Positions 1 to 64,000 of a DNA stretch of 64,000 nucleotides are shown piece by piece. The translations under genes and the position numbers were made by a program. Origin of the DNA: Streptomyces sp. RPT161. Lineage in GTDB: Bacteria; Actinomycetota; Actinomycetes; Streptomycetales; Streptomycetaceae. Position 1 is the stretch's first letter, and every line of letters begins with the position of its first letter. The stretch spans positions 1 to 64,000 of the forward strand of contig NZ_JAPZVN010000008.1 in assembly GCF_027533845.1 (NCBI RefSeq). The letters are read 5' to 3'. The notes under the pieces were generated by a model that saw only the letters and a program-made list of their open reading frames with translations, was not told where the DNA came from and ran no database searches.

Positions 1-115
1 GCCCCCGAACCCCCACGGGCCGGAGTGGCGGCAAGGTCGCTTCCGGGGGCCGGGCCCAGGATCTGTCAACGAGCTTGCCGGGGTGAGGCCCCGGTCCAGG
101 AAGGACGAAACAGCG

Positions 116-1129
116 ATGCACGAGACACTCGGCGTAGCCGTGATCGGCACCGGGCGGATGGGGGCCGACCACGTACGCCGCATCCACGAAATGATCAGCG
201 GAGCGCGGGTCGCCGCCGTGGTGGACATCGACGCCGAACGCGCCAAGCGGATCGCCGACGGCATCGAGGGGTGTACCGCCTACACCGATCCGGCCACCGC
301 TATGGCCGCTCCCACCGTCGACGCGGTGCTGATCGCCTCGCCCGGACCGGCGCACGAGGCCGCGCTGCTGACCGCGTTCGACCGCGATCTGCCCGTCCTG
401 TGCGAGAAGCCGCTGACCCCGGACGCCGCCTCCGCACTGCGGGTGCTGGAGGCCGAGCAGCGGCTGGGCCACCGCAGGGTGCAGGTCGGCTTCATGCGCC
501 GCTACGACGCGGAGTACCTGCGGCTGAAGTCGCTGCTGGACGATGGTGGACTCGGCCGCCCGCTGATGCTGCACAACCGGCACCGCAACGCCTCCACCCC
601 GCCCGGCTTCACCAACGCCATGCTGATCAACGACTCGGTCGTCCATGAGATGGACGTGACGCGCTGGCTGCTCGACCAGGAGATCACCGCGGTCACCGTG
701 CTGCGCCCCACTCCGTCCGGCAACGCCCCGGAGGGCCTGGACGACCCGCAGTTCGTCATCTTCGAGACCGACGGCGGGGCGCTGGTGGACGTGGAGATCA
801 ACGTCAACTGCCGCTTCGGCTACCAGGTTCAGGCCGAGGTGGTCTGTGAGCGGGGCACCGCCCGGATCGGCGAGGCGCACTCCCTGCTCACCAACGCCGA
901 GGGCCGCTGGGGAGGCACCATCGCCCCGGACTTCGTGGAGCGGTTCGAGGAGGCTTACGACCGCGAAGTGCAGAGCTGGGTCAACGCCACCCGGCGCGGC
1001 GAGGTCGAGGGCCCCAGCGCCTGGGACGGCTATGCCGCGGCGGCGGTATGCGAGGCCGGGGTGAGGGCGCAGAGCGAGGGCCGCAGGGTGGCGGTGGAGA
1101 TGATCGAACGCCCGGCCCTGTACCGCTGA
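116..1129 (+). CDS. Gfo/Idh/MocA-family NAD(P)-dependent oxidoreductase (inositol-dehydrogenase-like)
   Basis: This 337-residue protein is a probable cytoplasmic sugar or cyclitol dehydrogenase. The N-terminus is a Rossmann nucleotide-binding motif ([11 protein letters not shown]), followed by the family hallmark CEKPL, whose Lys is catalytic in inositol dehydrogenases. [11 protein letters not shown] segment supplies the Asp/His pair used for catalysis in that family. The ATG at 116 is preferred because AGGAAGGAC lies 8 bases upstream; an in-frame GTG at 83 has no comparable site. The next gene, 34 bases downstream, is a paralogue and is probably co-transcribed. myo-Inositol or a related cyclitol or sugar is a reasonable substrate guess, but no other inositol genes are visible and the upstream side lies outside the window. 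Confidence 0.88.
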
Positions 1130-1163
1130 ACTCCGCCTTCCAGAGAACTGATTGAGGACCGCC

Positions 1164-2171
1164 ATGCGAATCGGACTTGTGGGTGCCGGCCGTATCGGCT
1201 CGTTCCACGCCGAAGCCCTGCAAGCGCTGCCCACCGTGGGCGAGTTGGTGGTGGCCGACGTCGACCCGGCCCGGGCCGTCGAAGTCGCCGCGCGCATCGG
1301 CGCCCGAGCGACCGGGTCGGTGGACGGCCTGTTCGCCTCCGGCGTGGACGCGGTGGTGATCGCCTCGGCCACCTCGGCGCACGCCGACCTGATCACCCGC
1401 GCCGCCCGCGCCGGGCTGCCCGCGTACTGCGAGAAGCCCATCGCACTGGACCTGGCGGGCACGCTGCGCGCGCTGCGCGAGGTCGAGGCCGCCGGAACCA
1501 TGTTGCAGATGGGCTTCCAGCGGCGCTTCGACGCCGGGTATCTGGCCGCCCGGGAAGCCTATCGGGACGGTCGGCTGGGCCGGGTGCACACCATCCGGGC
1601 CATCACCTCGGACCCCGCTCCGCCGCCGCCGGAGTTCCTGCCGCTGTCCGGTGGGCTGATCAGGGACTGCCTGGTCCATGACTTCGACGCGGTGCGTTGG
1701 CTGACCGGGCGCGAGGTGGTGGAGGTCTTCGCCCGCGGCTCCGCCGGAGGCGCGGCGTTCTTCCGGGAGGCGGGCGATGTGGACACCGCCGCCGCACTGC
1801 TCACCCTGGACGACGGCACCCTGGTCACCGCGACGGCCACCCGCTACAACGGCGCGGGCTACGACGTACGGATGGAACTGTCCGGGGAACGGGACCAGTT
1901 GGTCGTCGGCCTGGACCATCGCACCCCTTTCACCTCCGCGGAACCCGGCGGTCCGCAGGGGCCCCAACGGCCCTGGACCGGCTTCCTGGAGCGCTTCGAC
2001 AGCGCGTACCGGGCCGAGCTGGCCGCGTTCGTCGAGGCCGCCCAGGGCAGGGCCGCGAATCCCTGCTCGGGCCGCGAGGCACTGCACGCCCTGCTGGTGG
2101 CGGAGGCGTGTGAACTGTCCCGGGCGGAAGGCCGCCCGGTGTGGCTGGAGGAGATCGCCAAGGACATGTGA
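1164..2171 (+). CDS. Gfo/Idh/MocA-family oxidoreductase, second paralogue
   Basis: This 335-residue protein belongs to the same family as the preceding gene. It has the dinucleotide-binding motif LVGAGRIGSFH at the extreme N-terminus, the catalytic CEKPI motif near residue 91, and LVHDFDAVRW in the C-terminal substrate domain. The ATG at 1164 is chosen because GAGGA sits at 1154-1158; an earlier in-frame start would place that motif inside the gene. It follows its paralogue by 34 bases on the same strand, so a two-gene operon is likely, with the pair acting on one substrate or on successive oxidation states. The operon ends at a strong hairpin at 2185-2224. The substrate cannot be read from the sequence. 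Confidence 0.88.
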   Translation: MRIGLVGAGRIGSFHAEALQALPTVGELVVADVDPARAVEVAARIGARATGSVDGLFASGVDAVVIASATSAHADLITRAARAGLPAYCEKPIALDLAGTLRALREVEAAGTMLQMGFQRRFDAGYLAAREAYRDGRLGRVHTIRAITSDPAPPPPEFLPLSGGLIRDCLVHDFDAVRWLTGREVVEVFARGSAGGAAFFREAGDVDTAAALLTLDDGTLVTATATRYNGAGYDVRMELSGERDQLVVGLDHRTPFTSAEPGGPQGPQRPWTGFLERFDSAYRAELAAFVEAAQGRAANPCSGREALHALLVAEACELSRAEGRPVWLEEIAKDM

Positions 2172-2184
2172 GCAGTCCGCCACC

Positions 2185-2224
2185 TCGCCGTCGCGGGCGG
2201 ACGACCCGCACCGCGACGGCGAGC
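2185..2224. terminator. Strong hairpin terminator between convergent genes
   Basis: Perfect 13-base arms (2185-2197 CTCGCCGTCGCGG and 2212-2224) enclose a 14-base loop. The hairpin lies just after the second dehydrogenase stop codon and before the 3' end of the opposing peroxidase gene. There is no long T run, which is usual for terminators in this group, so it could serve both strands. Confidence 0.65.
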
Positions 2225-2288
2225 GATCCCGGCGGCGCGGACCGGCCGTCATACGCCGACCGCGACCCCGCGAACAACCGGGGCCGCC

Positions 2289-2780
<492 letters not shown>

Positions 2781-2789
2781 GTCGCGATC

Positions 2790-4019
2790 CTAGGACCTTT
2801 CCGCAGGTGTGAAGCGGACCGGCAACTGGTGCGGGCCGCGGATCAGCATGCCCTCGCGCCAGGTCAGGGCCGCCGGGTCGGCGTCCAGCGCCAGGTCGGG
2901 GCAGCGTTCCAGCAGCGTACGGATGGCGATCCGGGCCTCAAGCCGGGCCAGCGGTGCCCCCAGGCAGTAGTGGATGCCATGGCCGAAGGCCACATGGCCA
3001 CCGGCGGGCCGGCGGATGTCGAAGCGGTTCGGCTCGGGGAAGCGGTCCGGGTCGCGGTCGGCGTCGGCGAGCGCCACCAGCACGAGTTCCCCGCCACCCG
3101 GGATGACCGTGCCACCCACCTCGTACGGCTCGGTGGTGAAACGATACGTCGGAGTCTCCACCGGGCCGTCCCAGCGCAGCATCTCCTCCACCGCGTTGTC
3201 GATCAGTGTGAAGTCGGCGCGCAGCGCGGCCAGTTGCTCGGGATGGGTGACCAGGGCCAGTACGCCGTTGGAGATGAGGTTGACCGTGGTCTCGTGCCCG
3301 GCGACCAGCAACAGCCAGGCGGTGCCGCGAAGTTCGTCGGCGGAGAGCCGGTCGCCGTCCTCGTCGGTGGTGCGGATCAGCGCGCTCATCAGGTCGTCGC
3401 CCGGGTGCCGCCGCTTGTCGTCCAGCAGCCGGTCGAGGTAGCCGCTGACCTCCTGGGCGGCCGCGTAGCGTACGGCGGGGTCGGTGGCCGACAGCGCGTT
3501 GTTGGACCAGTCGCGGAACGCCGCCCGGTCGAGCATCGGCACACCGAGCAGTTCGCAGATCACCGCGATCGGCAGCGGGAAGGACAGTGCCTCCACCAGG
3601 TTGGCCCTGCCGTCCGGCGCGGCCAGCATGGCGTCCAGCAGGCCGTCGGTGATCTCCTGGACGCGCGGGGCGAGGCCCTGGACCCGGCGCGCGGTGAACT
3701 CCCTGACCACCAGCTTGCGCAGCCGGGCGTGGTCCGGCGGGTCGGAGTTGAGCATATGAGGTCCGGCCGAGGGGCTGGTGAGCGGGAAGTCGGCGGCGGC
3801 CTTCTTCCACTGCTTGGACAGCCGCGGGTCGGTCAGCGCCGCGCGCCCCGCCTCGTAGCCGACGACCAGCCAGGCCTCGGCGCCCTCGGGTATTCGCACG
3901 CGGTGTACCGGCCCGCGTGCGCGTAGCGCCGCGTAGACGGGATAGGGATCGCGGACGAAGTCCGCACCCAGCGCGGTCAGATCGATCACTTCGTGTTCCC
4001 CCACCACACGCCCTCTCAT
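2790..4019 (-). CDS. Cytochrome P450
   Basis: This 409-residue soluble class I bacterial P450 has all the hallmarks: MLNSDPPDHARLRKLV near the C-helix, AGHETTVNLI in the I-helix with the oxygen-activating acid/Thr pair, EEMLRW (the ExxR motif) in the K-helix, and the haem loop FGHGIHYCLG with the thiolate Cys at residue 352. The sequence style resembles CYP105/107 macrolide or xenobiotic hydroxylases, but the substrate is unknown. The start is uncertain: the ATG at 4019 has no clear ribosome site, and in-frame GTG codons just downstream are alternatives. No ferredoxin gene is adjacent, so it must use a partner encoded elsewhere. The downstream Gpx-like gene is probably co-transcribed. Confidence 0.93.
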   Translation of the reverse strand: MRGRVVGEHEVIDLTALGADFVRDPYPVYAALRARGPVHRVRIPEGAEAWLVVGYEAGRAALTDPRLSKQWKKAAADFPLTSPSAGPHMLNSDPPDHARLRKLVVREFTARRVQGLAPRVQEITDGLLDAMLAAPDGRANLVEALSFPLPIAVICELLGVPMLDRAAFRDWSNNALSATDPAVRYAAAQEVSGYLDRLLDDKRRHPGDDLMSALIRTTDEDGDRLSADELRGTAWLLLVAGHETTVNLISNGVLALVTHPEQLAALRADFTLIDNAVEEMLRWDGPVETPTYRFTTEPYEVGGTVIPGGGELVLVALADADRDPDRFPEPNRFDIRRPAGGHVAFGHGIHYCLGAPLARLEARIAIRTLLERCPDLALDADPAALTWREGMLIRGPHQLPVRFTPAERS

Positions 4020-4107
4020 CCGGAACTTACGACACGCTATCGGGCAACGCCGCTGCGGCGAACAGGAGTTCCGGCCGAATCCAGATCATGGGCAGCGGTC
4101 CGAGGCG

Positions 4108-4734
4108 CTACTCCCCGTGGTCGGCGATGCGGTCGAGCAGATCGGCTACTCGCTTGGCGACGGTCTCACGGTCGCCCTCGACCAGCGGTGCGCCCAGGCC
4201 GCAGGCCACCGCACCGGCGGCGAGCCAGCGCGGCGCGCTGTCCGGGGTGATGCCCGCTGTGGGCAGCAGCGGCGCCTGCGGCAGCGCGGTACGGACGTCT
4301 TCCAGCCACTCGGGCCCCACGGCGGAGGCGGGGAAGAGCATGACCGCGTCGGCACCGAGTTCGAGGGAACGCACGATCTCGTTCACCGTCGCCGCGCCGG
4401 GGAAGACCGGTATGCCGTAGCGGTGGCCGGTGGATATCACCTCGGCGTCGAGGTTCGGCGCGGCCAGGAAGCGGGCCCCGGCGTCCACCGCCATCCGGGC
4501 CGAGGCGGCGTCCAGCACCGTACCGGCGCCGATGATCGCGTCGTCGCCCACCTCCCGCACCAGCGTGGTGACCGCCTCCAGCGCGAAGGGGGTGGTCAGG
4601 GAGATCTCCAGGGTGGTGATCCCGGCGGAGAGCAGGGTGTCGGCCATCCCGGCGGCCTGGTCGTAGCTGTCGGTGCGGATGGTGGCGAAGACCCGCTGGG
4701 CCAGCGCGGCCCGGGTGATCTCCCAGCGGTACAC
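4108..4734 (-). CDS. KDPG/KHG aldolase-family protein lacking the Schiff-base lysine
   Basis: This 208-residue TIM-barrel protein resembles 2-keto-3-deoxy-6-phosphogluconate / 4-hydroxy-2-oxoglutarate aldolases: TLEISLTTPFAL near residue 43 keeps the catalytic Glu, and IGAGTVLD, FPGAATVNEI and PTAGITPDS align along the family. The position equivalent to the Schiff-base lysine (FKFFPA in E. coli Eda) reads AVMLFPA, so Lys is replaced by Met. The carboxylate-binding Arg of Eda (LRT) is Thr here. The GTG start at 4734 has GGAAAGGAC upstream. It lies 88 bases downstream of the ROK regulator on the same strand, so a role in sugar-acid breakdown is plausible, but normal class I aldolase chemistry is doubtful. 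Confidence 0.8.
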   Translation of the reverse strand: MYRWEITRAALAQRVFATIRTDSYDQAAGMADTLLSAGITTLEISLTTPFALEAVTTLVREVGDDAIIGAGTVLDAASARMAVDAGARFLAAPNLDAEVISTGHRYGIPVFPGAATVNEIVRSLELGADAVMLFPASAVGPEWLEDVRTALPQAPLLPTAGITPDSAPRWLAAGAVACGLGAPLVEGDRETVAKRVADLLDRIADHGE

Positions 4735-4822
4735 GGCGGTTCGCCGTCCTTTCCTGTTCGGCCCAAGGGCTGGTGGTCGCCAAGAACCGGCCCCCGTACG
4801 CGGGACCGCCTCGTCAAGAAGG

Positions 4823-6136
4823 CTATCGGTCGCCACCGACAACGCCCCGGCCGGAAGCGGCCCGCGGCAGCCTGGCCGGGCGGACGCGGGGGGCGCCCCC
4901 GTCGTACTCCCCAACGGCCCTCGCCCGCAGCGGAGTTCCCGGTACCGGCGGCCGTCCGCCGTGGTCCAGGAAGCGGGCCAGCGGCAGTGTCGCCGCACCC
5001 ACGGTGACCGCGTCGGCACCGAGTCGGCCGAGGTCGATCGCGGCGTGCCCACCGGGGTGCCGCAGCGCGTACTCGGCGGCGGCGGCGCGGACGGCGGGCA
5101 GCAGCCGGGGGCCGAGCAGCAGGCCCGCCCAGCCGCCGATGACGATGCGTTCGGGGTTGAACAGGTTGACCAGATCGGCGATGCCCGCGCCGAGGTACTC
5201 GGCGGTCTCGTCCAACAGGGCCGCCGCCTCCCGGTCGTGCTTCGCGCGCTCCAACAGGGCGGCCAGTGCCGCCTCCTCGCCGGCTCCGGCCGGCGCGCCG
5301 CCCCACCGCTCAAGCAGCGACGCGGCGCCGACGTACGCCTCAAGACAGCCCCGGGAGCCGCAGCGGCAGCGGCGGCCACCCACCCGCATCGTGGTGTGCC
5401 CCCACTCGCCCGCACTGGAGGTGGTCCCCCGGTACGGTTTGCCGTCGGCCACCACACAGGCGCCGACGCCGGAGCCGATCAGCGCGATCACCGCGTCCCG
5501 CGCGCCACGGCCCGCGCCGAACCACATCTCGGCCTGGCCGAGGGTCTTGGCGCCGTTCTCTATGTACAGCGGAAGGCTGGTTCCGGCGCGCAGCAGCCTG
5601 CCCAGCGGCACGGCCTCCCAGCCGATGGTCTGGCCGTGCACGACAGCGCTGTCCCAGCCCTGTTCGACGATGCCGGGCACGCCCACGCCGACGCCCAGGA
5701 CACGGGACGGATCGACGCCGGACTCGGCGATCACGGTGCGCAGCCCGTCCAGGACCAGGTGGACGAGGTGCGCCACATCCCGTGCGCTGTCGACCAACGG
5801 GTGCTCGGTGAAGGCGAGTTCGGTCAGGTCGAGGTCGAACAGCCCCACCCGGACCCGGGTCTCGCCGATGTCCACGCCGATCAGACGGCCGTAGTCGGCA
5901 GCCACCTTGAGCAGGATGCGCGGGCGCCCGCCGTCGGAGTCGGCCACCCCGGCGCGCTCGACCAGGCCGTCCGCGATGAGTTCGGCCATGACGTTGCTCA
6001 CCGAACCGGCGCTCAGCCCGGTGTCCCGTCCCAACTCCAGGCGGCTGAGCGGCCCTTCGAAGTACAGATGCCGCAGCAGCGCGGAGCGGTTGCCCCGACG
6101 CAGGTCACGTACGGTCCGCTGGGTCCTGTCCGGCAT
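4823..6136 (-). CDS. ROK-family transcriptional repressor
   Basis: This 437-residue regulator has an N-terminal winged helix (LLRHLYFEGPLSRLELGR with a recognition helix around SAGSVSNVM) joined to a sugar-kinase-like ROK domain. The ROK part shows the phosphate loop VDIGETRVRVGLFD, an EWGHTTM active-site segment, and the zinc-site signature CRCGSRGCLEAY. Proteins of this type (NagC/XylR/Mlc) bind DNA and release it on binding a sugar ligand. The ATG at 6136 is favoured by GGGGGAGGGGAG just upstream over the GTG at 6163. It is divergent from the binding-protein/permease/beta-glucosidase operon and probably controls it through the AT-rich region at 6189-6233. Confidence 0.9.
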   Translation of the reverse strand: MPDRTQRTVRDLRRGNRSALLRHLYFEGPLSRLELGRDTGLSAGSVSNVMAELIADGLVERAGVADSDGGRPRILLKVAADYGRLIGVDIGETRVRVGLFDLDLTELAFTEHPLVDSARDVAHLVHLVLDGLRTVIAESGVDPSRVLGVGVGVPGIVEQGWDSAVVHGQTIGWEAVPLGRLLRAGTSLPLYIENGAKTLGQAEMWFGAGRGARDAVIALIGSGVGACVVADGKPYRGTTSSAGEWGHTTMRVGGRRCRCGSRGCLEAYVGAASLLERWGGAPAGAGEEAALAALLERAKHDREAAALLDETAEYLGAGIADLVNLFNPERIVIGGWAGLLLGPRLLPAVRAAAAEYALRHPGGHAAIDLGRLGADAVTVGAATLPLARFLDHGGRPPVPGTPLRARAVGEYDGGAPRVRPARLPRAASGRGVVGGDR

Positions 6137-6188
6137 GCCGTGCCAACTCCCCTCCCCCGACACGCCGAAACTATCGCTGCGTGAAGCC

Positions 6189-6217
6189 TTGACGCCGGGT
6201 TTTCACACAGTTTAAAT
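6189..6217 (+). promoter_or_regulatory. Probable sigma70-type promoter of the sugar ABC operon
   Basis: TTGACG (6189-6194) and TTAAAT (6212-6217) are separated by 17 bases, close to the vegetative consensus, and lie about 50 bases before the lipoprotein gene. The AT-rich tract stands out in this GC-rich DNA. Confidence 0.55.
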
Positions 6218-6222
6218 CACGG

Positions 6223-6233
6223 CTTGAATTAAG
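6223..6233. promoter_or_regulatory. Candidate ROK-repressor operator
   Basis: The AT-rich, imperfectly symmetrical CTTGAATTAAG lies just past the predicted -10 box, in the spacer between the ROK gene and the transport operon it probably controls. TTTAA/TTAA-rich sites are typical ROK operators. This is inferred from position and base composition. Confidence 0.4.
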
Positions 6234-6268
6234 GCGTAAAGGCGTTCATTTCCCGAACAGGGGTAACC

Positions 6269-7582
6269 GTGCCGAACCGTAGGGGCCTCGCGGCCCTCAC
6301 CGCCGCCCTCGCCCTCACCGCCAGCGCCTGCGGGGGCGGTGCCGCGATCGGCGGCGACGGCGGCAACGCACACCCCAGGACACTCACTTACTGGGCCAGC
6401 AACCAGGGCGCAAGCCTGGCCGACGACCGGCGCGTACTGGCCCCGGAACTGGCGAGGTTCCAGCGGCGGACCGGCATCAAGGTCAAGCTCGAAGTCATCG
6501 GTTGGCCCGACCTGTTGAACCGGGTGCTCGCCGCCACCATTTCCGGCCAGGGCCCGGACGTGCTCAACATCGGGAACACCTGGTCCGCCTCGCTCCAGGC
6601 GACCGGCGCCCTGCTCCCGTTCGACCCCCGGCTGCTCACGGCCATCGGCGGCCGGAACCGCTTCGCCCCCGCCGCCCTGGCGGCCACCGGCGCGGCCGAC
6701 CGGGACCCGGCGGCCGTACCGCTGTACTCCCTGTCGTACGGCCTGTACTGGAACCGCGCGCTGTTCCGCCGGGCGGGCATCCCCCGGCCGCCCACCACCT
6801 GGGCCGAGTTGACCGCCGACGGCAGGCGGCTGACCGGCGGCGGCCACTACGGCCTGGCAATCGAGGGCGGCAACTACGCGGAGAACGCCCACCACGCCTT
6901 CATCCTCGGCCGACAGCACGGCGCCGACTTCTTCACCGCCGACGGCAGGCCGCGCTTCAACACCCCGCAGGCCGTCGCCGCCGTCAAGCAGTACGTCGAC
7001 TTCATGGCGAAGGACAGGATCACCGCGCCCGGTGACGCCGAGTACGCCGCCCAGCAGTCCCTACAGGACTTCGCGACCGGCAGGGCCGCCATGCTGATGT
7101 GGCAGTCGGCCGCGTCCTCCCTGAAGGCCCACGGGATGCCGGGCGACGCGTACGGCGTGGCTCCGATACCGTTCCAGACCGCCAACGCCTCGGGGCCCAC
7201 CCGGGTGGACTCCATGGTCGCCGGGATCAACCTCGCGGTCTTCCGGAACAGCCAGAACCGGGACGGCGCGGTGAAGTTCGTCCGGTTCATGACCAGCACC
7301 GCGGAGCAGAAGACGCTCAACGCCGCCTTCGGCTCCATTCCGCCGGTCAAGGACGCCCAGGACGATCCCGCCTTCGCCACACCGGACCTGACCACCCTGC
7401 GCCAGGTGCTGGCGCACGGCGCCGCACCGCTCCCCCAGGTTCCCGACGAGAGCCAGTTCGAGACGCTGGTCGGCACCGCCATCAAGGACCTGTTCGCCGA
7501 CGCGGCGGCGGGCCGTCCGGTCACCGACGCGAGCGTGCGCGCCGCCCTCACCAAGGCCCAGCAGCAACTCCCGACGAGTTGA
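6269..7582 (+). CDS. Sugar ABC transporter substrate-binding lipoprotein
   Basis: This 437-residue solute-binding protein belongs to the MalE/family-1 type. The signal peptide (PNRRGLAALTAALALTASAC) ends in a lipobox whose Cys would be lipidated, anchoring it outside the membrane. The mature part shows family features such as QGPDVLNIGNTWSASL and late FGSIPPVKDA-type segments. The GTG start at 6269 follows AGGGG. It is the first gene of an operon with two permeases and a GH1 beta-glucosidase, so the ligand is probably a beta-linked oligosaccharide or beta-glucoside. No ATPase gene is present; a shared MsiK-type ATPase encoded elsewhere is the usual solution in Streptomyces. Confidence 0.92.
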   Translation: MPNRRGLAALTAALALTASACGGGAAIGGDGGNAHPRTLTYWASNQGASLADDRRVLAPELARFQRRTGIKVKLEVIGWPDLLNRVLAATISGQGPDVLNIGNTWSASLQATGALLPFDPRLLTAIGGRNRFAPAALAATGAADRDPAAVPLYSLSYGLYWNRALFRRAGIPRPPTTWAELTADGRRLTGGGHYGLAIEGGNYAENAHHAFILGRQHGADFFTADGRPRFNTPQAVAAVKQYVDFMAKDRITAPGDAEYAAQQSLQDFATGRAAMLMWQSAASSLKAHGMPGDAYGVAPIPFQTANASGPTRVDSMVAGINLAVFRNSQNRDGAVKFVRFMTSTAEQKTLNAAFGSIPPVKDAQDDPAFATPDLTTLRQVLAHGAAPLPQVPDESQFETLVGTAIKDLFADAAAGRPVTDASVRAALTKAQQQLPTS

Positions 7583-7593
7583 GGTGACGTCAG

Positions 7594-8574
7594 ATGACGG
7601 TCACGGCCTCCACCACGCCGCCCCCGGCCGCCGAACTGCCCGCGACGACCAGCCTCCGCCCCCGGAGACGTTCGCGCGGTGCCGCGCTGCCGTATCTCCT
7701 GCTGCTGCCCGCGCTCCTGCTCGAACTGCTGGTCCATCTGGTGCCGATGGTCATCGGCGTGGTGATGAGCTTCAAGGAACTGACCCAGTTCTTCGTCCGC
7801 GACTGGGGATCGGCGCCCTGGACCGGGCTGGGCAACTACCGGGTGGCGGTGCGGTTCGACGCGCCCGTCGGGCAGGCGCTGCTCCACTCGTTCCTGATCA
7901 CCTGCGGCTTCACGGCGCTGTCGGTCGGGCTGTCCTGGCTGCTGGGCACGGCGGCGGCGATCCTGACGCAGCAGGGGTTCCGCGGCCGGGCACTGCTGCG
8001 CGGGGTCTTCCTCGTCCCGTACGCGCTGCCCGTCTACGCGGCGGTCATCACCTGGTCGTTCATGTTCCAGCGGGACAACGGCCTGGTGAACCATGTCCTC
8101 CACGACCAGTTGCGCCTCGCCTCGGGACACCCGTTCTGGCTGATCGGCGGCAACAGCTTCGCGGCACTGGTCACGGTGTCGGTGTGGCGCTCCTGGCCGT
8201 TCGCCTTCCTGTGCCTGACCGCCGGGCTGCAGAACATCCCGCGGGAACTGTACGAGGCGGCGGCGATGGACGGCGCGGGGATCTGGCAGCAGGTCCGGCG
8301 GATCACCCTGCCGTCGCTGCGGCCGGTCAACCAGGTGCTGGTGCTGGTGCTGTTCCTGTGGACGTTCAACGACTTCAACACGCCGTACGTGCTGTTCGGC
8401 AAGTCGGCACCGGCCGCCGCCGACGTGATCTCGATCCACATCTACCAGTCGTCGTTCATCACCTGGAACTTCGGTTCCGGTGCGGCGATGTCCGTGCTCC
8501 TGCTGCTGTTCCTGCTGTTGGTGACGGTCGGCTACCTGGTCGCCACCGCACGTGGAAGGGATGCCGATGCGTGA
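7594..8574 (+). CDS. Sugar ABC transporter permease (MalF-like)
   Basis: This 326-residue inner-membrane permease has about six hydrophobic segments, beginning with LPYLLLLPALLLELLVHLVP near residue 30. The cytoplasmic EAA loop, which contacts the ATPase, is seen in ELYEAAAMDGAGIWQQVRRI around residues 218-237. It starts 11 bases after the binding-protein stop and overlaps the next permease gene by 8 bases, giving tight translational coupling. It is the MalF-type partner of the following MalG-type subunit. The substrate is probably a beta-glucoside, judged from the operon's glucosidase. Confidence 0.93.
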   Translation: MTVTASTTPPPAAELPATTSLRPRRRSRGAALPYLLLLPALLLELLVHLVPMVIGVVMSFKELTQFFVRDWGSAPWTGLGNYRVAVRFDAPVGQALLHSFLITCGFTALSVGLSWLLGTAAAILTQQGFRGRALLRGVFLVPYALPVYAAVITWSFMFQRDNGLVNHVLHDQLRLASGHPFWLIGGNSFAALVTVSVWRSWPFAFLCLTAGLQNIPRELYEAAAMDGAGIWQQVRRITLPSLRPVNQVLVLVLFLWTFNDFNTPYVLFGKSAPAAADVISIHIYQSSFITWNFGSGAAMSVLLLLFLLLVTVGYLVATARGRDADA

Positions 8575-9406
8575 GACCCCCGGTTTCGTGTGGACTCGGC
8601 GGATCGTGCTCACGGCGCTCGCCGCCTTCGCCCTCGCGCCGGTCTACGTGATGCTCAGTTCCTCGCTCAAACCGCTGGCCGAGGTGCAGGACGCCTTCCA
8701 CTGGCTGCCGGGCAGGCTGACGCTGCGGCCGTACGTCGACATCTGGCACACGGTCCCGCTCGCGCACTACTTCGTCAACTCGCTCATCGTCGCGGCGAGT
8801 TCGACGGTGGTGTCGGTGCTGGTCGCGGTCTTCGCGGCGTACGGGGTGAGCCGCTTCAGGTTCCGGGGCCGGCGGCTGTTCACGGTGACCGTGCTGTCCA
8901 CGCAGATGTTCCCGGGGATCCTGTTCCTGCTGCCGCTGTTCCTGATCTTCGTGGACATCGGGAACGCGACCGGCGTCGCCCTGTACGGCAGCCGCGGCGG
9001 TCTCGTCCTGACCTACCTCACGTTCTCGCTGCCGTTCTCGATCTGGATGCTGGTCGGCTACTTCGACTCCATCCCGCGCGAGTTGGACGAGGCGGCGCTC
9101 ACCGACGGCTGCGGGCCGTTGGGGGCACTGCTGCGGGTGGTGGTCCCGGCCGCCGTGCCGGGCATCGTCGCGGTGGGGGTCTACGCGTTCATGACCGCGT
9201 GGGGCGAGGTGCTGTTCGCCTCCGTGATGACCAACGACACCACCCGCACCCTGGCCGTGGGACTCCAGGGATACGCCAGCCAGACCGACGTCTACTGGAA
9301 CCAGGTCATGGCGGCCGCGCTGGTGGTCAGCGTGCCCGTCGTCGCCGGGTTCCTGCTGTTGCAGCGCTATCTCGTCGCCGGCCTGACCGCCGGGGCCGTC
9401 AAGTGA
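8567..9406 (+). CDS. Sugar ABC transporter permease (MalG-like)
   Basis: This 279-residue membrane protein has an N-terminal hydrophobic segment ([20 protein letters not shown]), the MalG-type periplasmic stretch, and an EAA loop ([20 protein letters not shown]) for ATPase contact. Of three in-frame starts, the ATG at 8567 is preferred because GGAAGGG at 8554-8560 is then correctly spaced; the ATG at 8561 would sit directly on it. The start overlaps the preceding permease by 8 bases. Together the two permeases form the channel of a CUT1-type importer feeding the beta-glucosidase encoded 19 bases downstream. Confidence 0.93.
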
Positions 9407-9425
9407 GCTCTCCGGAAGGGATGTT

Positions 9426-10799
9426 GTGACCGAACACCGAGTGGACGACCTCGCCGCCTTCCCCGCCGACTTCCTGTGGGGCGTCGCGACCTCCGCGTAC
9501 CAGATCGAGGGCGCGGCGGGGGACGACGGGCGGGCGCCGTCGATCTGGGACACCTTCTGCCGCACACCCGGCAAGGTGGCGAACGGCGACACCGGCGACG
9601 TGGCCTGCGACCACTACCACCGCTGGCGCGAGGACATCGCGCTGATGCGGGAGCTGGGCGTCACCGCGTACCGCTTCTCCGTCGCCTGGCCGCGGGTGGT
9701 GCCGCTCGGTGACGGTCGGGTCAACCGGGCGGGGCTCGACTTCTACGACCGGCTGGTCGACGCGCTGCTCGAAGTGGGCGTCACGCCTTTTCCGACGCTC
9801 TACCACTGGGACCTGCCGCAGGCGCTCCAGGACCGGGGCGGCTGGCCGAGCCGGGACACCGCGGAGCGGTTCGGCGAGTACGCGGCCGTGGTGGCGGGGG
9901 CGCTCGGTGACCGGGTGCGGGACTGGGCGACACTCAACGAGCCGTTGTGCTCGGCCTGGATCGGGCACCTGCAAGGAGACATGGCGCCGGGCCTCACCGA
10001 TCTGACGGCGGCGGTGCGCGCCTCGTACCACCTGCACCTGGGGCACGGGCGGGCGGTCGCCGCGATCCGGGCGGCAGCGCCCGAGGCGCGGGTGGGCATC
10101 GTCAACAACCTGAGCCCCTGCGAGCCCGCCACCGACCGCGAGGCGGACCGGGCGGCGGCGGTACGCGCCGACGGGCACGGCAACCGCTGGTGGCTGGATC
10201 CGCTGCACGGCCGCGGCTATCCGCAGGACATGGTCGAGCTGTACGGGGTGGAACTGCCCATCCGGACGGGGGACTTGGCGGCGATCGCGGCGCCACTGGA
10301 CTGGCTGGGGCTCAACTACTACTTCCGGACCGTGGTCGCCGACGATCCGACCGGAGCACCGCCGTACGCCCGCCAGGTGTACCTGCCCGGGGTGCCGCGC
10401 ACGGCCATGGACTGGGAGGTGCATCCGGGCGGGCTTGAGACGATGCTGATGCGGTTGACCGAGGAGTACGGCGCCCGCCGCATCCTGGTGACGGAGAACG
10501 GATCCGCGTACCCGGACACCGTCGGCCCGGACGACCAGGTCGACGACCCCGAGCGCGCGGCCTATCTGAGCGCCCACCTGGCGGCCTGCGCCCGGGCGGT
10601 GCGGCGCGGCGCACCGCTCGCGGGGTACTTCGCCTGGTCGTTGCTGGACAACTTCGAGTGGGCGTACGGCTACGAGAAGCGGTTCGGACTGGTGCACGTG
10701 GACTACGGCACGCAGCGGCGGACGGTGAAGGCCTCCGGGCGGCGGTACGCCGAGACGGTCGCCGCGCACCAACGGCGTGCGCAACGGGTGTTGCGGTGA
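9426..10799 (+). CDS. GH1 beta-glucosidase, operon-linked to the sugar transporter
   Basis: This 457-residue glycoside hydrolase family 1 enzyme starts with the typical [15 protein letters not shown] barrel strand. It carries the acid/base Glu in TLNEPL (around residue 173) and the nucleophile Glu in ILVTENG (around residue 358). C-terminal [21 protein letters not shown] is also characteristic. It has no signal peptide, so it acts on imported substrate such as cellobiose or an aryl beta-glucoside. The GTG start at 9426 has GGAAGGG 5 bases upstream. Its place as last gene of the operon resembles cebEFG-bglC, but here the presumed repressor is a ROK protein rather than the LacI-type CebR. Confidence 0.93.
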
Positions 10800-10874
10800 G
10801 CTCGGCTCCGCGGGCGGCGTGGGGCGGGGCGGCCGGAGGACACCTCACCCCGACCGCCCCTGAGTCGGCGCCCC

Positions 10875-11987
10875 TTACAGTCGCGCGGTGCGCTCGCGCA
10901 ATCGCTGGGCGCCGGTCTCGGTGAGGGATCCGTGCAGGTGCAGCCGGGCGATGCCGCCGTCCGGGAAGGTGTCCAGGCGGACGTGCGTGGTGGCCGGTGC
11001 GGTCACCAGAAACCGGTGCACGGTGTCCGGCTGTAGCCGTGTGCGCGGCAGGATCTCGAACCACTCGTCGCGGTCGGCCGTCGCGTCCAGCCCGTAAAGC
11101 GCCACCCAGCCGGCCGAGTTGCCCTTGTAGCAGCCGGTGTCGATCTCCACGGCGCGGATCTCCGCGTGCTCGGTGAGCCGGTAGCGGACCCAGTCGTGGC
11201 CCTTGTCGCGCCGCCGCCGGGTCTCCCAGCCGTCGTCCATCTTGCGGGAGCGGCCCGGCAGGATGGTGTTGGCGGGCGGTGAGTAGAAGCGGTCGGAGGC
11301 GTCCTCGGCGAGGCCGCCGTTCTCCAGCGCGACCACGTCGAACGTGCCGAGCGCGGCAAGCCATTCCGGGTCGGGCGCCACCTCGCCGTACACCCGCAGC
11401 CGGGCGATGCCGCCGTCCGGATGCTGGTTCAACCGCAGGTGGGTGAAGCGGCGTTCGACATCCACCTCGAAGACGTTGGCGGCATGGCCGCCGACGGGAG
11501 TGCGCGCGACGATCTCGGTCCACCGGGTGGACGGCGCCAGCAGTTCCTCGGGCGACGCGGACAACGGCGCGGAGGTGGCCTCGACGCTGACGCTCTGCGG
11601 GTAGTTGCCGCGGAAGTGCGCGGTGTCCACGACGAGGCCGCGGATCACACCGGGGGCGCCCAGGCGGATCAGCGCCCAGTCGTGGTCGGCGTCCACCGGA
11701 TGCGGGGTGTCCGCGCCGGCGCCCCGGCGGCGCCGGGTCTCCCAGCCGTCCATGACCTTGCCCTTGTGCCCGAAGTGCTCGGGGTCGAACACGGGGCGCT
11801 CGGGGACCAGCAGGTTCTCCCGCTCGGCGAAGAACTCGTCGCTGGCGGCGATGACTCCGGCGCCGAGGCGGCGGTCCGCGAGGTCGACCAGGTGGTCGAA
11901 GGGAACCTCGGCACCGCGGTAGTCGGCATACGGATCGCCGCCACCGTACGGCTTGGCGTCGCCGGTGAAGCGAGTGACCTGCGTCAT
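10875..11987 (-). CDS. alc: Allantoicase
   Basis: This 370-residue protein hydrolyses allantoate to ureidoglycolate and urea. It consists of two related jelly-roll repeats, visible as paired motifs: [12 protein letters not shown] (about residue 78) and [12 protein letters not shown] (about 265), and [14 protein letters not shown] versus [13 protein letters not shown]. The length and duplicated architecture match the allantoicase family. The ATG at 11987 follows GAGGAG and overlaps the allantoinase stop in an ATGA, so the two are translationally coupled in one operon. The gene end faces the GH1 gene convergently. Confidence 0.95.
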
Positions 11988-13345
11988 GCATGCTCCTCGT
12001 GTCGTTCGCGTGCGATGAGCCGGCCCCGGGGCCGGGTGGTCACCCCGCGGTCGGCGATGAGTTGTCCGCGCAGCCAGGTGGCGCGTACCACGCCGTGCAG
12101 GGTGCGGCCCGCGTAGGCGGTGACCTGGTTGCGGTGGTGCAGGGCGGCCGGGTCGACAGTGAAGGTCTCCTCGGGGGCGAGCACCGCGAAGTCGGCGTCC
12201 CGGCCGGGCGCGATGACACCCTTGCCGCTGAGCCCGACGAGCCGGGCGGGTCCGGTGGACATCCAGCGGGCCACATCGCTGAGGCTGTGGCCGCGCCTTC
12301 TGGCCTCGGTCCAGATCGCGGGCAGTCCGAGCTGGAGCGAGGAGATGCCGCCCCATGCCTGGCCGAAGTCGCCGGTGTCCAGGCGCTTGAGGTCGACGGT
12401 GGACGGCGAGTGGTCGGATACCACGCAGTCGATCGTGCCGTCGGCCAGCCCCCGCCAGAGCGCGTCCTGGTTGCCCGCCTCGCGGATCGGCGGACAGCAC
12501 TTGAACTCCGTCGCCCCGTCCGGGACCTCCTCCGCCGTCAGGGTCAGGTAGTGCGGGCACGACTCGACGGTCAGCCGTACCCCGTCGCGCCTCGCCGCGG
12601 CGATCAGCGGCAGCGCGTCACTGGACGACAGGTGCAGTACGTGGACCCGCGCGTCGAGCCGTTTGGCGAGGGCGATCAGCTGCCCGATGGCGGTGTCCTC
12701 GGCGGCGCGCGGCCGGGAGGCCAGGAAGTCCGCGTACTTGCGCCCGTGCGGGCGCGGGGCCGAGTCGATCAGCTGAGGATCCTCGGCGTGCACGATCAGC
12801 AGGCCGCCGAACGAGGCGATCTCCCCCATCGCCGCTTCCAGTTCGGCCGGGGACAGTTGCGGGAACTCGTCCACGCCGGAGTGCAGCAGGAAGCACTTGA
12901 ACCCGAACACGCCCGCGTCGTACAGGGGTTGGAGGTCCTTGAGGTTGCCGGGTACGGCGCCGCCCCAGAAGCCGACGTCGACATGGACCTTGTCGAAGGC
13001 GGTGTTCCGCTTGGTGGTCAGCGCCGCCACCGTGGTGGTGGGCGGGATGCTGTTGAGCGGCATGTCGACCAGGGTGGTGACGCCACCGGCCGCGGCGGCG
13101 CGGGTGGCCGTCTCGAAGCCCTCCCACTCGGTGCGGCCCGGGTCGTTGACATGGACGTGGGTGTCCACCAGGCCGGGCAGCAGCGCGTCGTCGCCGATGT
13201 CCACCAGGCGGGCGCCCGCGGGCACCTCCGCCTCGTAGGGCAGGACGTCGGCGATCCGTCCGCCGCTGACCGCGACCGCGGCCGGGCGCTCCCCCTCGGG
13301 CGTGACGACCCGCGTCGAACGCAGCACCAGCTCCACGTCGGACAC
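11984..13345 (-). CDS. allB: Allantoinase
   Basis: This 453-residue cyclic amidohydrolase opens the allantoin ring to allantoate. Metal ligands are visible: [17 protein letters not shown] supplies the first two His, [14 protein letters not shown] the bridging carboxylated Lys, VHAEDP and ESCPHYL further His, and VVSDHSPS the Asp. The length is normal for AllB. The GTG start at 13345 has GAGGAGGGG upstream. It is first in the allB-allantoicase operon. Its promoter region holds the palindromic motifs at 13374-13390 and 13475-13501 and is shared with the divergent IclR-type regulator, so substrate-responsive repression by that protein is likely. Confidence 0.96.
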
Positions 13346-13373
13346 GCGTTCCCCTCCTCTTCACCCGCCGGAC

Positions 13374-13390
13374 TTCAACGTTCTGTTGAA
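13374..13390. promoter_or_regulatory. Inverted repeat TTCAAC-N5-GTTGAA upstream of allB
   Basis: Perfect 6-base arms with a 5-base spacer lie 29 bases before the allB start. The same arrangement recurs before uraD (23532-23548), and a weaker version occurs before the catalase gene (28015-28031), which suggests a shared operator. Confidence 0.55.
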
Positions 13391-13474
13391 CGCACTGTTG
13401 GACGAATCTTCATCCGCCGAGCAGGGAGCGTCAAGGGTTCACCGGAGGGGTGGCGGAGGTAGTGCGAAAGTTTC

Positions 13475-13501
13475 AGCTGATTCCACAAAATGGAATCAGC
13501 T
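13475..13501. promoter_or_regulatory. Perfect 11-base inverted repeat, probable AllR/IclR-type operator
   Basis: AGCTGATTCCA, a CAAAA spacer, then the exact complement form a 27-base dyad between divergent allB and the IclR-type regulator. The core TTCCA-N5-TGGAA matches the TTCCA/TGGAA-rich operators common in the IclR family. It sits next to a -10-like TAGAAT at 13512-13517. Related cores precede malate synthase and the hyi operon. Confidence 0.65.
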
Positions 13502-13632
13502 TTCCGTAGAGTAGAATGTAGCAATGCCCAGTCACGGGTCACCGGCAGCGATCGGAGCGTCGGCGCCCGGTAGGCTGCGGTACTGCCGACGGGCTGCCAC
13601 CCGGCGGCCCAGCGGCTTCGAGAGGACCGGAC

Positions 13633-14442
13633 GTGCCGTCGATCAGCTCCAGCAGCTCCGCCAACACCCCGAGCGCGACCAAGGCCGCCAACGGGGGCGC
13701 CGGAGGCGTGCAGTCACTGGAGCGCGCCTTCGACCTGCTGGAGCGGATGGCCGACGCGGGCGGCGAGGTGGGGCTCAGCGAGCTGTCCGCCAGCAGCGGG
13801 CTGCCGCTGCCGACCATCCACCGGTTGATGCGCACCCTGGTCTCCTGCGGCTACGTCCGCCAGCAGCCCAACCGCCGCTATGCGCTGGGTCCCCGGCTGA
13901 TCCGGCTCGGCGAGAGCGCCTCACGGCTGCTCGGCACCTGGGCCAGGCCGTATCTGGCGGAGCTGGTGGAGGCCACCGGCGAGACCGCGAACATGGCGCT
14001 GCTCGACGGCGACGAGGTCGTCTATGTGGCGCAGGTGCCCTCACGGCACTCGATGCGGATGTTCACCGAGGTCGGCCGGCGGGTGCTGCCGCACTCCACG
14101 GGCGTGGGCAAGGCGCTGCTCGCCGACGTACCGGCGGACGAGGTGCGGGCGCTGCTGGCCCGCACCGGGATGCCCGCGGCGACCGAGAAGACGATCACCG
14201 ATCCGGACGCGTTCGTCGCGGAGCTGGAGCGGATCCGGGCCGCCGGGTACGCGGTGGACGACAGCGAGCAGGAGATCGGCGTGCGGTGCCTGGCGGTGAC
14301 GGTGCCGGACTCACCCACGGCCGCCGCCATCTCGATCTCCGGTCCGGCGGGGCGGGTGACCGAGGCGGCACAGGAGCGGATCATTCCGGTACTGCGGGAC
14401 ATCGCCCGGCAGTTGTCGATCGCCCTGGCCCGACCGGCCTGA
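13633..14442 (+). CDS. allR: IclR-family transcriptional regulator, AllR-like
   Basis: This 269-residue regulator has an N-terminal winged helix-turn-helix (residues about 30-85, VQSLERAFDLLERM ... LPLPTIHRLMRTLVSCGYV) and a C-terminal IclR ligand-binding domain (ETANMALLDGDEVVYVAQ, LPHSTGVGKALLAD, AISISGPAGR). The GTG start at 13633 follows GAGAGGA. It is divergent from allB, and the equivalent protein AllR is known to repress allantoin genes in Streptomyces coelicolor. The palindrome at 13475-13501 in front of it suggests autoregulation and control of allB. The ligand is likely allantoin, allantoate or glyoxylate; this is inference from the family and neighbourhood. Confidence 0.88.
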   Translation: MPSISSSSSANTPSATKAANGGAGGVQSLERAFDLLERMADAGGEVGLSELSASSGLPLPTIHRLMRTLVSCGYVRQQPNRRYALGPRLIRLGESASRLLGTWARPYLAELVEATGETANMALLDGDEVVYVAQVPSRHSMRMFTEVGRRVLPHSTGVGKALLADVPADEVRALLARTGMPAATEKTITDPDAFVAELERIRAAGYAVDDSEQEIGVRCLAVTVPDSPTAAAISISGPAGRVTEAAQERIIPVLRDIARQLSIALARPA

Positions 14443-14455
14443 CACAACGGGTTCG

Positions 14456-14788
14456 CTAGGGGGCGACACCCCATGGCGGCACCGTCGGGCGGGGAGCCAA
14501 CGGGCCGAAGAGGTCTATCGCGTTGCGCAGTTCGCGCAGTGCGGGGGAGAGCGCGCTCACCGAGCCCAGCGCACCCGTGATGAGCAGCAGTGAGTAGCGC
14601 AGCCGGTCCGCCGCGGGTGCGCCGGTGGAGGTCTGACCGTCGAGCGCGGTCAGTTCCTCCTCGGCTATCTCGCGGTCGGACAAGTGGCCGCGGTAGCCCG
14701 CCAGTTCGCGACGCAGCCGGGTGACGGCGGTGCGCAGTTCCGCCACCCGCGGGTCCTCGGGGCCCACCCCGGTCCGGTGGTTCGACAC
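14456..14788 (-). CDS. Small hypothetical protein (DUF5955-like)
   Basis: This 110-residue protein has no predicted enzyme motif. The first half is charged and helical (VAELRTAVTRLRRELAGY, SDREIAEEELTAL); the second half has a conserved-looking RLRYSLLLITGALGSVSALS and LRELRNAIDLFG. It looks like a member of the DUF5955 group of small Streptomyces proteins of unknown function; I rely on recall of that family, not on a search. The GTG start at 14788 follows GAAGGGGAG. It converges on the IclR gene with only 13 bases between stops and is divergent from the nucleotidyltransferase gene across a 269-base spacer. Confidence 0.6.
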   Translation of the reverse strand: MSNHRTGVGPEDPRVAELRTAVTRLRRELAGYRGHLSDREIAEEELTALDGQTSTGAPAADRLRYSLLLITGALGSVSALSPALRELRNAIDLFGPLAPRPTVPPWGVAP

Positions 14789-14895
14789 TAGGCACTCCCC
14801 TTCGAGCGCAGTAGGCCGGACCAGTAAAGGCGACGCTCCGCACACCGCGCCACACAGAGCGCTAAATACGTCCTAAAAACCTTTGCGCGCGGGGT

Positions 14896-14922
14896 GATTC
14901 GCGGCCTTGCGCACCGCGAATC
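14896..14922. promoter_or_regulatory. Perfect 9-base inverted repeat in a divergent spacer
   Basis: GATTCGCGG and CCGCGAATC flank a 9-base loop between two divergent genes, so it follows neither gene and is unlikely to be their terminator. It may be an operator. The rest of the 14789-15057 spacer shows no other clear element. Confidence 0.4.
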
Positions 14923-15057
14923 TCACACAGGGTGGCATTTTCCGGCGCCGTGCTCACTCGCCGTCACGTCGTGTGATCGTCCATCAAATCCCTGTTCCCC
15001 ACACCGCACAGAGGTCTCCCGTTTTCACCCCGGGCCGGAAAGGGGTATGCAGGGGGC

Positions 15058-15702
15058 ATGGTGGAACATAACGGCGCCGCTTCCCCGGTGCCCGGTCTGG
15101 TACTGGCCGCCGGGACCGGCCGGCGGTTGGGCGGCCAACCCAAGGCCCTGCTGGCGTACCGCGGCGGCCTGCTGGTGGAGCACGCGGCACGGGTCCTGCG
15201 GGACGGCGGCTGCGATCCGGTCCATGTGGTGCTGGGCGCGGCGGCGCGGGAGGTACGGGACCGGGCGACGGGTCTTCAGTGGTGCGTCCTGGTGGACAAC
15301 CCCTCCTGGCCGGAGGGCATGGGCTCCTCACTGCGCGTCGGGCTGGAGTCCCTGGCCCCGCTGGGCGCGCCCGCGGCACTGGTCTCGCTGGTGGACCAGC
15401 CGGGCATCGGCTCCGACGCCGTCGCCCGGGTCCTCGCCGGGGCCGCGCCGGTGTCACCGGGCACGCTGGCCGCCGCCGCGTACGGCGGCCGACGCGGCCA
15501 TCCGGTGCTGTTCGGCGCCGATCACTGGCCCGCGATCACCGCCTCCGCGACCGGCGACCAGGGCGCCCGGGCCTATCTGAAAGCCCACGAGAGCGGCATC
15601 ACACTCGTCGAGTGCGGGGACATCGCCGCGCCCTACGACATCGACACCCCCGCCGACCTGCGGCTCCTCTTGGACGATCTTCCCGGCGCCGAGCGGACCT
15701 GA
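15058..15702 (+). CDS. MocA-like nucleotidyltransferase (molybdenum-cofactor type)
   Basis: This 214-residue protein has the nucleotide-binding signature [19 protein letters not shown] at residues 14-32 and, near the middle, [16 protein letters not shown] and SLVDQPGIG, typical of MobA-like enzymes that transfer CTP or GTP to molybdopterin. In E. coli, MocA makes the cytidylated cofactor used by xanthine-dehydrogenase-type enzymes. A xanthine dehydrogenase is encoded in this window at 44-48 kb, so service of that enzyme is a reasonable inference. It lies upstream of malate synthase on the same strand, but the 193-base spacer with its own operator suggests separate control. Confidence 0.8.
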
Positions 15703-15738
15703 CGAACCCCCCTGCACTCGGTGCCACAAACCGTTGAT

Positions 15739-15764
15739 CTTCCACTATGCAGAAACTATGCTCC
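15739..15764. promoter_or_regulatory. Probable AllR-type operator upstream of malate synthase
   Basis: The core TTCCA-CTATG-CAGAA (15740-15754) has the same 15-base geometry as the palindrome before the IclR-type gene. The whole block matches, at 21 of 26 positions, the block at 24339-24364 before the hyi operon. Both sit roughly 60-160 bases before their genes. Confidence 0.6.
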
Positions 15765-15895
15765 ACCCAGCAGAAGCCTCGGCCGGGCCGCACACCTCGC
15801 CGCGGCCGCACTGCCGCCGTACCCACGATGCACGGCACCCCGTGCCGCCACCGCGCCACCGCCGCACACGGTCCGCGCGGGAAGGAGTGACCGCC

Positions 15896-17512
<1,617 letters not shown>

Positions 17513-17541
17513 TCCTCGGCGGGCGGCGGGGTGACGGAACA

Positions 17542-18453
17542 TCAGTCCCGCAGCCGTACGACGCTGTGCATACCGAGGAAGGCGTGCGGCGCGCCGCCGC
17601 CGTCGTCGGGGACGAAGCACAGCAACGCGTAGGTGCCGCGCCGCAGATGGCGCGGATGGACCAGGACGGTACGGCCGGGCGCGATGGCGCCGAGCCCGGA
17701 CGGCTCGCCGGTGAACGGTGACCGTCCGGACACCGGGCCGTGCGCCAGCGCGTCGAAGTACCGGGCCAGTTCGGCGTCGGTGGTGCCGTGCCGGACGCGC
17801 TGGATCTGCATCTCGTGGATCTCGGTCGAGATGTTGCGCACCAGGAACGTGCCGTGCGCGTTGTCCACGTCCTGCGGGCGGAAGCGCGGACCGGCGTCGG
17901 TGTCCACGGCGAGCACCCGTCCAGTCGGGGTGCGCCGCAGCTGCCCATAGCGGCAGGGGCCGTGCAGCCGCAGTGCCTCCACCTCGGCGTCGGGGCCGGG
18001 GTGGCGGCGGAAGGCGGTGAGGTCCAGCAGGTAGACCCAGCCCGCGGTGATCGACTCGGTGAACTCCACCGGCACCCCCCGGGTGACGAAGGCGCCGCCC
18101 AGCGGCTCGGCGTCGCCCCGTACCGCGTGGATACCGGCGGCCGCGGTCCGCGGATCGCTGCTGACCGCGTTCACCAGGTCCTCCAGCACCCGCCGGGGCC
18201 GCACCCCGCGCTTGGGCCGGAACAGTTGGAGCTGCCGCCCGCGCCGGTCGCTGGTGTGCGCCTGGAACGTGACGTTTCCGCACTGGTGGTGCCGGGGCGC
18301 CCGGATGCCCGAACGGCTGATCCGTACGTCGATCCCGTGGTGCCGGAGCTGGGGGCGCGCGCTGACCGGGTGGGCCCCGGCGACGGTGGCGGCGAGCGCC
18401 ACAGCGGTGACGGCGGCGGCTCTGGCGCCGCGCCGCAACGGTTCGATGCCCAT
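17542..18453 (-). CDS. Secreted protein with a cupredoxin-like C-terminal domain
   Basis: This 303-residue protein starts with a signal peptide: basic RRGAR, a hydrophobic core AAAVTAVALAATVAGA, then a likely cleavage after VSA near residue 32. The C-terminal third looks like a blue-copper domain: GTFLVRNISTEIHEMQI holds His213, and YALLCFVPDDGGGAPHAFLGM holds Cys279, His290 and Met295 in the His/Cys/His/Met order of type 1 copper sites. The N-terminal half (HQCGNVTFQAHTSD) may be a second, degenerate beta-sandwich. The ATG at 18453 follows AGAAGGGG. It converges on malate synthase, so it is probably independent of purine breakdown. Copper binding is inference. Confidence 0.6.
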   Translation of the reverse strand: MGIEPLRRGARAAAVTAVALAATVAGAHPVSARPQLRHHGIDVRISRSGIRAPRHHQCGNVTFQAHTSDRRGRQLQLFRPKRGVRPRRVLEDLVNAVSSDPRTAAAGIHAVRGDAEPLGGAFVTRGVPVEFTESITAGWVYLLDLTAFRRHPGPDAEVEALRLHGPCRYGQLRRTPTGRVLAVDTDAGPRFRPQDVDNAHGTFLVRNISTEIHEMQIQRVRHGTTDAELARYFDALAHGPVSGRSPFTGEPSGLGAIAPGRTVLVHPRHLRRGTYALLCFVPDDGGGAPHAFLGMHSVVRLRD

Positions 18454-18547
18454 GACAGCCCCTTCTGGTGTGGCTCGCGTCACATCAGAACACCGACCAG
18501 GGCGGATGCCAATCGACCATGCGGGCGGATCTTCGCGGGCGGCGGCC

Positions 18548-19939
18548 TCAGGACGGCACCGGCTCACTGACCGGGTCCACCGGGTCCACCGGCTCCACCG
18601 GCTGCGCCGGTTTGCGGCCCAGATGGTGGAAGACCACGTTGAGCACGACGGCCACCAGACAGCCCATGCTGACACCGGAGTTGAGCACGATCCGCAGATG
18701 CGGATCCACCCCGTCGTAGAAGTCGGGGGCGACGATCGGGATGATGCCGATGCCCAGGGCGACGGCCATGATCAGCAGGTTGTCGCCGTTGTCCAGGTCC
18801 GCCTCGGCGAGCGTCTTGACACCACTGGCCGCGACCGTGCCGAACAGCACGACGCCCGCACCGCCCAGCACCGGCCCCGGCACCAGGGCGATCAGCGAGG
18901 CCAGCACCGGGCACAGTCCCATCAGGAGCAGGATGAGGCCGCCGGCGGCGACCACGAACCGACTGCGCACCCGGGTGATCGCCACCAGGCCGATGTTCTG
19001 CGCGAAGGCGCTGTTGGCGAAGCCGTTGAAGAGCGGGCTGATGGCGCTGCCGAGCGTGTCGGCACGCAAGCCCGCCGCCAACACCGCCTCGTCCGCGGGC
19101 TTTTCCACCACCTTGCCCAACGCCAGGATGTCCGCCGTCGACTCGGTCAGGCAGACCAGCATGACCACGCACATCGAGACGATGGCCGGAAGCTGGAACT
19201 GCGGCGCACCGAAGTGGAACGGGGTGGGGAAGCCGATGAGGCCCGCCCTGCCGAGCGGGCTGAAGTCGGTGGCGCCGAACGGGATCGCGATCAGGGTTCC
19301 GGCGACCAGCCCGATGAGCACCGCGATCTGCCGGAGGAAGCCGGTCAGCGTCCGCCGCAGCACGAGCACGATGGCCAGGGTGATGACGGCCAGCGCGATG
19401 TCGGAGACGCTGGCCGCGGGGTGCGCCGGATCGTTTCCTGCGGCCCATCCGATGGCGACCGGCAGCAGCGAGACGCCTATCAGGGTGATCACCGAGCCGG
19501 TGACCACGGGCGGGAAGAACCGGACGAGCCTGCTGAAGTACGGGGCGACGAAGAAGCCGAGGACTCCGGCGACCATCACCGCGCCGAACATCACCGGCAG
19601 GCTGTCACGGTGCGGTGTGGTGTTGGCGATCGCCACCAGCGGTGCCACACCGGCGAACGAGACCCCGTTGACGAACGGCAGCCTGGCACCGACCTTCCAG
19701 AAGCCGAGGGTCTGCAACAGCGTGGCGATGCCCGCCGTGAACAGGCTGGCGCCGACCAGGAAGGTCAACTGGGCGCCCGACAGTCCACACGCCTTGCCGA
19801 CCACCAGCGGTGGCGCGACCACCCCGGCGTACATGGCGGCGACATGCTGCAGACCGCTGGTGACGAGCTTGAGTGGGGGGAGGGTCTGATCGACCGGATG
19901 TTTGCGCTCTGCGATTGCTGGAGCCGGGTTGGCGACCAC
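18548..19939 (-). CDS. NCS2 nucleobase permease (xanthine/urate type)
   Basis: This 463-residue membrane protein has about 12-14 hydrophobic segments. The NCS2 signature begins with GLQHVAAMYAGVVAPPLVVG near residue 30. Further family segments are GFWKVGARLPFVNGVSF, FPPVVTGSVITLIGVSLLP and FGNANSAFAQN-like FANSAFAQNIGLVAITRV. A GTG at 19939 with GGAGGAG is the best start; longer in-frame extensions are arginine/threonine rich and unlikely. It probably imports xanthine, urate or a related purine by ion symport for the adjacent urate genes. The spacer upstream carries the terminator of the deaminase gene, so it may have its own promoter. Confidence 0.9.
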   Translation of the reverse strand: MVANPAPAIAERKHPVDQTLPPLKLVTSGLQHVAAMYAGVVAPPLVVGKACGLSGAQLTFLVGASLFTAGIATLLQTLGFWKVGARLPFVNGVSFAGVAPLVAIANTTPHRDSLPVMFGAVMVAGVLGFFVAPYFSRLVRFFPPVVTGSVITLIGVSLLPVAIGWAAGNDPAHPAASVSDIALAVITLAIVLVLRRTLTGFLRQIAVLIGLVAGTLIAIPFGATDFSPLGRAGLIGFPTPFHFGAPQFQLPAIVSMCVVMLVCLTESTADILALGKVVEKPADEAVLAAGLRADTLGSAISPLFNGFANSAFAQNIGLVAITRVRSRFVVAAGGLILLLMGLCPVLASLIALVPGPVLGGAGVVLFGTVAASGVKTLAEADLDNGDNLLIMAVALGIGIIPIVAPDFYDGVDPHLRIVLNSGVSMGCLVAVVLNVVFHHLGRKPAQPVEPVDPVDPVSEPVPS

Positions 19940-20017
19940 GGTGCTCCTCCTGTCGGTTACACGCTCTCGCGCGGGTTTCAGGGAGGTGGTGCGGGTCGAG
20001 GGGTTGGGGGTAGAAAT

Positions 20018-20058
20018 GCGCCGCCCCCTGCCGTGACCATCCGGCACGGGGGCGGCGC
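20018..20058. terminator. Long GC hairpin after the 8-oxoguanine deaminase gene
   Basis: GCGCCGCCCCC...TGCCG pairs with CGGCA...GGGGGCGGCGC with one bulged base and an 8-base loop, about 45 bases past the deaminase stop on the minus strand and before the permease gene. Confidence 0.6.
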
Positions 20059-20102
20059 GGCCGACCGGGGACCGTCCTCCTCAGTCGGTGTCGTGGCGGG
20101 CG

Positions 20103-21506
20103 TCAGTCGGTGAGCCCGGCGATTCTCGCCAGGCGTTGGGCCTCGGCGCGGGTGGTGCGGGCGATGGCGTCCTCGTCGACGGTCACGAGTCGACCGTGCT
20201 CCACCACCGGCTTGCCGTCGGTGAGCAGCAGGGTCAGTGGTGCGGCGGCGCCGAAGACCAGCGCCGCGACCGGGTCGGCGATGGACGAGTGGAGCACTCC
20301 GTCGAGCTTCCACAGCGCCAGGTCGGCGAGCTTGCCCGGTTCGATGGAGCCGATCTCCCGCTCCCGGCCCAGCACCCGGGCGCCGCCCATGGTGCCAAGC
20401 CGCAGCGCCTGGCGGGCGTTGAGCGCCTTCTCGCGGTGCTCGCCGAGCCGGTTGACCAGCAGGGCGTTGCGCAGTTCGGTGCCCAGTTCGCCGGACTCGT
20501 TGGAGGCGGTGCCGTCCACGCCGAGGCCGACCGGCACTCCGGCCGCCAGCATGTCGGGCACCCTGGCGATCCCGGCGGCCAGCCGGGCGTTGGAGGACGG
20601 GCAGTGGGCGACACCGGTACCGGTCTCGGCGAACTTGGCGATGTCGGAGTCGTTCATGTGGACGCAGTGCGCCATCCACACGTCCTCCCCCAACCACCCG
20701 GTGGACTCCAGGTAGTCGGTGGGCCCCATGCCGAACAGCTCGTGGCAGAACTTCTCCTCCTCCACCGTCTCGCTGCCGTGGGTGTGCAGCCGCACGCCCT
20801 TGGCACGGGCCAACACGGCGGCCTCGCACAGCAGTTCGGTGGAGACCGAGAACGGCGAGCAGGGCGCCACGCCGATCCGCAGCATCGAGTCGAAGGACGC
20901 GTCGTGCCAGCGGTCGATCGCCTCCTCGGTCGCGGCCAGCGCGGCCTCGGTGGACTCCACGGCGAAGTCCGGGGGCAGGCCGCCGTCCGAGATGCCGCGG
21001 TCCATCGAGCCCCGGGTGGGCGAGAACCGCACTCCCATCTCGGCGGCGGCGCGGATCTCGGCACCGAGCAGATCGCCGGCGCCGCGCGGGAAGACGTAGT
21101 GGTGGTCCATCGCGGTGGTGGTGCCGGACAGTGCCAGCGCGGCCAGGGAGCCCTGGGCCGCCGCGTGGACCATCGGCTCGTCGATCCGCGCCCAGACGGG
21201 GTAGAGGGTGACCAGCCAGTCGAACAGGTTGCAGTCCTGCGCCAGGCCGCGGGTGATCCACTGGTAGAAGTGGTGGTGGGTGTTGACCAGGCCGGGGGTG
21301 AGCAGATGGCCTTCGCCGTCGACGCGGCGTACCACGTCGCCCAGACCGGCCGGGGCGGGTCCCGCGCCGACCGACTCGATGCGGTTGCCCGCGATGACCA
21401 CATGACCTCGGGAGTGCTCGCTGCCGTCCTGGTCGACGGTGGCGATGGCACAGTTCTCGATGACGATGCGCGCCGTCGCGCCGCCTTGGGCTGCCGGTGC
21501 TGCCAT
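20103..21506 (-). CDS. 8-oxoguanine deaminase (amidohydrolase)
   Basis: This 467-residue amidohydrolase resembles 8-oxoguanine deaminases, which convert 8-oxoguanine to urate. Metal ligands appear in NTHHHFYQ (His pair), LHTHGSETVEEE, MAHCVHM and LGVDGTASNESG (Asp); RGLAQDCNLFDWL and SPTRGSMD are typical of the subgroup. The ATG at 21506 has GAGGAAG upstream. The gene follows uricase by 136 bases on the same strand, with a hairpin between, so it may be read through or separately started. Context strongly supports a feed of urate into uricase. Guanine deaminase or chlorohydrolase-type specificity cannot be fully excluded. Confidence 0.85.
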   Translation of the reverse strand: MAAPAAQGGATARIVIENCAIATVDQDGSEHSRGHVVIAGNRIESVGAGPAPAGLGDVVRRVDGEGHLLTPGLVNTHHHFYQWITRGLAQDCNLFDWLVTLYPVWARIDEPMVHAAAQGSLAALALSGTTTAMDHHYVFPRGAGDLLGAEIRAAAEMGVRFSPTRGSMDRGISDGGLPPDFAVESTEAALAATEEAIDRWHDASFDSMLRIGVAPCSPFSVSTELLCEAAVLARAKGVRLHTHGSETVEEEKFCHELFGMGPTDYLESTGWLGEDVWMAHCVHMNDSDIAKFAETGTGVAHCPSSNARLAAGIARVPDMLAAGVPVGLGVDGTASNESGELGTELRNALLVNRLGEHREKALNARQALRLGTMGGARVLGREREIGSIEPGKLADLALWKLDGVLHSSIADPVAALVFGAAAPLTLLLTDGKPVVEHGRLVTVDEDAIARTTRAEAQRLARIAGLTD

Positions 21507-21578
21507 GGTGCTTCCTCGTTCTGTTCGTTGGCGGTCGGGCACGGCAGGGCCCTGGGGATTTGAGTGCCGGAGCCGGGC

Positions 21579-21601
21579 GGGGCGGTCGAGGAGGCCGCCC
21601 C
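21579..21601. terminator. Hairpin after the uricase gene
   Basis: GGGGCGG, a 9-base loop, and CCGCCCC lie 42 bases past the uricase stop codon on the minus strand. This could be a terminator or a partial attenuator before the deaminase gene. Confidence 0.45.
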
Positions 21602-21642
21602 ACCCGTCGGGTGCTCCGGGTGCCGAGTGTGCGGAGGGTCCG

Positions 21643-22566
21643 TCAGAGGTTGGTCATGTCGACCGGTATCCGGGCTTCGACGCCGTCGCGCAGCACGGTC
21701 GCCTCGATCAGGCCGTACGGGCGGTCGGAGGCGAAGTACACCTCGTTGTCGTTCTTGAGGCCGAACGGCGCCAAGTCCACCAGGAAATGGTGGTTGTTGG
21801 GCAGCGAGAAGCGGATCTCGTCCACCTCCGAGCGGCTGTTGATGACGCGCGAGCCCATCTGGTACAGCGTCTGCTGCAGCGAGAGGCTGTAGGTCTCGGC
21901 GAAGGCCTGGAGTATGTGCTTCCTTGCCTGGGCGTACGAACGCTCCCAGTTGGGCGCGCGGTCCTCGTCGCTGGTCCAGTTGTAGCGCCACCAGGCGCTG
22001 ACGTCGGTGGCCAGGATGCGGTCGTTGGTCTCCTTGAGCGTGGTGTACTTGTCCTTCACATAGCCCCAGAACTCCGAGTGGGTGGAGTTCAGCACGGTGA
22101 GGTCCTTGAGTCCGGCCAGCACCTCCCACCGCTCGCCGTCGAAGGTGATCTGGGCGGTGCGGACCTCCTGGCCCTTGCGGACGAAGGAATGCTTCACCTC
22201 GTCGGCGCCGATGAAGCGCGAGCTGCCGTCCGCGGTCTCGATCCGCTCCCAGGCGTACTCCTCTATCCGGATGCGCGCCCGCTTGATCGGCTGCTGGCTG
22301 GTGACGAAGTGCCGGGCGAGGTGGATGCCGAACTGCTCGGCGGAGTCGATCCCGTACTCCTTCGCGAAGGCGAAGACCGTGTTCTTGGTGGTGTCCGTGG
22401 GCAGTACGTTGGCGTTGCTGCCCGAGTAGTGGACCTCCTCCATGTCACCGGACAGGGCGACGGAGACGTTGAGGTCCTTGATGTGGTGGGTGTCGCCGTC
22501 CCGCGTGATCCTTACGACGCGGTTCTCCGCTTTGCCGTACTGGTTCTGGCCGAGAATCGTGGGCAT
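21643..22566 (-). CDS. pucL: Uricase (urate oxidase)
   Basis: This 307-residue cofactor-free oxidase converts urate and O2 to 5-hydroxyisourate and H2O2. The N-terminus (LGQNQYGKAENRVVRI) provides the catalytic Lys, and VLPTDTTKNTVFAFAKEYG carries the catalytic Thr region. IEEYAWERI and FSLPNNHHFLVDL are also diagnostic. The length is typical of single-domain bacterial uricases. It lies 6 bases after the HIU hydrolase gene, in the order uraD-uraH-uricase on the minus strand, a compact operon that performs urate to allantoin. The peroxide product explains the catalase gene at the far end of the cluster. Confidence 0.97.
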   Translation of the reverse strand: MPTILGQNQYGKAENRVVRITRDGDTHHIKDLNVSVALSGDMEEVHYSGSNANVLPTDTTKNTVFAFAKEYGIDSAEQFGIHLARHFVTSQQPIKRARIRIEEYAWERIETADGSSRFIGADEVKHSFVRKGQEVRTAQITFDGERWEVLAGLKDLTVLNSTHSEFWGYVKDKYTTLKETNDRILATDVSAWWRYNWTSDEDRAPNWERSYAQARKHILQAFAETYSLSLQQTLYQMGSRVINSRSEVDEIRFSLPNNHHFLVDLAPFGLKNDNEVYFASDRPYGLIEATVLRDGVEARIPVDMTNL

Positions 22567-22572
22567 TGTCTG

Positions 22573-22953
22573 CTAGCTCCCTCGGTAAACGGAGTAGCCG
22601 AACGGGTTGAGCAGCAGCGGTACGTGGTGGTGCTCGCCCGGTCGTACGGCGAAGGTGACCGTCACTTCGGGGAAGAACGGACCGCTGTCCCGATTCGCGG
22701 GGGCGTCCTGCTGCACATCGGCTTGCTTCTTCTCGAAGTACGGCTCGACCTCGAAGAGGAGCCGTACATGGGTGGTGCCCTCGGGGAGGGCGGGCAGGTC
22801 CTTGCAGCGCCCGTCGGCGTCCGTGCTGGAGGCGCCGTGCGCGGTCCATTCGGCGTGGGCGCCGCCGCGGACCGACAGCCGCACGGGTACGCCCTCGGCC
22901 GGGCGGCCGACGCTGGTGTCCAGGACGTGCGTGGACACGGAGGTGTCCGTCAT
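22573..22953 (-). CDS. uraH: 5-hydroxyisourate hydrolase (transthyretin-like)
   Basis: This 126-residue protein hydrolyses 5-hydroxyisourate to OHCU. It begins with STHVLDTSVGRPAEGVPV, holding the first active-site His, and ends with the diagnostic YSVYRGS tail that closes the active site. Two more expected residues lie in the HHHVPLLLNPFGYS segment. The length is normal for the cytoplasmic form and there is no signal peptide. The start overlaps the uraD stop in an ATGA and the stop is 6 bases from uricase, so the three genes are translationally coupled. Confidence 0.96.
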   Translation of the reverse strand: MTDTSVSTHVLDTSVGRPAEGVPVRLSVRGGAHAEWTAHGASSTDADGRCKDLPALPEGTTHVRLLFEVEPYFEKKQADVQQDAPANRDSGPFFPEVTVTFAVRPGEHHHVPLLLNPFGYSVYRGS

Positions 22954-23468
22954 GACGGGTCTCCTTCCGCCGATGCCAGGCGGGTCAGCCGGATACGGTT
23001 GATCTTCCCCAGTTCGCCGCGGACGATCTCCCGCTCCTGTTCCAGAGTGTTGCCGATCCGGGCCCTGGCCGCGTCCCTCATCTGCTCGCCGGTGAGCCCG
23101 GTGGCGCAGATCAGGAAGACATGCCCGAACCGCTCCTGGTAGGCCAGGTTGAGTTCGAGCAGTTCGGCCCTGAGCCGGTCCGACGCCCCGGCCATACCGC
23201 GCTGTTCACGCGCCGAGGCGGGGTCGCCGGGCTTGGGGCGGCCGATCGGCGGATGGCCGGCCATCGCCTCGCCGAGGTCCTCGGCGGTCATCTCGCGCAG
23301 CGCGGAGTCGCTCGCCGCGAACAGCGCCTCCGCGTCGGGGTACGGGCGCTTGGCGAGTACCGCGGCCGCCCAGGCGGTGGAGGCGCAGACCTCGCGCAGC
23401 AGTCGGGCGGCGGTCTCGTCGTCGACGGCGTTGAGGCGGGCGAGGCCCGCGGTGGAACGAGAAGTCAT
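22950..23468 (-). CDS. uraD: OHCU decarboxylase
   Basis: This 172-residue protein decarboxylates 2-oxo-4-hydroxy-4-carboxy-5-ureidoimidazoline to S-allantoin. The catalytic His is in AGHPPIGRPKPGD, and LNLAYQERFGHVFLICATG is the conserved second half of the active site, followed by ARIGNTLEQEREIVRGEL. The ATG at 23468 gives the usual family start (TSRSTAGLARLNAVDD); the longer in-frame extension crosses promoter DNA and is rejected. It is the first gene of the uraD-uraH-uricase operon. An inverted repeat (23532-23548) lies 64 bases upstream and is shared with allB. Confidence 0.95.
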   Translation of the reverse strand: MTSRSTAGLARLNAVDDETAARLLREVCASTAWAAAVLAKRPYPDAEALFAASDSALREMTAEDLGEAMAGHPPIGRPKPGDPASAREQRGMAGASDRLRAELLELNLAYQERFGHVFLICATGLTGEQMRDAARARIGNTLEQEREIVRGELGKINRIRLTRLASAEGDPS

Positions 23469-23531
23469 CTGCGGCCTCCAGGGCCTGCTGGACCGGGCTT
23501 GCCGGAAAGCTAGATCCAGCCGACACACGCC

Positions 23532-23548
23532 GTCAACACTTTGTTGAA
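23532..23548. promoter_or_regulatory. Operator candidate GTCAAC-N5-GTTGAA upstream of uraD
   Basis: It has the same arms (one mismatch) and the same 5-base spacer as the repeat before allB at 13374-13390. A second perfect repeat, CTTTCTG-CGA-CAGAAAG (23549-23565), directly abuts it. Confidence 0.55.
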
Positions 23549-23564
23549 CTTTCTGCGACAGAAA

Positions 23565-23599
23565 GAGCCGCCACCCGGGACAAAACCGGGCGGCGGCTC
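23565..23599. terminator. Hairpin terminator between the HTH gene and uraD
   Basis: GAGCCGCC...CCCGG pairs with CCGGG...GGCGGCTC around a GACAAAA-type loop. It follows the stop of the minus-strand HTH gene by about 34 bases and precedes the uraD promoter region. Confidence 0.65.
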
Positions 23600-23632
23600 C
23601 AAAATCACTGGTCACACGGCGTATGCGGGCGG

Positions 23633-24019
23633 TTACTCGCTGCCCTTCGCGGCGTTCTCGCGGTTGAGGTAGTTGTACACGGTGAAGCGGCTGACTCCGA
23701 GCGCGGAGGCCACCGTCTCCACCCCGTGCCGCACCGAGAAGGCGCCGCGCTCCTCCAGGATCCGCACCACCGTCTGCTTCTCCTTGCGGTCCAGTGCGGC
23801 GAGCGGGCGGCCCTGGCGGCGCTCCAGGTCGGCCAGGATGTGATCGAGCGAGTCGGCTATGTGCGGCAGCCGCACGGCGACCACCTGCTCACCCTCCCAG
23901 CTGAGCACCACGTCGTCACCCCGCGCGGCGTCCGGCGGGACCATCTCGCCACCCATGGCGTCGACCAGCGGCTTGACGGCGTCGACCAGCGGGTGGGAAC
24001 CGGGCGCGGTCATGCTCAC
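23633..24019 (-). CDS. DNA-binding protein with C-terminal DauR/YheO-type helix-turn-helix
   Basis: This 128-residue protein ends in a helix-turn-helix (LDRKEKQTVVRILEERGAF ... TVASALGVSRFTVYNYLNRE, residues about 77-121) like the C-terminal domain of DauR/YheO regulators, but it lacks their N-terminal PAS-like sensor. The first 75 residues (VVLSWEGEQVVAVRLPHIADSLDHIL) look like a short sensor or dimerisation part. It overlaps the preceding small gene by 4 bases (GTGA), and an ATG at 24013 is an alternative start. Its place between the urate and glyoxylate operons suggests it regulates one or both. It is a candidate for binding the TTCAAC-N5-GTTGAA sites, with no direct proof. Confidence 0.75.
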   Translation of the reverse strand: MSMTAPGSHPLVDAVKPLVDAMGGEMVPPDAARGDDVVLSWEGEQVVAVRLPHIADSLDHILADLERRQGRPLAALDRKEKQTVVRILEERGAFSVRHGVETVASALGVSRFTVYNYLNRENAAKGSE

Positions 24020-24267
24020 CCCTCCCCCTCGTCCACCACGTTGAGCTGGAGGGACACCCGGGTCGCGCCCGCGTCCAGGCTGCGCTCCAGCAGGTCGCGG
24101 ACGGCGGCCAGCACCGCCTCGGCCGATCCCTCCGCGGTGTTGCCGAACGGACCGACGTCCACCCGGTCCAGATCGGCCGCCTGCACCACCTCGCGCGCCA
24201 CCACCGCATGTCGCGGGGCCTCGTCGAGGTCGAACGGCTCCGTTGTGAACTCAACCCTCAATCGCAC
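24016..24267 (-). CDS. Small ferredoxin-fold protein, MTH1187/thiamine-binding-like
   Basis: This 83-residue protein has the strand-helix pattern of the MTH1187/YkoF thiamine-binding-like superfamily: an N-terminal strand RLRVEFTTEPF, a helix around RHAVVAREVVQAA, then VDVGPFGNTAEGSAEAVLAAVRDLLERSL and a last strand ATRVSLQLNVV. The match is by pattern only. It is first of a two-gene unit with the HTH protein (GTGA overlap) and divergent from the hydroxypyruvate isomerase gene. A role as small-molecule sensor or partner for the HTH protein is possible. Glyoxylate carboligase downstream is ThDP-dependent, so a thiamine link is conceivable but speculative. Confidence 0.6.
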   Translation of the reverse strand: MRLRVEFTTEPFDLDEAPRHAVVAREVVQAADLDRVDVGPFGNTAEGSAEAVLAAVRDLLERSLDAGATRVSLQLNVVDEGEG

Positions 24268-24338
24268 GCCCTCAACCTAACCGGTTCCGTGCGCGGCTCG
24301 ACGCCGGCACTTGACACTCGCCACACCCATCCCCCACT

Positions 24339-24364
24339 CTTCCAATACGCAGAAACTAACTTCC
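24339..24364. promoter_or_regulatory. Probable AllR-type operator upstream of the hyi-glxR-gcl operon
   Basis: The core TTCCA-ATACG-CAGAA (24340-24354), followed by AACTAACTTCC, nearly repeats the block before malate synthase. TTGACA at 24311-24316 just upstream could be the -35 box, so a bound repressor would cover the promoter. Confidence 0.6.
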
Positions 24365-24422
24365 GCGATACGAAATAGATCGCAATGGAAGACAGTGCGA
24401 TTCCGGAAAGGGGCGCATCCCG

Positions 24423-25265
24423 GTGGGTTTCCCTGACACGCGCTTCGATGTGAACCTGTCGATCCTCTTCACCGAACTCCCGTTGCTGGAGCGCCCCGCG
24501 GCCGCGGCGGCGGCCGGGTTCACCGCGGTGGAGCTGTGGTGGCCGTGGGTCGACGCACCCACTCCCGACCAAGCGCAACTCGACGCCCTGCGGGACGCGT
24601 TGCGCACCGCGGGCACCCGGCTGGTCGGCCTGAACTTCTACGCCGGACAGCTTCCCGGCCCGGACCGCGGAGCGCTGTCGATCCCCGGCGCCGAGTCGGA
24701 CCGCTTCCGCGACAACGTCGACGTGGCCGCCGAGTTCGCGCGGTCGGTCGGCTGCACGGCGCTCAACGCGCTCTACGGCAACCGGATGGACGGCGTCGAT
24801 CCGGCCGTCCAGGACGAACTCGCCCTGGAGAACCTGGTGTTGGCGGCCCGCGCCGCCGACCGGGTGGGCGCGGTGCTGCTGATCGAGGCGCTCAACGCCC
24901 CCGAGTCCCCGCGCTGCCCGATCGTCAGCGCACCGCGGGCGATCGAGGTGGTGGACCGGGTCAACGCCGCCACCGGCCTGGGGAACGCCAGGTTCCTGAT
25001 GGACCTGTACCACCTGTCGATGAACGGCGAGGACCTGCACGAGGTCATCGACCGCTACACCGACAAGACCGGTCACGTACAGATCGCCGACAACCCGGGC
25101 CGAGGCTTCCCCGGCACCGGCGAACTCGACTTCGACGACCTGCTGGGCCGTCTGCGCAAGGCCGGATACGACGGCTGGGTCGGCCTTGAGTACAAGCCGG
25201 GCGACGGCCCGAGCGCGGACGCGTTCGAGTGGCTGCCCAGGTCGCGGCGCGCCGCACACCACTGA
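24423..25265 (+). CDS. hyi: Hydroxypyruvate isomerase
   Basis: This 280-residue TIM-barrel sugar-isomerase-type protein interconverts hydroxypyruvate and tartronate semialdehyde. It shows FDVNLSILFTELPLLERPAA at the N-terminus, TAVELWWPW, LLIEALNA (acid ligand region), MDLYHLSMNGEDL and HVQIADNPGRGFPGTGEL with the metal-binding His/Asp residues, and GLEYKPGDG near the end. The GTG start at 24423 has GGAAAGGGG upstream. It is first in an operon with the reductase (30-base gap) and glyoxylate carboligase, as in the E. coli gcl operon. The operator at 24339-24364 lies in its promoter region. Confidence 0.93.
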   Translation: MGFPDTRFDVNLSILFTELPLLERPAAAAAAGFTAVELWWPWVDAPTPDQAQLDALRDALRTAGTRLVGLNFYAGQLPGPDRGALSIPGAESDRFRDNVDVAAEFARSVGCTALNALYGNRMDGVDPAVQDELALENLVLAARAADRVGAVLLIEALNAPESPRCPIVSAPRAIEVVDRVNAATGLGNARFLMDLYHLSMNGEDLHEVIDRYTDKTGHVQIADNPGRGFPGTGELDFDDLLGRLRKAGYDGWVGLEYKPGDGPSADAFEWLPRSRRAAHH

Positions 25266-25295
25266 CTTCCCGTAACACCCGAAGGGCACCCCCAA

Positions 25296-26219
25296 ATGAC
25301 CAACGCACTCGCGGCCTCCGCCCGACCGACCCGCCCGACGATCGGCTGGATCGGGCTGGGCATCATGGGCTCCCCCATGGCCGAGAACCTCATCAAGGCC
25401 GGGTACCAGGTGACCGGCTACACGCTGGAGCAGGCCAAGCTGGAACGGCTGGCGGCGAACGGCGGCACCGCCGCCGCCTCGATCGCCGAGGCGGTCCGGG
25501 AGGCCGACGTCATCATCACCATGGTCCCGGCCTCCCCGCAGGTGGAGGCGATCGCCTACGGCGAGCACGGGATCCTGGAGAACGCCAGGCCCGGAGCGCT
25601 GCTGATCGACATGTCGTCGATCACCCCGCAGACCTCCGTCGACCTGGCCGAGAAGGCCGCCGAGAAGGGCATCCGGGTGCTGGACGCCCCGGTCTCCGGC
25701 GGTGAGGCCGGGGCCATCGAGGCGGTGCTGTCCATCATGGTCGGCGGCGAGCAGGCCGACTTCGAGCAGGCCAAGCCCATCTTCGAGGCGCTCGGCAAGA
25801 CGATCGTGCTGTGCGGTCCGCACGGCGCCGGCCAGACGGTCAAGGCCGCCAACCAGCTCATCGTCGCCGTCAACATCCAGGCGTGCGCCGAGGCGGTGGT
25901 CTTCCTGGAGAAGTCGGGAGTGGACCTCGCGGCCGCGCTCGACGTGCTCAACGGCGGCCTGGCGGGCTCGACCGTACTGACCCGCAAGAAGGGCAACTTC
26001 CTCAACCGGGACTTCAAGCCGGGCTTCCGGATCGACCTGCACCACAAGGACATGGGCATCGTCACCGACGCCGCCCGCAACGTCGGCGCCGCGCTGCCGG
26101 TCGGCGCGGTCGTCGCCCAACTGATCGCGTCGCTGCGCACCCAGGGCGACGGCGGCCTGGACCACTCCGCGCTGCTGCGCTCCGTGGAACGGCTGTCCGG
26201 CCAGAAGGTGGAGGGCTGA
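25296..26219 (+). CDS. glxR: 2-hydroxy-3-oxopropionate (tartronate semialdehyde) reductase
   Basis: This 307-residue beta-hydroxyacid dehydrogenase reduces tartronate semialdehyde to glycerate. It has the Rossmann motif WIGLGIMGSPMAENL, the substrate-binding signature DAPVSGGEAGAIEAVLSIMV, and the catalytic Lys in GAGQTVKAANQLIVA; GFRIDLHHKDMG is also typical of GlxR/GarR. It lies 30 bases after hyi and 5 bases before gcl, so it is cotranscribed and acts directly on the carboligase product. Glycerate kinase, the next step, is not in the window. Confidence 0.94.
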   Translation: MTNALAASARPTRPTIGWIGLGIMGSPMAENLIKAGYQVTGYTLEQAKLERLAANGGTAAASIAEAVREADVIITMVPASPQVEAIAYGEHGILENARPGALLIDMSSITPQTSVDLAEKAAEKGIRVLDAPVSGGEAGAIEAVLSIMVGGEQADFEQAKPIFEALGKTIVLCGPHGAGQTVKAANQLIVAVNIQACAEAVVFLEKSGVDLAAALDVLNGGLAGSTVLTRKKGNFLNRDFKPGFRIDLHHKDMGIVTDAARNVGAALPVGAVVAQLIASLRTQGDGGLDHSALLRSVERLSGQKVEG

Positions 26220-26224
26220 CCGCC

Positions 26225-27943
26225 ATGGTTGCCAAGAAGATCCCCGCCATGCAGGCGGCCGTCCAGATCATGAAGGACGAGGGTGTCGACATCGCCTTCG
26301 GCTGCCCCGGCGCCGCGATCCTCCCGCTGTACAAGGCGATGGAGGTGGTGGGCGGTATCGACCACCTGACGGTCCGCCACGAAGAGGGCGCGACCCACAT
26401 GGCGGACGGCTGGGCGCGCACCAACGGCAGGGTCGGGGTGGCGATCGCCACTTCGGGGCCCGGCGCCACCAACCTGATCACCGGTCTGTACACCGCGCAG
26501 GCCGACTCGATCCCGATGGTCTGCATCACCGGCCAGGCGGTCTCCCCCAAGCTGCACCAGGAGGCCTTCCAGGCGGTCGACATCGTGGAGATCGCCAAGC
26601 CGGTCACCAAGTGGGCGGTGCAGGTCAAGGAGGCGGCGCAGATCCCGTGGATCTTCCGCGAGGCCTTCCGGACCGCCCGTGAGGGCCGTCCCGGGCCGGT
26701 GCTGATCGACATCCCGCTGGACAAGGGCCAGCAGGAGATCTGGTACGACGCCGAGATCGACGCACCGCTGCCGGTCACGGCCGTCGCGCCCCACGCGCCG
26801 CGTGTCGAGGCCGCGTTGGACCTGCTGCTGGCCGCCGAGCGGCCGCTGATCCTGGCGGGCGGCGGCGTGATCCTGTCCGAAGCGTCCGAAGTGCTAAGGG
26901 AGTTGGTGGAGCACCTGCGGGTGCCGTTCCAGGTGACCCTGATGGGCAAGGGCGCCATCGAGGACGACCACGAGCTGAACCTGGGCACCACCGGCATCCA
27001 GACCTCGCAGAAGTACGCCAACGCGTCCTTCCTGGAAGCGGACTTCGTGCTCGCTGTCGGCGCCCGCTTCGGCGACCGGCACACCGGGGCGAACATCGAC
27101 ACCTACAAGGGCGACCGCACGTTCGTCCATGTGGACATCGACCCGGGCCAGTTGGGCCGGGTCATCGAACCGGACCTGGGCATCGTCTCGGACGCCCGGC
27201 TGTTCCTCGAAGCCCTGCTGGCCACCGCGAAGCGGCGGGCCGCCAAGGCCGACGTGGAGCCGTGGATCGAGCGGTGCCAGGAGCTCAAGCGCACCCTGGT
27301 GCGCCGGGAGGACTTCGACACCACCCCGATCAAGGCGCCCCGGGTCTACAAGGAGATCAACGAGATCTTCGACGAGGACACCTACTTCGTCACCGCCATC
27401 GGCCTGTACCAGATCTGGGGCGGCCAGCACCAGAAGGCCCACCGCCCGCGGCACTACCAGGTCTGCGGCCAGGCGGGACCGCTGGGCTGGGAGATCCCGG
27501 CCGCGATCGGCGTCAAGAAGGCGCTGCTGAGCGAGGGCCGGGACAACGAAGTGGTCGGGATCGTCGGTGACTACGGCTTCCAGTACATGGTCGAGGAACT
27601 CGCGGTCGCCGCCCAGTACAACGTGCCGTACGTGCTGATCATGCTCAACAACGAGTACCTGGGCCTGATCCGCCAGGCGTCGATCGGTTACGACATGAAC
27701 TACCAGGTCGACATCCACTACGACGAGTACGGCTCCGACAACGTCAAGCTCATGGAGGCGTACGGCTGTTCGGGACGCCGGGTCTGGGAGCCCGGTGACA
27801 TCCGCTCGGCCATCGAGTGGGCCCGCAAGGAGGCCGTCTCGACCTCCCGGCCGGTGCTGGTCGAGATCATGATCGAGCGCGAGGCCAACACCCCGCACGG
27901 CCCGAACATCGACTCCGTCAAGGAGTTCGAGCCCGCGCCGTAG
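26225..27943 (+). CDS. gcl: Glyoxylate carboligase (ThDP-dependent)
   Basis: This 572-residue enzyme joins two glyoxylates to tartronate semialdehyde and CO2. It aligns with E. coli Gcl throughout: AFGCPGAAILPLY, SGPGATNLITGLYTAQADS, HQEAFQAVDIVEIAKPV, QAGPLGWEIPAA, the ThDP/Mg loop GDYGFQYMVEELAVAAQYN, and NNEYLGLIRQ. One oddity: the segment RHVEGA of E. coli reads RHEEGA here, so the position of Val51 carries Glu, the residue most ThDP enzymes use to activate the cofactor. The ATG at 26225 is 5 bases after the reductase stop. Operon context leaves little doubt about identity. Confidence 0.93.
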   Translation: MVAKKIPAMQAAVQIMKDEGVDIAFGCPGAAILPLYKAMEVVGGIDHLTVRHEEGATHMADGWARTNGRVGVAIATSGPGATNLITGLYTAQADSIPMVCITGQAVSPKLHQEAFQAVDIVEIAKPVTKWAVQVKEAAQIPWIFREAFRTAREGRPGPVLIDIPLDKGQQEIWYDAEIDAPLPVTAVAPHAPRVEAALDLLLAAERPLILAGGGVILSEASEVLRELVEHLRVPFQVTLMGKGAIEDDHELNLGTTGIQTSQKYANASFLEADFVLAVGARFGDRHTGANIDTYKGDRTFVHVDIDPGQLGRVIEPDLGIVSDARLFLEALLATAKRRAAKADVEPWIERCQELKRTLVRREDFDTTPIKAPRVYKEINEIFDEDTYFVTAIGLYQIWGGQHQKAHRPRHYQVCGQAGPLGWEIPAAIGVKKALLSEGRDNEVVGIVGDYGFQYMVEELAVAAQYNVPYVLIMLNNEYLGLIRQASIGYDMNYQVDIHYDEYGSDNVKLMEAYGCSGRRVWEPGDIRSAIEWARKEAVSTSRPVLVEIMIEREANTPHGPNIDSVKEFEPAP

Positions 27944-28014
27944 TGCGCACAGAGCTCCGTCCGGCGGCGCGCCGACCTGTCCTGTCGCGCCCAAGCGCGC
28001 CGCCGGGCGGAACC

Positions 28015-28031
28015 ATTGACATTTTGTTGAA
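28015..28031. promoter_or_regulatory. Degenerate member of the TTCAAC-N5-GTTGAA motif, before catalase
   Basis: The right half GTTGAA (28026-28031) is exact and the spacer is 5 bases, but the left half is ATTGAC. It overlaps the -35 box of the predicted catalase promoter. Confidence 0.35.
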
Positions 28032-28045
28032 GCCGTTCGTAATGT
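28016..28045 (+). promoter_or_regulatory. Predicted catalase promoter
   Basis: TTGACA (28016-28021) and TAATGT (28040-28045), spaced by 18 bases, lie about 40 bases before the catalase ATG. This is a good vegetative-type match. Confidence 0.55.
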
Positions 28046-28086
28046 CCCGGGACACCTGACCCACGGACCCCCATCGGAAGGTCCCC

Positions 28087-29541
28087 ATGCCCAAGCCCAC
28101 ACTCACCACCGAGTCCGGCGCCCCGGTCGCCGACAACCAGAACTCCGCCACCGCGGGCGTCGGCGGACCGCTGCTCCTCCAGGACCAGCACCTGCTGGAG
28201 AAGCTCGCCCGCTTCAACCGCGAGCGGATACCGGAGCGCGTCGTACACGCCCGAGGCTCCGGCGCACACGGCCACTTCGAGGTGACCGACGACGTCACCG
28301 GCTTCACCCGGGCCGCGTTCCTGTCCGAGGTCGGCAAGCGCACCGACATCTTCATCCGCTTCTCCACGGTCGCGGGCAACCTCGGCGCCGCGGACGCGGT
28401 ACGCGACCCGCGCGGCTTCGCCGTGAAGTTCTACACCGAGGAGGGCAACTACGACCTCGTCGGCAACAACACCCCGGTGTTCTTCATCAAGGACCCGGTG
28501 AAGTTCCCCGACTTCATCCACTCGCAGAAGCGCGACCCGTTCACCGGCATCCAGGAGCCGGACAACGTGTGGGACTTCTGGGCGCATGCCCCCGAGGCGA
28601 CGCACCAGGTGACCTGGCTGTTCGGGGACCGCGGCATCCCGGCCTCGTACCGGCACATGAACGGCTACGGCTCGCACACCTACCAGTGGGTCAACGAGGC
28701 GGGTGCGGCGTTCTGGGTGAAGTACCACTTCAAGACCAACCAGGGCATCCGCTGCCTGTCCGGCGAGCAGGCCGCCGAGCTGGCCGGAAAGGACCCGGAC
28801 AGCCACCAGCGCGACCTGGTGCAGGCGATCGAACGCGGCGTCAAGCCGTCCTGGACGCTCTACGTGCAGATCATGCCGGTGGCCGAGGCGGCCGACTACC
28901 GCTTCAACCCGTTCGACCTGACCAAGGTCTGGCCGCACGCCGACTACCCGCTGCACCGCGTCGGCCGCCTGGTGCTGGACCGCAACCCGGACAACGTTTT
29001 CGCCGAGGTCGAGCAGTCGGCGTTCTCCCCGAACAACTTCGTGCCCGGCATCGGCCCGTCCCCGGACAAGATGCTCCAGGGACGGCTGTTCGCCTATGCC
29101 GACGCGCACCGCTACCGACTGGGCGTCAACCACACCCAACTGCCCGTCAACGCACCGAGGAACCCGGCGCTCAACTACGGCCGGGACGGCTTCATGGCGA
29201 CCAACCCGCAGGGGCGGCGGGCCAAGAACTACGAGCCCAACTCCTATGACGGCCCGGTGCAGACCGACCAGCCGCTGGCCGCCGCTCTCGCCGTGTCCGG
29301 CCACACCGGTACGCATCCGGCACCCGAGCACACCAAGGACGACCACTTCTTCCAGGCCGGCGAGCTGTACCGGCTGATGTCGCCGGAAGAGCGGTCCCGG
29401 CTGGTGGCCAACATCGCCGGAAGCCTCTCCCAGGTCAGCCGGGACGATGTGATCGAGGCCAACCTCGCCCACTTCCACGCCGCCGACCCGGAGTACGGCA
29501 AGCGGGTCGAGGCCGCCGTGCGCGAACTGCGCGAAGGCTGA
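28087..29541 (+). CDS. Catalase (monofunctional, haem)
   Basis: This 484-residue small-subunit catalase dismutates H2O2. Visible are the active-site His region [16 protein letters not shown], the [19 protein letters not shown] segment, the distal Asn in [12 protein letters not shown], and the proximal haem-ligand Tyr in [14 protein letters not shown]. The length is typical of clade 3 enzymes. It lies directly after gcl on the same strand but with its own promoter in the 143-base gap. Its placement at the end of the purine cluster fits a role in removing the peroxide made by uricase, as known for the Streptomyces purine locus; general oxidative defence is also possible. Confidence 0.96.
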
Positions 29542-29659
29542 TCCCCGAGGGGGACCAGATAGAGGGGGGCACCAACTCGCCCGCGCCGTCGGCCTCTTCT
29601 GAGGGGTGGAGGACCGGCGGCGCGGGCGTACCACCCCGCCCCCGACCAGAAGCCGCCCT

Positions 29660-29691
29660 GGCGGCTGGCGTCTGTGCGGGCGTCAGCCGCC
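29660..29691. terminator. Hairpin after the catalase gene
   Basis: GGCGGCTG and CAGCCGCC enclose a 16-base loop that itself contains GCG/CGT pairing, about 120 bases past the catalase stop. A smaller hairpin lies right at the stop (29542-29557). The remainder of this 237-base gap shows no clear element. Confidence 0.4.
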
Positions 29692-29778
29692 GGGGCCGCC
29701 TGCCGGGACCGCGAGCGCGGCCCCGGATATGGTGGTAACACGACCGCCCTCCGGATCGGATCCGCCTGGAGCTCCGCA

Positions 29779-30531
29779 ATGGCCGAAAGCGTGCCCGTCC
29801 GCTGCCCCGCCTGCCGCCGTGAACACGGATTCACCCCGCCGACCTACCCGTGTCCGTGCGGCGCCCCGGTGAACCTCGCCGTGCTGCGCGGCGGCGTGCC
29901 CACCCTGGTGCTGCACCGGACCTGGAAGGACTCCTGGGTGACGCTGCGCTGCCCGTCGTGCGGGCGGGACGACGACTGGCCGCAACCCGAACTCGGCTGC
30001 TCCTGCGGCGCCGTCATCCGGCTCCCGATCGACCGGGGCCCGTCCGACCTGCCATCCGGCGAGTCGCAACCGGCCGCCCTCCAGCACACCGGCACCTCCG
30101 GCGCCGCGCACACCGGCGTACCGCAGCCGGTACGGCGGCCTCCGTTCCGCCCGGTGACCATCCGCACCGGCGGTGACGCGGTCACCGCCGCGTCGCAGTA
30201 CCTGAAGTGGCTGGGCTTCGCCGATGTGGCCGTGGCCGCCGACCGTTCGGCGACCGGGATCGACCTGCGCGGCGACGGCGTGGTGGCGCAGATCGATCCG
30301 GCCACCCGGCCGACGCCGCTGCGGGACGTCGAGACGCTCTGGCTCAACTCGCTGAACGAGGACCGCGCCGGGGCGTTCTTCTCGTTGGCCGGTTACGCGC
30401 ACGACGCCCGGCTGCGCGCCGACCAGCTCGGGGTTCCGCTGTTCGTGATGGACCTGACCGGCACCCCGCAACCGGTCAACGACGCCGCCGACCACCTGAT
30501 CCGCACCGCGCCCGGCGGCAGACCGGCGTGA
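29779..30531 (+). CDS. Duplicated zinc-ribbon protein with a degenerate Mrr-like nuclease domain
   Basis: This 250-residue protein has two tandem zinc-ribbon units with identical spacing: CPAC-x12-CPCGA near residue 9 and CPSC-x12-CSCGA near residue 60. After a flexible Pro/Gly-rich linker (about 92-130), the C-terminal domain (QYLKWLGFADVAVAADRSATGIDL ... FFSLAGYAHDARLRADQLGVPLFVMD) resembles the Mrr/type IV restriction endonuclease fold. The catalytic pattern D...QxK reads GIDLRGDGVVAQID here, so Asp replaces the key Lys and nuclease activity is doubtful. No defence genes are adjacent. The function is unknown; nucleic-acid binding is a plausible inference. Confidence 0.65.
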   Translation: MAESVPVRCPACRREHGFTPPTYPCPCGAPVNLAVLRGGVPTLVLHRTWKDSWVTLRCPSCGRDDDWPQPELGCSCGAVIRLPIDRGPSDLPSGESQPAALQHTGTSGAAHTGVPQPVRRPPFRPVTIRTGGDAVTAASQYLKWLGFADVAVAADRSATGIDLRGDGVVAQIDPATRPTPLRDVETLWLNSLNEDRAGAFFSLAGYAHDARLRADQLGVPLFVMDLTGTPQPVNDAADHLIRTAPGGRPA

Positions 30532-30568
30532 GCGGACCGGCCCGAGCGGGCCGGTACAAGCAAGCGGG

Positions 30569-30610
30569 CCGGCCTGGGACGGTGGGCCGCTCCCCACCGT
30601 CCCAGGCCGG
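30569..30610. terminator. Very strong bidirectional hairpin terminator
   Basis: Perfect 18-base arms (30569-30586 and 30593-30610) surround a 6-base loop, exactly between two convergent genes that end at 30531 and 30627. Confidence 0.8.
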
Positions 30611-30626
30611 TGTCTGTCCGCGCCGG

Positions 30627-30968
30627 TCAGTCACCGGTGTTGGTGGCCCAGATCGGCGATCCCGCCTTGTCGTAGACGACCGCGTTGCCGTCGTCCTGCA
30701 CGGCCAGGTACGCACCGTCGTTGCCGTCGGTGTTGGACGCCCACACCGGGCGCTCGCTCTCGTCGTACAGCACGACGTTGCCGTCGCCCTGCACCTTCAG
30801 GATGTTCCCGTGCGACCAGGCGTTCTCCGCCTGCCACGCGGGCTTGTTGTCCTTGTAGAGCACCAGGTTGCGGTCCTCCTGTAGCCGCAGCAGGGTCCGG
30901 CCGTTGCCCGAGGTCAGCGCTTCGTTCAGGGTGATCTGCGTGCCCGCGTGGAAGATGGCGTCGCTCAT
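30627..30968 (-). CDS. Bulb-type mannose-binding lectin domain protein
   Basis: This 113-residue protein is a single B-lectin beta-prism. The mannose-binding signature QxDxNxVxY occurs three times: QEDRNLVLY (about residue 30), QGDGNVVLY (about 60) and QDDGNAVVY (about 91), although the first has an Arg in place of Gly. There is no signal peptide or anchor, so unless exported by an unusual route it is cytoplasmic. It is monocistronic, ending at the hairpin at 30569-30610. Mannose or glycan binding is inferred from the family; the biological role is not evident from the neighbours. Confidence 0.88.
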   Translation of the reverse strand: MSDAIFHAGTQITLNEALTSGNGRTLLRLQEDRNLVLYKDNKPAWQAENAWSHGNILKVQGDGNVVLYDESERPVWASNTDGNDGAYLAVQDDGNAVVYDKAGSPIWATNTGD

Positions 30969-31132
30969 CGTCTCCCCCTTCGACTCGGCTTGCCCGATGG
31001 CCCGTGTGGGCCGCGGTGGAAACGTACGCGGGCCGAACGCGCCGCCGACAGACAGGAATCCGTCACCTCACCATGAACAGGTGCCAACGGCGCACTTCGG
31101 GCGCGGTGTTGGCCCGTGCGCGCCGGGGGCGC

Positions 31133-32821
31133 TCAGCGCAGGTCCTGTTCGCGGAACTCGCGGTCCGACACCACCCCGCCCGCCGCCCGTTCGCGCAGCT
31201 CGATCCGGCGGATCTTGCCGGAAACGGTCTTCGGCAGCTCGGCGAACTCCAGCACCCGGATCCGCTTGTACGGCGCCAGCACCGCCCGCGAGTGGGCGAA
31301 GACGGCCTTCGCCGTCGCCGCGTCCGGCGCCCAGCCCTCGGCCAGCACCACATACGCCTTCGGCACGGCGAGCCGCACCGGGTCCGGTGACGGCACGACG
31401 GCGGCCTCGGCCACCGCCTCGTGCTCCAGCAGCGCACTCTCCAGCTCGAACGGGCTGATCTTGTAGTCGGACGCCTTGAACACGTCGTCGGCGCGCCCGA
31501 TGTAGGTGATGTAGCCGTCGGCGTCCCGGGATCCGATGTCACCGGTGCGGTAGTAGCCGCCCGCGGTGGCCGCCGCGGTGCGCTCCTCGTCGCCCGCGTA
31601 GCCGGTCATCAGGCCGACCGGCCGCCGGGTCGACAGGTCCAGGCAGATCTCGCCCTCCTCGCCCGGCTCGCCGCTGACCGGATCGACCAGCGCCACCGCG
31701 TAGCCGGGCACCGGGCGGCCCATCGATCCCGGCTTGAGCGGCTGACCGGGGGTGTTGCCGATCTGCAGGGTGGTCTCGGTCTGCCCGAAGCCGTCCCGGA
31801 CCGTCACTCCCCAGACCCGCCTCACGTGCTCGATCACCTCGGGGTTGAGCGGCTCACCGGCGGCCACCACCTCCCGTGGCGGCGTGCCCAACTGCCGCAG
31901 GTCGGCCTGGATCAGCATCCGCCACACGGTGGGCGGGGCGCAGAAGCCGGTCACCCCCGCGCGGTCCATCTCGGCCATCAGCCGGGCCGGGTCGAAGCGG
32001 GTGTAGTTGTGCACGAACACCGTCGCCTCGGCGTTCCACGGAGCGAACAGGCTGCTCCAGGCGTGCTTGGCCCAGCCCGGCGAGGAGATGTTCAGATGCA
32101 CGTCGCCCGGCCGCAGTCCGATCCAGTACATCGTCGTCAGGTGACCCACGGGATAGGACACATGGCTGTGCTCGACCAGCTTGGGCAGTGCGGTGGTGCC
32201 CGAGGTGAAGTAGAGCATCAGGGTGTCGTCGGCACTGGTCGGCCCGTCCGGCCGGAACCCGCGGTCGGCGCCGTACGCATCCTCGTAGGCGAGCCAGCCG
32301 GCGGGCGCGCCGCCGACCGCGATACGGGTGTAGTCGCCGGGCACACCGTCGAACTTCCCGGTGTCCGCGGCGCGTACCAGCACATGGCGGGCGGCGCCGC
32401 GCACGACGCGGTCGGTGAGGTCGGCCGGGCCGAGCAGCGGGGTGGCCGGGATGACGACCGCGCGCAGCTTCATCGCGGCCAGCGCGGTCTCCCACAACTC
32501 GGTCTGGTTGCCGAGCATCACCACGATCCGGTCACCGGCCCGGACGCCCACCGACCGCAGCCAGTTGGCGACCTGGTTGGAGCGCTCGGCCAACTCCCCG
32601 AATGTGTGGCGTACTTCGCCGCCGTCCTCCTCCACGATCCACAGCGCGGTGCGCTCGCCCGCCTCCCCTTCGGCCAGCCGGTCGAACCAGTCGAGCGCCC
32701 AGTTGAAGTGCTCCGCCTTGGGCCAGCGGAAGCCGTCGTAGGCCGCGCGGTAGTCGTCCCTGTGCCGCAGCAGGAAGTCCCGGGCCGCCCGGAACTCCTC
32801 CGTCGCCGCGCTGTCCGCCAT
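31133..32821 (-). CDS. AMP-forming acyl-CoA synthetase (medium-chain/aryl type)
   Basis: This 562-residue ANL-family enzyme activates a carboxylic acid to its CoA thioester via an acyl-AMP. The motifs are present: LYFTSGTTALPKLVEHSH (P-loop, with Ala at one usual Gly), GFGQTET, YYRTGDIGSRD, and the C-terminal catalytic Lys in PKTVSGKIRR. The N-terminus (FNWALDWFDRLA) and FKASDYKISPFELE suit the MACS group, which handles medium-chain or aromatic acids. The ATG at 32821 with GGGAGGG upstream is clear. It precedes nothing on its strand that would define the substrate. Confidence 0.92.
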   Translation of the reverse strand: MADSAATEEFRAARDFLLRHRDDYRAAYDGFRWPKAEHFNWALDWFDRLAEGEAGERTALWIVEEDGGEVRHTFGELAERSNQVANWLRSVGVRAGDRIVVMLGNQTELWETALAAMKLRAVVIPATPLLGPADLTDRVVRGAARHVLVRAADTGKFDGVPGDYTRIAVGGAPAGWLAYEDAYGADRGFRPDGPTSADDTLMLYFTSGTTALPKLVEHSHVSYPVGHLTTMYWIGLRPGDVHLNISSPGWAKHAWSSLFAPWNAEATVFVHNYTRFDPARLMAEMDRAGVTGFCAPPTVWRMLIQADLRQLGTPPREVVAAGEPLNPEVIEHVRRVWGVTVRDGFGQTETTLQIGNTPGQPLKPGSMGRPVPGYAVALVDPVSGEPGEEGEICLDLSTRRPVGLMTGYAGDEERTAAATAGGYYRTGDIGSRDADGYITYIGRADDVFKASDYKISPFELESALLEHEAVAEAAVVPSPDPVRLAVPKAYVVLAEGWAPDAATAKAVFAHSRAVLAPYKRIRVLEFAELPKTVSGKIRRIELRERAAGGVVSDREFREQDLR

Positions 32822-32854
32822 GTGTTCCCTCCCTGGGATCGGTGCCCGTCCGGA

Positions 32855-34207
32855 TCACATGGTGGCACCAGGCGCGCCCGGCCGCGCCCCGCGGTGTGCG
32901 GCGATCAGCTCCCGGTACCAGCGGTAGGAGGTCCTCGGGGTGCGGGTCTGGGTGGTGTGGTCGACGTGGACCAGACCGAAGCGCTGGGTGTAGCCCTCGG
33001 CCCACTCGAAGTTGTCGATCAGCGTCCACACGAAGTAGCCGCGTACGTCGATGCCCTCGGCGACCGCGTCGGCCACGGCGCGGATGTGCCCGTCGAGGAA
33101 GTCGACGCGCTCGGTGTCGTCGAGGGCGGGGTACGAGCAGCCGTTCTCGGTGATGGTGATGGGGACCAGCGCCTGGCCGTAGCGACGGCCCAGCCGTAGC
33201 AGCAGTTCGCGCAGACCGTCGGGGACGACCGGCCACCCGAAGGCGGTGCGCGGCACACCCTCGATCGGGACCAGGTCGAAGGGCAGGCCGCCGGCGTCGG
33301 CCGGGGCGCTGACGTGGGTGGGGTTGTAGTAGTTGACGCCCAGGCCGTCGACGCTGCGGTGGATCAGCGCGAGGTCGCCGTCGAGCACCGCGCCGCCGAG
33401 GTCCCCGTCCACGGCGTAGCCGGACAGATCGGGGTAACGCCCGGTCAGCAGCGGGTCGTTGAAGAGGTGGTTGTGCAGGGTGTCGTACGCCTCCGCGGCG
33501 GCGCGGTCGGCGGGGGTACCGCTCGCCGAGTGCACCGGGGTGCAGTTGTTGGCGATCAGCACCCGGGCGCCGCGCTCCCGCAGGACGCGGGCGGCCAGCG
33601 CGTGGCCGAGCAGTTGGTGGTGTGCGGTGGGCAGGGCGTCGAGCAGCAGCGTACGGCCGGGGGCGTGCCGGCCCAGTGCGTAGCCGAACACCGTGTGCAC
33701 GAACGGCTCGTTGAGCGTGATCCAGTCGGGCACCCGGTCGCCGAGCCGGTCGGCGGTGTGCGCCGCGTACTCGGCGAAGCGGTACGCGGTGTCCCGGGTC
33801 AGCCAGCCGCCGCCGTCCTCCAGGGCCTGCGGCAGGTCCCAGTGGAACAGTGTGGGCAGCGGGGTGATGCCGTGGGAGAGGAGTTCGTCGGTGAGCCGGT
33901 CATAGAACGCCAGCCCGGACTCGTTGACCGGTCCGCGCCCGGTGGGCTGGACGCGCGGCCAGGCGATGGAGAACCGGTAGGCGTCCACCCCTAGTTCCCG
34001 CATCAGCGCGATGTCCTCGGGCCAGCGGTGGTAGTGGTCGCAGGCGGTGCGGGCGTGGTGCGCGTTTCTGATGGCTCCCGGCCGGGCGGTGAACGCGTCC
34101 CAGACGCTGGGGCCTCGGCCGTCCTCCTCGGTGGCGCCCTCGATCTGGTAGGCGGCGGTGGACACGCCCCAGCGGAACGTCGGCGGCAGTGCGGGGATGT
34201 GCGGCAT
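32855..34207 (-). CDS. GH1 beta-glucosidase, TetR-linked
   Basis: This 450-residue GH1 enzyme shows FRWGVSTAAYQIEGA at the start, the acid/base Glu in TLNEPFVH (around 167), GVNYYNP, the nucleophile Glu in ITITENG (around 352) and TLIDNFEWAEGY near the C-terminus. It lacks a signal peptide. The ATG at 34207 follows GGAAGGGG; the extension to 34450 would cross the divergent promoter. It is divergent from a TetR regulator 85 bases away, a layout that usually means direct control. It is distinct from the transporter-linked GH1 enzyme at 9.4 kb and has no transporter beside it. Confidence 0.93.
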   Translation of the reverse strand: MPHIPALPPTFRWGVSTAAYQIEGATEEDGRGPSVWDAFTARPGAIRNAHHARTACDHYHRWPEDIALMRELGVDAYRFSIAWPRVQPTGRGPVNESGLAFYDRLTDELLSHGITPLPTLFHWDLPQALEDGGGWLTRDTAYRFAEYAAHTADRLGDRVPDWITLNEPFVHTVFGYALGRHAPGRTLLLDALPTAHHQLLGHALAARVLRERGARVLIANNCTPVHSASGTPADRAAAEAYDTLHNHLFNDPLLTGRYPDLSGYAVDGDLGGAVLDGDLALIHRSVDGLGVNYYNPTHVSAPADAGGLPFDLVPIEGVPRTAFGWPVVPDGLRELLLRLGRRYGQALVPITITENGCSYPALDDTERVDFLDGHIRAVADAVAEGIDVRGYFVWTLIDNFEWAEGYTQRFGLVHVDHTTQTRTPRTSYRWYRELIAAHRGARPGAPGATM

Positions 34208-34292
34208 GGGCGCGGCCCCTTCCACGCGAACATGAGGACGGCTCATGATAGTTACTCGCCGCTGGAAGAACAGATCCTGCACAGTGGTTGGT

Positions 34293-34901
34293 ATGAAGTC
34301 CGCCCCGCTCCGCCGCCGTCCCGTGCAACAGCGCAGCCTGGAACGGTTCGAGCGGATCCTCGACGCCGGGGCGGAGCTGCTGGACGAGGCCGGGTACGGC
34401 GGGCTCACCACCCGTGAGGTGGCGCGGCGCGCCGAGGTGCCGATCGGCACGCTCTACCAGTTCTTCGCCGGCAAGGACGGGCTGGTGGCGGCGCTGGCCG
34501 CGCGCAATCTGGAGCGGTACCTGGACCGGCTGGCGCGGCGCGTGGAGGCGCAACCGCCTTCGGGTACCGGGGAGTTGGTCGACCTGGCCGTCGATGAGTT
34601 CGTCGCCATGAAGCGGACGGTTCCCGGGTTCGCGGTGGTGGACTTCGGGCTGACCGGGCGGCCCGGCACGGATGCGGAGCAGCACGTGCTGGACGACGTG
34701 CTGGACAACAACGCCACGGTGGCGGAGCGGTTGCGGGCCGCCGGCTCGCTGGAGGGCGTGGGTTCGGCACTCGCCCTGCGGGTGGCGGTGGAGTGCGCGG
34801 ACGCGGTGCTGCAACTCGCCTTCCGGGCGGACCCGGAAGGCGATCCGTCGCTCATCGCCGAGTGCAAGCGGGTGGTGCGGCTCTACCTGGGGGCGGTGTA
34901 G
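34293..34901 (+). CDS. TetR-family regulator, likely of the adjacent GH1 gene
   Basis: This 202-residue protein has an N-terminal TetR helix-turn-helix (RFERILDAGAELLDEAGYGGLTTREVARRAEVPIGTLYQFF split around residues 15-58) and a divergent C-terminal ligand domain with LVDLAVDEFVAMKRTVPGFAVVDFG. The ATG at 34293 gives the usual short basic N-terminus (KSAPLRRRPVQQRSLERF); the upstream in-frame ATG at 34245 has no good site. It is divergent from the beta-glucosidase. The ligand may be a beta-glucoside or aglycone, which is inference. Confidence 0.88.
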   Translation: MKSAPLRRRPVQQRSLERFERILDAGAELLDEAGYGGLTTREVARRAEVPIGTLYQFFAGKDGLVAALAARNLERYLDRLARRVEAQPPSGTGELVDLAVDEFVAMKRTVPGFAVVDFGLTGRPGTDAEQHVLDDVLDNNATVAERLRAAGSLEGVGSALALRVAVECADAVLQLAFRADPEGDPSLIAECKRVVRLYLGAV

Positions 34902-34929
34902 TCGCCTTCGAGGGGACGCCCCGCACCCC

Positions 34930-35715
34930 TCAGGCGCGGGAGACGTCCTTGCGGCTGACCGCCATGTAGGCGACGAACAGCGCGATGACCACCGCCAGCC
35001 CCAGACTCACCGGCCCCGTGCCCAGGTTGAGGCCACCGCGGCTGGTGGGGACGCCCATCCAGTCGGCGAACGAGGCGCCCAGCGGGCGGGTCACGATGTA
35101 GGCGAACCAGAAGGCGAAGATCTCGTTGAGCCCCAGCTTCCAGTAGGCCAGCGCCGGAATGGCGATCAGTACCGCGAACATCACGCCCGAGGAGAAGTAG
35201 CCCAGCTTCATGTTGACCGCGGTCATGTCGCCCGCGGCGGTGCCCAGCGCGAACGTCGCCATGACCGTGGCCCAGTAGAAGACCTCGCGGCGGCGGGTGT
35301 GGATGCTGTGGATGGACAGCGTCTTCTCGCTGACGTACCAGGCGGCGAAGATCCCGGCCAGCACCAGCACGTAGAACGCGGTGGACGCGAAGTACGGGAT
35401 GCCCAGTCCGACGTGCAGCACATCGGCCGCCATGGTGCCGAACACGCTGACCATGGTGACGGCCAGCCAGTAGACCCAGGAGACATAGCGGCGCGCGGAG
35501 AACTGGAGGGCGAGCGCGGCCACCAGGGCCAGGCCCGCGATGCCGACCGCGACCATCGGGTTGAGCACCCGGGCCAGGTAGTCCGAGGTGGTCTCGCCCA
35601 TGCCGGTGGTCAGCACCTTGATGATCCAGAAGTAGGCGGTCACTTCCGGAACCTTGCTCATCGCGTGCCGCACTGGGGCCGCGGGCCGGTCCAGCCGGAG
35701 CTGCTCTGTCGTCAT
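34930..35715 (-). CDS. COG4705-type multi-pass membrane protein
   Basis: This 261-residue membrane protein has about seven to eight hydrophobic helices. It carries an internal echo typical of COG4705 proteins: TTGMGETTSDYLARV in the first half and LGTAAGDMTAVNMKLGYF in the second, each a membrane-edge motif with acidic residues, suggesting gene duplication. The ATG at 35715 starts TTEQLRLDRP, before the first helix. The family has no established function. It converges on the TetR gene with 28 bases between stops, and no partner is adjacent. Confidence 0.8.
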   Translation of the reverse strand: MTTEQLRLDRPAAPVRHAMSKVPEVTAYFWIIKVLTTGMGETTSDYLARVLNPMVAVGIAGLALVAALALQFSARRYVSWVYWLAVTMVSVFGTMAADVLHVGLGIPYFASTAFYVLVLAGIFAAWYVSEKTLSIHSIHTRRREVFYWATVMATFALGTAAGDMTAVNMKLGYFSSGVMFAVLIAIPALAYWKLGLNEIFAFWFAYIVTRPLGASFADWMGVPTSRGGLNLGTGPVSLGLAVVIALFVAYMAVSRKDVSRA

Positions 35716-35796
35716 GGCGGCACAGAATGGCACACGAACCCATGAGTTCCCTCTGAACGTCCTCATCCACAGGGCGCTACCGGCATACCACGCGTA

Positions 35797-37404
35797 TCAC
35801 CCCGCGAAGTTCGCCCGCAGTTCGACCTTGCGCACCTTGCCGCTCACCGTCATCGGGAAGCTGTCAACGATCCGCAGATGGCGCGGAACCTTGAAGTGCG
35901 CCAGGCGCCCCCGGCAGAAGGCGGTGATCTCCTCCAGGGTGGGCTCGTCGGCCGCGTCGCGCGGGATGACACAGGCGAGGATCTCCTCGCCGTACCGCTC
36001 GTCGGGAACACCGACCACCTGGACGTCGGCGATCTTGGGATGGGTGTAGAGGAACTCCTCGATCTCCCGTGGATAGACGTTCTCACCACCACGGATGATC
36101 ATGTCCTTGATCCGGCCGACGATCGTGACGTAGCCGTCCTCGCGCATCACCGCCAGGTCCCCGGTGTGCATCCAGCGGGCGGAGTCGATCACCTCGGCGG
36201 TGCGCTGCGGCTCCTGCCAGTAGCCGAGCATCACCGAGTAGCCGCGGGTGCACAGCTCGCCCGCCTCGCCGCGCGGTACGGTCCGCCCGGTCACCGGGTC
36301 GATGACCTTGACCTCCAGGTGCGGCAGCACCCGGCCGACCGTCCCGGTTCGGCGCTCCAGGTCGTCGTCGGCGCGGGTCTGGGTGGAGACCGGCGAGGTC
36401 TCCGTCATCCCGTAGCAGATGGCCACCTGCGCCATGTGCATCTCGGCGACCACCCGTTTCATCACCTCCACCGGGCACGGCGATCCGGCCATGATCCCGG
36501 TGCGCAGCGACGACAGGTCGTACGAGGCGAACTCCGGCAGGTTCAGCTCCGCGATGAACATCGTCGGCACCCCGTACAGGGAGGTGCAGCGCTCCGCGGC
36601 CACCGCGCGCAGCGTGGCCGACGGGTCGAACGTCGGTGCCGGGATGACCATGCAGGCGCCGTGGCTGGTGGCGGCCAGGTTGCCCATCACCATGCCGAAG
36701 CAGTGGTAGAAGGGCACCGGCAGGCAGATCCGGTCCGCTTCGGTGTAGCCGACCAACTCCCCCACGAAGTAGCCGTTGTTGAGGATGTTGTGGTGGGAGA
36801 GCGTGGCGCCCTTGGGGAAGCCCGTGGTGCCCGAGGTGTACTGGATGTTGACCGGGTCGTCGCAGCTCAGCCCCGCCTGGGCGGCGGCTGGCTGGTCGGC
36901 CGGTACCGTCTCGGCGGCGGCGGTCAGTTCGTCCCAGCTCGGGTCGCCGATGTGGACCACGTCCTGGAGCGCCGGGCAGTCACCCTGGGTCTGTTCGACC
37001 ATCTTCCGGTAGTCACTGGTCTTGTAGGCGGTCGAGGCGACCAGCAGCCGCACCCCGGACTGGTTCAGGGCGTACGCCAACTCATGGACGCGGTAGGCGG
37101 GGTTGATGTTCACCATGATCGCGCCGATCCGCGCGGTGGCGTACTGGACCAGTACCCACTCCGGGCAGTTGACCGCCCAGATGCCGACCCGGTCGCCCTT
37201 GCCGACCCCCTTCGCCAGCAGACCGCGCGCCACCGTGTCGACCGCGCGCCCGAACTCCCGGTAGGTCCAACGCCGTCCGCTCGCCATGTCGACCAGCGCC
37301 TCGCGGTCCGGGAAGGCGGCGACCGCGCGGTCCAGACTGGCGCCGATCGTGTCACCGAGCAGCGGGGTCGTTCCGGTGCCGCTGCTGTACGAGAGTGTGG
37401 TCAT
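35797..37404 (-). CDS. Fatty-acyl-CoA synthetase (FadD-like)
   Basis: This 535-residue ANL-family ligase has [20 protein letters not shown] (P-loop), [32 protein letters not shown] and the catalytic Lys in [13 protein letters not shown] at the C-terminus. The [20 protein letters not shown] linker is typical of fatty-acid or medium-chain acyl-CoA synthetases. It likely activates a fatty acid for degradation or for lipid or secondary metabolism. The GTG or ATG near 37404 begins [10 protein letters not shown]. The TetR gene lies upstream on the same strand, 69 bases away, so it might be part of that regulator's unit. Confidence 0.92.
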
Positions 37405-37473
37405 CCGTCGCCCTCCCTTGAGCCCGGCCGTTCGCCGGACGCCACGGAGCCCATTACCCCACCGCTGGCGGCG

Positions 37474-38055
37474 CTATCCGCCGAGCCCCAGCGTCTCCCG
37501 GATCGCCGGGGCCAGCGTCGCCACGACCTCGTCCGGCGTCAGCGCGGTGACCGTCGGCAGCCGCAGCAGATAGCGGGTCAGGGCCAGGCCGAGGAGCTGG
37601 GCGGAGACCAGGCCCGCCCGGCGCCCGGCCGCCTCGGGGCCGATGACGGCGGCCAACGCCGGAGCGACCTGCACGCCGAAGATCTCCCGGGCGCGCTCCG
37701 CCGCGCGGTCGTTGGTGACCGCCGAGCGCAGAACCATCAGCAGCGCGTCGTCGGTCGGATCGCCCTCCCAGCGGTTGAGGAAGTGCCGCACCAGGACGGC
37801 GGGCACATCGCCGGGGGCGACGGCGGTGAGGTCGGGCAGCCGCAGGTCGACGGTGAGGGCGGCGTCGAACAGCCGCTCCTTGGTGCCGAAGTAGCGGATC
37901 ACCATCGACGGGTCGATGTCGGCGTCGGCGGCGATCGCGCGGATGGTCGTGCGTTCGTAACCCTGCGCCGTGAAGTGCTGACGCGCCGCGCGCAGGATCG
38001 CGGCGCGGGTGCGGTCGGAGCGCCTTTCGGCGGCCGGTTCGCGGTGCTCGGGCAT
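37474..38055 (-). CDS. TetR-family repressor, probably autoregulated
   Basis: This 193-residue TetR regulator has the helix-turn-helix at residues about 15-60 (RAAILRAARQHFTAQGYERTT, ADADIDPSMVIRYFGTKERLF) and a TetR_C-type ligand domain (LLMVLRSAVTNDRAAERAREIF, LLGLALTRYLLRLP). The ATG at 38055 is supported by the family N-terminus (PEHREPAAERRSDRTR). It is divergent from an FAD monooxygenase gene. The 121-base spacer contains four copies of GCCAAC-N4-GTTGGC-like sites, so it very likely represses itself and the monooxygenase and responds to that enzyme's substrate. Confidence 0.92.
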   Translation of the reverse strand: MPEHREPAAERRSDRTRAAILRAARQHFTAQGYERTTIRAIAADADIDPSMVIRYFGTKERLFDAALTVDLRLPDLTAVAPGDVPAVLVRHFLNRWEGDPTDDALLMVLRSAVTNDRAAERAREIFGVQVAPALAAVIGPEAAGRRAGLVSAQLLGLALTRYLLRLPTVTALTPDEVVATLAPAIRETLGLGG

Positions 38056-38069
38056 GGCGCCCAACTTAT

Positions 38070-38099
38070 GCCAACAACCGTTGGCCCACAAGTGTTGAC
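38070..38099. promoter_or_regulatory. TetR operator pair 1
   Basis: GCCAAC-AACC-GTTGGC (38070-38085) overlaps by 2 bases with GCCCAC-AAGT-GTTGAC (38084-38099). Both have a 4-base spacer, and they are offset by 14 bases. The pair lies next to the TetR start codon. Confidence 0.7.
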
Positions 38100-38124
38100 A
38101 TCGCTCTCTGGGCGGGCGCACGAT

Positions 38125-38154
38125 GTCAACAGACGTTGGCCAACAGCTGTTGGC
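38125..38154. promoter_or_regulatory. TetR operator pair 2
   Basis: GTCAAC-AGAC-GTTGGC (38125-38140) overlaps by 2 bases with a perfect 16-base palindrome, GCCAACAGCTGTTGGC (38139-38154). It has the same 14-base offset as pair 1, lies exactly 55 bases from it, and is just upstream of the monooxygenase gene. Confidence 0.75.
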
Positions 38155-38176
38155 ACACCCGCTGGAGGGGGTTCCC

Positions 38177-39298
38177 ATGAACGCCGCAGCACTCCCCGCC
38201 CGTACCGATGTCGCGATCGTCGGCGCCGGGCCGACCGGGCTCGCGCTCGCCATCACCCTCGCCTCGGCCGGCATCGACTTCGTGCTGCTCGACCGGCAGG
38301 AGCAGGCCGCCCACACCTCGCGCGCCGGAGTGGTGCACGCCCGCACCCTGGAGGTGCTCGACGAGCTGGGCACCGCGCCCGAGCTGATCGCCCGGGGCCG
38401 CCGGGTCGGCGAGGCCACCGTGCGCGACGGGGCACGGCGACTGCTGCGGGTGCCGTTCGACGGCCTGCCCACCCGCTTCCCGTTCGCGCTGGTGATCCCG
38501 CAGTACGAGACGGAGGACGTGCTCGCCTCCCGGCTGCGGCAGCTCGGCGGCGAGGTGCACCGGCCGTACGAGGTCACGGACGTCATTCAGGACGCCGGGG
38601 GCGCCACGCTGACCATGGCGTCCGGCGAGACCCTGCGCGCGGCGTACGCGGTGGGCGCGGACGGCATGCACAGCGTGGTCCGGGAAGCGGCCGGCATCGG
38701 GTTCGAGGGCGGTTCGTACGGCGAGTCGTTCGTGCTCGCCGATGTCACCCTGGAGCAGGACCGGGCGGACGACGGGCTGATGCTGCAGTTCGGCGCGGAC
38801 GGGCTCTTCTTCATCGTGCCGTTCCCCGGCGACCACTACCGGGTGGTCGCCACCGTTGAGGACGCGCCCGCCAAGCCGGAACTCCGCTACGTCCAGGACC
38901 TGTTGGACGCCCGCGACGCGGGCCGGGCGAAGGTCAGGGACCTCGTCTGGTCGTCGCGCTTCCGCATCCACCACCGGGTCGCCGACCGCTTCCGCGCCGG
39001 TCGGGTGCTGCTCGCGGGCGACGCCGCGCATGTGCACAGCCCGCTGGGCGGTCAGGGCATGAACACCGGCATCCAGGACGGCTACGCCCTCGGCCGGGCG
39101 CTCGCCGAGGGGCGGCTGGACACCTACGAGGAGCGCCGCCGCCCGGTCGCGCGCCGGGTGGTGGCGTTCACCGACCGGCTGACCCGGATCGCCACGGGGC
39201 CGCGAGTGGTGCGCGACACACTCCTCCCCCTGGTGGGCCGCGTACCGGCGCTGCGCGACCGGCTGGCCATGGAGCTGGCGGAACTGAACTACCGCTGA
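38177..39298 (+). CDS. FAD-dependent aromatic-ring-type monooxygenase
   Basis: This 373-residue flavoprotein of the PHBH/UbiH group has the FAD dinucleotide motif VAIVGAGPTGLALAITLASAG (residues about 12-32), a GADGMHSVVRE segment (the DG motif) near 160, and the second FAD motif RVLLAGDAAHVHSPLGGQGMNTGIQD near 275-300. It would hydroxylate an aromatic or polyketide-like compound using NAD(P)H and O2. It is shorter than typical 500-residue PgaE/RdmE-type enzymes because it lacks a C-terminal thioredoxin-like domain. Divergence from the TetR gene and the operator array implies induction by its substrate, perhaps an antibiotic; that is inference. Confidence 0.92.
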   Translation: MNAAALPARTDVAIVGAGPTGLALAITLASAGIDFVLLDRQEQAAHTSRAGVVHARTLEVLDELGTAPELIARGRRVGEATVRDGARRLLRVPFDGLPTRFPFALVIPQYETEDVLASRLRQLGGEVHRPYEVTDVIQDAGGATLTMASGETLRAAYAVGADGMHSVVREAAGIGFEGGSYGESFVLADVTLEQDRADDGLMLQFGADGLFFIVPFPGDHYRVVATVEDAPAKPELRYVQDLLDARDAGRAKVRDLVWSSRFRIHHRVADRFRAGRVLLAGDAAHVHSPLGGQGMNTGIQDGYALGRALAEGRLDTYEERRRPVARRVVAFTDRLTRIATGPRVVRDTLLPLVGRVPALRDRLAMELAELNYR

Positions 39299-39337
39299 AG
39301 CCGTCCTTTTGGGCTGAAACCAACCGCAGGAGGACCG

Positions 39338-40051
39338 ATGCCGCAGGTGGCCGAGAGCGCGCTCGCGCTCGTCGTCGAGGACGACACGACCCTGGCCCAG
39401 GCCCTCACCACCGCGTTGGAAGTGCACGGCTACCAGGTGGTGGCGGTCGGTGACGGGCTGCTCGGCCTGGAGCGGATCCGTACCACCGCACCCGATGTCG
39501 TACTGCTCGACGTGATGCTGCCGGGGTTGGACGGGTTGACCGTCTGCCGTCGGGTGCGCGCGGACGGGGACCGCACGCCGATCCTGATGCTCACCGCGCG
39601 CTCAGCGGTGGCCGACCGGATCGACGGGCTGGACGCGGGCGCGGACGACTACCTGCCCAAGCCGTTCGACCTGGACGAACTCATCGCGCGGGTCAGGGCG
39701 TTGCTGCGCCGCGCCAGGCCGGAGGCCGCCGCGGAGCTGCCGGACGAACTGGGCTTCGGCGACCTGGTGCTGGACACCCGCACCCGGCGCGCCAGGCGCG
39801 GCGGGCGGACCATCGACTTCACGCGCACCGAAGCGGTGCTGCTGGAGCTGCTGATGACCAACGCCGGACAGGTGCTGACCCGGGATGTGATCACCGACCG
39901 GGTGTGGGGATACGACTTCGGGCCGTCGTCCAACTCCCTTGAGGTGTACGTGGGATATCTGCGCCGCAAGCTGGAGGAGGGCGGCGAGCCGCGGATCGTC
40001 CATACCGTGCGCGGCGTCGGATATCTGCTGAGCGAGCGCCGCAGTGTCTGA
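39338..40051 (+). CDS. OmpR-family response regulator
   Basis: This 237-residue response regulator has a receiver domain (residues about 8-120) with the acidic pair VVEDD, phospho-acceptor Asp in VVLLDVMLPG, Thr in MLTARS and Lys in YLPKPF. It has a C-terminal winged helix (IDFTRTEAVLLELLM, VWGYDFGPSSNSLEVYVGYLRRKLE, IVHTVRGVGYLL). The stop overlaps the sensor kinase start by 8 bases, giving a coupled two-component operon. It follows the monooxygenase by 39 bases, so read-through is possible but not necessarily functional. The stimulus is unknown. Confidence 0.95.
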   Translation: MPQVAESALALVVEDDTTLAQALTTALEVHGYQVVAVGDGLLGLERIRTTAPDVVLLDVMLPGLDGLTVCRRVRADGDRTPILMLTARSAVADRIDGLDAGADDYLPKPFDLDELIARVRALLRRARPEAAAELPDELGFGDLVLDTRTRRARRGGRTIDFTRTEAVLLELLMTNAGQVLTRDVITDRVWGYDFGPSSNSLEVYVGYLRRKLEEGGEPRIVHTVRGVGYLLSERRSV

Positions 40052-41396
40052 GGCCCGGCGCAGGGAGCGGCGACATGCTCCGCTGCGGCTGAGGTTGGCG
40101 GTGGCCACCGCGCTGGCCGTCGCCGCGGTCGCGGCGGGGGTCTGCTGGGCGGCGTACATCGCCGTCGGGCAGCAGCTCGGCCGGGAGCTGAACCTCGGCC
40201 TGATCCGCGAGTCCAACCGGGTGGTGCCGCAGATACGGGCCGGGGCCGCGCCGCCGGGCGGTGAGTGCGCATGGCTCGGCTCCCCCGACTGCGTCCAGGT
40301 GATCCGCTCCGACGGCACGGTGACGCCCGCGCCCGCCTCCGATCCCTACGTACCGCCGGTGGTGCCCGGCGCGGTGGCGGTGGCCAGGGGCGAGCGCGGT
40401 GCGTACTTCTCCGACTCGGCCTTCCACGGTCTGCCGTTCCGCAGCTATCTCGCCCCGGCCGGGCCGGGCCGGGCGGTGCAGGTGTCGATGCGGACCGACT
40501 CGATCCAGCACAGTGAGCGGCGGATCGCGGTGGCGCTGGTGGTGATCGGCGCGGCGGGCGCGGTTCTCGCCGCGGTGCTCGGCTACGCGGTGGCCCGCAC
40601 CGGGCTGCGTCCGGTGGCCCGGCTGACCAGGACCGCGGAGACCATCGCGGCCACCCGTGACCCGCGGCACCGCATCGAGGTGCCGGGGCGGGACGAGTTG
40701 TCGCGGTTGGCGGGCAGTTTCAACGTGATGCTGGGCGAGTTGGAGCAGGCGCTGGACGCCCGGCGGCAGATCGTCGCGGACGCCTCGCACGAACTGCGCA
40801 CCCCGCTCACCGGGTTGCGCACCAACATCGCGCTGCTCTCGCACGAGCTGACGGGTGAGCAGCGGCAGCGGGTGAACGGTGCGCTGTCCGCGCAGATCAC
40901 CGAGATGAGCGGACTCGTTGACGATGTGATCGAACTGGCCCGGGGCGATGAGACGTCCGGTGAGCCGGAGGACGTACGGCTGGACGAGATCGTCGGGCAC
41001 TGTGCCGCGGCGGCCCGCCGCCACTGGCCCGCGACGCCGTTCTCGGCGGAGCTGGAGCCGTGCGTGGTACGCGGGGTTCCGGCGCGGCTGGCGCGGGCGG
41101 TCACCAATCTGCTGGGCAACGCGGCCAAGTTCTCCCCGCCGGGGGCGGGGGTCGAAGTCCGGCTCGCGGACGGCGAGTTGACTGTCCGGGACCATGGCCC
41201 CGGATTTACGGAAGATGACCTTCCGTATGTCTTCGACCGCTTCTACCGGTCCCAGTCGGCACGCGGCCTGCCCGGCTCGGGCCTTGGCCTGGCCATCGTC
41301 CAGCAGGTGGCCCACGCGCACGGCACCACCGCCGAGGCGGGAAACGCCCCTGGCGGCGGGGCGGTGCTGCGGGTTCGGTTTCCGGTGTCGCGGTGA
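40044..41396 (+). CDS. Sensor histidine kinase of the OmpR-type pair
   Basis: This 450-residue membrane kinase has an N-terminal transmembrane helix (AVATALAVAAVAAGVCWAAY), an extracellular domain of about 110 residues, a second helix (AVALVVIGAAGAVLAAVLGY), a HAMP linker, the H-box DASHELRTPLTGLRTNIALL with the phosphorylated His, and N/G boxes (NLLGNAAKFSPPGAG, VRDHGPGF, GSGLGLAIVQQ). The GTG start at 40044 lies within the end of the regulator gene. The extracellular part has a Cys pair (GECAWLGSPDC) that may form a disulphide. The signal is unknown. It ends convergent with xdhC. Confidence 0.94.
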   Translation: MSEARRRERRHAPLRLRLAVATALAVAAVAAGVCWAAYIAVGQQLGRELNLGLIRESNRVVPQIRAGAAPPGGECAWLGSPDCVQVIRSDGTVTPAPASDPYVPPVVPGAVAVARGERGAYFSDSAFHGLPFRSYLAPAGPGRAVQVSMRTDSIQHSERRIAVALVVIGAAGAVLAAVLGYAVARTGLRPVARLTRTAETIAATRDPRHRIEVPGRDELSRLAGSFNVMLGELEQALDARRQIVADASHELRTPLTGLRTNIALLSHELTGEQRQRVNGALSAQITEMSGLVDDVIELARGDETSGEPEDVRLDEIVGHCAAAARRHWPATPFSAELEPCVVRGVPARLARAVTNLLGNAAKFSPPGAGVEVRLADGELTVRDHGPGFTEDDLPYVFDRFYRSQSARGLPGSGLGLAIVQQVAHAHGTTAEAGNAPGGGAVLRVRFPVSR

Positions 41397-41459
41397 GTGC
41401 GGCACCACCGGGTCAGCCGAGTGGGGCCGCCACCGGCGCGGCGGGAGCCGTCCGCGGTC

Positions 41460-42593
41460 TCACGCCACCGAGTGGACAGTGCGGGGCACGTCGTGGTGGA
41501 TGGGGGTGTGGGCGCCCGTCAGCGGGACGCCCGTGCCGCCCCTGCGGTGGGCGACGATCTCCGCGGCGATGGACAGCGCTGTCTCCTCGGGCGTACGGGC
41601 GCCCAGGTCCAGGCCGATGGGCGAGCACAGCCGGGCCAACTCCCGTTCGGTGACGCCCACTTCGCGCAGCCGGTCGAGCCGGTGCAGATGCGTACGGCGC
41701 GAGCCCATCGCGCCGACGTAGGCGACCGGCAGCCGCAACGCCCGTTGCAGCAGCGGTACGTCGAACTTGGCGTCGTGCGTCAGCACGCACATCACCGTGC
41801 GCTCGTCCAGCTCCTGGGAGTCCAGATAGCGGTGCGGCCAGTCCACCACGACCTCGTCGGCCTCCGGGAACCGTGCCTCGGTGGCGAAGACCGGGCGGGC
41901 GTCGCAGACGGTCACCCGGTAGCCCAGGAACTTCCCCATCCGCACCACCGCCGCCGCGAAGTCGATCGCGCCGAACACCAGCATGCGCGGCGGCGGAACG
42001 CTGGATTCGATCAGCAGCGTCAGCGGCTCCCCGCAGCGGCTGCCGTCCGCCCCGACCTCCACCGTCGCGGTACGCCCGGCATCCAGCAGTGCGGCGGTCT
42101 CGGCGCGCACGGTGCGGTCCAGTTCCGGATCGCCGAAGCCGCCCTGGTACGAGCCGTCCGGCGCCACCGCCATGGTGCCGCCGAGCAGTTCGGCGGGCCC
42201 CTTGACGATCCTGGCCACCGCCGCCGCCCGACCGGCGGCGGCGGTGGCCAGCGCCCCGGCCAGCTCGGGGCTGGCCGCCGGGTCCACCCGCTGGACGAAG
42301 ATGTCGATCACTCCGCCGCAGGTCAGACCGACCGCGAAGGCGTCCTCGTCGGAGTACCCGAAGCGTTCGAGCACGGCCGCCTCGCCGTCCGCCAGCGCCT
42401 GCTGGCACAGCTCGTACACCGCTCCTTCGACACACCCGCCGGACACGCTGCCGATCACGGTGCCGTCAGCGTCCACGGCGAGCGCCGCGCCCGGCTGCCG
42501 GGGGGCGCTGCCACCGGTGGCGACCACCGTGGCGACCGCGAACGGACGCCCGCGCTCGCACCAGCCCAGCAGCTCCTCAGCTATGTCCAGCAT
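41460..42593 (-). CDS. xdhC: XdhC/CoxI-family molybdenum-cofactor insertion protein
   Basis: This 377-residue protein has an N-terminal XdhC_CoxI domain (GSAPRQPGAALAV, GSVSGGCVEGAVYE with the cofactor-binding Cys region) and a C-terminal Rossmann domain (LVFGAIDFAAAVVRMGKFLGYRVTV, VVDWPHRYL, VAYVGAMGSRRTHLHR). In Rhodobacter, XdhC binds molybdenum cofactor and helps sulfurate and insert it into xanthine dehydrogenase. The gene is 13 bases after the NCS2 permease on the same strand and downstream of the xanthine dehydrogenase genes, so it serves that enzyme. Together with the MocA-like gene at 15 kb this suggests local cofactor supply. Confidence 0.93.
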   Translation of the reverse strand: MLDIAEELLGWCERGRPFAVATVVATGGSAPRQPGAALAVDADGTVIGSVSGGCVEGAVYELCQQALADGEAAVLERFGYSDEDAFAVGLTCGGVIDIFVQRVDPAASPELAGALATAAAGRAAAVARIVKGPAELLGGTMAVAPDGSYQGGFGDPELDRTVRAETAALLDAGRTATVEVGADGSRCGEPLTLLIESSVPPPRMLVFGAIDFAAAVVRMGKFLGYRVTVCDARPVFATEARFPEADEVVVDWPHRYLDSQELDERTVMCVLTHDAKFDVPLLQRALRLPVAYVGAMGSRRTHLHRLDRLREVGVTERELARLCSPIGLDLGARTPEETALSIAAEIVAHRRGGTGVPLTGAHTPIHHDVPRTVHSVA

Positions 42594-42606
42594 GGTGTGT
42601 CACTCC

Positions 42607-44067
42607 TCAGTGGACGCCCAGCCACCCTTGGATGGGGTGAAGGGCGAAGTAGACGGTGAAGACGACCGACAGGGCCCACATGAAGGCGCCGGGTTCACGC
42701 CATTTTCCCTGCGCGGTCTTGATGACCGTGTACGCGATGACGCCCGCGCCGACACCCGCGGTGATCGAGTACGTGAACGGCATCAGCGCCACGGTCAGGA
42801 AGACCGGGATCGCCACCGAGCGGTCGCTCCAGTTCACATGCTTGGCGTTACCCATCATCATCGACCCGACCACCACCAGCGCGGCGGCGGCCACCTGGCT
42901 GGGCACGATCTGGGCGAGCGGGGTGAAGAACAGCCCGGCGGCGAACAGCAGGCCGGTGACCACGCTGGCCAGGCCGGTCCTGGCCCCTTCGCCCACTCCG
43001 GTCGCCGACTCGACGAACACCGTCTGTCCCGAGCCGCCGACGAATCCGCCGACCATCCCACCTGCCCCGTCGATGAGCAACGCCTTGCTCAGCCCGGGCA
43101 TCCGGCCCCTGGCGTCGGCCAGCCCGGCCTCCGTGCCAACCCCGATGATGGTCGCCATGGCGTCGAAGAACCCGGCCAGCACCAAGGTGAACACGATGAT
43201 GCCGACGGTCATTCCGCCGATGTGGCCCCAGCCGCCGAACTCCACATGGCCGAGCAGGGAGAAGTCCGGCAGTGAGACGACCTTCCTGGGCAGTTCGGGC
43301 ACCGCGTAGCCCCACGCCTTGGCCCCCAGGCCCGCCACCGCCTGCACGACCACCGCGATCACGGTGCCGGCCATGATGCCGATGAGGATCGCGCCGGGGA
43401 CCTTCCTGGCCTGGAGGGCGAAGATCAGCAGCAGCGTCACGGCGAAGATCAGCACCGGCCAGCCGGTGAGATGCCCGCCGGCGCCCAGCGTCACCGGGGC
43501 GTCCGCGCTGCCGACGCCGACGAAGCCCGCGTGCACCAGGCCGATCAGCGCGATGAACATGCCGATGCCGATGGTGATCGCGTGCTTGAGCGGCAGCGGG
43601 ATGGCGTTCATGATCATCTCGCGGAGTCCGGAGACCACCAGCAGGACGATCACCGCCCCGTAGATCACGCACATGCCCATCGCCTGCGGCCAGGTCATGT
43701 TGGGCACCACCTGGGTGGACATCACGCCCGAGACGCTCAGCCCGGCGGCGAGGGCGAGCGGGACCTTGCCGACGCAGCCCATCACCAGGGTGGTCACCGC
43801 GGCGCCCAGCGCGGTCGCGGTGACCAGCGGTGCCTGGCCGAGCCGGTGGCCGCTGATGTCCGCCCCGGACAGGATCAGCGGGTTGAGCAGCAGGATGTAG
43901 GCCATCGCCATGAAGGTCGTCAGACCTCCACGGACCTCTCGGGCCACGGTCGAGTTGCGATCGGAGATGTGGAAGTAGCGATCGAGCCACGAGCGGCCGG
44001 AGGGGATGCGCGAGCCGGAGCCCGCCTCCTCCGCGACCGTCGTCGGCTCGACTTGCGACTGGGTCAT
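42607..44067 (-). CDS. AzgA-type NCS2 purine permease
   Basis: This 486-residue transporter has about 12-14 membrane helices. The AzgA-group signature GGLTTFMAMAYILLLNPLIL appears near residue 45, with LAAGLSVSGVMS, PLPLKHAITIGIGMFIALIG and GFVGGSGQTVFVESATGVGEG characteristic of adenine/guanine/hypoxanthine proton symporters. The ATG at 44067 follows GGGAG. It lies after the xanthine dehydrogenase genes but beyond a strong hairpin (44199-44241), so it may have its own promoter. It would supply hypoxanthine or guanine to the purine pathway. Confidence 0.92.
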   Translation of the reverse strand: MTQSQVEPTTVAEEAGSGSRIPSGRSWLDRYFHISDRNSTVAREVRGGLTTFMAMAYILLLNPLILSGADISGHRLGQAPLVTATALGAAVTTLVMGCVGKVPLALAAGLSVSGVMSTQVVPNMTWPQAMGMCVIYGAVIVLLVVSGLREMIMNAIPLPLKHAITIGIGMFIALIGLVHAGFVGVGSADAPVTLGAGGHLTGWPVLIFAVTLLLIFALQARKVPGAILIGIMAGTVIAVVVQAVAGLGAKAWGYAVPELPRKVVSLPDFSLLGHVEFGGWGHIGGMTVGIIVFTLVLAGFFDAMATIIGVGTEAGLADARGRMPGLSKALLIDGAGGMVGGFVGGSGQTVFVESATGVGEGARTGLASVVTGLLFAAGLFFTPLAQIVPSQVAAAALVVVGSMMMGNAKHVNWSDRSVAIPVFLTVALMPFTYSITAGVGAGVIAYTVIKTAQGKWREPGAFMWALSVVFTVYFALHPIQGWLGVH

Positions 44068-44198
44068 GAGTCCAACTCCCAAGGTTCACAGGGGCACCCG
44101 CGCCAGGCGCGGGATTTGGGAAGGTGCTTTGGCCTGCACGACCCGGGGGACGGCCCGAGACGAACGGGATCACTGCGCCGGTCGGCGGACCGGCCGGA

Positions 44199-44241
44199 TC
44201 CGGGCGGTGGCGGGAGGGACGAGAACCGGCCACCGCCCGGA
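44199..44241. terminator. Strong hairpin between xdh and the purine permease gene
   Basis: Perfect 13-base arms (TCCGGGCGGTGGC and its complement) around a 17-base loop lie 9 bases past the xanthine dehydrogenase stop on the minus strand. This is either a terminator or an attenuator reducing permease and xdhC expression. Confidence 0.6.
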
Positions 44242-44249
44242 AGCTTCGG

Positions 44250-46631
44250 TCAGGTACCGGTGAGGTGTTCCGGGCGCACCGGCACCCGCTTGAGGGCCAG
44301 GCCGGTGGCCGCGCGGATGGCGGCGACCACGGCCGGGGTGGAGGACAGGGTGGGCGCCTCGCCGATGCCGCGCAGCCCGTACGGGGCGTGCTCGTCGGCG
44401 AGTTCGAGGACGTCCACCGGAATGGTGGGCGTGTCCAGGATGGTGGGGATCAGGTAGTCGGTGAAGGACGGGTTGCGGACCTTGGCCTCCGGCGAGACGA
44501 CGATCTCCTCCATCACGGCCAGGCCCAGGCCCTGCGTGGTGCCGCCCTGGATCTGGCCGACCACGGACAGCGGGTTGAGCGCCTTGCCGACGTCCTGGGC
44601 GCACGCCAGCTCGACCACCTTGACCAGGCCGAGGTCGGTGTCCACCTCGACTACCGCGCGGTGGGCGGCGAACGAGTACTGGACGTGTCCGTTGCCCTGG
44701 CCGGTCCGCAGGTCGAACGGCTCGGTGGGGCGGTGCCGCCACTCCAGCTCCAGGTCGATCGCCTCGCCTTCGAGGACGTCCACCAGATCGGCCAGCACCT
44801 CGCCGCCGTCGGTGACCACCTTGCCGCTCTCCAGCAGGAGTTCGGCGGTGGCCCAGGCCGGGTGGTACGAGCCGAACCGGGCGCGGCCCAGCTCCAGGAC
44901 CTTCTCCCGTACCGCCTCGCAGGTGTGCTTGACCGCGCCGCCGGTGACGTAGGTCTGCCGGGACGCCGAGGTGGAGCCCGCCGAGCCGACCTGGGTGTCG
45001 GCCGGGTGGATGGTCACCTGGGTGACGCCGAGTTCGGTGCGGGCGATCTGGGCGTGCACCGTGACGCCGCCCTGTCCGACCTCGGCCATGGCGGTGTGCA
45101 CGATGGCCACCGGCTCACCGTTGATCACCTCAAGCCGCACCCGCGCGGTGGAGTAGTCGTCGAAGCCCTCGGAGAAGCCGACGTTCTTGATGCCGACCGC
45201 GTAGCCGATACCGCGTACCACGCCCTCGCCGTGGGTGGTGTTGGACAGTCCGCCGGGCAGCGCCCGTACGTCCGCCGACTCGCCCGCGGTCTCCCACTGC
45301 TTCTCCGGCGGCAGCGGCATCGCCTTGACCCTGCGCAGCAGTTCCGCGACCGGGGCCGGGGAGTCCACCACCTGTCCGGTGGGCATCACGGTGCCCTGGG
45401 ACATCGCGTTGAGCTGGCGGAACTCCACCGGATCCAGGCCGAGTTCGGCGGCCAGCTTGTCCATCTGCGCCTCGTAGGCGAAGCACGCCTGCACCGCGCC
45501 GAAACCGCGCATCGCGCCGCAGGGCGGGTTGTTGGTGTAGAGCGCGACCGCCTCGATCTCCACGTCGTCGATCACATAGGGGCCGACGGAGAGCGAGGAG
45601 GCGTTGCCGACCACCGCCGGGGAGGCCGAGGCGTAGGCGCCGCCGTCCAGCACGATCCGGCACTTCATGTGGGTGAGCTTGCCGTCCCTGGTGGCGCCGT
45701 GCTCGTACCAGAGCTTGGCCGGGTGCCGGTGGACATGCCCGAAGAAGGACTCGAAGCGGTTGTAGACGATCTTGACTGGCTTGTTCGTGCGCAACGCCAG
45801 CAGGCAGGCGTGGATCTGCATCGACAGGTCCTCGCGTCCGCCGAAGGCACCGCCGACGCCGGACAGCGTCATCCGGACCTTCTCCGGCGGCAGGCCGAGC
45901 ACCGGGGCTATCTGGCGCAGGTCGGAGTGGAGCCACTGGGTGGCGATGTACAGGTCGACCCCGCCGTCCTCGCCGGGCACCGCCAGCCCCGACTCGGGGC
46001 CGAGGAAGGCCTGGTCCTGCATGCCGACCTCGTACTCTCCGGAGACGATCACGTCGGCCCTGGCCCGGGCGGCGGCCACGTCGCCGCGGTGGATCGGCTG
46101 GCGGTGCACGATGTTCGGGTGCGGGACGTGCCCGGCGTGGTGGTCGTCCCGGCCGGGGTGCAGCAGCGGGGCGTCCTCGGCGAGCGCGCTCGCCTCGTCG
46201 TGCACGACGGGCAGCGGGACGTACTCGACCTTGATCTTGGCGGCGGCGCGGCGGGCGGTCTCCGGGTGGTCGGCGGCGACCAGCGCCACCGGCTCGCCGT
46301 GGTGCCGTACCCGGCCGTGCGCCAGCACCGGGGTGTCCTGGATCTCAAGGCCGTAGTTCTTCACGTCGGTGGGCAGGTCGTCGTACGTCAGCACGGCGTA
46401 CACCCCGGCCTGGGCAAGCGCCTGCGAGGTGTCGATCGACTTGATCTCGGCGTGCGCGTGCGGGCTGCGCAGTGTGAAGCCCCACAGCATGTCCTCGTGC
46501 CACATGTCGGAGGAGTACGCGAACTCGCCGGTCACCTTCAGGGTGCCGTCCGGGCGCAGCGTGGACTCACCGATGCCGCCCTTGGCCTTGCTGCCCTGGG
46601 TGATGTTGCTGGGAGTGCGGGTCGCGCCCAT
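44250..46631 (-). CDS. Xanthine dehydrogenase, molybdopterin-binding subunit
   Basis: This 793-residue large subunit oxidises hypoxanthine and xanthine to urate. The order follows the family: N-terminal GGIGESTLRPDGTLKVTGEFAYSSD, the cofactor-binding QDQAFLGPESGLAV and GVGGAFGGRED, then PPCGAMRGFGAVQACFAYE, and the C-terminal catalytic Glu region around GLRGIGEAPTLSSTPAV. It lacks the FAD and FeS domains, which are encoded by the two genes upstream. The ATG at 46631 is 2 bases after the FeS subunit stop, so translation is coupled. Related aldehyde-oxidase or CO-dehydrogenase activities are possible for the family, but the purine neighbours favour xanthine. Confidence 0.93.
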   Translation of the reverse strand: MGATRTPSNITQGSKAKGGIGESTLRPDGTLKVTGEFAYSSDMWHEDMLWGFTLRSPHAHAEIKSIDTSQALAQAGVYAVLTYDDLPTDVKNYGLEIQDTPVLAHGRVRHHGEPVALVAADHPETARRAAAKIKVEYVPLPVVHDEASALAEDAPLLHPGRDDHHAGHVPHPNIVHRQPIHRGDVAAARARADVIVSGEYEVGMQDQAFLGPESGLAVPGEDGGVDLYIATQWLHSDLRQIAPVLGLPPEKVRMTLSGVGGAFGGREDLSMQIHACLLALRTNKPVKIVYNRFESFFGHVHRHPAKLWYEHGATRDGKLTHMKCRIVLDGGAYASASPAVVGNASSLSVGPYVIDDVEIEAVALYTNNPPCGAMRGFGAVQACFAYEAQMDKLAAELGLDPVEFRQLNAMSQGTVMPTGQVVDSPAPVAELLRRVKAMPLPPEKQWETAGESADVRALPGGLSNTTHGEGVVRGIGYAVGIKNVGFSEGFDDYSTARVRLEVINGEPVAIVHTAMAEVGQGGVTVHAQIARTELGVTQVTIHPADTQVGSAGSTSASRQTYVTGGAVKHTCEAVREKVLELGRARFGSYHPAWATAELLLESGKVVTDGGEVLADLVDVLEGEAIDLELEWRHRPTEPFDLRTGQGNGHVQYSFAAHRAVVEVDTDLGLVKVVELACAQDVGKALNPLSVVGQIQGGTTQGLGLAVMEEIVVSPEAKVRNPSFTDYLIPTILDTPTIPVDVLELADEHAPYGLRGIGEAPTLSSTPAVVAAIRAATGLALKRVPVRPEHLTGT

Positions 46632-46633
46632 GG

Positions 46634-47203
46634 TCAGACCGCCTCTTCGCTCCGGGCCGCCGCGAGGCGGACCGCGTCCAGGATCTTCTCGTAGCCGGTG
46701 CAGCGGCACAGGTTGCCGGAGAGGGCCTCGCGGATGTCCTCGTCGGACGGGGAGGCGTTGCGCTCCAGCAGTTCGTCGGCGGCGACCAGCAGGCCCGGGG
46801 TGCAAAAGCCGCACTGCACGGCGCCCGCGTCGATGAACGCCCGCTGGATCGGCGCGAGCCGCTGCGCGGCGGTGCCCGTCTCGCCGGGCTTGGACTGCCA
46901 GCGCTTTGCCTCGTCCAGCGACGTACCCGAGGCGGATCCTCCCTCGTCGCGCTGCTTGGCGAAGTCGGCCAGCCCCTCAACGGTGACGACCTCGCGGTCC
47001 TGCGCCTGGCCCGCGGCCACCAGGCACGCGCAGACCGGCACACCGTCGAGGCGGACCGTGCACGAGCCGCACTCGCCCTGCTCGCAGGCGTTCTTGGAGC
47101 CCGGCAGCCCCATGCGTTCGCGGAGCACGTACAGCAGGCTCTCGCCTTCCCAGACGTCGTCGGCCTCCTGCTTGCGGCCGTTGACGGTGAACGTCAGGCG
47201 CAT
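46634..47203 (-). CDS. Xanthine dehydrogenase, 2Fe-2S subunit
   Basis: This 189-residue small subunit carries two 2Fe-2S clusters. The plant-ferredoxin-type cluster ligands are in CEQGECGSCTV plus a later Cys in VPVCACLV; the second, helical cluster uses QCGFCTPG and GNLCRCTGYEKI. A Ser/Gly-rich insert of about 45 residues (EGGSASGTSLDEAKRWQSKPG) lies between the two domains, longer than in many homologues. The ATG at 47203 lies within the end of the FAD-subunit gene (10-base overlap). It passes electrons from the molybdenum site to FAD. Confidence 0.94.
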   Translation of the reverse strand: MRLTFTVNGRKQEADDVWEGESLLYVLRERMGLPGSKNACEQGECGSCTVRLDGVPVCACLVAAGQAQDREVVTVEGLADFAKQRDEGGSASGTSLDEAKRWQSKPGETGTAAQRLAPIQRAFIDAGAVQCGFCTPGLLVAADELLERNASPSDEDIREALSGNLCRCTGYEKILDAVRLAAARSEEAV

Positions 47204-48081
47204 CGTGCGCTCCTCTCGTTTCCGCGGAACTCCTCCCAGGTCCAACCCAGGGTGCGGCGGGCCATCACGCCCAGCGCGTGACGGCGGTACGCGGCCGAAC
47301 CGCGCACGTCGTCAATGGGGTTGGCGGCGCCGGAGACCAGCTCCGCGAACTGGCGGGCGACGGCGGGCGGGATGATCTGGCCGCTGTCCCACAAACCGGC
47401 TTCCTCCAGCGCGGAGTTGAGGAACTCCTCGGCCGCGGTGGCCCGGATCGGGGTGGGCGCGGCCGAGCCGATGCCGGTGCGCACGGTGCGGGTCTCGGGG
47501 TGCAGGGCGACGCCGAAGGCGCACACCGCGATCACCATAGCGTTGCGGGTGCCGACCTTGGAGAACTGCTGCGGTCCGTCGGCCTTCCTGATGTGCACCG
47601 CGCGGATCAGCTCGTCCGCCTCAAGGCAGTTGCGCTTCACGCCGGTGTAGAACTCCTCGACCGGGATCATCCGGGTGCCGCGCACCGAGACCGCCTCGAC
47701 CTCGGCACCGGCCGCGAGCAGCGCCGGATGCGAGTCTCCGGCCGGGGAGGCGGCGCCGAGGTTGCCTCCGACGCTTCCGCGGTTGCGGATCTGCGGCGAT
47801 CCGACGGTGTGCGCGGCCAGTGCGAGACCGGGCAGTTCCGCGCGCAGGCTCTCGATGATCCGGGTGTACGGGACGCAGGCGCCGAGCCGTACCGTCTCCT
47901 CGCCCACCTCCCACTCCCGCAGCTCACCGATGCGGTTCAGGTCGAGGAGCGCTTCGGGTCGGCGGTGGTCGAAGTTGATCTCGACCATCACATCGGTGCC
48001 GCCCGCGATCGGCACAGCGGTGGGGTGCTCGGCCTTCGCGGCGAGCGCCTCCTCCCAACTGGCGGGGCGCAGGAAGTCCAT
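47194..48081 (-). CDS. Xanthine dehydrogenase, FAD-binding subunit
   Basis: This 295-residue medium subunit has the CO-dehydrogenase-flavoprotein fold. FAD-binding motifs are PIAGGTDVMVEI near residue 25 and IRNRGSVGGNLGAASPAGDSHP near 100-118, followed by the C-terminal domain (FSKVGTRNAMVIAV, RRHALGVMARRT). It is first in the minus-strand operon FAD-FeS-molybdenum subunits. Its promoter region (48082-48316) is shared with the divergent PucR regulator and contains a direct repeat and a palindrome. Confidence 0.94.
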   Translation of the reverse strand: MDFLRPASWEEALAAKAEHPTAVPIAGGTDVMVEINFDHRRPEALLDLNRIGELREWEVGEETVRLGACVPYTRIIESLRAELPGLALAAHTVGSPQIRNRGSVGGNLGAASPAGDSHPALLAAGAEVEAVSVRGTRMIPVEEFYTGVKRNCLEADELIRAVHIRKADGPQQFSKVGTRNAMVIAVCAFGVALHPETRTVRTGIGSAAPTPIRATAAEEFLNSALEEAGLWDSGQIIPPAVARQFAELVSGAANPIDDVRGSAAYRRHALGVMARRTLGWTWEEFRGNERSARCA

Positions 48082-48137
48082 GGGGGTCTCTTCTCGGATG
48101 TCGAAGGAGCCGGGTGGTGCACGGTCGCGAGGGGCTT

Positions 48138-48191
48138 GTTCATGTGGTGTTCACGTGTTGTGGCCCAGTACACAAAGAACCGACCGGTCGG
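48138..48191. promoter_or_regulatory. Candidate PucR-type control region between xdh and pucR
   Basis: A direct repeat GTTCAYGTG occurs at 48138-48146 and 48149-48157, with an 11-base period (about one helical turn). A perfect 12-base palindrome, CCGACCGGTCGG, lies at 48180-48191. Both are in the 235-base spacer of the divergent genes. Confidence 0.4.
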
Positions 48192-48316
48192 GTGCAGTCA
48201 CCGAAAACATGAAGCACTTGGCTGGCCGGACACCGGACCTTGTAGATTCCTCTGAAAGGCGAGGTCCCACCACCTCGCGGGATTACAAGAGCGTCATTCA
48301 AGACAAGGCGAGAACG

Positions 48317-49960
48317 ATGCGGCTGCGCACACTGCTGGACACCGAGGCGCTGGGCCTGCGGCTGCTCGGCGGCGAGGACGAGCTGGACCGTACGGTCCGC
48401 GGCGTGATGACCACCGACCTGCGGGATCCCAGCCGCTATCTGTCCGGCGGCGAGCTGGTGCTGACCGGCCTGGCCTGGCTGCGCGGCTCCGAGGACTGCG
48501 AGCCGTTCGTGCGCCGGCTGGCGGCCGCCGGAGTGGCCGCGCTGGCCGCGGGCGAGGCCGAGGTCGGCGGGGTGCCGCAGGAGCTGGTGGCGGCCTGCGC
48601 ACGGCACCGGCTGCCGCTGTTCGCGGTGCACGAGCGGGTGGCGTTCGCGACCATCACCGAGCATGTGGTGCGGCAGGTCTCCACCGAGCGCGCCGGGGAT
48701 CTGGCGGCCGTGGTGGACCGGCACCGCAGGCTGATGTCGGCCGGTCCGGCGGGCGGCGGCCCGGACGCGGTGCTCGACCTGCTCGTCACCGACCTGGACC
48801 TGCGCGCCTGGGTGCTCTCCTCCACCGGCCGCCGCATCGCGGGCTCGGCGCCACAGCTGCCGGACCAGATCCGCGCCGAAGTGGCCGGAGAACATCTTGC
48901 GGCGTCCAGGACCGGGCGTCCCGCACCGCACCGGGTACAGGTCGCCGGGCGGGTCTTTTCGGTCTTCCCGATCAGGGGCGCCGAGACGGACCCGCGCGCC
49001 ACGGTGCTGTCCGACTGGATGCTGGCGGTCGAGGCGGACGCGGGCGACTGGCCCGGCGAGCGGCTTGACCTGCTGCACGGGGTGACCCAGCTGATCGCCG
49101 TCGAGCGGGACCGGCAGGACGCGGCGGGGGCGGTACGCCGCCGCCTGGCGCACGAGGTGCTGGAACTGGTGCAGACCGGCGCGCCGCCCGCCGAGGTGGC
49201 GGCCCGGCTGCGGGTGGCCGCGCCGGTGCTGCTGCCGGGTGCGGGCGCGGCACCGCACTGGCAGGTGGTGGTGGCCCGGGTGGACTGGGAGGGCGGCGAG
49301 CTGCCCGGCGGTCCGGTGGCCCAGGCGCTGCTGGAGGAGATCCTGGTCGACCCGGCCTCGTCGGGCACCGACCCGGCCGACCGGATCGCCGTGGCGCACA
49401 GCGACGAGGAAGCGATGGCGCTGCTGCCGCTGCCCGCCGCGGGCCCGGAGGAGCCGGAGCCCGTGGGGCTGCGCGCGGACGGGCTGCTGCGCACGGTGGC
49501 GGCGCCGCTGGCGCGCGGCCTGGACGGCGACGGCCGGCTGACGATCGGGGTGAGCGCCTCCGTCCACTCGGCCGAGGGGCTGCGCGGCGCCCTTGAGGAG
49601 GCCCGGCACGCCCGCAGGGTGGCCGCCGCCCGGCCCGGCCGGGTGTGCGTGGCGGGACATGAGGAGCTGGCCTCGCACGTGCTGCTGCTGCCGTTCGTGC
49701 CGGACGACGTGCGGCGCGCCTTCACCGCACGGCTGCTGGACCCGCTGCGCGCCTACGACCGGCGGCACCGGGCCGAACTCATCCCCACCCTGGAGGCGTT
49801 CTTGGAGTGCGACGGGTCCTGGACCCGCTGCGCGGCCCGGCTGCACCTGCATGTCAACACCCTGCGCTACCGCATCGGCAGGATCGAGCAGTTGACCAGC
49901 CGCGACCTGTCCCGGCTGGAGGACAAGGTGGACTTCTTCCTTGCGCTGCGCATGAGTTGA
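48317..49960 (+). CDS. pucR: PucR-family purine-catabolism regulator
   Basis: This 547-residue regulator has an N-terminal PucR domain (residues about 1-120, LRTLLDTEALGLRLLGGEDELDR split, YLSGGELVLTGLAWLRG), a central GGDEF-like region, and a C-terminal PucR helix-turn-helix (TLEAFLECDGSWTRCAARLHLHVNTLRYRIGRIEQL split at about 490-530). In Bacillus, PucR activates purine-degradation genes in response to pathway intermediates. The ATG at 48317 matches the family N-terminus; longer frames are antisense to the FAD subunit. Divergence from the xanthine dehydrogenase operon makes that operon its obvious target. Confidence 0.92.
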   Translation: MRLRTLLDTEALGLRLLGGEDELDRTVRGVMTTDLRDPSRYLSGGELVLTGLAWLRGSEDCEPFVRRLAAAGVAALAAGEAEVGGVPQELVAACARHRLPLFAVHERVAFATITEHVVRQVSTERAGDLAAVVDRHRRLMSAGPAGGGPDAVLDLLVTDLDLRAWVLSSTGRRIAGSAPQLPDQIRAEVAGEHLAASRTGRPAPHRVQVAGRVFSVFPIRGAETDPRATVLSDWMLAVEADAGDWPGERLDLLHGVTQLIAVERDRQDAAGAVRRRLAHEVLELVQTGAPPAEVAARLRVAAPVLLPGAGAAPHWQVVVARVDWEGGELPGGPVAQALLEEILVDPASSGTDPADRIAVAHSDEEAMALLPLPAAGPEEPEPVGLRADGLLRTVAAPLARGLDGDGRLTIGVSASVHSAEGLRGALEEARHARRVAAARPGRVCVAGHEELASHVLLLPFVPDDVRRAFTARLLDPLRAYDRRHRAELIPTLEAFLECDGSWTRCAARLHLHVNTLRYRIGRIEQLTSRDLSRLEDKVDFFLALRMS

Positions 49961-50057
49961 GCCGGTAAGGCATACGGGGGACACCGCCGACGTCCCTCTT
50001 GCTGGGCGCCGTGTGCCGTGCTGAACTTCGCGTACCGACGGCGCGCGGGAGGGGACT

Positions 50058-50825
50058 GTGGCAGACGCCTCCAAGGCGGAGACGCACAAGACCGACGGCA
50101 TCGCGCACGGCGGTCCCCCGGATCCGCCCGCGGTGTGGCGGCTGCGGTCGCGCGGGCGCTGGGCGCAGGCGGCGGCACTGCTGGACGGCGACGGCTCACC
50201 GCACTCCGCGCTGCGCCGGGCGGCACTGCTGATCGAACGGTGCGTGTTCACCGGCGACGGATGGGCCGAGGCGGAGGACGCCCTGCGTACCGCGGAGGCG
50301 CTGGCCGGTACCGACGAGGAGCGCGGGCGCGCGGCCTGCGAGCGGGGCCAACTGGCCTACACGGCCACGATGTTCGGGGTGCGGGACCGGTCCGACGAGG
50401 CCCGCTCCGCACTGGGCCGCAGCGCCGCGCTGCTGGCGCCGGGGGCGGCGGACCGGGCGCTGCTGGACTTCCGGCGCGGAATGCTCGCGGAGAACCTCAC
50501 CGGCGACCCGGCGGGCGCGCGGCTCGCCTTCCGGCGCGCGCACGCGGGCGCCACCGCGCACGGTGACCGTCTGCTGGCCTCCTCGACATGGCGCCATCTG
50601 GCCGGACTGGCCCTGCAGGACGGGGAGTTGGCCGAGGCGCGCTATGGATTCGCGGAATGCCTGCGGATCCGCGAGGAGCTGGACTTTCTGATCGGCACAC
50701 CGCCAGCGATGGTTTCCCTGGCGCAGGTGGAATCCGAACCGGAATCCACCCGCCTGCGCAAGGAGGCGTCCCGCGTCTTCCACCTCCTCGGCGACCTCCC
50801 GATCTGGCTTCGCGACACGCTGTAG
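50058..50825 (+). CDS. TPR-like helical repeat protein of unknown function
   Basis: This 255-residue, alanine- and arginine-rich protein consists mainly of helical hairpins resembling tetratricopeptide repeats, for example GWAEAEDALRTAEALAGTDEE, AACERGQLAYTATMF, ARLAFRRAHAGATAHGDRLL and GELAEARYGFAECLRIREEL. It lacks a signal peptide and membrane segments. The GTG start at 50058 has GGGAGGGGAC upstream. It follows pucR by 97 bases on the same strand but has no obvious tie to purines. TPR proteins usually scaffold protein contacts. A weak hairpin (50838-50855) follows it. Confidence 0.7.
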   Translation: MADASKAETHKTDGIAHGGPPDPPAVWRLRSRGRWAQAAALLDGDGSPHSALRRAALLIERCVFTGDGWAEAEDALRTAEALAGTDEERGRAACERGQLAYTATMFGVRDRSDEARSALGRSAALLAPGAADRALLDFRRGMLAENLTGDPAGARLAFRRAHAGATAHGDRLLASSTWRHLAGLALQDGELAEARYGFAECLRIREELDFLIGTPPAMVSLAQVESEPESTRLRKEASRVFHLLGDLPIWLRDTL

Positions 50826-50837
50826 GTCTTTCGGGCG

Positions 50838-50855
50838 GAGCCGACTCGGCGGCTC
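50838..50855. terminator. Weak hairpin between convergent genes
   Basis: GAGCCG, a 6-base loop, and CGGCTC lie 13 bases past the TPR gene stop, in the 167-base space before the GntR gene end. I see nothing else in that space. Confidence 0.35.
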
Positions 50856-50992
50856 GCCGCATTTCCCTCACTCGCGGGCGTGCGGGCTCGCCCCCGAGAA
50901 GCTCCGTCGGGACGGCGAGCGGCCACGACGGCGGAGTCCGGCCGTGCCGAGCCGACCGGAACCGGCCATGAACAGGAGCCGCGCCGTAGGCG

Positions 50993-51826
50993 TTACGCGA
51001 AGTGGCCGCGGACCACGGATTCGGCCGCCGGGATGTCGCCCTCGACGAGGGCGTCCAGCAGGGTCACGTGCTCCAGGGCGTCAGCCATGAGTTCCACGGT
51101 ATGCGCCCACTGGGCGCGCCTGTGCAACTGGTCGGCGACGATCACGAGTTGGGAGTTCCCGGCGAACCCGAGCACCGCGCCGTGGAAGGCGCGGTCCGCC
51201 TCCGCGTAGGCCGCCCGGTCGCCGTCCGCCGCGGCGGCCACCGCCGCCTGGGCGAGCGGCCGAAGCGAGTCCCACCGCTCGCCGGGCACACCGCGCGCCA
51301 ACCGCAGCATCACCGGCACTTCGAGCAGTGCCCGAACCTCGGCCAGCTCGGCCCGGTCCCGCGCGGTGCGCTCGGCCACCCGGAAGCCGCGGTTCTGGAC
51401 GACCTCCACAGCCCCTTCCCTGGCCAGTTGCTGCATCGCCTCCCGCACGGGGGTGGCCGACACGTCGAACCGCTCGGCGAGGGCGGGCGCCGAGTAGACC
51501 ACCCCGGGCCGCAGTTCGCCGGTCACCAGCGCGTCCCGCAGCCCCCGCAGCACCTGGTCGCGCAGCGACAACCGCTCCGGCAGGCGGCGCGCCGGGCAGG
51601 CCGGCCCCGGCTCGTCGTGCGGACGCGCGCCACGCGCGCCACCCAGCGGTTCGAGCCTGGTCTCCGACGGCGTCGCCGGCCGTCCCTGGCCCGGCACCCG
51701 TGCCGGCGCCCCGGCGCCGCGCGTGCGCGGCCGCGCGCCCTGTTCCACCGGGGCCTCCTCCAGCTGCGTCGATCGATCGTCCAATGAGCCCGTTGACGTG
51801 TTGTCGCATGGCGTACCGACATTCAT
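50993..51826 (-). CDS. GntR/FadR-family regulator with a long N-terminal extension
   Basis: This 277-residue regulator has a GntR winged helix (LRDQVLRGLRDALVTGELRPG ... LAERFDVSATPVREAMQQLAREGAVEVV, residues about 88-150) and a C-terminal FCD ligand domain (AELAEVRALLEVPVMLRLA, YAEADRAFHGAVLGFAGN, HVTLLDALVEGDIPAAESVVRGHF) whose His/Asp residues could bind a metal. About 80 residues rich in Pro, Arg and Gly precede the DNA-binding domain. No Met or Val start codon occurs in the last 30 residues of that extension, so much of it must be translated. It is divergent from the FhuF-type gene. The target is unknown. Confidence 0.87.
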   Translation of the reverse strand: MNVGTPCDNTSTGSLDDRSTQLEEAPVEQGARPRTRGAGAPARVPGQGRPATPSETRLEPLGGARGARPHDEPGPACPARRLPERLSLRDQVLRGLRDALVTGELRPGVVYSAPALAERFDVSATPVREAMQQLAREGAVEVVQNRGFRVAERTARDRAELAEVRALLEVPVMLRLARGVPGERWDSLRPLAQAAVAAAADGDRAAYAEADRAFHGAVLGFAGNSQLVIVADQLHRRAQWAHTVELMADALEHVTLLDALVEGDIPAAESVVRGHFA

Positions 51827-51903
51827 CCGTACGGGCGAATGCCCCCTATTTCACCACTCGACACCGGTGACGCACATCGGCGGCATGCCGGACGCGGTTC
51901 AGC

Positions 51904-51922
51904 TAAGGTAAGGCTTCCCTGC
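51904..51922. promoter_or_regulatory. Probable DmdR/DtxR-type iron box
   Basis: TAAGGTAAGGCTTCCCTGC matches the Streptomyces/DtxR iron-box consensus at about 13 of 19 positions, including the AGGCT core. It lies 67 bases before the FhuF-type gene, so repression by iron is expected. Confidence 0.65.
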
Positions 51923-51988
51923 GTGGATCTCTGTAGCTGGTTCTCCGCCGCCGGACGTGTCCGGCCCGCCGGTCAGGACGGTTCGCCC

Positions 51989-52816
51989 ATGCCCTCGGCC
52001 ATGCTCCGCCGCGGCTCGCCGCTCGCCGCGTCCTACGCGCGTCTCGCCGAGGTCCTCGCCGGGCTGCGGGTCACCGAGGAGCCGCCGCGCACCGGTGACG
52101 GCTGGCTCGGGGCACACCGACTGGCCGAGTGCGGCAGCACGCTGGATGAGTTCCTGGCCGGGGTGGGGACCGGGATCCTGCGGGAGTACGGCACGCGGGC
52201 GCGTCCCCATGTGGTGGCGAGCCTGGCCTTCCACCGCTACGTCTGGCCCGCGTGCCTGCTGTTCACCGTGCCGTGGTTCCTGCACCGCAGGGTGCCCCGG
52301 GTGGGGTTGGCCGACGTGTCGTTCCACCGGACGGCCGACTGGATGACCGTGCGCTCCGCCGCCCTGGTGTGCCTGCCGGACGATCCGGCGGCCGGATGGC
52401 CGGGCGCGGTGACCGTACCGGACGCGGCGGCGCTGCGGGGGGCTCTGCGCGGTGCGATCGCCGAGCACGTGGGGCCGCTGCTCGACGCGTTCCGGGCGCG
52501 CACCCGGCGCGGGCCGCACGCGCTGTGGGGAATGGTCTGCGACGAGATCACCGAGGGCCTCTGGCATGTCGCCCGGCTGCTCGGCGAGGAGGACCGCGCG
52601 GTCGCAGAGTTGGACGCGCTGCTGCCCGGCGGCACTCCCCCGTACCCCGGTGGCGCCGGATTCCGGGCGCTTTCGCGCAGGCACACCCGGGACCGGCTGA
52701 CCTGCTGCCTGTTCTACACGCTGCGCCCCGAAAACCCCTGCGTCACCTGCCCGCGCACCTGCGACGCGCAGCGGATCGAACGCACCGGAGCCGAAGCGGA
52801 ACGGCAAGCGAAATGA
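51989..52816 (+). CDS. FhuF-type ferric-siderophore reductase
   Basis: This 275-residue protein resembles FhuF-like iron reductases. The C-terminal tail carries the unusual 2Fe-2S cysteine motif: DRLTCCLFYTLRPENPCVTCPRTC, which contains the Cys-Cys pair and the Cys-x2-Cys. The middle part (VASLAFHRYVWPACLLFTVPW, WGMVCDEITEGLWHV) fits the FhuF domain. It would reduce Fe(III)-siderophore in the cytoplasm to release iron. The ATG at 51989 has AGGA about 10 bases upstream; an ATG at 52001 is an alternative. The iron box at 51904-51922 supports the assignment. No siderophore transporter is adjacent. Confidence 0.85.
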   Translation: MPSAMLRRGSPLAASYARLAEVLAGLRVTEEPPRTGDGWLGAHRLAECGSTLDEFLAGVGTGILREYGTRARPHVVASLAFHRYVWPACLLFTVPWFLHRRVPRVGLADVSFHRTADWMTVRSAALVCLPDDPAAGWPGAVTVPDAAALRGALRGAIAEHVGPLLDAFRARTRRGPHALWGMVCDEITEGLWHVARLLGEEDRAVAELDALLPGGTPPYPGGAGFRALSRRHTRDRLTCCLFYTLRPENPCVTCPRTCDAQRIERTGAEAERQAK

Positions 52817-53013
52817 TGGCACGTCACCTGATAGGGTGCGGCCGATTGCCTCAACTCACCTAACTCCGTTCGGTAGTTCGAGACTTCGCACACCGCCTCC
52901 CGGAAACACCCGCTCGTTGGCGTTCTCTTGTCCCGAAACCGCCTCGGGAACGCGGGTCATTCGCCAGGATGGCGCGCAGCGCGAACACAAGCGAAACAAG
53001 GGAACCACCACAG

Positions 53014-54105
53014 ATGAGACTTACGGACATATCGCTGGATTGGACGCTGTCGGGCGCCGTGGGACTGGCGGTTCTGGCGGCCACGGGGACGGTGGTGGTG
53101 CGCGGTCGCCGGGCCAAGGCGGCGCAGGGTGAGCAACTGGACTCCTGGGAGCGCGGGGAGGAGCGGCGGCGGCAGAAGGAGGCGATGTACGGCAGCGCCT
53201 CGTATGTGCTGCTGTTCTGCTGCGCCGCGGTCGCGGCGGCGCTGTCGTTCCACGGCCTGGTCGGCTTCGGGCGGCAGAACCTGAGCCTGGACGGCGGCTG
53301 GGAGTACCTGGTGCCGTTCGGCCTGGACGGCGCGGCCATGTTCTGCTCGGTGCTCGCGGTGCGCGAGGCCAGCCACGGTGACGCGGCGCTCGGCTCACGC
53401 ATGCTGGTGTGGACGTTCGCGGCGGCCTCCGCCTGGTTCAACTGGGTGCACGCGCCGCGCGGTCTGGGCCACGCCGGGGCGCCGGAGTTCTTCGCCGGGA
53501 TGTCGCTGTCGGCCGCCGTGCTGTTCGACCGGGCGCTGAAGCAGACCCGCAGGGCCGCGCTGCGCGAGCAGGGGCTGGTGCCCCGTCCGCTGCCGCAGAT
53601 CCGTATGGTGCGCTGGATGCGCGCACCACGTGAGACCTACCGCGCCTGGTCGCTGATGCTGCTGGAGAACGTCCGCACTCTGGACGAGGCGGTCGAGGAG
53701 GTCCGCGACGACCGCCGGGAGAAGGAGCGCAACCGCAGGCGCCGCCGCGACCACGACCGGCTGGAGCGCGCCCGCATCAAGGCGATCGCCCGCCAGCACC
53801 GGGGCTGGGGACAGCACCGCGGTGGCCGCCAGGTGGAGCTCGCCCCGGCCGCCCAGGGCGCCACCGCGCCCGACACCGGTACCGGGGCCACCGGCGGTAC
53901 GCCCGCCGCCCAGGTCGAGCTCGCGGAGCCCGTCATAGCCGAGGCGGCAGAGCTACCCGTACGCCCCCGCCCGGCGCTGCAGCCCGTCACCGGTGAATCC
54001 GGCCCCGCCGTTGTCGATCTGACTGCCGAGGACGACACCCAGGCGCTGCCGCGGCTGGACTCGCTGGAGGCCAAACTCAAGGACCTTGAACGGCAGTTCG
54101 GCTGA
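53014..54105 (+). CDS. DUF2637 membrane protein
   Basis: This 363-residue protein has an N-terminal half with four to five membrane helices (GAVGLAVLAATGTVVV, ASYVLLFCCAAVAAALSFHG, LVPFGLDGAAMFCSVLAVRE, FAAASAWFNWVHAPRG, FFAGMSLSAAVLF), the arrangement of DUF2637 proteins such as actinomycete plasmid-spread SpdA/SpdB-like proteins. The C-terminal half is a highly charged helix (RREKERNRRRRRDHDRLERARIK) and an Ala/Pro/Thr-rich tail ending in a short coiled coil (DSLEAKLKDLERQFG). The ATG at 53014 follows AAGGGA. No plasmid-transfer genes accompany it, so this is probably a chromosomal relative of unknown function. Confidence 0.82.
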   Translation: MRLTDISLDWTLSGAVGLAVLAATGTVVVRGRRAKAAQGEQLDSWERGEERRRQKEAMYGSASYVLLFCCAAVAAALSFHGLVGFGRQNLSLDGGWEYLVPFGLDGAAMFCSVLAVREASHGDAALGSRMLVWTFAAASAWFNWVHAPRGLGHAGAPEFFAGMSLSAAVLFDRALKQTRRAALREQGLVPRPLPQIRMVRWMRAPRETYRAWSLMLLENVRTLDEAVEEVRDDRREKERNRRRRRDHDRLERARIKAIARQHRGWGQHRGGRQVELAPAAQGATAPDTGTGATGGTPAAQVELAEPVIAEAAELPVRPRPALQPVTGESGPAVVDLTAEDDTQALPRLDSLEAKLKDLERQFG

Positions 54106-54233
54106 GTCCGCACCGCCGAATCGGTTCCGTCGAACCCCGGGCCGCCCCGCCTCGCGCGGGACACGGTCCGCAGAAACCGTTCCTCTAAGCCCGGTCCCCG
54201 TGCCAACCCGGCGCGGGGACCGTCGCGTTCGGC

Positions 54234-54776
54234 TCAGGCGGACGCCGCCGCCAGCTCGAACCACACCGTCTTGCCCAGCCGCTGCACCCGTACCCCCCAG
54301 GCGTCGGCGAGCTCCTTGACCAGCAGCAGCCCGCGCCCGGACGGCGTGTGGTCGGTAGCCTGGCGGGGCTTCGGGCGCCGTGCGCTGAAGTCACGCACCT
54401 CGACCCGCAACCGGCCCTCGGCACCACCGGTCAGCCTCGCGGTGAACACCGCCCCCTGATCCGTGTGCACCAGCGCGTTGGTCACCAGTTCGCTGGTCAG
54501 CAGCTCGGCCGTGTCGACCAGGCCGGGCACCTCCCAGCGGCGTAACTGGTCCCGCAGCAGTGCGCGCACCTCCCCTACGGCGGGCAGGTCGGCGCGCCGT
54601 AGCTGACGGCGCAACTCCCGCCGGTGTGTGTTGCGTTGGGGCGTCCGGGCGCCGCGTACCGCGTGCTTTCCCCGGGATATCCGAGACCCCCGTGATCCAT
54701 GGGACACCACATTGCCGTCCCGTGCCACCCGTTCCCCCGACAGTCGGTCCATTGATTCCGCTCCGGCCCCCGTCAC
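54234..54776 (-). CDS. HATPase_c ATP-binding protein (anti-sigma-factor-like)
   Basis: This 180-residue protein has a basic, disordered N-terminus of about 50 residues and a GHKL ATPase domain: LLTSELVTNALVHTDQG (N box with the Mg-binding Asn), VEVRDFSARRP (G1 region) and SGRGLLLVKELADAWGV (G2). Such short, stand-alone SpoIIAB/RsbW-like proteins are abundant in Streptomyces and act as anti-sigma kinases or signalling ATPases. The GTG at 54776 with AAGGGGGA is favoured; an ATG at 54752 is possible. It converges with the DUF2637 gene and is divergent from the alpha-mannosidase. The partner is unknown. Confidence 0.88.
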   Translation of the reverse strand: MTGAGAESMDRLSGERVARDGNVVSHGSRGSRISRGKHAVRGARTPQRNTHRRELRRQLRRADLPAVGEVRALLRDQLRRWEVPGLVDTAELLTSELVTNALVHTDQGAVFTARLTGGAEGRLRVEVRDFSARRPKPRQATDHTPSGRGLLLVKELADAWGVRVQRLGKTVWFELAAASA

Positions 54777-54967
54777 GTGTCCCCCTTCGAACGTGCGTCG
54801 CCGAATGCATTCCCAACCGGCCGCGGTCCACTCCCCGAACCGGGATGTCTTGTCGGATCCCTCGGGGGTCGCCCCGCCGGTACGGGGAATGGTCCCCTGG
54901 GAATGGTGTGCGATGGCGGACGGCTTTCGGCGGTGGCCGACGGCTTGGCGCAGCGGGAGGAGCCGCG

Positions 54968-57900
54968 ATGCACGACGATCGCTTGCTGGTGGAGGGGCGT
55001 CTGGAACGGGCGCTCGCCCAGTTCATCAAAGACGCGGTGTATTCGGCGCGCACCCCGATGACGGTGCGCGCCTGGCACGTACGGGGCGAGCCGGTGCCCG
55101 TGGAGGAGGCGCTGAAGGCCGCCTACGAGCCGTTCTCGCCGGGCACGGAATGGGGCGCTCCGTGGTCCACCAGCTGGTTCCGTATCGAGGGCACCGTGCC
55201 GCAGGAGTGGGCGGGGCGCCGGGTCGAGGCGCTGCTCGATCCGGGCTTCACCGGGGTGCATCCGGGCTTCCAGGCGGAGGGGCTGGTCTACGACTGGGAG
55301 GGCGTGCCGATCAAGGGCGTCCATCCGCGCAACCGGCAGGTGCCGGTGGGCTCCCCGGTGGCGGGCGGCGAGCCGGTGCGGCTGCTGCTGGAGGCGGCGG
55401 CGAACCCACAGGTGCTGCGGGACTTCCGGCCGACCCGGCTGGGCGACATCACCACCGCCGGGGACGCGCCGCTGTACCGGTTCGGGTCCGCGGAACTGGC
55501 GGTGCTGGACGAGAACGTGTGGCATCTGGTCTTCGACATCGAGGTGCTGTCGGAGCTGATGCACGAGCTGCCGATGGACGATCCGCGCCGCCACGAGATC
55601 CTGCGCGCCCTGGAAAGCGCGCTGGACGCGCTCGACCTGCACGACGTCGCCGGTACCGCGGTGGCCGCCCGGGCCGAGCTGGCCGAGGTCCTGGCCCGTC
55701 CCGCACACGCCAGCGCCCACCGGCTCACCGCGACCGGTCATGCGCACATCGACTCCGCATGGCTGTGGCCGCTGCGCGAGACGGTGCGCAAGGCGTCCCG
55801 CACCTTCGCCAATGTCACCGATCTCGCCCGGGAATACCCGGAGTTGGTGTTCTCCTGCTCCCAGGCACAGCAGTACGCGTGGGTGAAGGAGAACCAGCCG
55901 CACATCTGGGAGCGCATCAAGAAGGCCGTGGCAAGCGGCAACTGGGCCCCGGTGGGGTCCATGTGGGTGGAATCGGACGCCAACATGCCCGGCGGTGAGG
56001 CGCTGGCCCGGCAGATCACCCATGGAAAACGGTTCTTCCGCGAGGAACTCGGCGTGGACACCCAGGAGATCTGGCTTCCCGACTCCTTCGGGTACACCGC
56101 CGCCTTTCCGCAACTCGCCAGGCTCGCCGGGGTCCGCTGGTTCCTCACCCAGAAGATGTCCTGGAACCAGTCCAACAAGATGCCGCACCACACCTTCTGG
56201 TGGGAGGGAATCGACGGCACCCGGGTGTTCACCCATTTCCCGCCGGTCGACACCTACAACTGCGAGATGCGCGCCTCGGAACTCGCACACGCGGTACGGA
56301 ACTTCGCCGAGAAGGGACTGGCGACCCATTCGCTGGTGCCCTTCGGCTACGGGGACGGGGGCGGCGGGCCGACCCGCGAAATGCTGGAGAAGGCGCGGCG
56401 GCTGCGTTCTCTGGAGGGGTCACCGCGGGTGGCCGTCGACCGGCCGTCGGCGTTCTTCACCGCGGCCGAAGCGGAATACGGTGAGCGGGCGCCGGTGTGG
56501 TCCGGCGAGATGTACCTGGAACTGCACCGCGCCACGTACACCACCCAGGCCAAGACCAAGCAGGGCAACCGGCGCAGTGAACACCTGCTGCGCGAGGCGG
56601 AGTTGTGGGCGGCCACCGCCGCGCTGCGGGTACCGGGGTACGCCTATCCGTACGACGACCTGGACCGGATCTGGAAGACGGTGCTGCTGCACCAGTTCCA
56701 TGACATCCTGCCGGGCAGCTCCATCGCCTGGGTGCACCGGGAGGCCCGGGACACCTACGAGCGGGTGCGCGCCGAGCTGGAGCGGATCATCGACGGTGCG
56801 GTCGCGGCGCTGGGCGGCACCGCCGCGGGCGGCGAGACGGTGCTGCTCAACGCCGCGCCCTACCCGCGCGCAGAGGCCGTGACGCTGCGCGACGGACGCA
56901 CCGTGTGGGCCGAGGTGCCCGCGCTGGGGGCGGCCGGGGCGGCCGAACCGCCGCGCGGGGTACGGGTGGAGGCGCACGCCGATCCCGGCGGGCATGTGCT
57001 GGAGAACGACCTGCTGCGGGTGGCCGTGGACTCCGACGGTCTGCTCAACTCGGTGTACGACAAGGTGGCGGAGCGCGAGGTACTCGCGCCCGGCAGCCGG
57101 GGCAACCTGCTCCAGATCCACCCGGACCACCCCAACAAGTGGGACGCCTGGGACATCGACCGGCACTACCGGCGCAAGCACACCGACCTGGTGGCCGCCG
57201 AGTCGGTGACGCTCACCGAGCCGGGGCCGCTGCGCGCGGTGGTGCGCGTGGTACGGGAGTTCGGGAGCTCGCGAGTGGTGCAGGACATCGCGCTGCAGGC
57301 GGGCAGCAGGCGGATGGACATCACCACCGAGGTCGACTGGCACGAGTCGGAGAAGGTGCTCAAGGCCGCGTTCGCGCTCGACGTGCACGCCGAACGGGCC
57401 GCGTCCGAGATCCAGTTCGGACACGTGTACCGGCCGACGCACACCAACACCAGTTGGGACGCGGCCCGGTTCGAGACCTGTGCGCACCGCTGGACGCACG
57501 TGGCCGAGCCGGGCTACGGCGTGGCGGTGCTCAACGACTCGACGTACGGCCATGACACCAGCCGCGGTTCCGGGGCGGCCGGGACGGTCACCACGGTCCG
57601 GCTGACGCTGCTGCGGGCGCCGCACAGCCCGGACCCGGAGACCGACCAGGGCACGCACCGGTTCCGCTACGCGCTGCTGCCCGGGGCGGGGATCGGCGAT
57701 GCGGTGGCCGAAGGGCTGGCGCTCAACCTGCCGTTGCGTCCGGCGGCCACCAGTGCGCCGGTGGACCCGCTGGTCGCGGTGGACGATCCGGCGATCACCG
57801 TCGAGTCGGTCAAGCTGGCCGACGACCGCTCCGGCGACGTGGTGGTCCGGCTCTACGAGTCGCGTGGCGGCCGGGCGCGCGCCACACTGTCCGCGGGTTT

Positions 57901-58039
57901 CCCGGTGGCCCGGGCGGAGGTCACCGATCTACTGGAGCAGCCACGGGAGCCCGCCGCCGCGGACGGCGACCGGATCGCACTGCGACTGCGGCCGTTCCAG
58001 ATCACGACCCTGCGGCTGAGGCCTTCCGGCGGATCCTGA
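54968..58039 (+). CDS. GH38 alpha-mannosidase
   Basis: This 1023-residue enzyme is a glycoside hydrolase family 38 alpha-mannosidase. An N-terminal beta domain (1-240) is followed by the catalytic domain: ATGHAHIDSAWLWPLRET with the Zn-binding HxD, WVESDANMPGGEALARQ with the nucleophile Asp, WLPDSFGYTAAFPQ, and LLHQFHDILPGSSI with further Zn ligands. The rest (from about 620) is the beta-sandwich C-terminus. The ATG at 54968 follows GGGAGGAG; the longer in-frame extension is not protein-like. There is no signal peptide, so it acts inside the cell on mannosides. No transporter or regulator is adjacent. Confidence 0.95.
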   Translation: MHDDRLLVEGRLERALAQFIKDAVYSARTPMTVRAWHVRGEPVPVEEALKAAYEPFSPGTEWGAPWSTSWFRIEGTVPQEWAGRRVEALLDPGFTGVHPGFQAEGLVYDWEGVPIKGVHPRNRQVPVGSPVAGGEPVRLLLEAAANPQVLRDFRPTRLGDITTAGDAPLYRFGSAELAVLDENVWHLVFDIEVLSELMHELPMDDPRRHEILRALESALDALDLHDVAGTAVAARAELAEVLARPAHASAHRLTATGHAHIDSAWLWPLRETVRKASRTFANVTDLAREYPELVFSCSQAQQYAWVKENQPHIWERIKKAVASGNWAPVGSMWVESDANMPGGEALARQITHGKRFFREELGVDTQEIWLPDSFGYTAAFPQLARLAGVRWFLTQKMSWNQSNKMPHHTFWWEGIDGTRVFTHFPPVDTYNCEMRASELAHAVRNFAEKGLATHSLVPFGYGDGGGGPTREMLEKARRLRSLEGSPRVAVDRPSAFFTAAEAEYGERAPVWSGEMYLELHRATYTTQAKTKQGNRRSEHLLREAELWAATAALRVPGYAYPYDDLDRIWKTVLLHQFHDILPGSSIAWVHREARDTYERVRAELERIIDGAVAALGGTAAGGETVLLNAAPYPRAEAVTLRDGRTVWAEVPALGAAGAAEPPRGVRVEAHADPGGHVLENDLLRVAVDSDGLLNSVYDKVAEREVLAPGSRGNLLQIHPDHPNKWDAWDIDRHYRRKHTDLVAAESVTLTEPGPLRAVVRVVREFGSSRVVQDIALQAGSRRMDITTEVDWHESEKVLKAAFALDVHAERAASEIQFGHVYRPTHTNTSWDAARFETCAHRWTHVAEPGYGVAVLNDSTYGHDTSRGSGAAGTVTTVRLTLLRAPHSPDPETDQGTHRFRYALLPGAGIGDAVAEGLALNLPLRPAATSAPVDPLVAVDDPAITVESVKLADDRSGDVVVRLYESRGGRARATLSAGFPVARAEVTDLLEQPREPAAADGDRIALRLRPFQITTLRLRPSGGS

Positions 58040-58134
58040 GTGCGGGCCGCCGCCGCGGGCGGCCTGGTCGTCGCTCGCCGTCGCGCCGGGTCCTCGCGGG
58101 GGCAAGCCCCCAACTCCCTTTCCCGCAGGGGGGT

Positions 58135-59157
58135 TCAGCCCTCCCACACCGCGACGGCGGTACGGTCGTCGGCGTAGCCCTTGACCCTGGTCGCGGTGTC
58201 GGCGAGGAACGCGGTGAGGCCGGGTGGTTCGTCCGCCCGACCCCAGCGCCGTGCGAGGTGCTCGGACAACTCCGGTGTGTCGCGCAGCGGGTCGGCGAGC
58301 CCGGCGCTGCACAGCAGCAACGTATCTCCGCACTGTGCCACCGAGGCGCGGAACCGGAACCGGGTGCCCGCGTCCTCGGGTTCGGCGTCCGGGTCGAGGT
58401 CCTGCCACTGGCCGTCGCGCAGCCGGAACAGGCCGCCGGAGCCGAGACCGAAGAAGACCCGGGTCCGGCAGTCGGGGTCCAGCGGCAGCAGCAGGCAGCG
58501 CAGCGACGCCACGAAGTCGTGCGGCGCCACGGGGGATTCGCCGTCGGTGTGCGGCCTTCCGTAGGCCCGCGCGGTGAGGCGGCGCAGCCCCGCCTTGAGC
58601 GCGCCGCGCTGTCCCGACCGTATGTCCTCGGCGAGCCGGGGGAGGTTGCGGCCCACCGCGCTGCCGAGGGCGTGGCAGGCGTCGTGGGCGGCGCGCGGCG
58701 CGTCGTCGGCGGCCCGGGTGCCGCCCGCGACGGCGAGGAACAGCAGTGCGTCGTCTCCGGTGCCGAACCGGGCGGTGAGCAGGGCGTCGGCGCGCGGTGC
58801 GCCACGGTAGCGCGCGGAGTCGCCGCGCCCGGAGACGGCACGCACCGTCAACCGCCCGTACCGCGCGCCGTCGAGCACGGTGTCGGGGACCAGGTCGTCC
58901 AGTCGCTCGGGGTCGGCGCACGGCCAGGCGGTGGGCTCGGCGTCGTAGGTGGGCGGCCGGTCCCCCACGTGGATGACCTCCGCCGACGGCCGTGGCGCGG
59001 GTACCGGCGGGCCCAGGAAGGCCCGCCGTACGGTGGCGAAGTGCTCGTCCAGCGAACCGTCCGGCGGTGCGCCGGGCAGGTCCGCTGTCCCTTCGTCGTC
59101 GTAGAGCCGCCGCCACCATGTGTCGTCGTGGTGGTGCCGCTCCCCCAGATGACTCAT
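58135..59157 (-). CDS. PP2C-like phosphatase-fold protein
   Basis: This 340-residue protein has a C-terminal two-thirds resembling a PPM/PP2C serine/threonine phosphatase: VRAVSGRGDSARYRGAPRADALL, DALLFLAVAGGTRAADDAP, CGDTLLLCSAGLADPLRDTPEL and the final YADDRTAVAVWEG. In PP2C the first motif is DGMGG-like and the last DNxT-like; here AVAGGT and DDRTA are deviant, so metal binding may be partial. The N-terminal 100 residues (DDTWWRRLYDDEG, Pro-rich) are probably flexible. It is monocistronic. A signalling role beside actinomycete Ser/Thr kinases is the usual guess; activity is uncertain. Confidence 0.7.
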   Translation of the reverse strand: MSHLGERHHHDDTWWRRLYDDEGTADLPGAPPDGSLDEHFATVRRAFLGPPVPAPRPSAEVIHVGDRPPTYDAEPTAWPCADPERLDDLVPDTVLDGARYGRLTVRAVSGRGDSARYRGAPRADALLTARFGTGDDALLFLAVAGGTRAADDAPRAAHDACHALGSAVGRNLPRLAEDIRSGQRGALKAGLRRLTARAYGRPHTDGESPVAPHDFVASLRCLLLPLDPDCRTRVFFGLGSGGLFRLRDGQWQDLDPDAEPEDAGTRFRFRASVAQCGDTLLLCSAGLADPLRDTPELSEHLARRWGRADEPPGLTAFLADTATRVKGYADDRTAVAVWEG

Positions 59158-59327
59158 GTCCCTATTGTCCGCGGCAACACGGCTGCGGAAACGGTTCTCA
59201 CCAGAACGCTACGCTTCGCCAGCCCCGTTCGAGGGCCCCGAACGGGGGTACGTTCGAATTTCGCGGTGCCGCCTGGCGGCAGTCGCCCGCCGCACCGGCG
59301 GGTCTTGCTCTCGGCGGTGACCGAAGA

Positions 59328-59353
59328 GGCGTCGGGGACTTGCCTCCGACGCC
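59328..59353. terminator. Hairpin after the GerMN lipoprotein gene
   Basis: GGCGTCGG, a 10-base loop, and CCGACGCC lie immediately past the minus-strand stop at 59358. The rest of the 200-base space to the PP2C-like gene start holds only its presumed promoter; I see no clear boxes there. Confidence 0.55.
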
Positions 59354-59357
59354 GTCC

Positions 59358-59897
59358 CTACGGTGCCGTCGTCGCCGGGGCGGGGGTGGGTGGGGAGGAG
59401 GGGACCGCGCAGCGGAGGGGGCCCAGGGTGGTGTGGCCGCTGGTCACGCGGACGTCGATGTCGGCGGCGGTGCCGTCGCCCTCCTTGGCGGCGGCGTTGG
59501 CCGCCGTACACGTCAACTGGCTGACCGCGTTCGGGGTGAGCCGGGTGACGTCGGTGGACATCACGATCCGCACCTGCTGGTTGCCGGTGACGACCTTGGC
59601 CACGCCGATCGGCGGCGCCAGTTCCGTGGTCATACCGCGGGCGGTCTCCGCGCTGTTGGGGCCGCCGAGCAGCAGGTCCAGCGTCTCCTGGGGGCCGACC
59701 GGGCCGGACGCGGGCCGGGTCACCGACTGCAGCCCGGTCGGCGAGACGAAGTACAGCCGCACCGTGGCCTGCGGATGGACGCCCGTCGCCGGAATCCCGG
59801 CCTCGACGACGCCGGTGGGCTGGATGCCGCACCCCACGAGCGCGCCGAGCGCCACGGCTCCCGACGCGGCGGCCGTCAACCGCCGGTTAACCGCCAT
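59358..59897 (-). CDS. GerMN-domain lipoprotein, third gene of a two-component operon
   Basis: This 179-residue protein has a signal peptide (VNRRLTAAASGAVALGALVGC) ending in a clear lipobox LVGC. The mature part is a GerMN-like domain (ATVRLYFVSPTGLQSVTRP, GPQETLDLLLGGPNSAE, TDVTRLTPNAVSQLTC), ending in a Pro/Thr-rich tail. The ATG at 59897 shares a base with the kinase stop (TGATG), so it is coupled to it. Small lipoproteins are encoded with the Streptomyces CseB/CseC and AfsQ1/AfsQ2 systems, where they modulate signalling; a similar role here is inferred from position. Confidence 0.85.
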   Translation of the reverse strand: MAVNRRLTAAASGAVALGALVGCGIQPTGVVEAGIPATGVHPQATVRLYFVSPTGLQSVTRPASGPVGPQETLDLLLGGPNSAETARGMTTELAPPIGVAKVVTGNQQVRIVMSTDVTRLTPNAVSQLTCTAANAAAKEGDGTAADIDVRVTSGHTTLGPLRCAVPSSPPTPAPATTAP

Positions 59898-61384
59898 CAC
59901 TGTTCCTCACCGTCCTGGGGGCATGGTTGGTGCGCGTGCGGGTCCCGGGCGCGCAGCGGCAGGTCCACGGTGAACACCGCGCCGCCCTCCGGCCGGTTGG
60001 CGGCGCGCAGTTCGCCGCCGTGCAGCCGTACGTTCTCCTCGGCGATGGCCAGACCCAGTCCGCTGCCCTCGGACCGGGCGCGGGCCGCGTCGGCCTTGTA
60101 GAACCGCTCGAAGATGTGCGGCAGCACCTCGTCCGGTATGCCGGGACCGTTGTCGGCGACCTCGATCAGCAGGCGCCCTCCCCCGGCCGCGAGCCGGATC
60201 CTTACCGGTGCGCCGCCGTGCCGCAGTGCGTTGCCGACCAGGTTGGCGACGACCACGTCGATCCGCCGGGGGTCGAGCAACGCCCTTACCCGGCCCGCGA
60301 GTCGGGTTTCCACCTGGTCCTGCCAACCGCGCGCCTGCAGGGACTTGCGCACCGTCTCCGCCGCGTCCACCTCGTCGAGGTGCAAGGCGGCGGCCCCGGC
60401 GTCGAACCGGGAGACCTCCATCAGGTCCTCCACCATCCGCACCAGCTTCGCCGTCTCCGCGCTCACCAGCCGTACCGCCGCCGCGGTGTCCGGGTCGAGC
60501 GCCGCCGCGTCCTCGTCCAGTACGTCGGTGACCGCGGTCATCGCGGCCAGCGGGGTGCGCAGTTCATGGGAGACGTCGGAGGCGAAGCGCCGGGCGGTGG
60601 CCTCCAGGCGGCGCAACTCGATCACGTTCTCCTCCAGCGTCGCCGCCATGTGGTTGAACGTGCGGGAGAGGTCGGCGAGTTCGTCGCCGCCGCGCACGTC
60701 GAGCCGGGTGTCGAGGCGGCCCGCCGCGATGTCCCCGGCGGCCTTGCGCAGCCTGCGCACCGGCCGCAGCACGCCCTGCGCGGCGAGCAGCGCGGGCACC
60801 AGGGACAGCGCGAGGGCGGGCACCGCGCCGCGCTCCGCGGCCTTGATCAGCGCGCCGGTGTTGGCCTGTTCGGCGGTGAGCGGTAGTTCCGCGTAGACGG
60901 CCAGGCCGGACTGGGCGCGCAGGGTGCCCGCGTACGACACCGGCATGCCGATCGCCAGCCACGGGCGGCCGTCCTTCATCACCCGCTGGAAGACCGGAAC
61001 TCCCTTGCCGGCCACCGCCTCGCGCAGTTGGGGGGTGATGGCGGTGCCGGTGTTGGCCGGGCGCTGCGGCAGCAGCGGGCCGTTCTGGAAACTGGCGTAC
61101 GCCTGCCAGTTCTGCGCCTGGCCGCCGCCGTCGAGCTGGTAGGCGAAGTGCTGGAGGTCGCCGGCGCTGGGCGGGAAGGGCACGTCGGGCGCGAGCGAGT
61201 TGACCTGCGAGCGCAGCGCGTTGATCGCGGTGTCCTGGCTGCGCTGCAAGATGGCCTTCCTGGCCTCCTGGAAGGTGAGCGCCGCGGTGGTCAGCGCACT
61301 GACCGCGGCGACCAGCAGGAACGCCACCGCGAGCCGCGCGCGCAGGCCGCGCGCGGCCGACCAGCGGATCCGGGGCCGTCTCAC
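59897..61384 (-). CDS. Sensor histidine kinase, AfsQ2/CseC-like
   Basis: This 495-residue kinase has a transmembrane helix near the start (ARLAVAFLLVAAVSALTTAAL), an extracellular sensor of about 140 residues, a second helix (GAVPALALSLVPALLAAQGVL), a HAMP linker, the H-box DVSHELRTPLAAMTAVTDVL, and N/G boxes (NLVGNALRHGG, VADNGPGIPDE, GSGLGLAIAEENVRLHGG). The GTG start at 61384 overlaps the regulator stop by 4 bases (GTGA). Longer frames upstream are antisense to the regulator and are rejected. Gene order regulator-kinase-lipoprotein resembles the AfsQ operon more than the sigE-cseABC operon. Confidence 0.93.
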   Translation of the reverse strand: MRRPRIRWSAARGLRARLAVAFLLVAAVSALTTAALTFQEARKAILQRSQDTAINALRSQVNSLAPDVPFPPSAGDLQHFAYQLDGGGQAQNWQAYASFQNGPLLPQRPANTGTAITPQLREAVAGKGVPVFQRVMKDGRPWLAIGMPVSYAGTLRAQSGLAVYAELPLTAEQANTGALIKAAERGAVPALALSLVPALLAAQGVLRPVRRLRKAAGDIAAGRLDTRLDVRGGDELADLSRTFNHMAATLEENVIELRRLEATARRFASDVSHELRTPLAAMTAVTDVLDEDAAALDPDTAAAVRLVSAETAKLVRMVEDLMEVSRFDAGAAALHLDEVDAAETVRKSLQARGWQDQVETRLAGRVRALLDPRRIDVVVANLVGNALRHGGAPVRIRLAAGGGRLLIEVADNGPGIPDEVLPHIFERFYKADAARARSEGSGLGLAIAEENVRLHGGELRAANRPEGGAVFTVDLPLRARDPHAHQPCPQDGEEQ

Positions 61385-62085
61385 AGCGGCCCGAAGCGGT
61401 AGCCGAAGCCGCGCAGGGTCTGGATGTACTTCGGGGAGCGCGGGTTGTCCTCCACCTTCGCGCGCAGCCGCATCACACAGGCGTCCACCAGCCGGGAGTC
61501 GCCGTGGTAGCTGTGCTCCCAGACGCTCTCCAGCAGTTGCTGGCGGCTGAAGACCTGGCCGGGCGCGGCGGACAGGTACAGCAGCAGCTTCATCTCGGAC
61601 GGCGGCAGCGCGAGGTCCTCGCCGTCCTTGGTGACGATCAGCCCCACGCGGTCGATGCTCAGGTCCCCGTAGGTCTCGACGGACGGGGGCATCAGCAGTC
61701 CGTCCGCCCCGTCGCCGTCGGCGGGGGCGGTGCGGCGCAGCACGGCGCGTATCCGCGCCTCCAGCACCTCGCCGCGGGCGGGCTTGACGATGTAGTCGTC
61801 GGCCCCGGCCTCCAGTCCGAGGACCACGTCCATGTCGTCGCCGCGTGCCGTGAGCATGATGATCGGTAGCTGCCGGGTGGCGCGGATGCGCCGGCACACC
61901 TCGAAGCCGGAGGCGCCGGGCAGCATCAGGTCGAGCAGCACCAGGTCGGGCCGGAACGTCTCCAGCGCGGCCAGCCCGGCCTCACCGGTCGCCGCCGCCT
62001 CGATCTCATGGCCGCGACGGCGCAGGGCAAGGGTGACCCCGTGCCGCACCGCGGGGTCATCTTCGATCAAAAGCACTCGCGACAT
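61381..62085 (-). CDS. OmpR-family response regulator, AfsQ1/CseB-like
   Basis: This 234-residue regulator has a receiver domain with LLIEDD, the phospho-acceptor Asp in LVLLDLMLPGASGFEVCRRI, MLTARGDDMDVVLGLEAGAD and Lys in YIVKPARGE, then a winged helix (LPPSEMKLLLYLS, VFSRQQLLESVWEH, GDSRLVDACVMRLRAKVED, IQTLRGFGYRFG). The SRLVDACVMRLRAKVED segment is close to AfsQ1. It leads a three-gene operon with kinase and lipoprotein. A SigQ- or SigE-type sigma gene, usual beside AfsQ or Cse systems, is absent here. Confidence 0.94.
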   Translation of the reverse strand: MSRVLLIEDDPAVRHGVTLALRRRGHEIEAAATGEAGLAALETFRPDLVLLDLMLPGASGFEVCRRIRATRQLPIIMLTARGDDMDVVLGLEAGADDYIVKPARGEVLEARIRAVLRRTAPADGDGADGLLMPPSVETYGDLSIDRVGLIVTKDGEDLALPPSEMKLLLYLSAAPGQVFSRQQLLESVWEHSYHGDSRLVDACVMRLRAKVEDNPRSPKYIQTLRGFGYRFGPL

Positions 62086-62206
62086 GCGTCAAGTATCGAC
62101 GGGATTTATGAGCAAACGGTCACAAGCGGATCCATCGCCGCGCTTCGCTCGTCTCCCCACAGGAATTCGCGAACGGAACACCGTAAGTGCAGAAGGGCCG
62201 GGGATC

Positions 62207-63022
62207 ATGGTGCGGCAGGCAGTTCGGTCAGCCAACAGGCGTGTGGTGGCGGCAGCGGTGGCGGCTCTCGCCGGGGCGGGACTGCTGGCCGGCTGGTGGA
62301 GCGCCCAGGCGGGCGAGCCCACCGGCCCGGCGCCCAAGCCCGTCCGGCCCTCCGCCTCCGCTCCGGCGCCGATCACCGGCCAGACCTCCAGCCCGGACCC
62401 CGCACTGCCGGCGCCCAAGGTCAACATGGACATCGCGCACGCCAGCGAGAGCGGCGGCAGGGCGGTCAACATCACCATCGACGACGGCCCCGACCCGACC
62501 TGGACCCCCAGGATCCTCAAGGTGCTCAAGGACAACGGCGTCAAGGCGACCTTCTGCATGATCGGCCCGCAGGCCGCGGCCCACCCCGATCTGGTCAAGG
62601 AAGTGGTGGCGGAGAGCCACCGGCTGTGCGACCACTCGGTCTCGCACAACACGGCGATGGACCACAAGTCCGACGACTACCAGAAGCAGCAGATCCTGGA
62701 CGCCGCCCAGGACATCGAGAAGGCCTCCGGCGGGGTCAAGCCGATGTACTACCGGGCACCGGGCGGCGCCTTCACCCCGTACAGCAGGCAGACCGCCGCC
62801 GCCAACGGGATGCGGCCGCTGGGCTGGAACGTGGACAGCAAGGACTTCGAGAAGCCGGGCACCGGCACCATCGTGCGCACGGTGCTGGGCGAGCTGGGGA
62901 ACGGCCCGACGATCCTCTTCCACGACGGCGGCGGCAACCGCGCGCAGACAGTAGCCGCGTTGGAGCGGCTACTGCCGCAGCTCAAGCAGGAGGGGTACGG
63001 GTTCGGCTTCCCGGTCCGCTAG
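62207..63022 (+). CDS. Secreted polysaccharide deacetylase (NodB homology, CE4)
   Basis: This 271-residue protein has a signal sequence or membrane anchor (RRVVAAAVAALAGAGLLAGWW), a Pro/Ser/Ala-rich linker (about 38-70) and a NodB deacetylase domain: ITIDDGPDPTWTP with the catalytic/metal Asp pair, CDHSVSHNTAM with the H-x3-H zinc ligands, YYRAPGGAF and LGWNVDSKDF, and ILFHDGGGNRAQTVAAL with the late His. The ATG at 62207 follows AGAAGGG. It would remove acetyl groups from peptidoglycan, chitin or another cell-surface polymer outside the cell. It is divergent from the two-component operon and could be one of its targets. Confidence 0.92.
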   Translation: MVRQAVRSANRRVVAAAVAALAGAGLLAGWWSAQAGEPTGPAPKPVRPSASAPAPITGQTSSPDPALPAPKVNMDIAHASESGGRAVNITIDDGPDPTWTPRILKVLKDNGVKATFCMIGPQAAAHPDLVKEVVAESHRLCDHSVSHNTAMDHKSDDYQKQQILDAAQDIEKASGGVKPMYYRAPGGAFTPYSRQTAAANGMRPLGWNVDSKDFEKPGTGTIVRTVLGELGNGPTILFHDGGGNRAQTVAALERLLPQLKQEGYGFGFPVR

Positions 63023-63026
63023 GCGC

Positions 63027-63515
63027 TCACAGCACGCCCTCCAGGGTGAGCAGCGCGCGCTTGCGGTCCAGGCCGCCGGCGTAGCCGGTGAGGGAGCCGT
63101 CGGAGCCGATCACCCGGTGGCACGGGCGGATGATCATCAGCGGGTTGGCGCCCACGGCGCCTCCGATCGCCCGGACCGCCCCGGGCGAGCCCGCCCTGGC
63201 GGACAGCTCGCGGTAGGTGACGGTGCTGCCGTACGGGATGGTGTCCAGCGCCGCCCACACCCGCTCGCGGAACGCGGTGCCGCGCGGCGCGAGGGGCAGG
63301 TCGAAGTCCCGCAACTCCCCCGCGAAGTAGGCCTTCAGCTGCCGCTCCGCCTCGACGAACGGAGTCGGGTCGTACCGCCACCGAGGCTGCACCGTCACTT
63401 CGCCGCGCTGTCCCCGTACGGTGACGGAGGTCAACACGAAGGCCTCGTCCGGGGTTTCCTCGCCGACGAGGGTCAACTCGCCGAGGGGGCTGTCGGTCGT
63501 GGTGTAGACGGTCAT
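63027..63515 (-). CDS. ogt: Methylated-DNA-protein-cysteine methyltransferase
   Basis: This 162-residue suicide repair protein takes the methyl group from O6-methylguanine onto its active-site Cys in IIRPCHRVIG (around residue 122). The DNA-binding helix IPYGSTVTYRELSARAGSPGAVRAIGGAVGANP (split around 90-120) and TGYAGGLDRKRALLTLEG are intact. The ATG at 63515 overlaps the upstream glycosylase stop in ATGA, so the two repair genes are one transcript. No Ada-type regulatory domain is present in this protein; it could be on the upstream gene, which is cut by the window end. Confidence 0.95.
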   Translation of the reverse strand: MTVYTTTDSPLGELTLVGEETPDEAFVLTSVTVRGQRGEVTVQPRWRYDPTPFVEAERQLKAYFAGELRDFDLPLAPRGTAFRERVWAALDTIPYGSTVTYRELSARAGSPGAVRAIGGAVGANPLMIIRPCHRVIGSDGSLTGYAGGLDRKRALLTLEGVL

Positions 63516-64000
63516 GGTGTTTCGATCCTGTTCTTGTGGGGGGTCGCGGCCCACAGGTGCCGTAGCGCGTACGACCGCCAGGGGCGCCAGGCGTTCGCGG
63601 CCCGCTGGGTGGTGTCCGGAGTGGGCAGGAAGACGTCCGGATCGCCGAGTGCGCGCATCCGGATGTATCCGGCCGTCCACTCGTCGACACCGGGCAGCGC
63701 GAGCAGCGCGCGGTGCGCCCGTTCACGGTCCGCCCCGGGGTCGAGGCAGAGCGTGCCGTCGGCCAGCGCGGCCGCCAGCGCGGGCACCGGCTTCGGCAGC
63801 TCGGCCTGGTCGGCCGCGGCGAGGGTACGAGCGGCCGGGAAGAGGTGGGTGAGCCCGCCGTCGGGCCCGCCGGGCAACGGCTCACCGTACCCGGTCACCA
63901 GCGCGGACGTGCGCTCAGGCCGGGCGTCGAGCACGGCGCACACCGCCAGTTCGTGCGGGTCCGCCGCCCCCGGCGACCGCAGCCCGGGCGCTCTCCGCAG
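63512..64000 (-). CDS. AlkA-type DNA-3-methyladenine glycosylase, C-terminal part, cut by window end
   Basis: About 162 residues of an HhH-GPD glycosylase can be read from the window edge to the stop at 63512. The helix-hairpin-helix LLALPGVDEWTAGYIRMRALG and the following DVFLPTPDTTQRAANAWRPWRSYALRHLW match the AlkA C-terminus, with Asp as the probable catalytic acid. Two deviations are seen: the usual GQQVS/GQLVS segment after AVxAVL reads DARPE, and the stretch between the catalytic Asp and RPWR is about 15 residues shorter than normal. In relatives this domain follows an Ada-like N-terminus, which would lie outside the window. It is coupled to ogt. Confidence 0.8.
   Translation of the reverse strand: MRRAPGLRSPGAADPHELAVCAVLDARPERTSALVTGYGEPLPGGPDGGLTHLFPAARTLAAADQAELPKPVPALAAALADGTLCLDPGADRERAHRALLALPGVDEWTAGYIRMRALGDPDVFLPTPDTTQRAANAWRPWRSYALRHLWAATPHKNRIETP

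Follow-up and report, generated by a model that had tools for sequence, protein, structure and literature searches.

The DNA between a TetR-family gene and a divergently transcribed FAD-dependent monooxygenase gene carries repeated palindromes in the window (the whole 64,000-nucleotide stretch of Streptomyces sp. RPT161 analysed here), which raises the question of what these palindromes control. Our analysis makes it very likely that the TetR-type protein is a local, autoregulating repressor for which the palindromes form a row of operators, and that it would block both divergent promoters from there.

Palindromic sites in the tetR-oxygenase spacer

The spacer is 121 bp long (38056-38176). The flanking genes and the predicted operators are listed below.

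37474-38055, minus strand: tetR-family repressor gene, 193 aa (TetR_N, PF00440, E=3.4e-13; TetR_C_16, PF17920, E=1.7e-29), with relatives in 73 divergent loci
38177-39298, plus strand: FAD-dependent monooxygenase gene, 373 aa (FAD_binding_3, PF01494, E=5e-71)
38070-38085, no strand: predicted operator 1, GCCAACAACCGTTGGC, inside the predicted tetR -35/-10 spacer (38069-38085)
38084-38099, no strand: predicted operator 2, GCCCACAAGTGTTGAC, overlapping the predicted tetR -35 and oxygenase -35; two mismatches
38125-38140, no strand: predicted operator 3, GTCAACAGACGTTGGC, over the expected oxygenase transcription start (probably near 38131)
38139-38154, no strand: predicted operator 4, GCCAACAGCTGTTGGC, from sequence match and conservation

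The repressor contains the TetR_N helix-turn-helix (PF00440, 49.6 bits against a cut-off of 24), and its structural model, with a mean pLDDT of 90.6 and ten helices, has the all-helical fold of the TetR family. A structure search gave 13 matches, described as TetR-type regulators, at E values no higher than 0.001 and with TM-scores of 0.5-0.7; the first three were chains of the TetR regulators 2np3 and 2guh. These 13 matches added nothing on the seating of the repressor on DNA. As judged by the sites and their conservation, a palindromic predicted operator adjoins the repressor's own gene, as expected of a TetR-family member. The top sequence matches of the oxygenase among solved structures were rifampin and polyketide oxygenases, which fits a predicted action on aromatic compounds.

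An earlier note on this DNA had described four GCCAACN4GTTGGC-like sites, and a mismatch scan of the window confirmed them: the sites starting at 38070, 38084, 38125 and 38139 have 0, 2, 1 and 0 mismatches, respectively, and fit the form GYCAAC-N4-GTTGRC. Its measurements were also correct, namely a 14-bp offset with a 2-base overlap within each pair, 55 bp between the pair starts and a spacer of 121 bp; with 10.5 bp to the turn, the 55 bp make 5.2 turns. The pairs do stand beside the two genes but do not strictly abut them: the left pair is 14 bp from the tetR ATG (38055), an interval that holds the probable tetR -10, and 22 nt separate the right pair from the oxygenase ATG (38177).

Conservation of the sites in divergent loci

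Loci with related genes were taken from two sources. The first was a set of 100 genomes, mostly of the same family and order, from which loci were kept for 30 of the best matches, the window's own included; the second, comprising 84,980 species genomes, gave 63 loci. From the combined 93 loci we dropped 10 lacking an oxygenase match at E 1e-5 and 3 in which the genes were not divergent, leaving 80 in which both genes were matched and divergent; removal of 2 + 5 duplicates left 73, window included. Kept among them were L042 and L075, in which only the start of the oxygenase was matched, and L089, whose oxygenase match had 28% identity. The named records among these loci, from the 84,980-genome collection, include Streptantibioticus, Streptomyces, Actinacidiphila, Micromonospora, Amycolatopsis, Nocardia, Mycolicibacterium, Gordonia and Actinomadura; some of them duplicate other loci, and each locus was counted once.

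With position 2 free as Y and position 15 as R, 297 sites with at most two mismatches were found in the 73 spacers, compared with 1-9 in each of 20 dinucleotide-shuffled sets. Every spacer (73/73) had at least two sites. The distance between neighbours was exactly 14 bp in 149 of 224 cases and 40-46 bp in 67 of 224. The repeats are thus conserved in relatives, a point on which the earlier note had staked its proposal. Because the motif served to gather the site classes, part of the invariance of CAAC and GTTG in them comes from that choice.

A left and a right block could be separated in 70 of the 73 loci (L086, L088 and L089 were not splittable), and a 66-locus set was obtained from these by setting aside L011, L026 and the loci with a block distance outside 38-47 bp. 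Several loci depart from the common layout. In L086 and L088 both sites lie on the same side; L009 retains nothing but a decayed left block; and the block distances of L011, L013, L026 and L029 differ from the rest. L022 has tetR and the left block alone, with no oxygenase in its stretch, and at L023/L079 (one place) tetR is broken, with no oxygenase match and no site near tetR. Similar arrays occur in L024, L030 and L064 without a match to this oxygenase, indicating that the target of the array is not always this gene.

Two arrangements were observed in passing. L033 has, upstream of its matched tetR, another tetR-like reading frame together with an additional 2+2 array of sites; its oxygenase gene is downstream in the same direction and is preceded by a 1+2 array. 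In L042 and L075, the oxygenase match covers only residues 1-58 and 6-84, respectively, and the sites are kept; these oxygenases may be truncated or frameshifted.

Overlap of the sites with both predicted promoters

The predicted promoter and start elements are as follows.

38063-38068, minus strand: predicted tetR -10, TAAGTT (TANNNT-N7-ATG, conserved position)
38086-38091, minus strand: putative tetR -35, TTGTGG, 17 nt from the -10
38053-38055, minus strand: tetR start codon, probable 5' end of a leaderless mRNA; in frame, 7 nt after TAAGTT
38095-38100, plus strand: predicted oxygenase -35, TTGACA, from the GTTGAC of the inner-left site
38119-38124, plus strand: predicted oxygenase -10, CACGAT, after an 18-nt spacer; weak in the window
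38164-38171, plus strand: probable oxygenase ribosome-binding site, GGAGGGGG, judged by sequence
38056-38071, no strand: possible remnant of an outermost operator unit, overlapping the tetR -10; by eye, 6 of 12 motif positions agree, a weak match

In 72 of the 73 loci a TANNNT hexamer preceded an in-frame tetR ATG or GTG, at a distance of 7 nt in 70 of them and 6 nt in 2, in a test that allowed any in-frame start; the sole miss, L043, has no in-frame start by the rule of the script. At twelve alternative spacings, 0-9 of 73 loci passed this test. A -10 at this distance is that of leaderless actinobacterial mRNAs, and its conservation indicates that the tetR mRNA is probably leaderless. Leaderless mRNAs are common in Streptomyces: the available part of one report counts 264 S. 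coelicolor mRNAs with leaders shorter than 10 nt and names the Tn1721 TetR repressor among the best-studied leaderless cases (PMC4681348).

The tetR -10 is closely merged with the operator row. The bases directly upstream of it form an operator, whose half-site positions are kept in 65-70 of 72 loci, and in 54 of 70 a recognisable outermost site contains the -10 itself. Outer-left sites have A at position 13, and hence GTAGGC, in 55 of 61 cases, compared with 0/66, 0/66 and 3/72 in the other classes; on the opposite strand this GTAGGC makes the tetR -10. The window's own outermost unit may, on the weak match listed above, have decayed to the tetR -10 and the start codon.

On the oxygenase side, A at site position 15 turns the right half-site into GTTGAC, which was found in 64/66 inner-left, 0/61 outer-left, 12/66 first-right and 22/72 other right sites. 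In 44 of 70 loci this TTGAC has a full TANNNT 17-19 nt downstream; the others, among them the window, have a partial one. Matches are favoured here, since the best of four spacings was scored. A consensus promoter scan called no promoter in the region. Since operator, -35, -10 and start codon are so tightly merged, the motif, the promoters and the leaderless start become predictable for the whole set of oxygenase loci.

On these grounds the spacer would be the common control region of an autoregulating TetR-family repressor, whose dimer would bind 16-bp GYCAAC-N4-GTTGRC operators arranged as two blocks with a 14-bp pitch. The left block would occupy the tetR promoter core, with one site in the -35/-10 spacer and one over the tetR -35, and would also cover the oxygenase -35; the right block would begin at the oxygenase -10 and span the expected start site. 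Without inducer, the bound dimers would exclude RNA polymerase from both promoters, and a ligand, which may be the substrate of the oxygenase or a related compound, would free the repressor; tetR would be made from a leaderless mRNA. That the sites serve as TetR operators common to the two divergent promoters, as first proposed, is strongly supported by conservation over 73 loci, the promoter fit and the absence of other paired matches with 0-1 mismatch in the genome (see below).

A row of variable length

The two pairs had been called identical. As direct copies they agree at 79% over 33 nt, and they fit about equally well as inverted repeats (35-nt arms 38069-38103 and 38121-38155, 83%). The array is a row at a 14-bp pitch and of variable length, not a fixed pair of pairs, and the window's layout is one case of it. 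Typical rows have mostly 1-3 sites by tetR and 1-5 by the oxygenase gene. The left/right numbers in 70 loci were 2/2 in 36, 2/1 in 14, 2/3 in 9, 3/2 in 3, 1/2 in 3, 1/3 in 2, and 4/2, 2/5 and 3/5 once each; the 4/2 locus, L026, is irregular and was mis-split by the script, and L011 is irregular as well. On a quick tree of the repressors of 66 loci, built by quick search from matched segments only, the right-block number changed at least 14 times and the left-block number at least 7 times.

The right block consists of one complete GYCAACN4GTTGRC site in 11 of 66 loci. The basic unit is therefore the 16-bp palindrome, and the alternative that the operator is the inner GTTGGCCAAC palindrome was rejected. 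The one-site right blocks also lend indirect support to one dimer per 16-bp site, and cooperativity between dimers on the predicted sites is plausible.

An unlikely alternative is that at most one dimer binds each overlapping pair, the extra sites being alternatives that raise capture without cooperativity. Adjoining 16-bp sites do share 2 bp, and right blocks of a single site exist; however, mutual exclusion does not demand an exact 14-bp pitch, and this pitch is held across row lengths (149/224). Moreover, a 14-bp step turns neighbouring sites by about 120 degrees (14 x 34.3 = 480), which by this arithmetic may leave room for both dimers. We prefer a row of operators that several dimers would occupy. 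A more elaborate form of it is possible, though we put it forward only tentatively: TetR dimers may stack at 14-bp steps of about 120 degrees each into a three-fold spiral lattice, with the number of sites per side tuned by evolution to set promoter sensitivity and cooperativity. Natural rows of different length, belonging to one repressor family, offer a ready test of how repeat number and pitch affect repression.

Distance between the blocks

The earlier note had also suggested, as a possibility, a DNA loop closing both promoters. In such a model, dimers on the left and right pairs would touch and a short loop of about 41-55 bp would silence both. Two blocks at roughly similar distance do occur in most loci, and from the inner-left to the first-right site we measured 41 bp in 20, 44 in 18, 42 in 9, 43 in 8, 45 in 6, 40 in 4 and 46 in 1 of the 66 loci, so that 29 of 66 have 41-42 bp, near four turns. 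The set had been filtered to 38-47 bp, and within it all values from 40 to 46 bp occur, which covers roughly 200 degrees of helix; in four other loci the distance is 52-56 bp. The blocks thus do not keep a helical phase as loop sites would, and a fixed-phase loop was rejected on this spread. A single right site in 11 of 66 loci, the one-sided L022, L086 and L088, and the overlap of each block with predicted promoter elements also speak against the loop, which we regard as very improbable. Most of the variation falls into the interval from the oxygenase -10 to the right block, which measures -2 to 6 nt across the 66 loci in a promoter assignment with the spacing preset to 16-19. The spread is compatible with a promoter constraint but not with strict helical phasing.

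Specificity within the genome

Across the 64-kb window, matches with 0-1 mismatch were three of the four array sites and nothing else. With up to three mismatches there were 41 matches against a shuffle mean of 48.5, the chance level, so the signal of the array lies in the quality and clustering of its sites and not in their number. This loose total is what would be expected if the sites were random sequence with no regulatory role, a reading made negligible by the conservation over 73 loci, the clustering, the pitch and the promoter fit.

In the 7.69-Mb genome, the paired pattern with 0-1 mismatch was found only as the window's two pairs. Elsewhere it gave 11 rows, all with three mismatches, which is above the 1 and 3 of the backward control. 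Exact single sites elsewhere in the genome were limited to C77:11136 and C129:189289, neither with a neighbour at 14 bp, and the backward control gave 2 per strand. With no more exact sites than the control, a wider regulon was rejected.

Around two paralogues of the repressor (43% and 33% identical), stretches of 4.1 and 3.5 kb contained no site with two or fewer mismatches. The closer paralogue reads VDPALVHHYFG, compared with IDPSMVxRYFG in most of 28 aligned orthologues; it departs at I47, M51 and R54, recognition-helix positions that are invariant in the 28 orthologues.

Comparison with known systems

The Tn10 tetR-tetA region has two separate operators, compared with the overlapping rows here. 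Its divergent layout is alike, with two 15-bp operators in the spacer that repress both genes, according to the available part of PMC3511530. The available text of the same report describes a nearer parallel in S. coelicolor, where the TetR-family gene SCO7222 is divergent to the monooxygenase gene SCO7223, as here, and the spacer holds three palindromes and gives three shifts; the motif, TGGAACGNCGTTCCA, differs from that of the window (PMC3511530). SAV576 of S. avermitilis likewise has multiple sites: its divergent promoter region contains three 15-bp palindromes, of which one overlies the regulator's start codon. As far as the accessible part of the source goes, its motif, CCRTACRVYGTATGS, differs from the window's, and its start codon is about 380-400 nt downstream of the transcription start, unlike that of the predicted leaderless tetR (PMC3742746).

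The excerpted account of MabTetRx/MabTetX from Mycobacterium abscessus also places a TetR-family gene beside a FAD monooxygenase gene (PMC6143652). In that account the operator is 35 bp, similar to the 30 bp of a pair here, and the inducers are tetracyclines; the two genes form one operon, an arrangement that the divergent genes of the window do not share. The likeness to the window's system is one of gene content and operator length (PMC6143652). According to the part available of another report, QacR, CprB, CgmR and Ms6564 place two dimers on one 22-32 bp operator, and CprB is an autoregulator, as predicted here (PMC4150764). The two CprB dimers bind a single 22-bp operator from opposite sides, whereas here complete palindromes follow one another at a 14-bp pitch and the rows extend beyond two palindromes (PMC4150764).

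Multiple operators in divergent TetR-family promoters (SCO7222, SAV576) and a TetR-family repressor beside a FAD monooxygenase (M. abscessus) are thus known already. Among the literature matches listed, covering titles and abstract openings with subscription journals mostly outside, we found no report of this operator, which is weak evidence of absence; the accessible parts of PMC4482099 and PMC5895659 hold nothing on this motif.

Neighbouring genes

An acyl-CoA ligase gene (AMP-binding; 35797-37404, minus strand) lies 69 bp downstream of tetR and is possibly part of its operon; only a few loci had high-identity matches to it. Genes for a response regulator and a histidine kinase (39338-41396, plus strand) begin 39 nt past the oxygenase stop. 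Matches to them were confined to L001, L002, L031 and L079, which are the window and Streptantibioticus records, in a comparison in which loci of the 100-genome search extend too little past the oxygenase gene. A second TetR-family gene (34245-34901, plus strand) has other C-terminal domains, TetR_C_22/15, and the opposite-strand ORF beside it presumably encodes a family 1 glycosidase.
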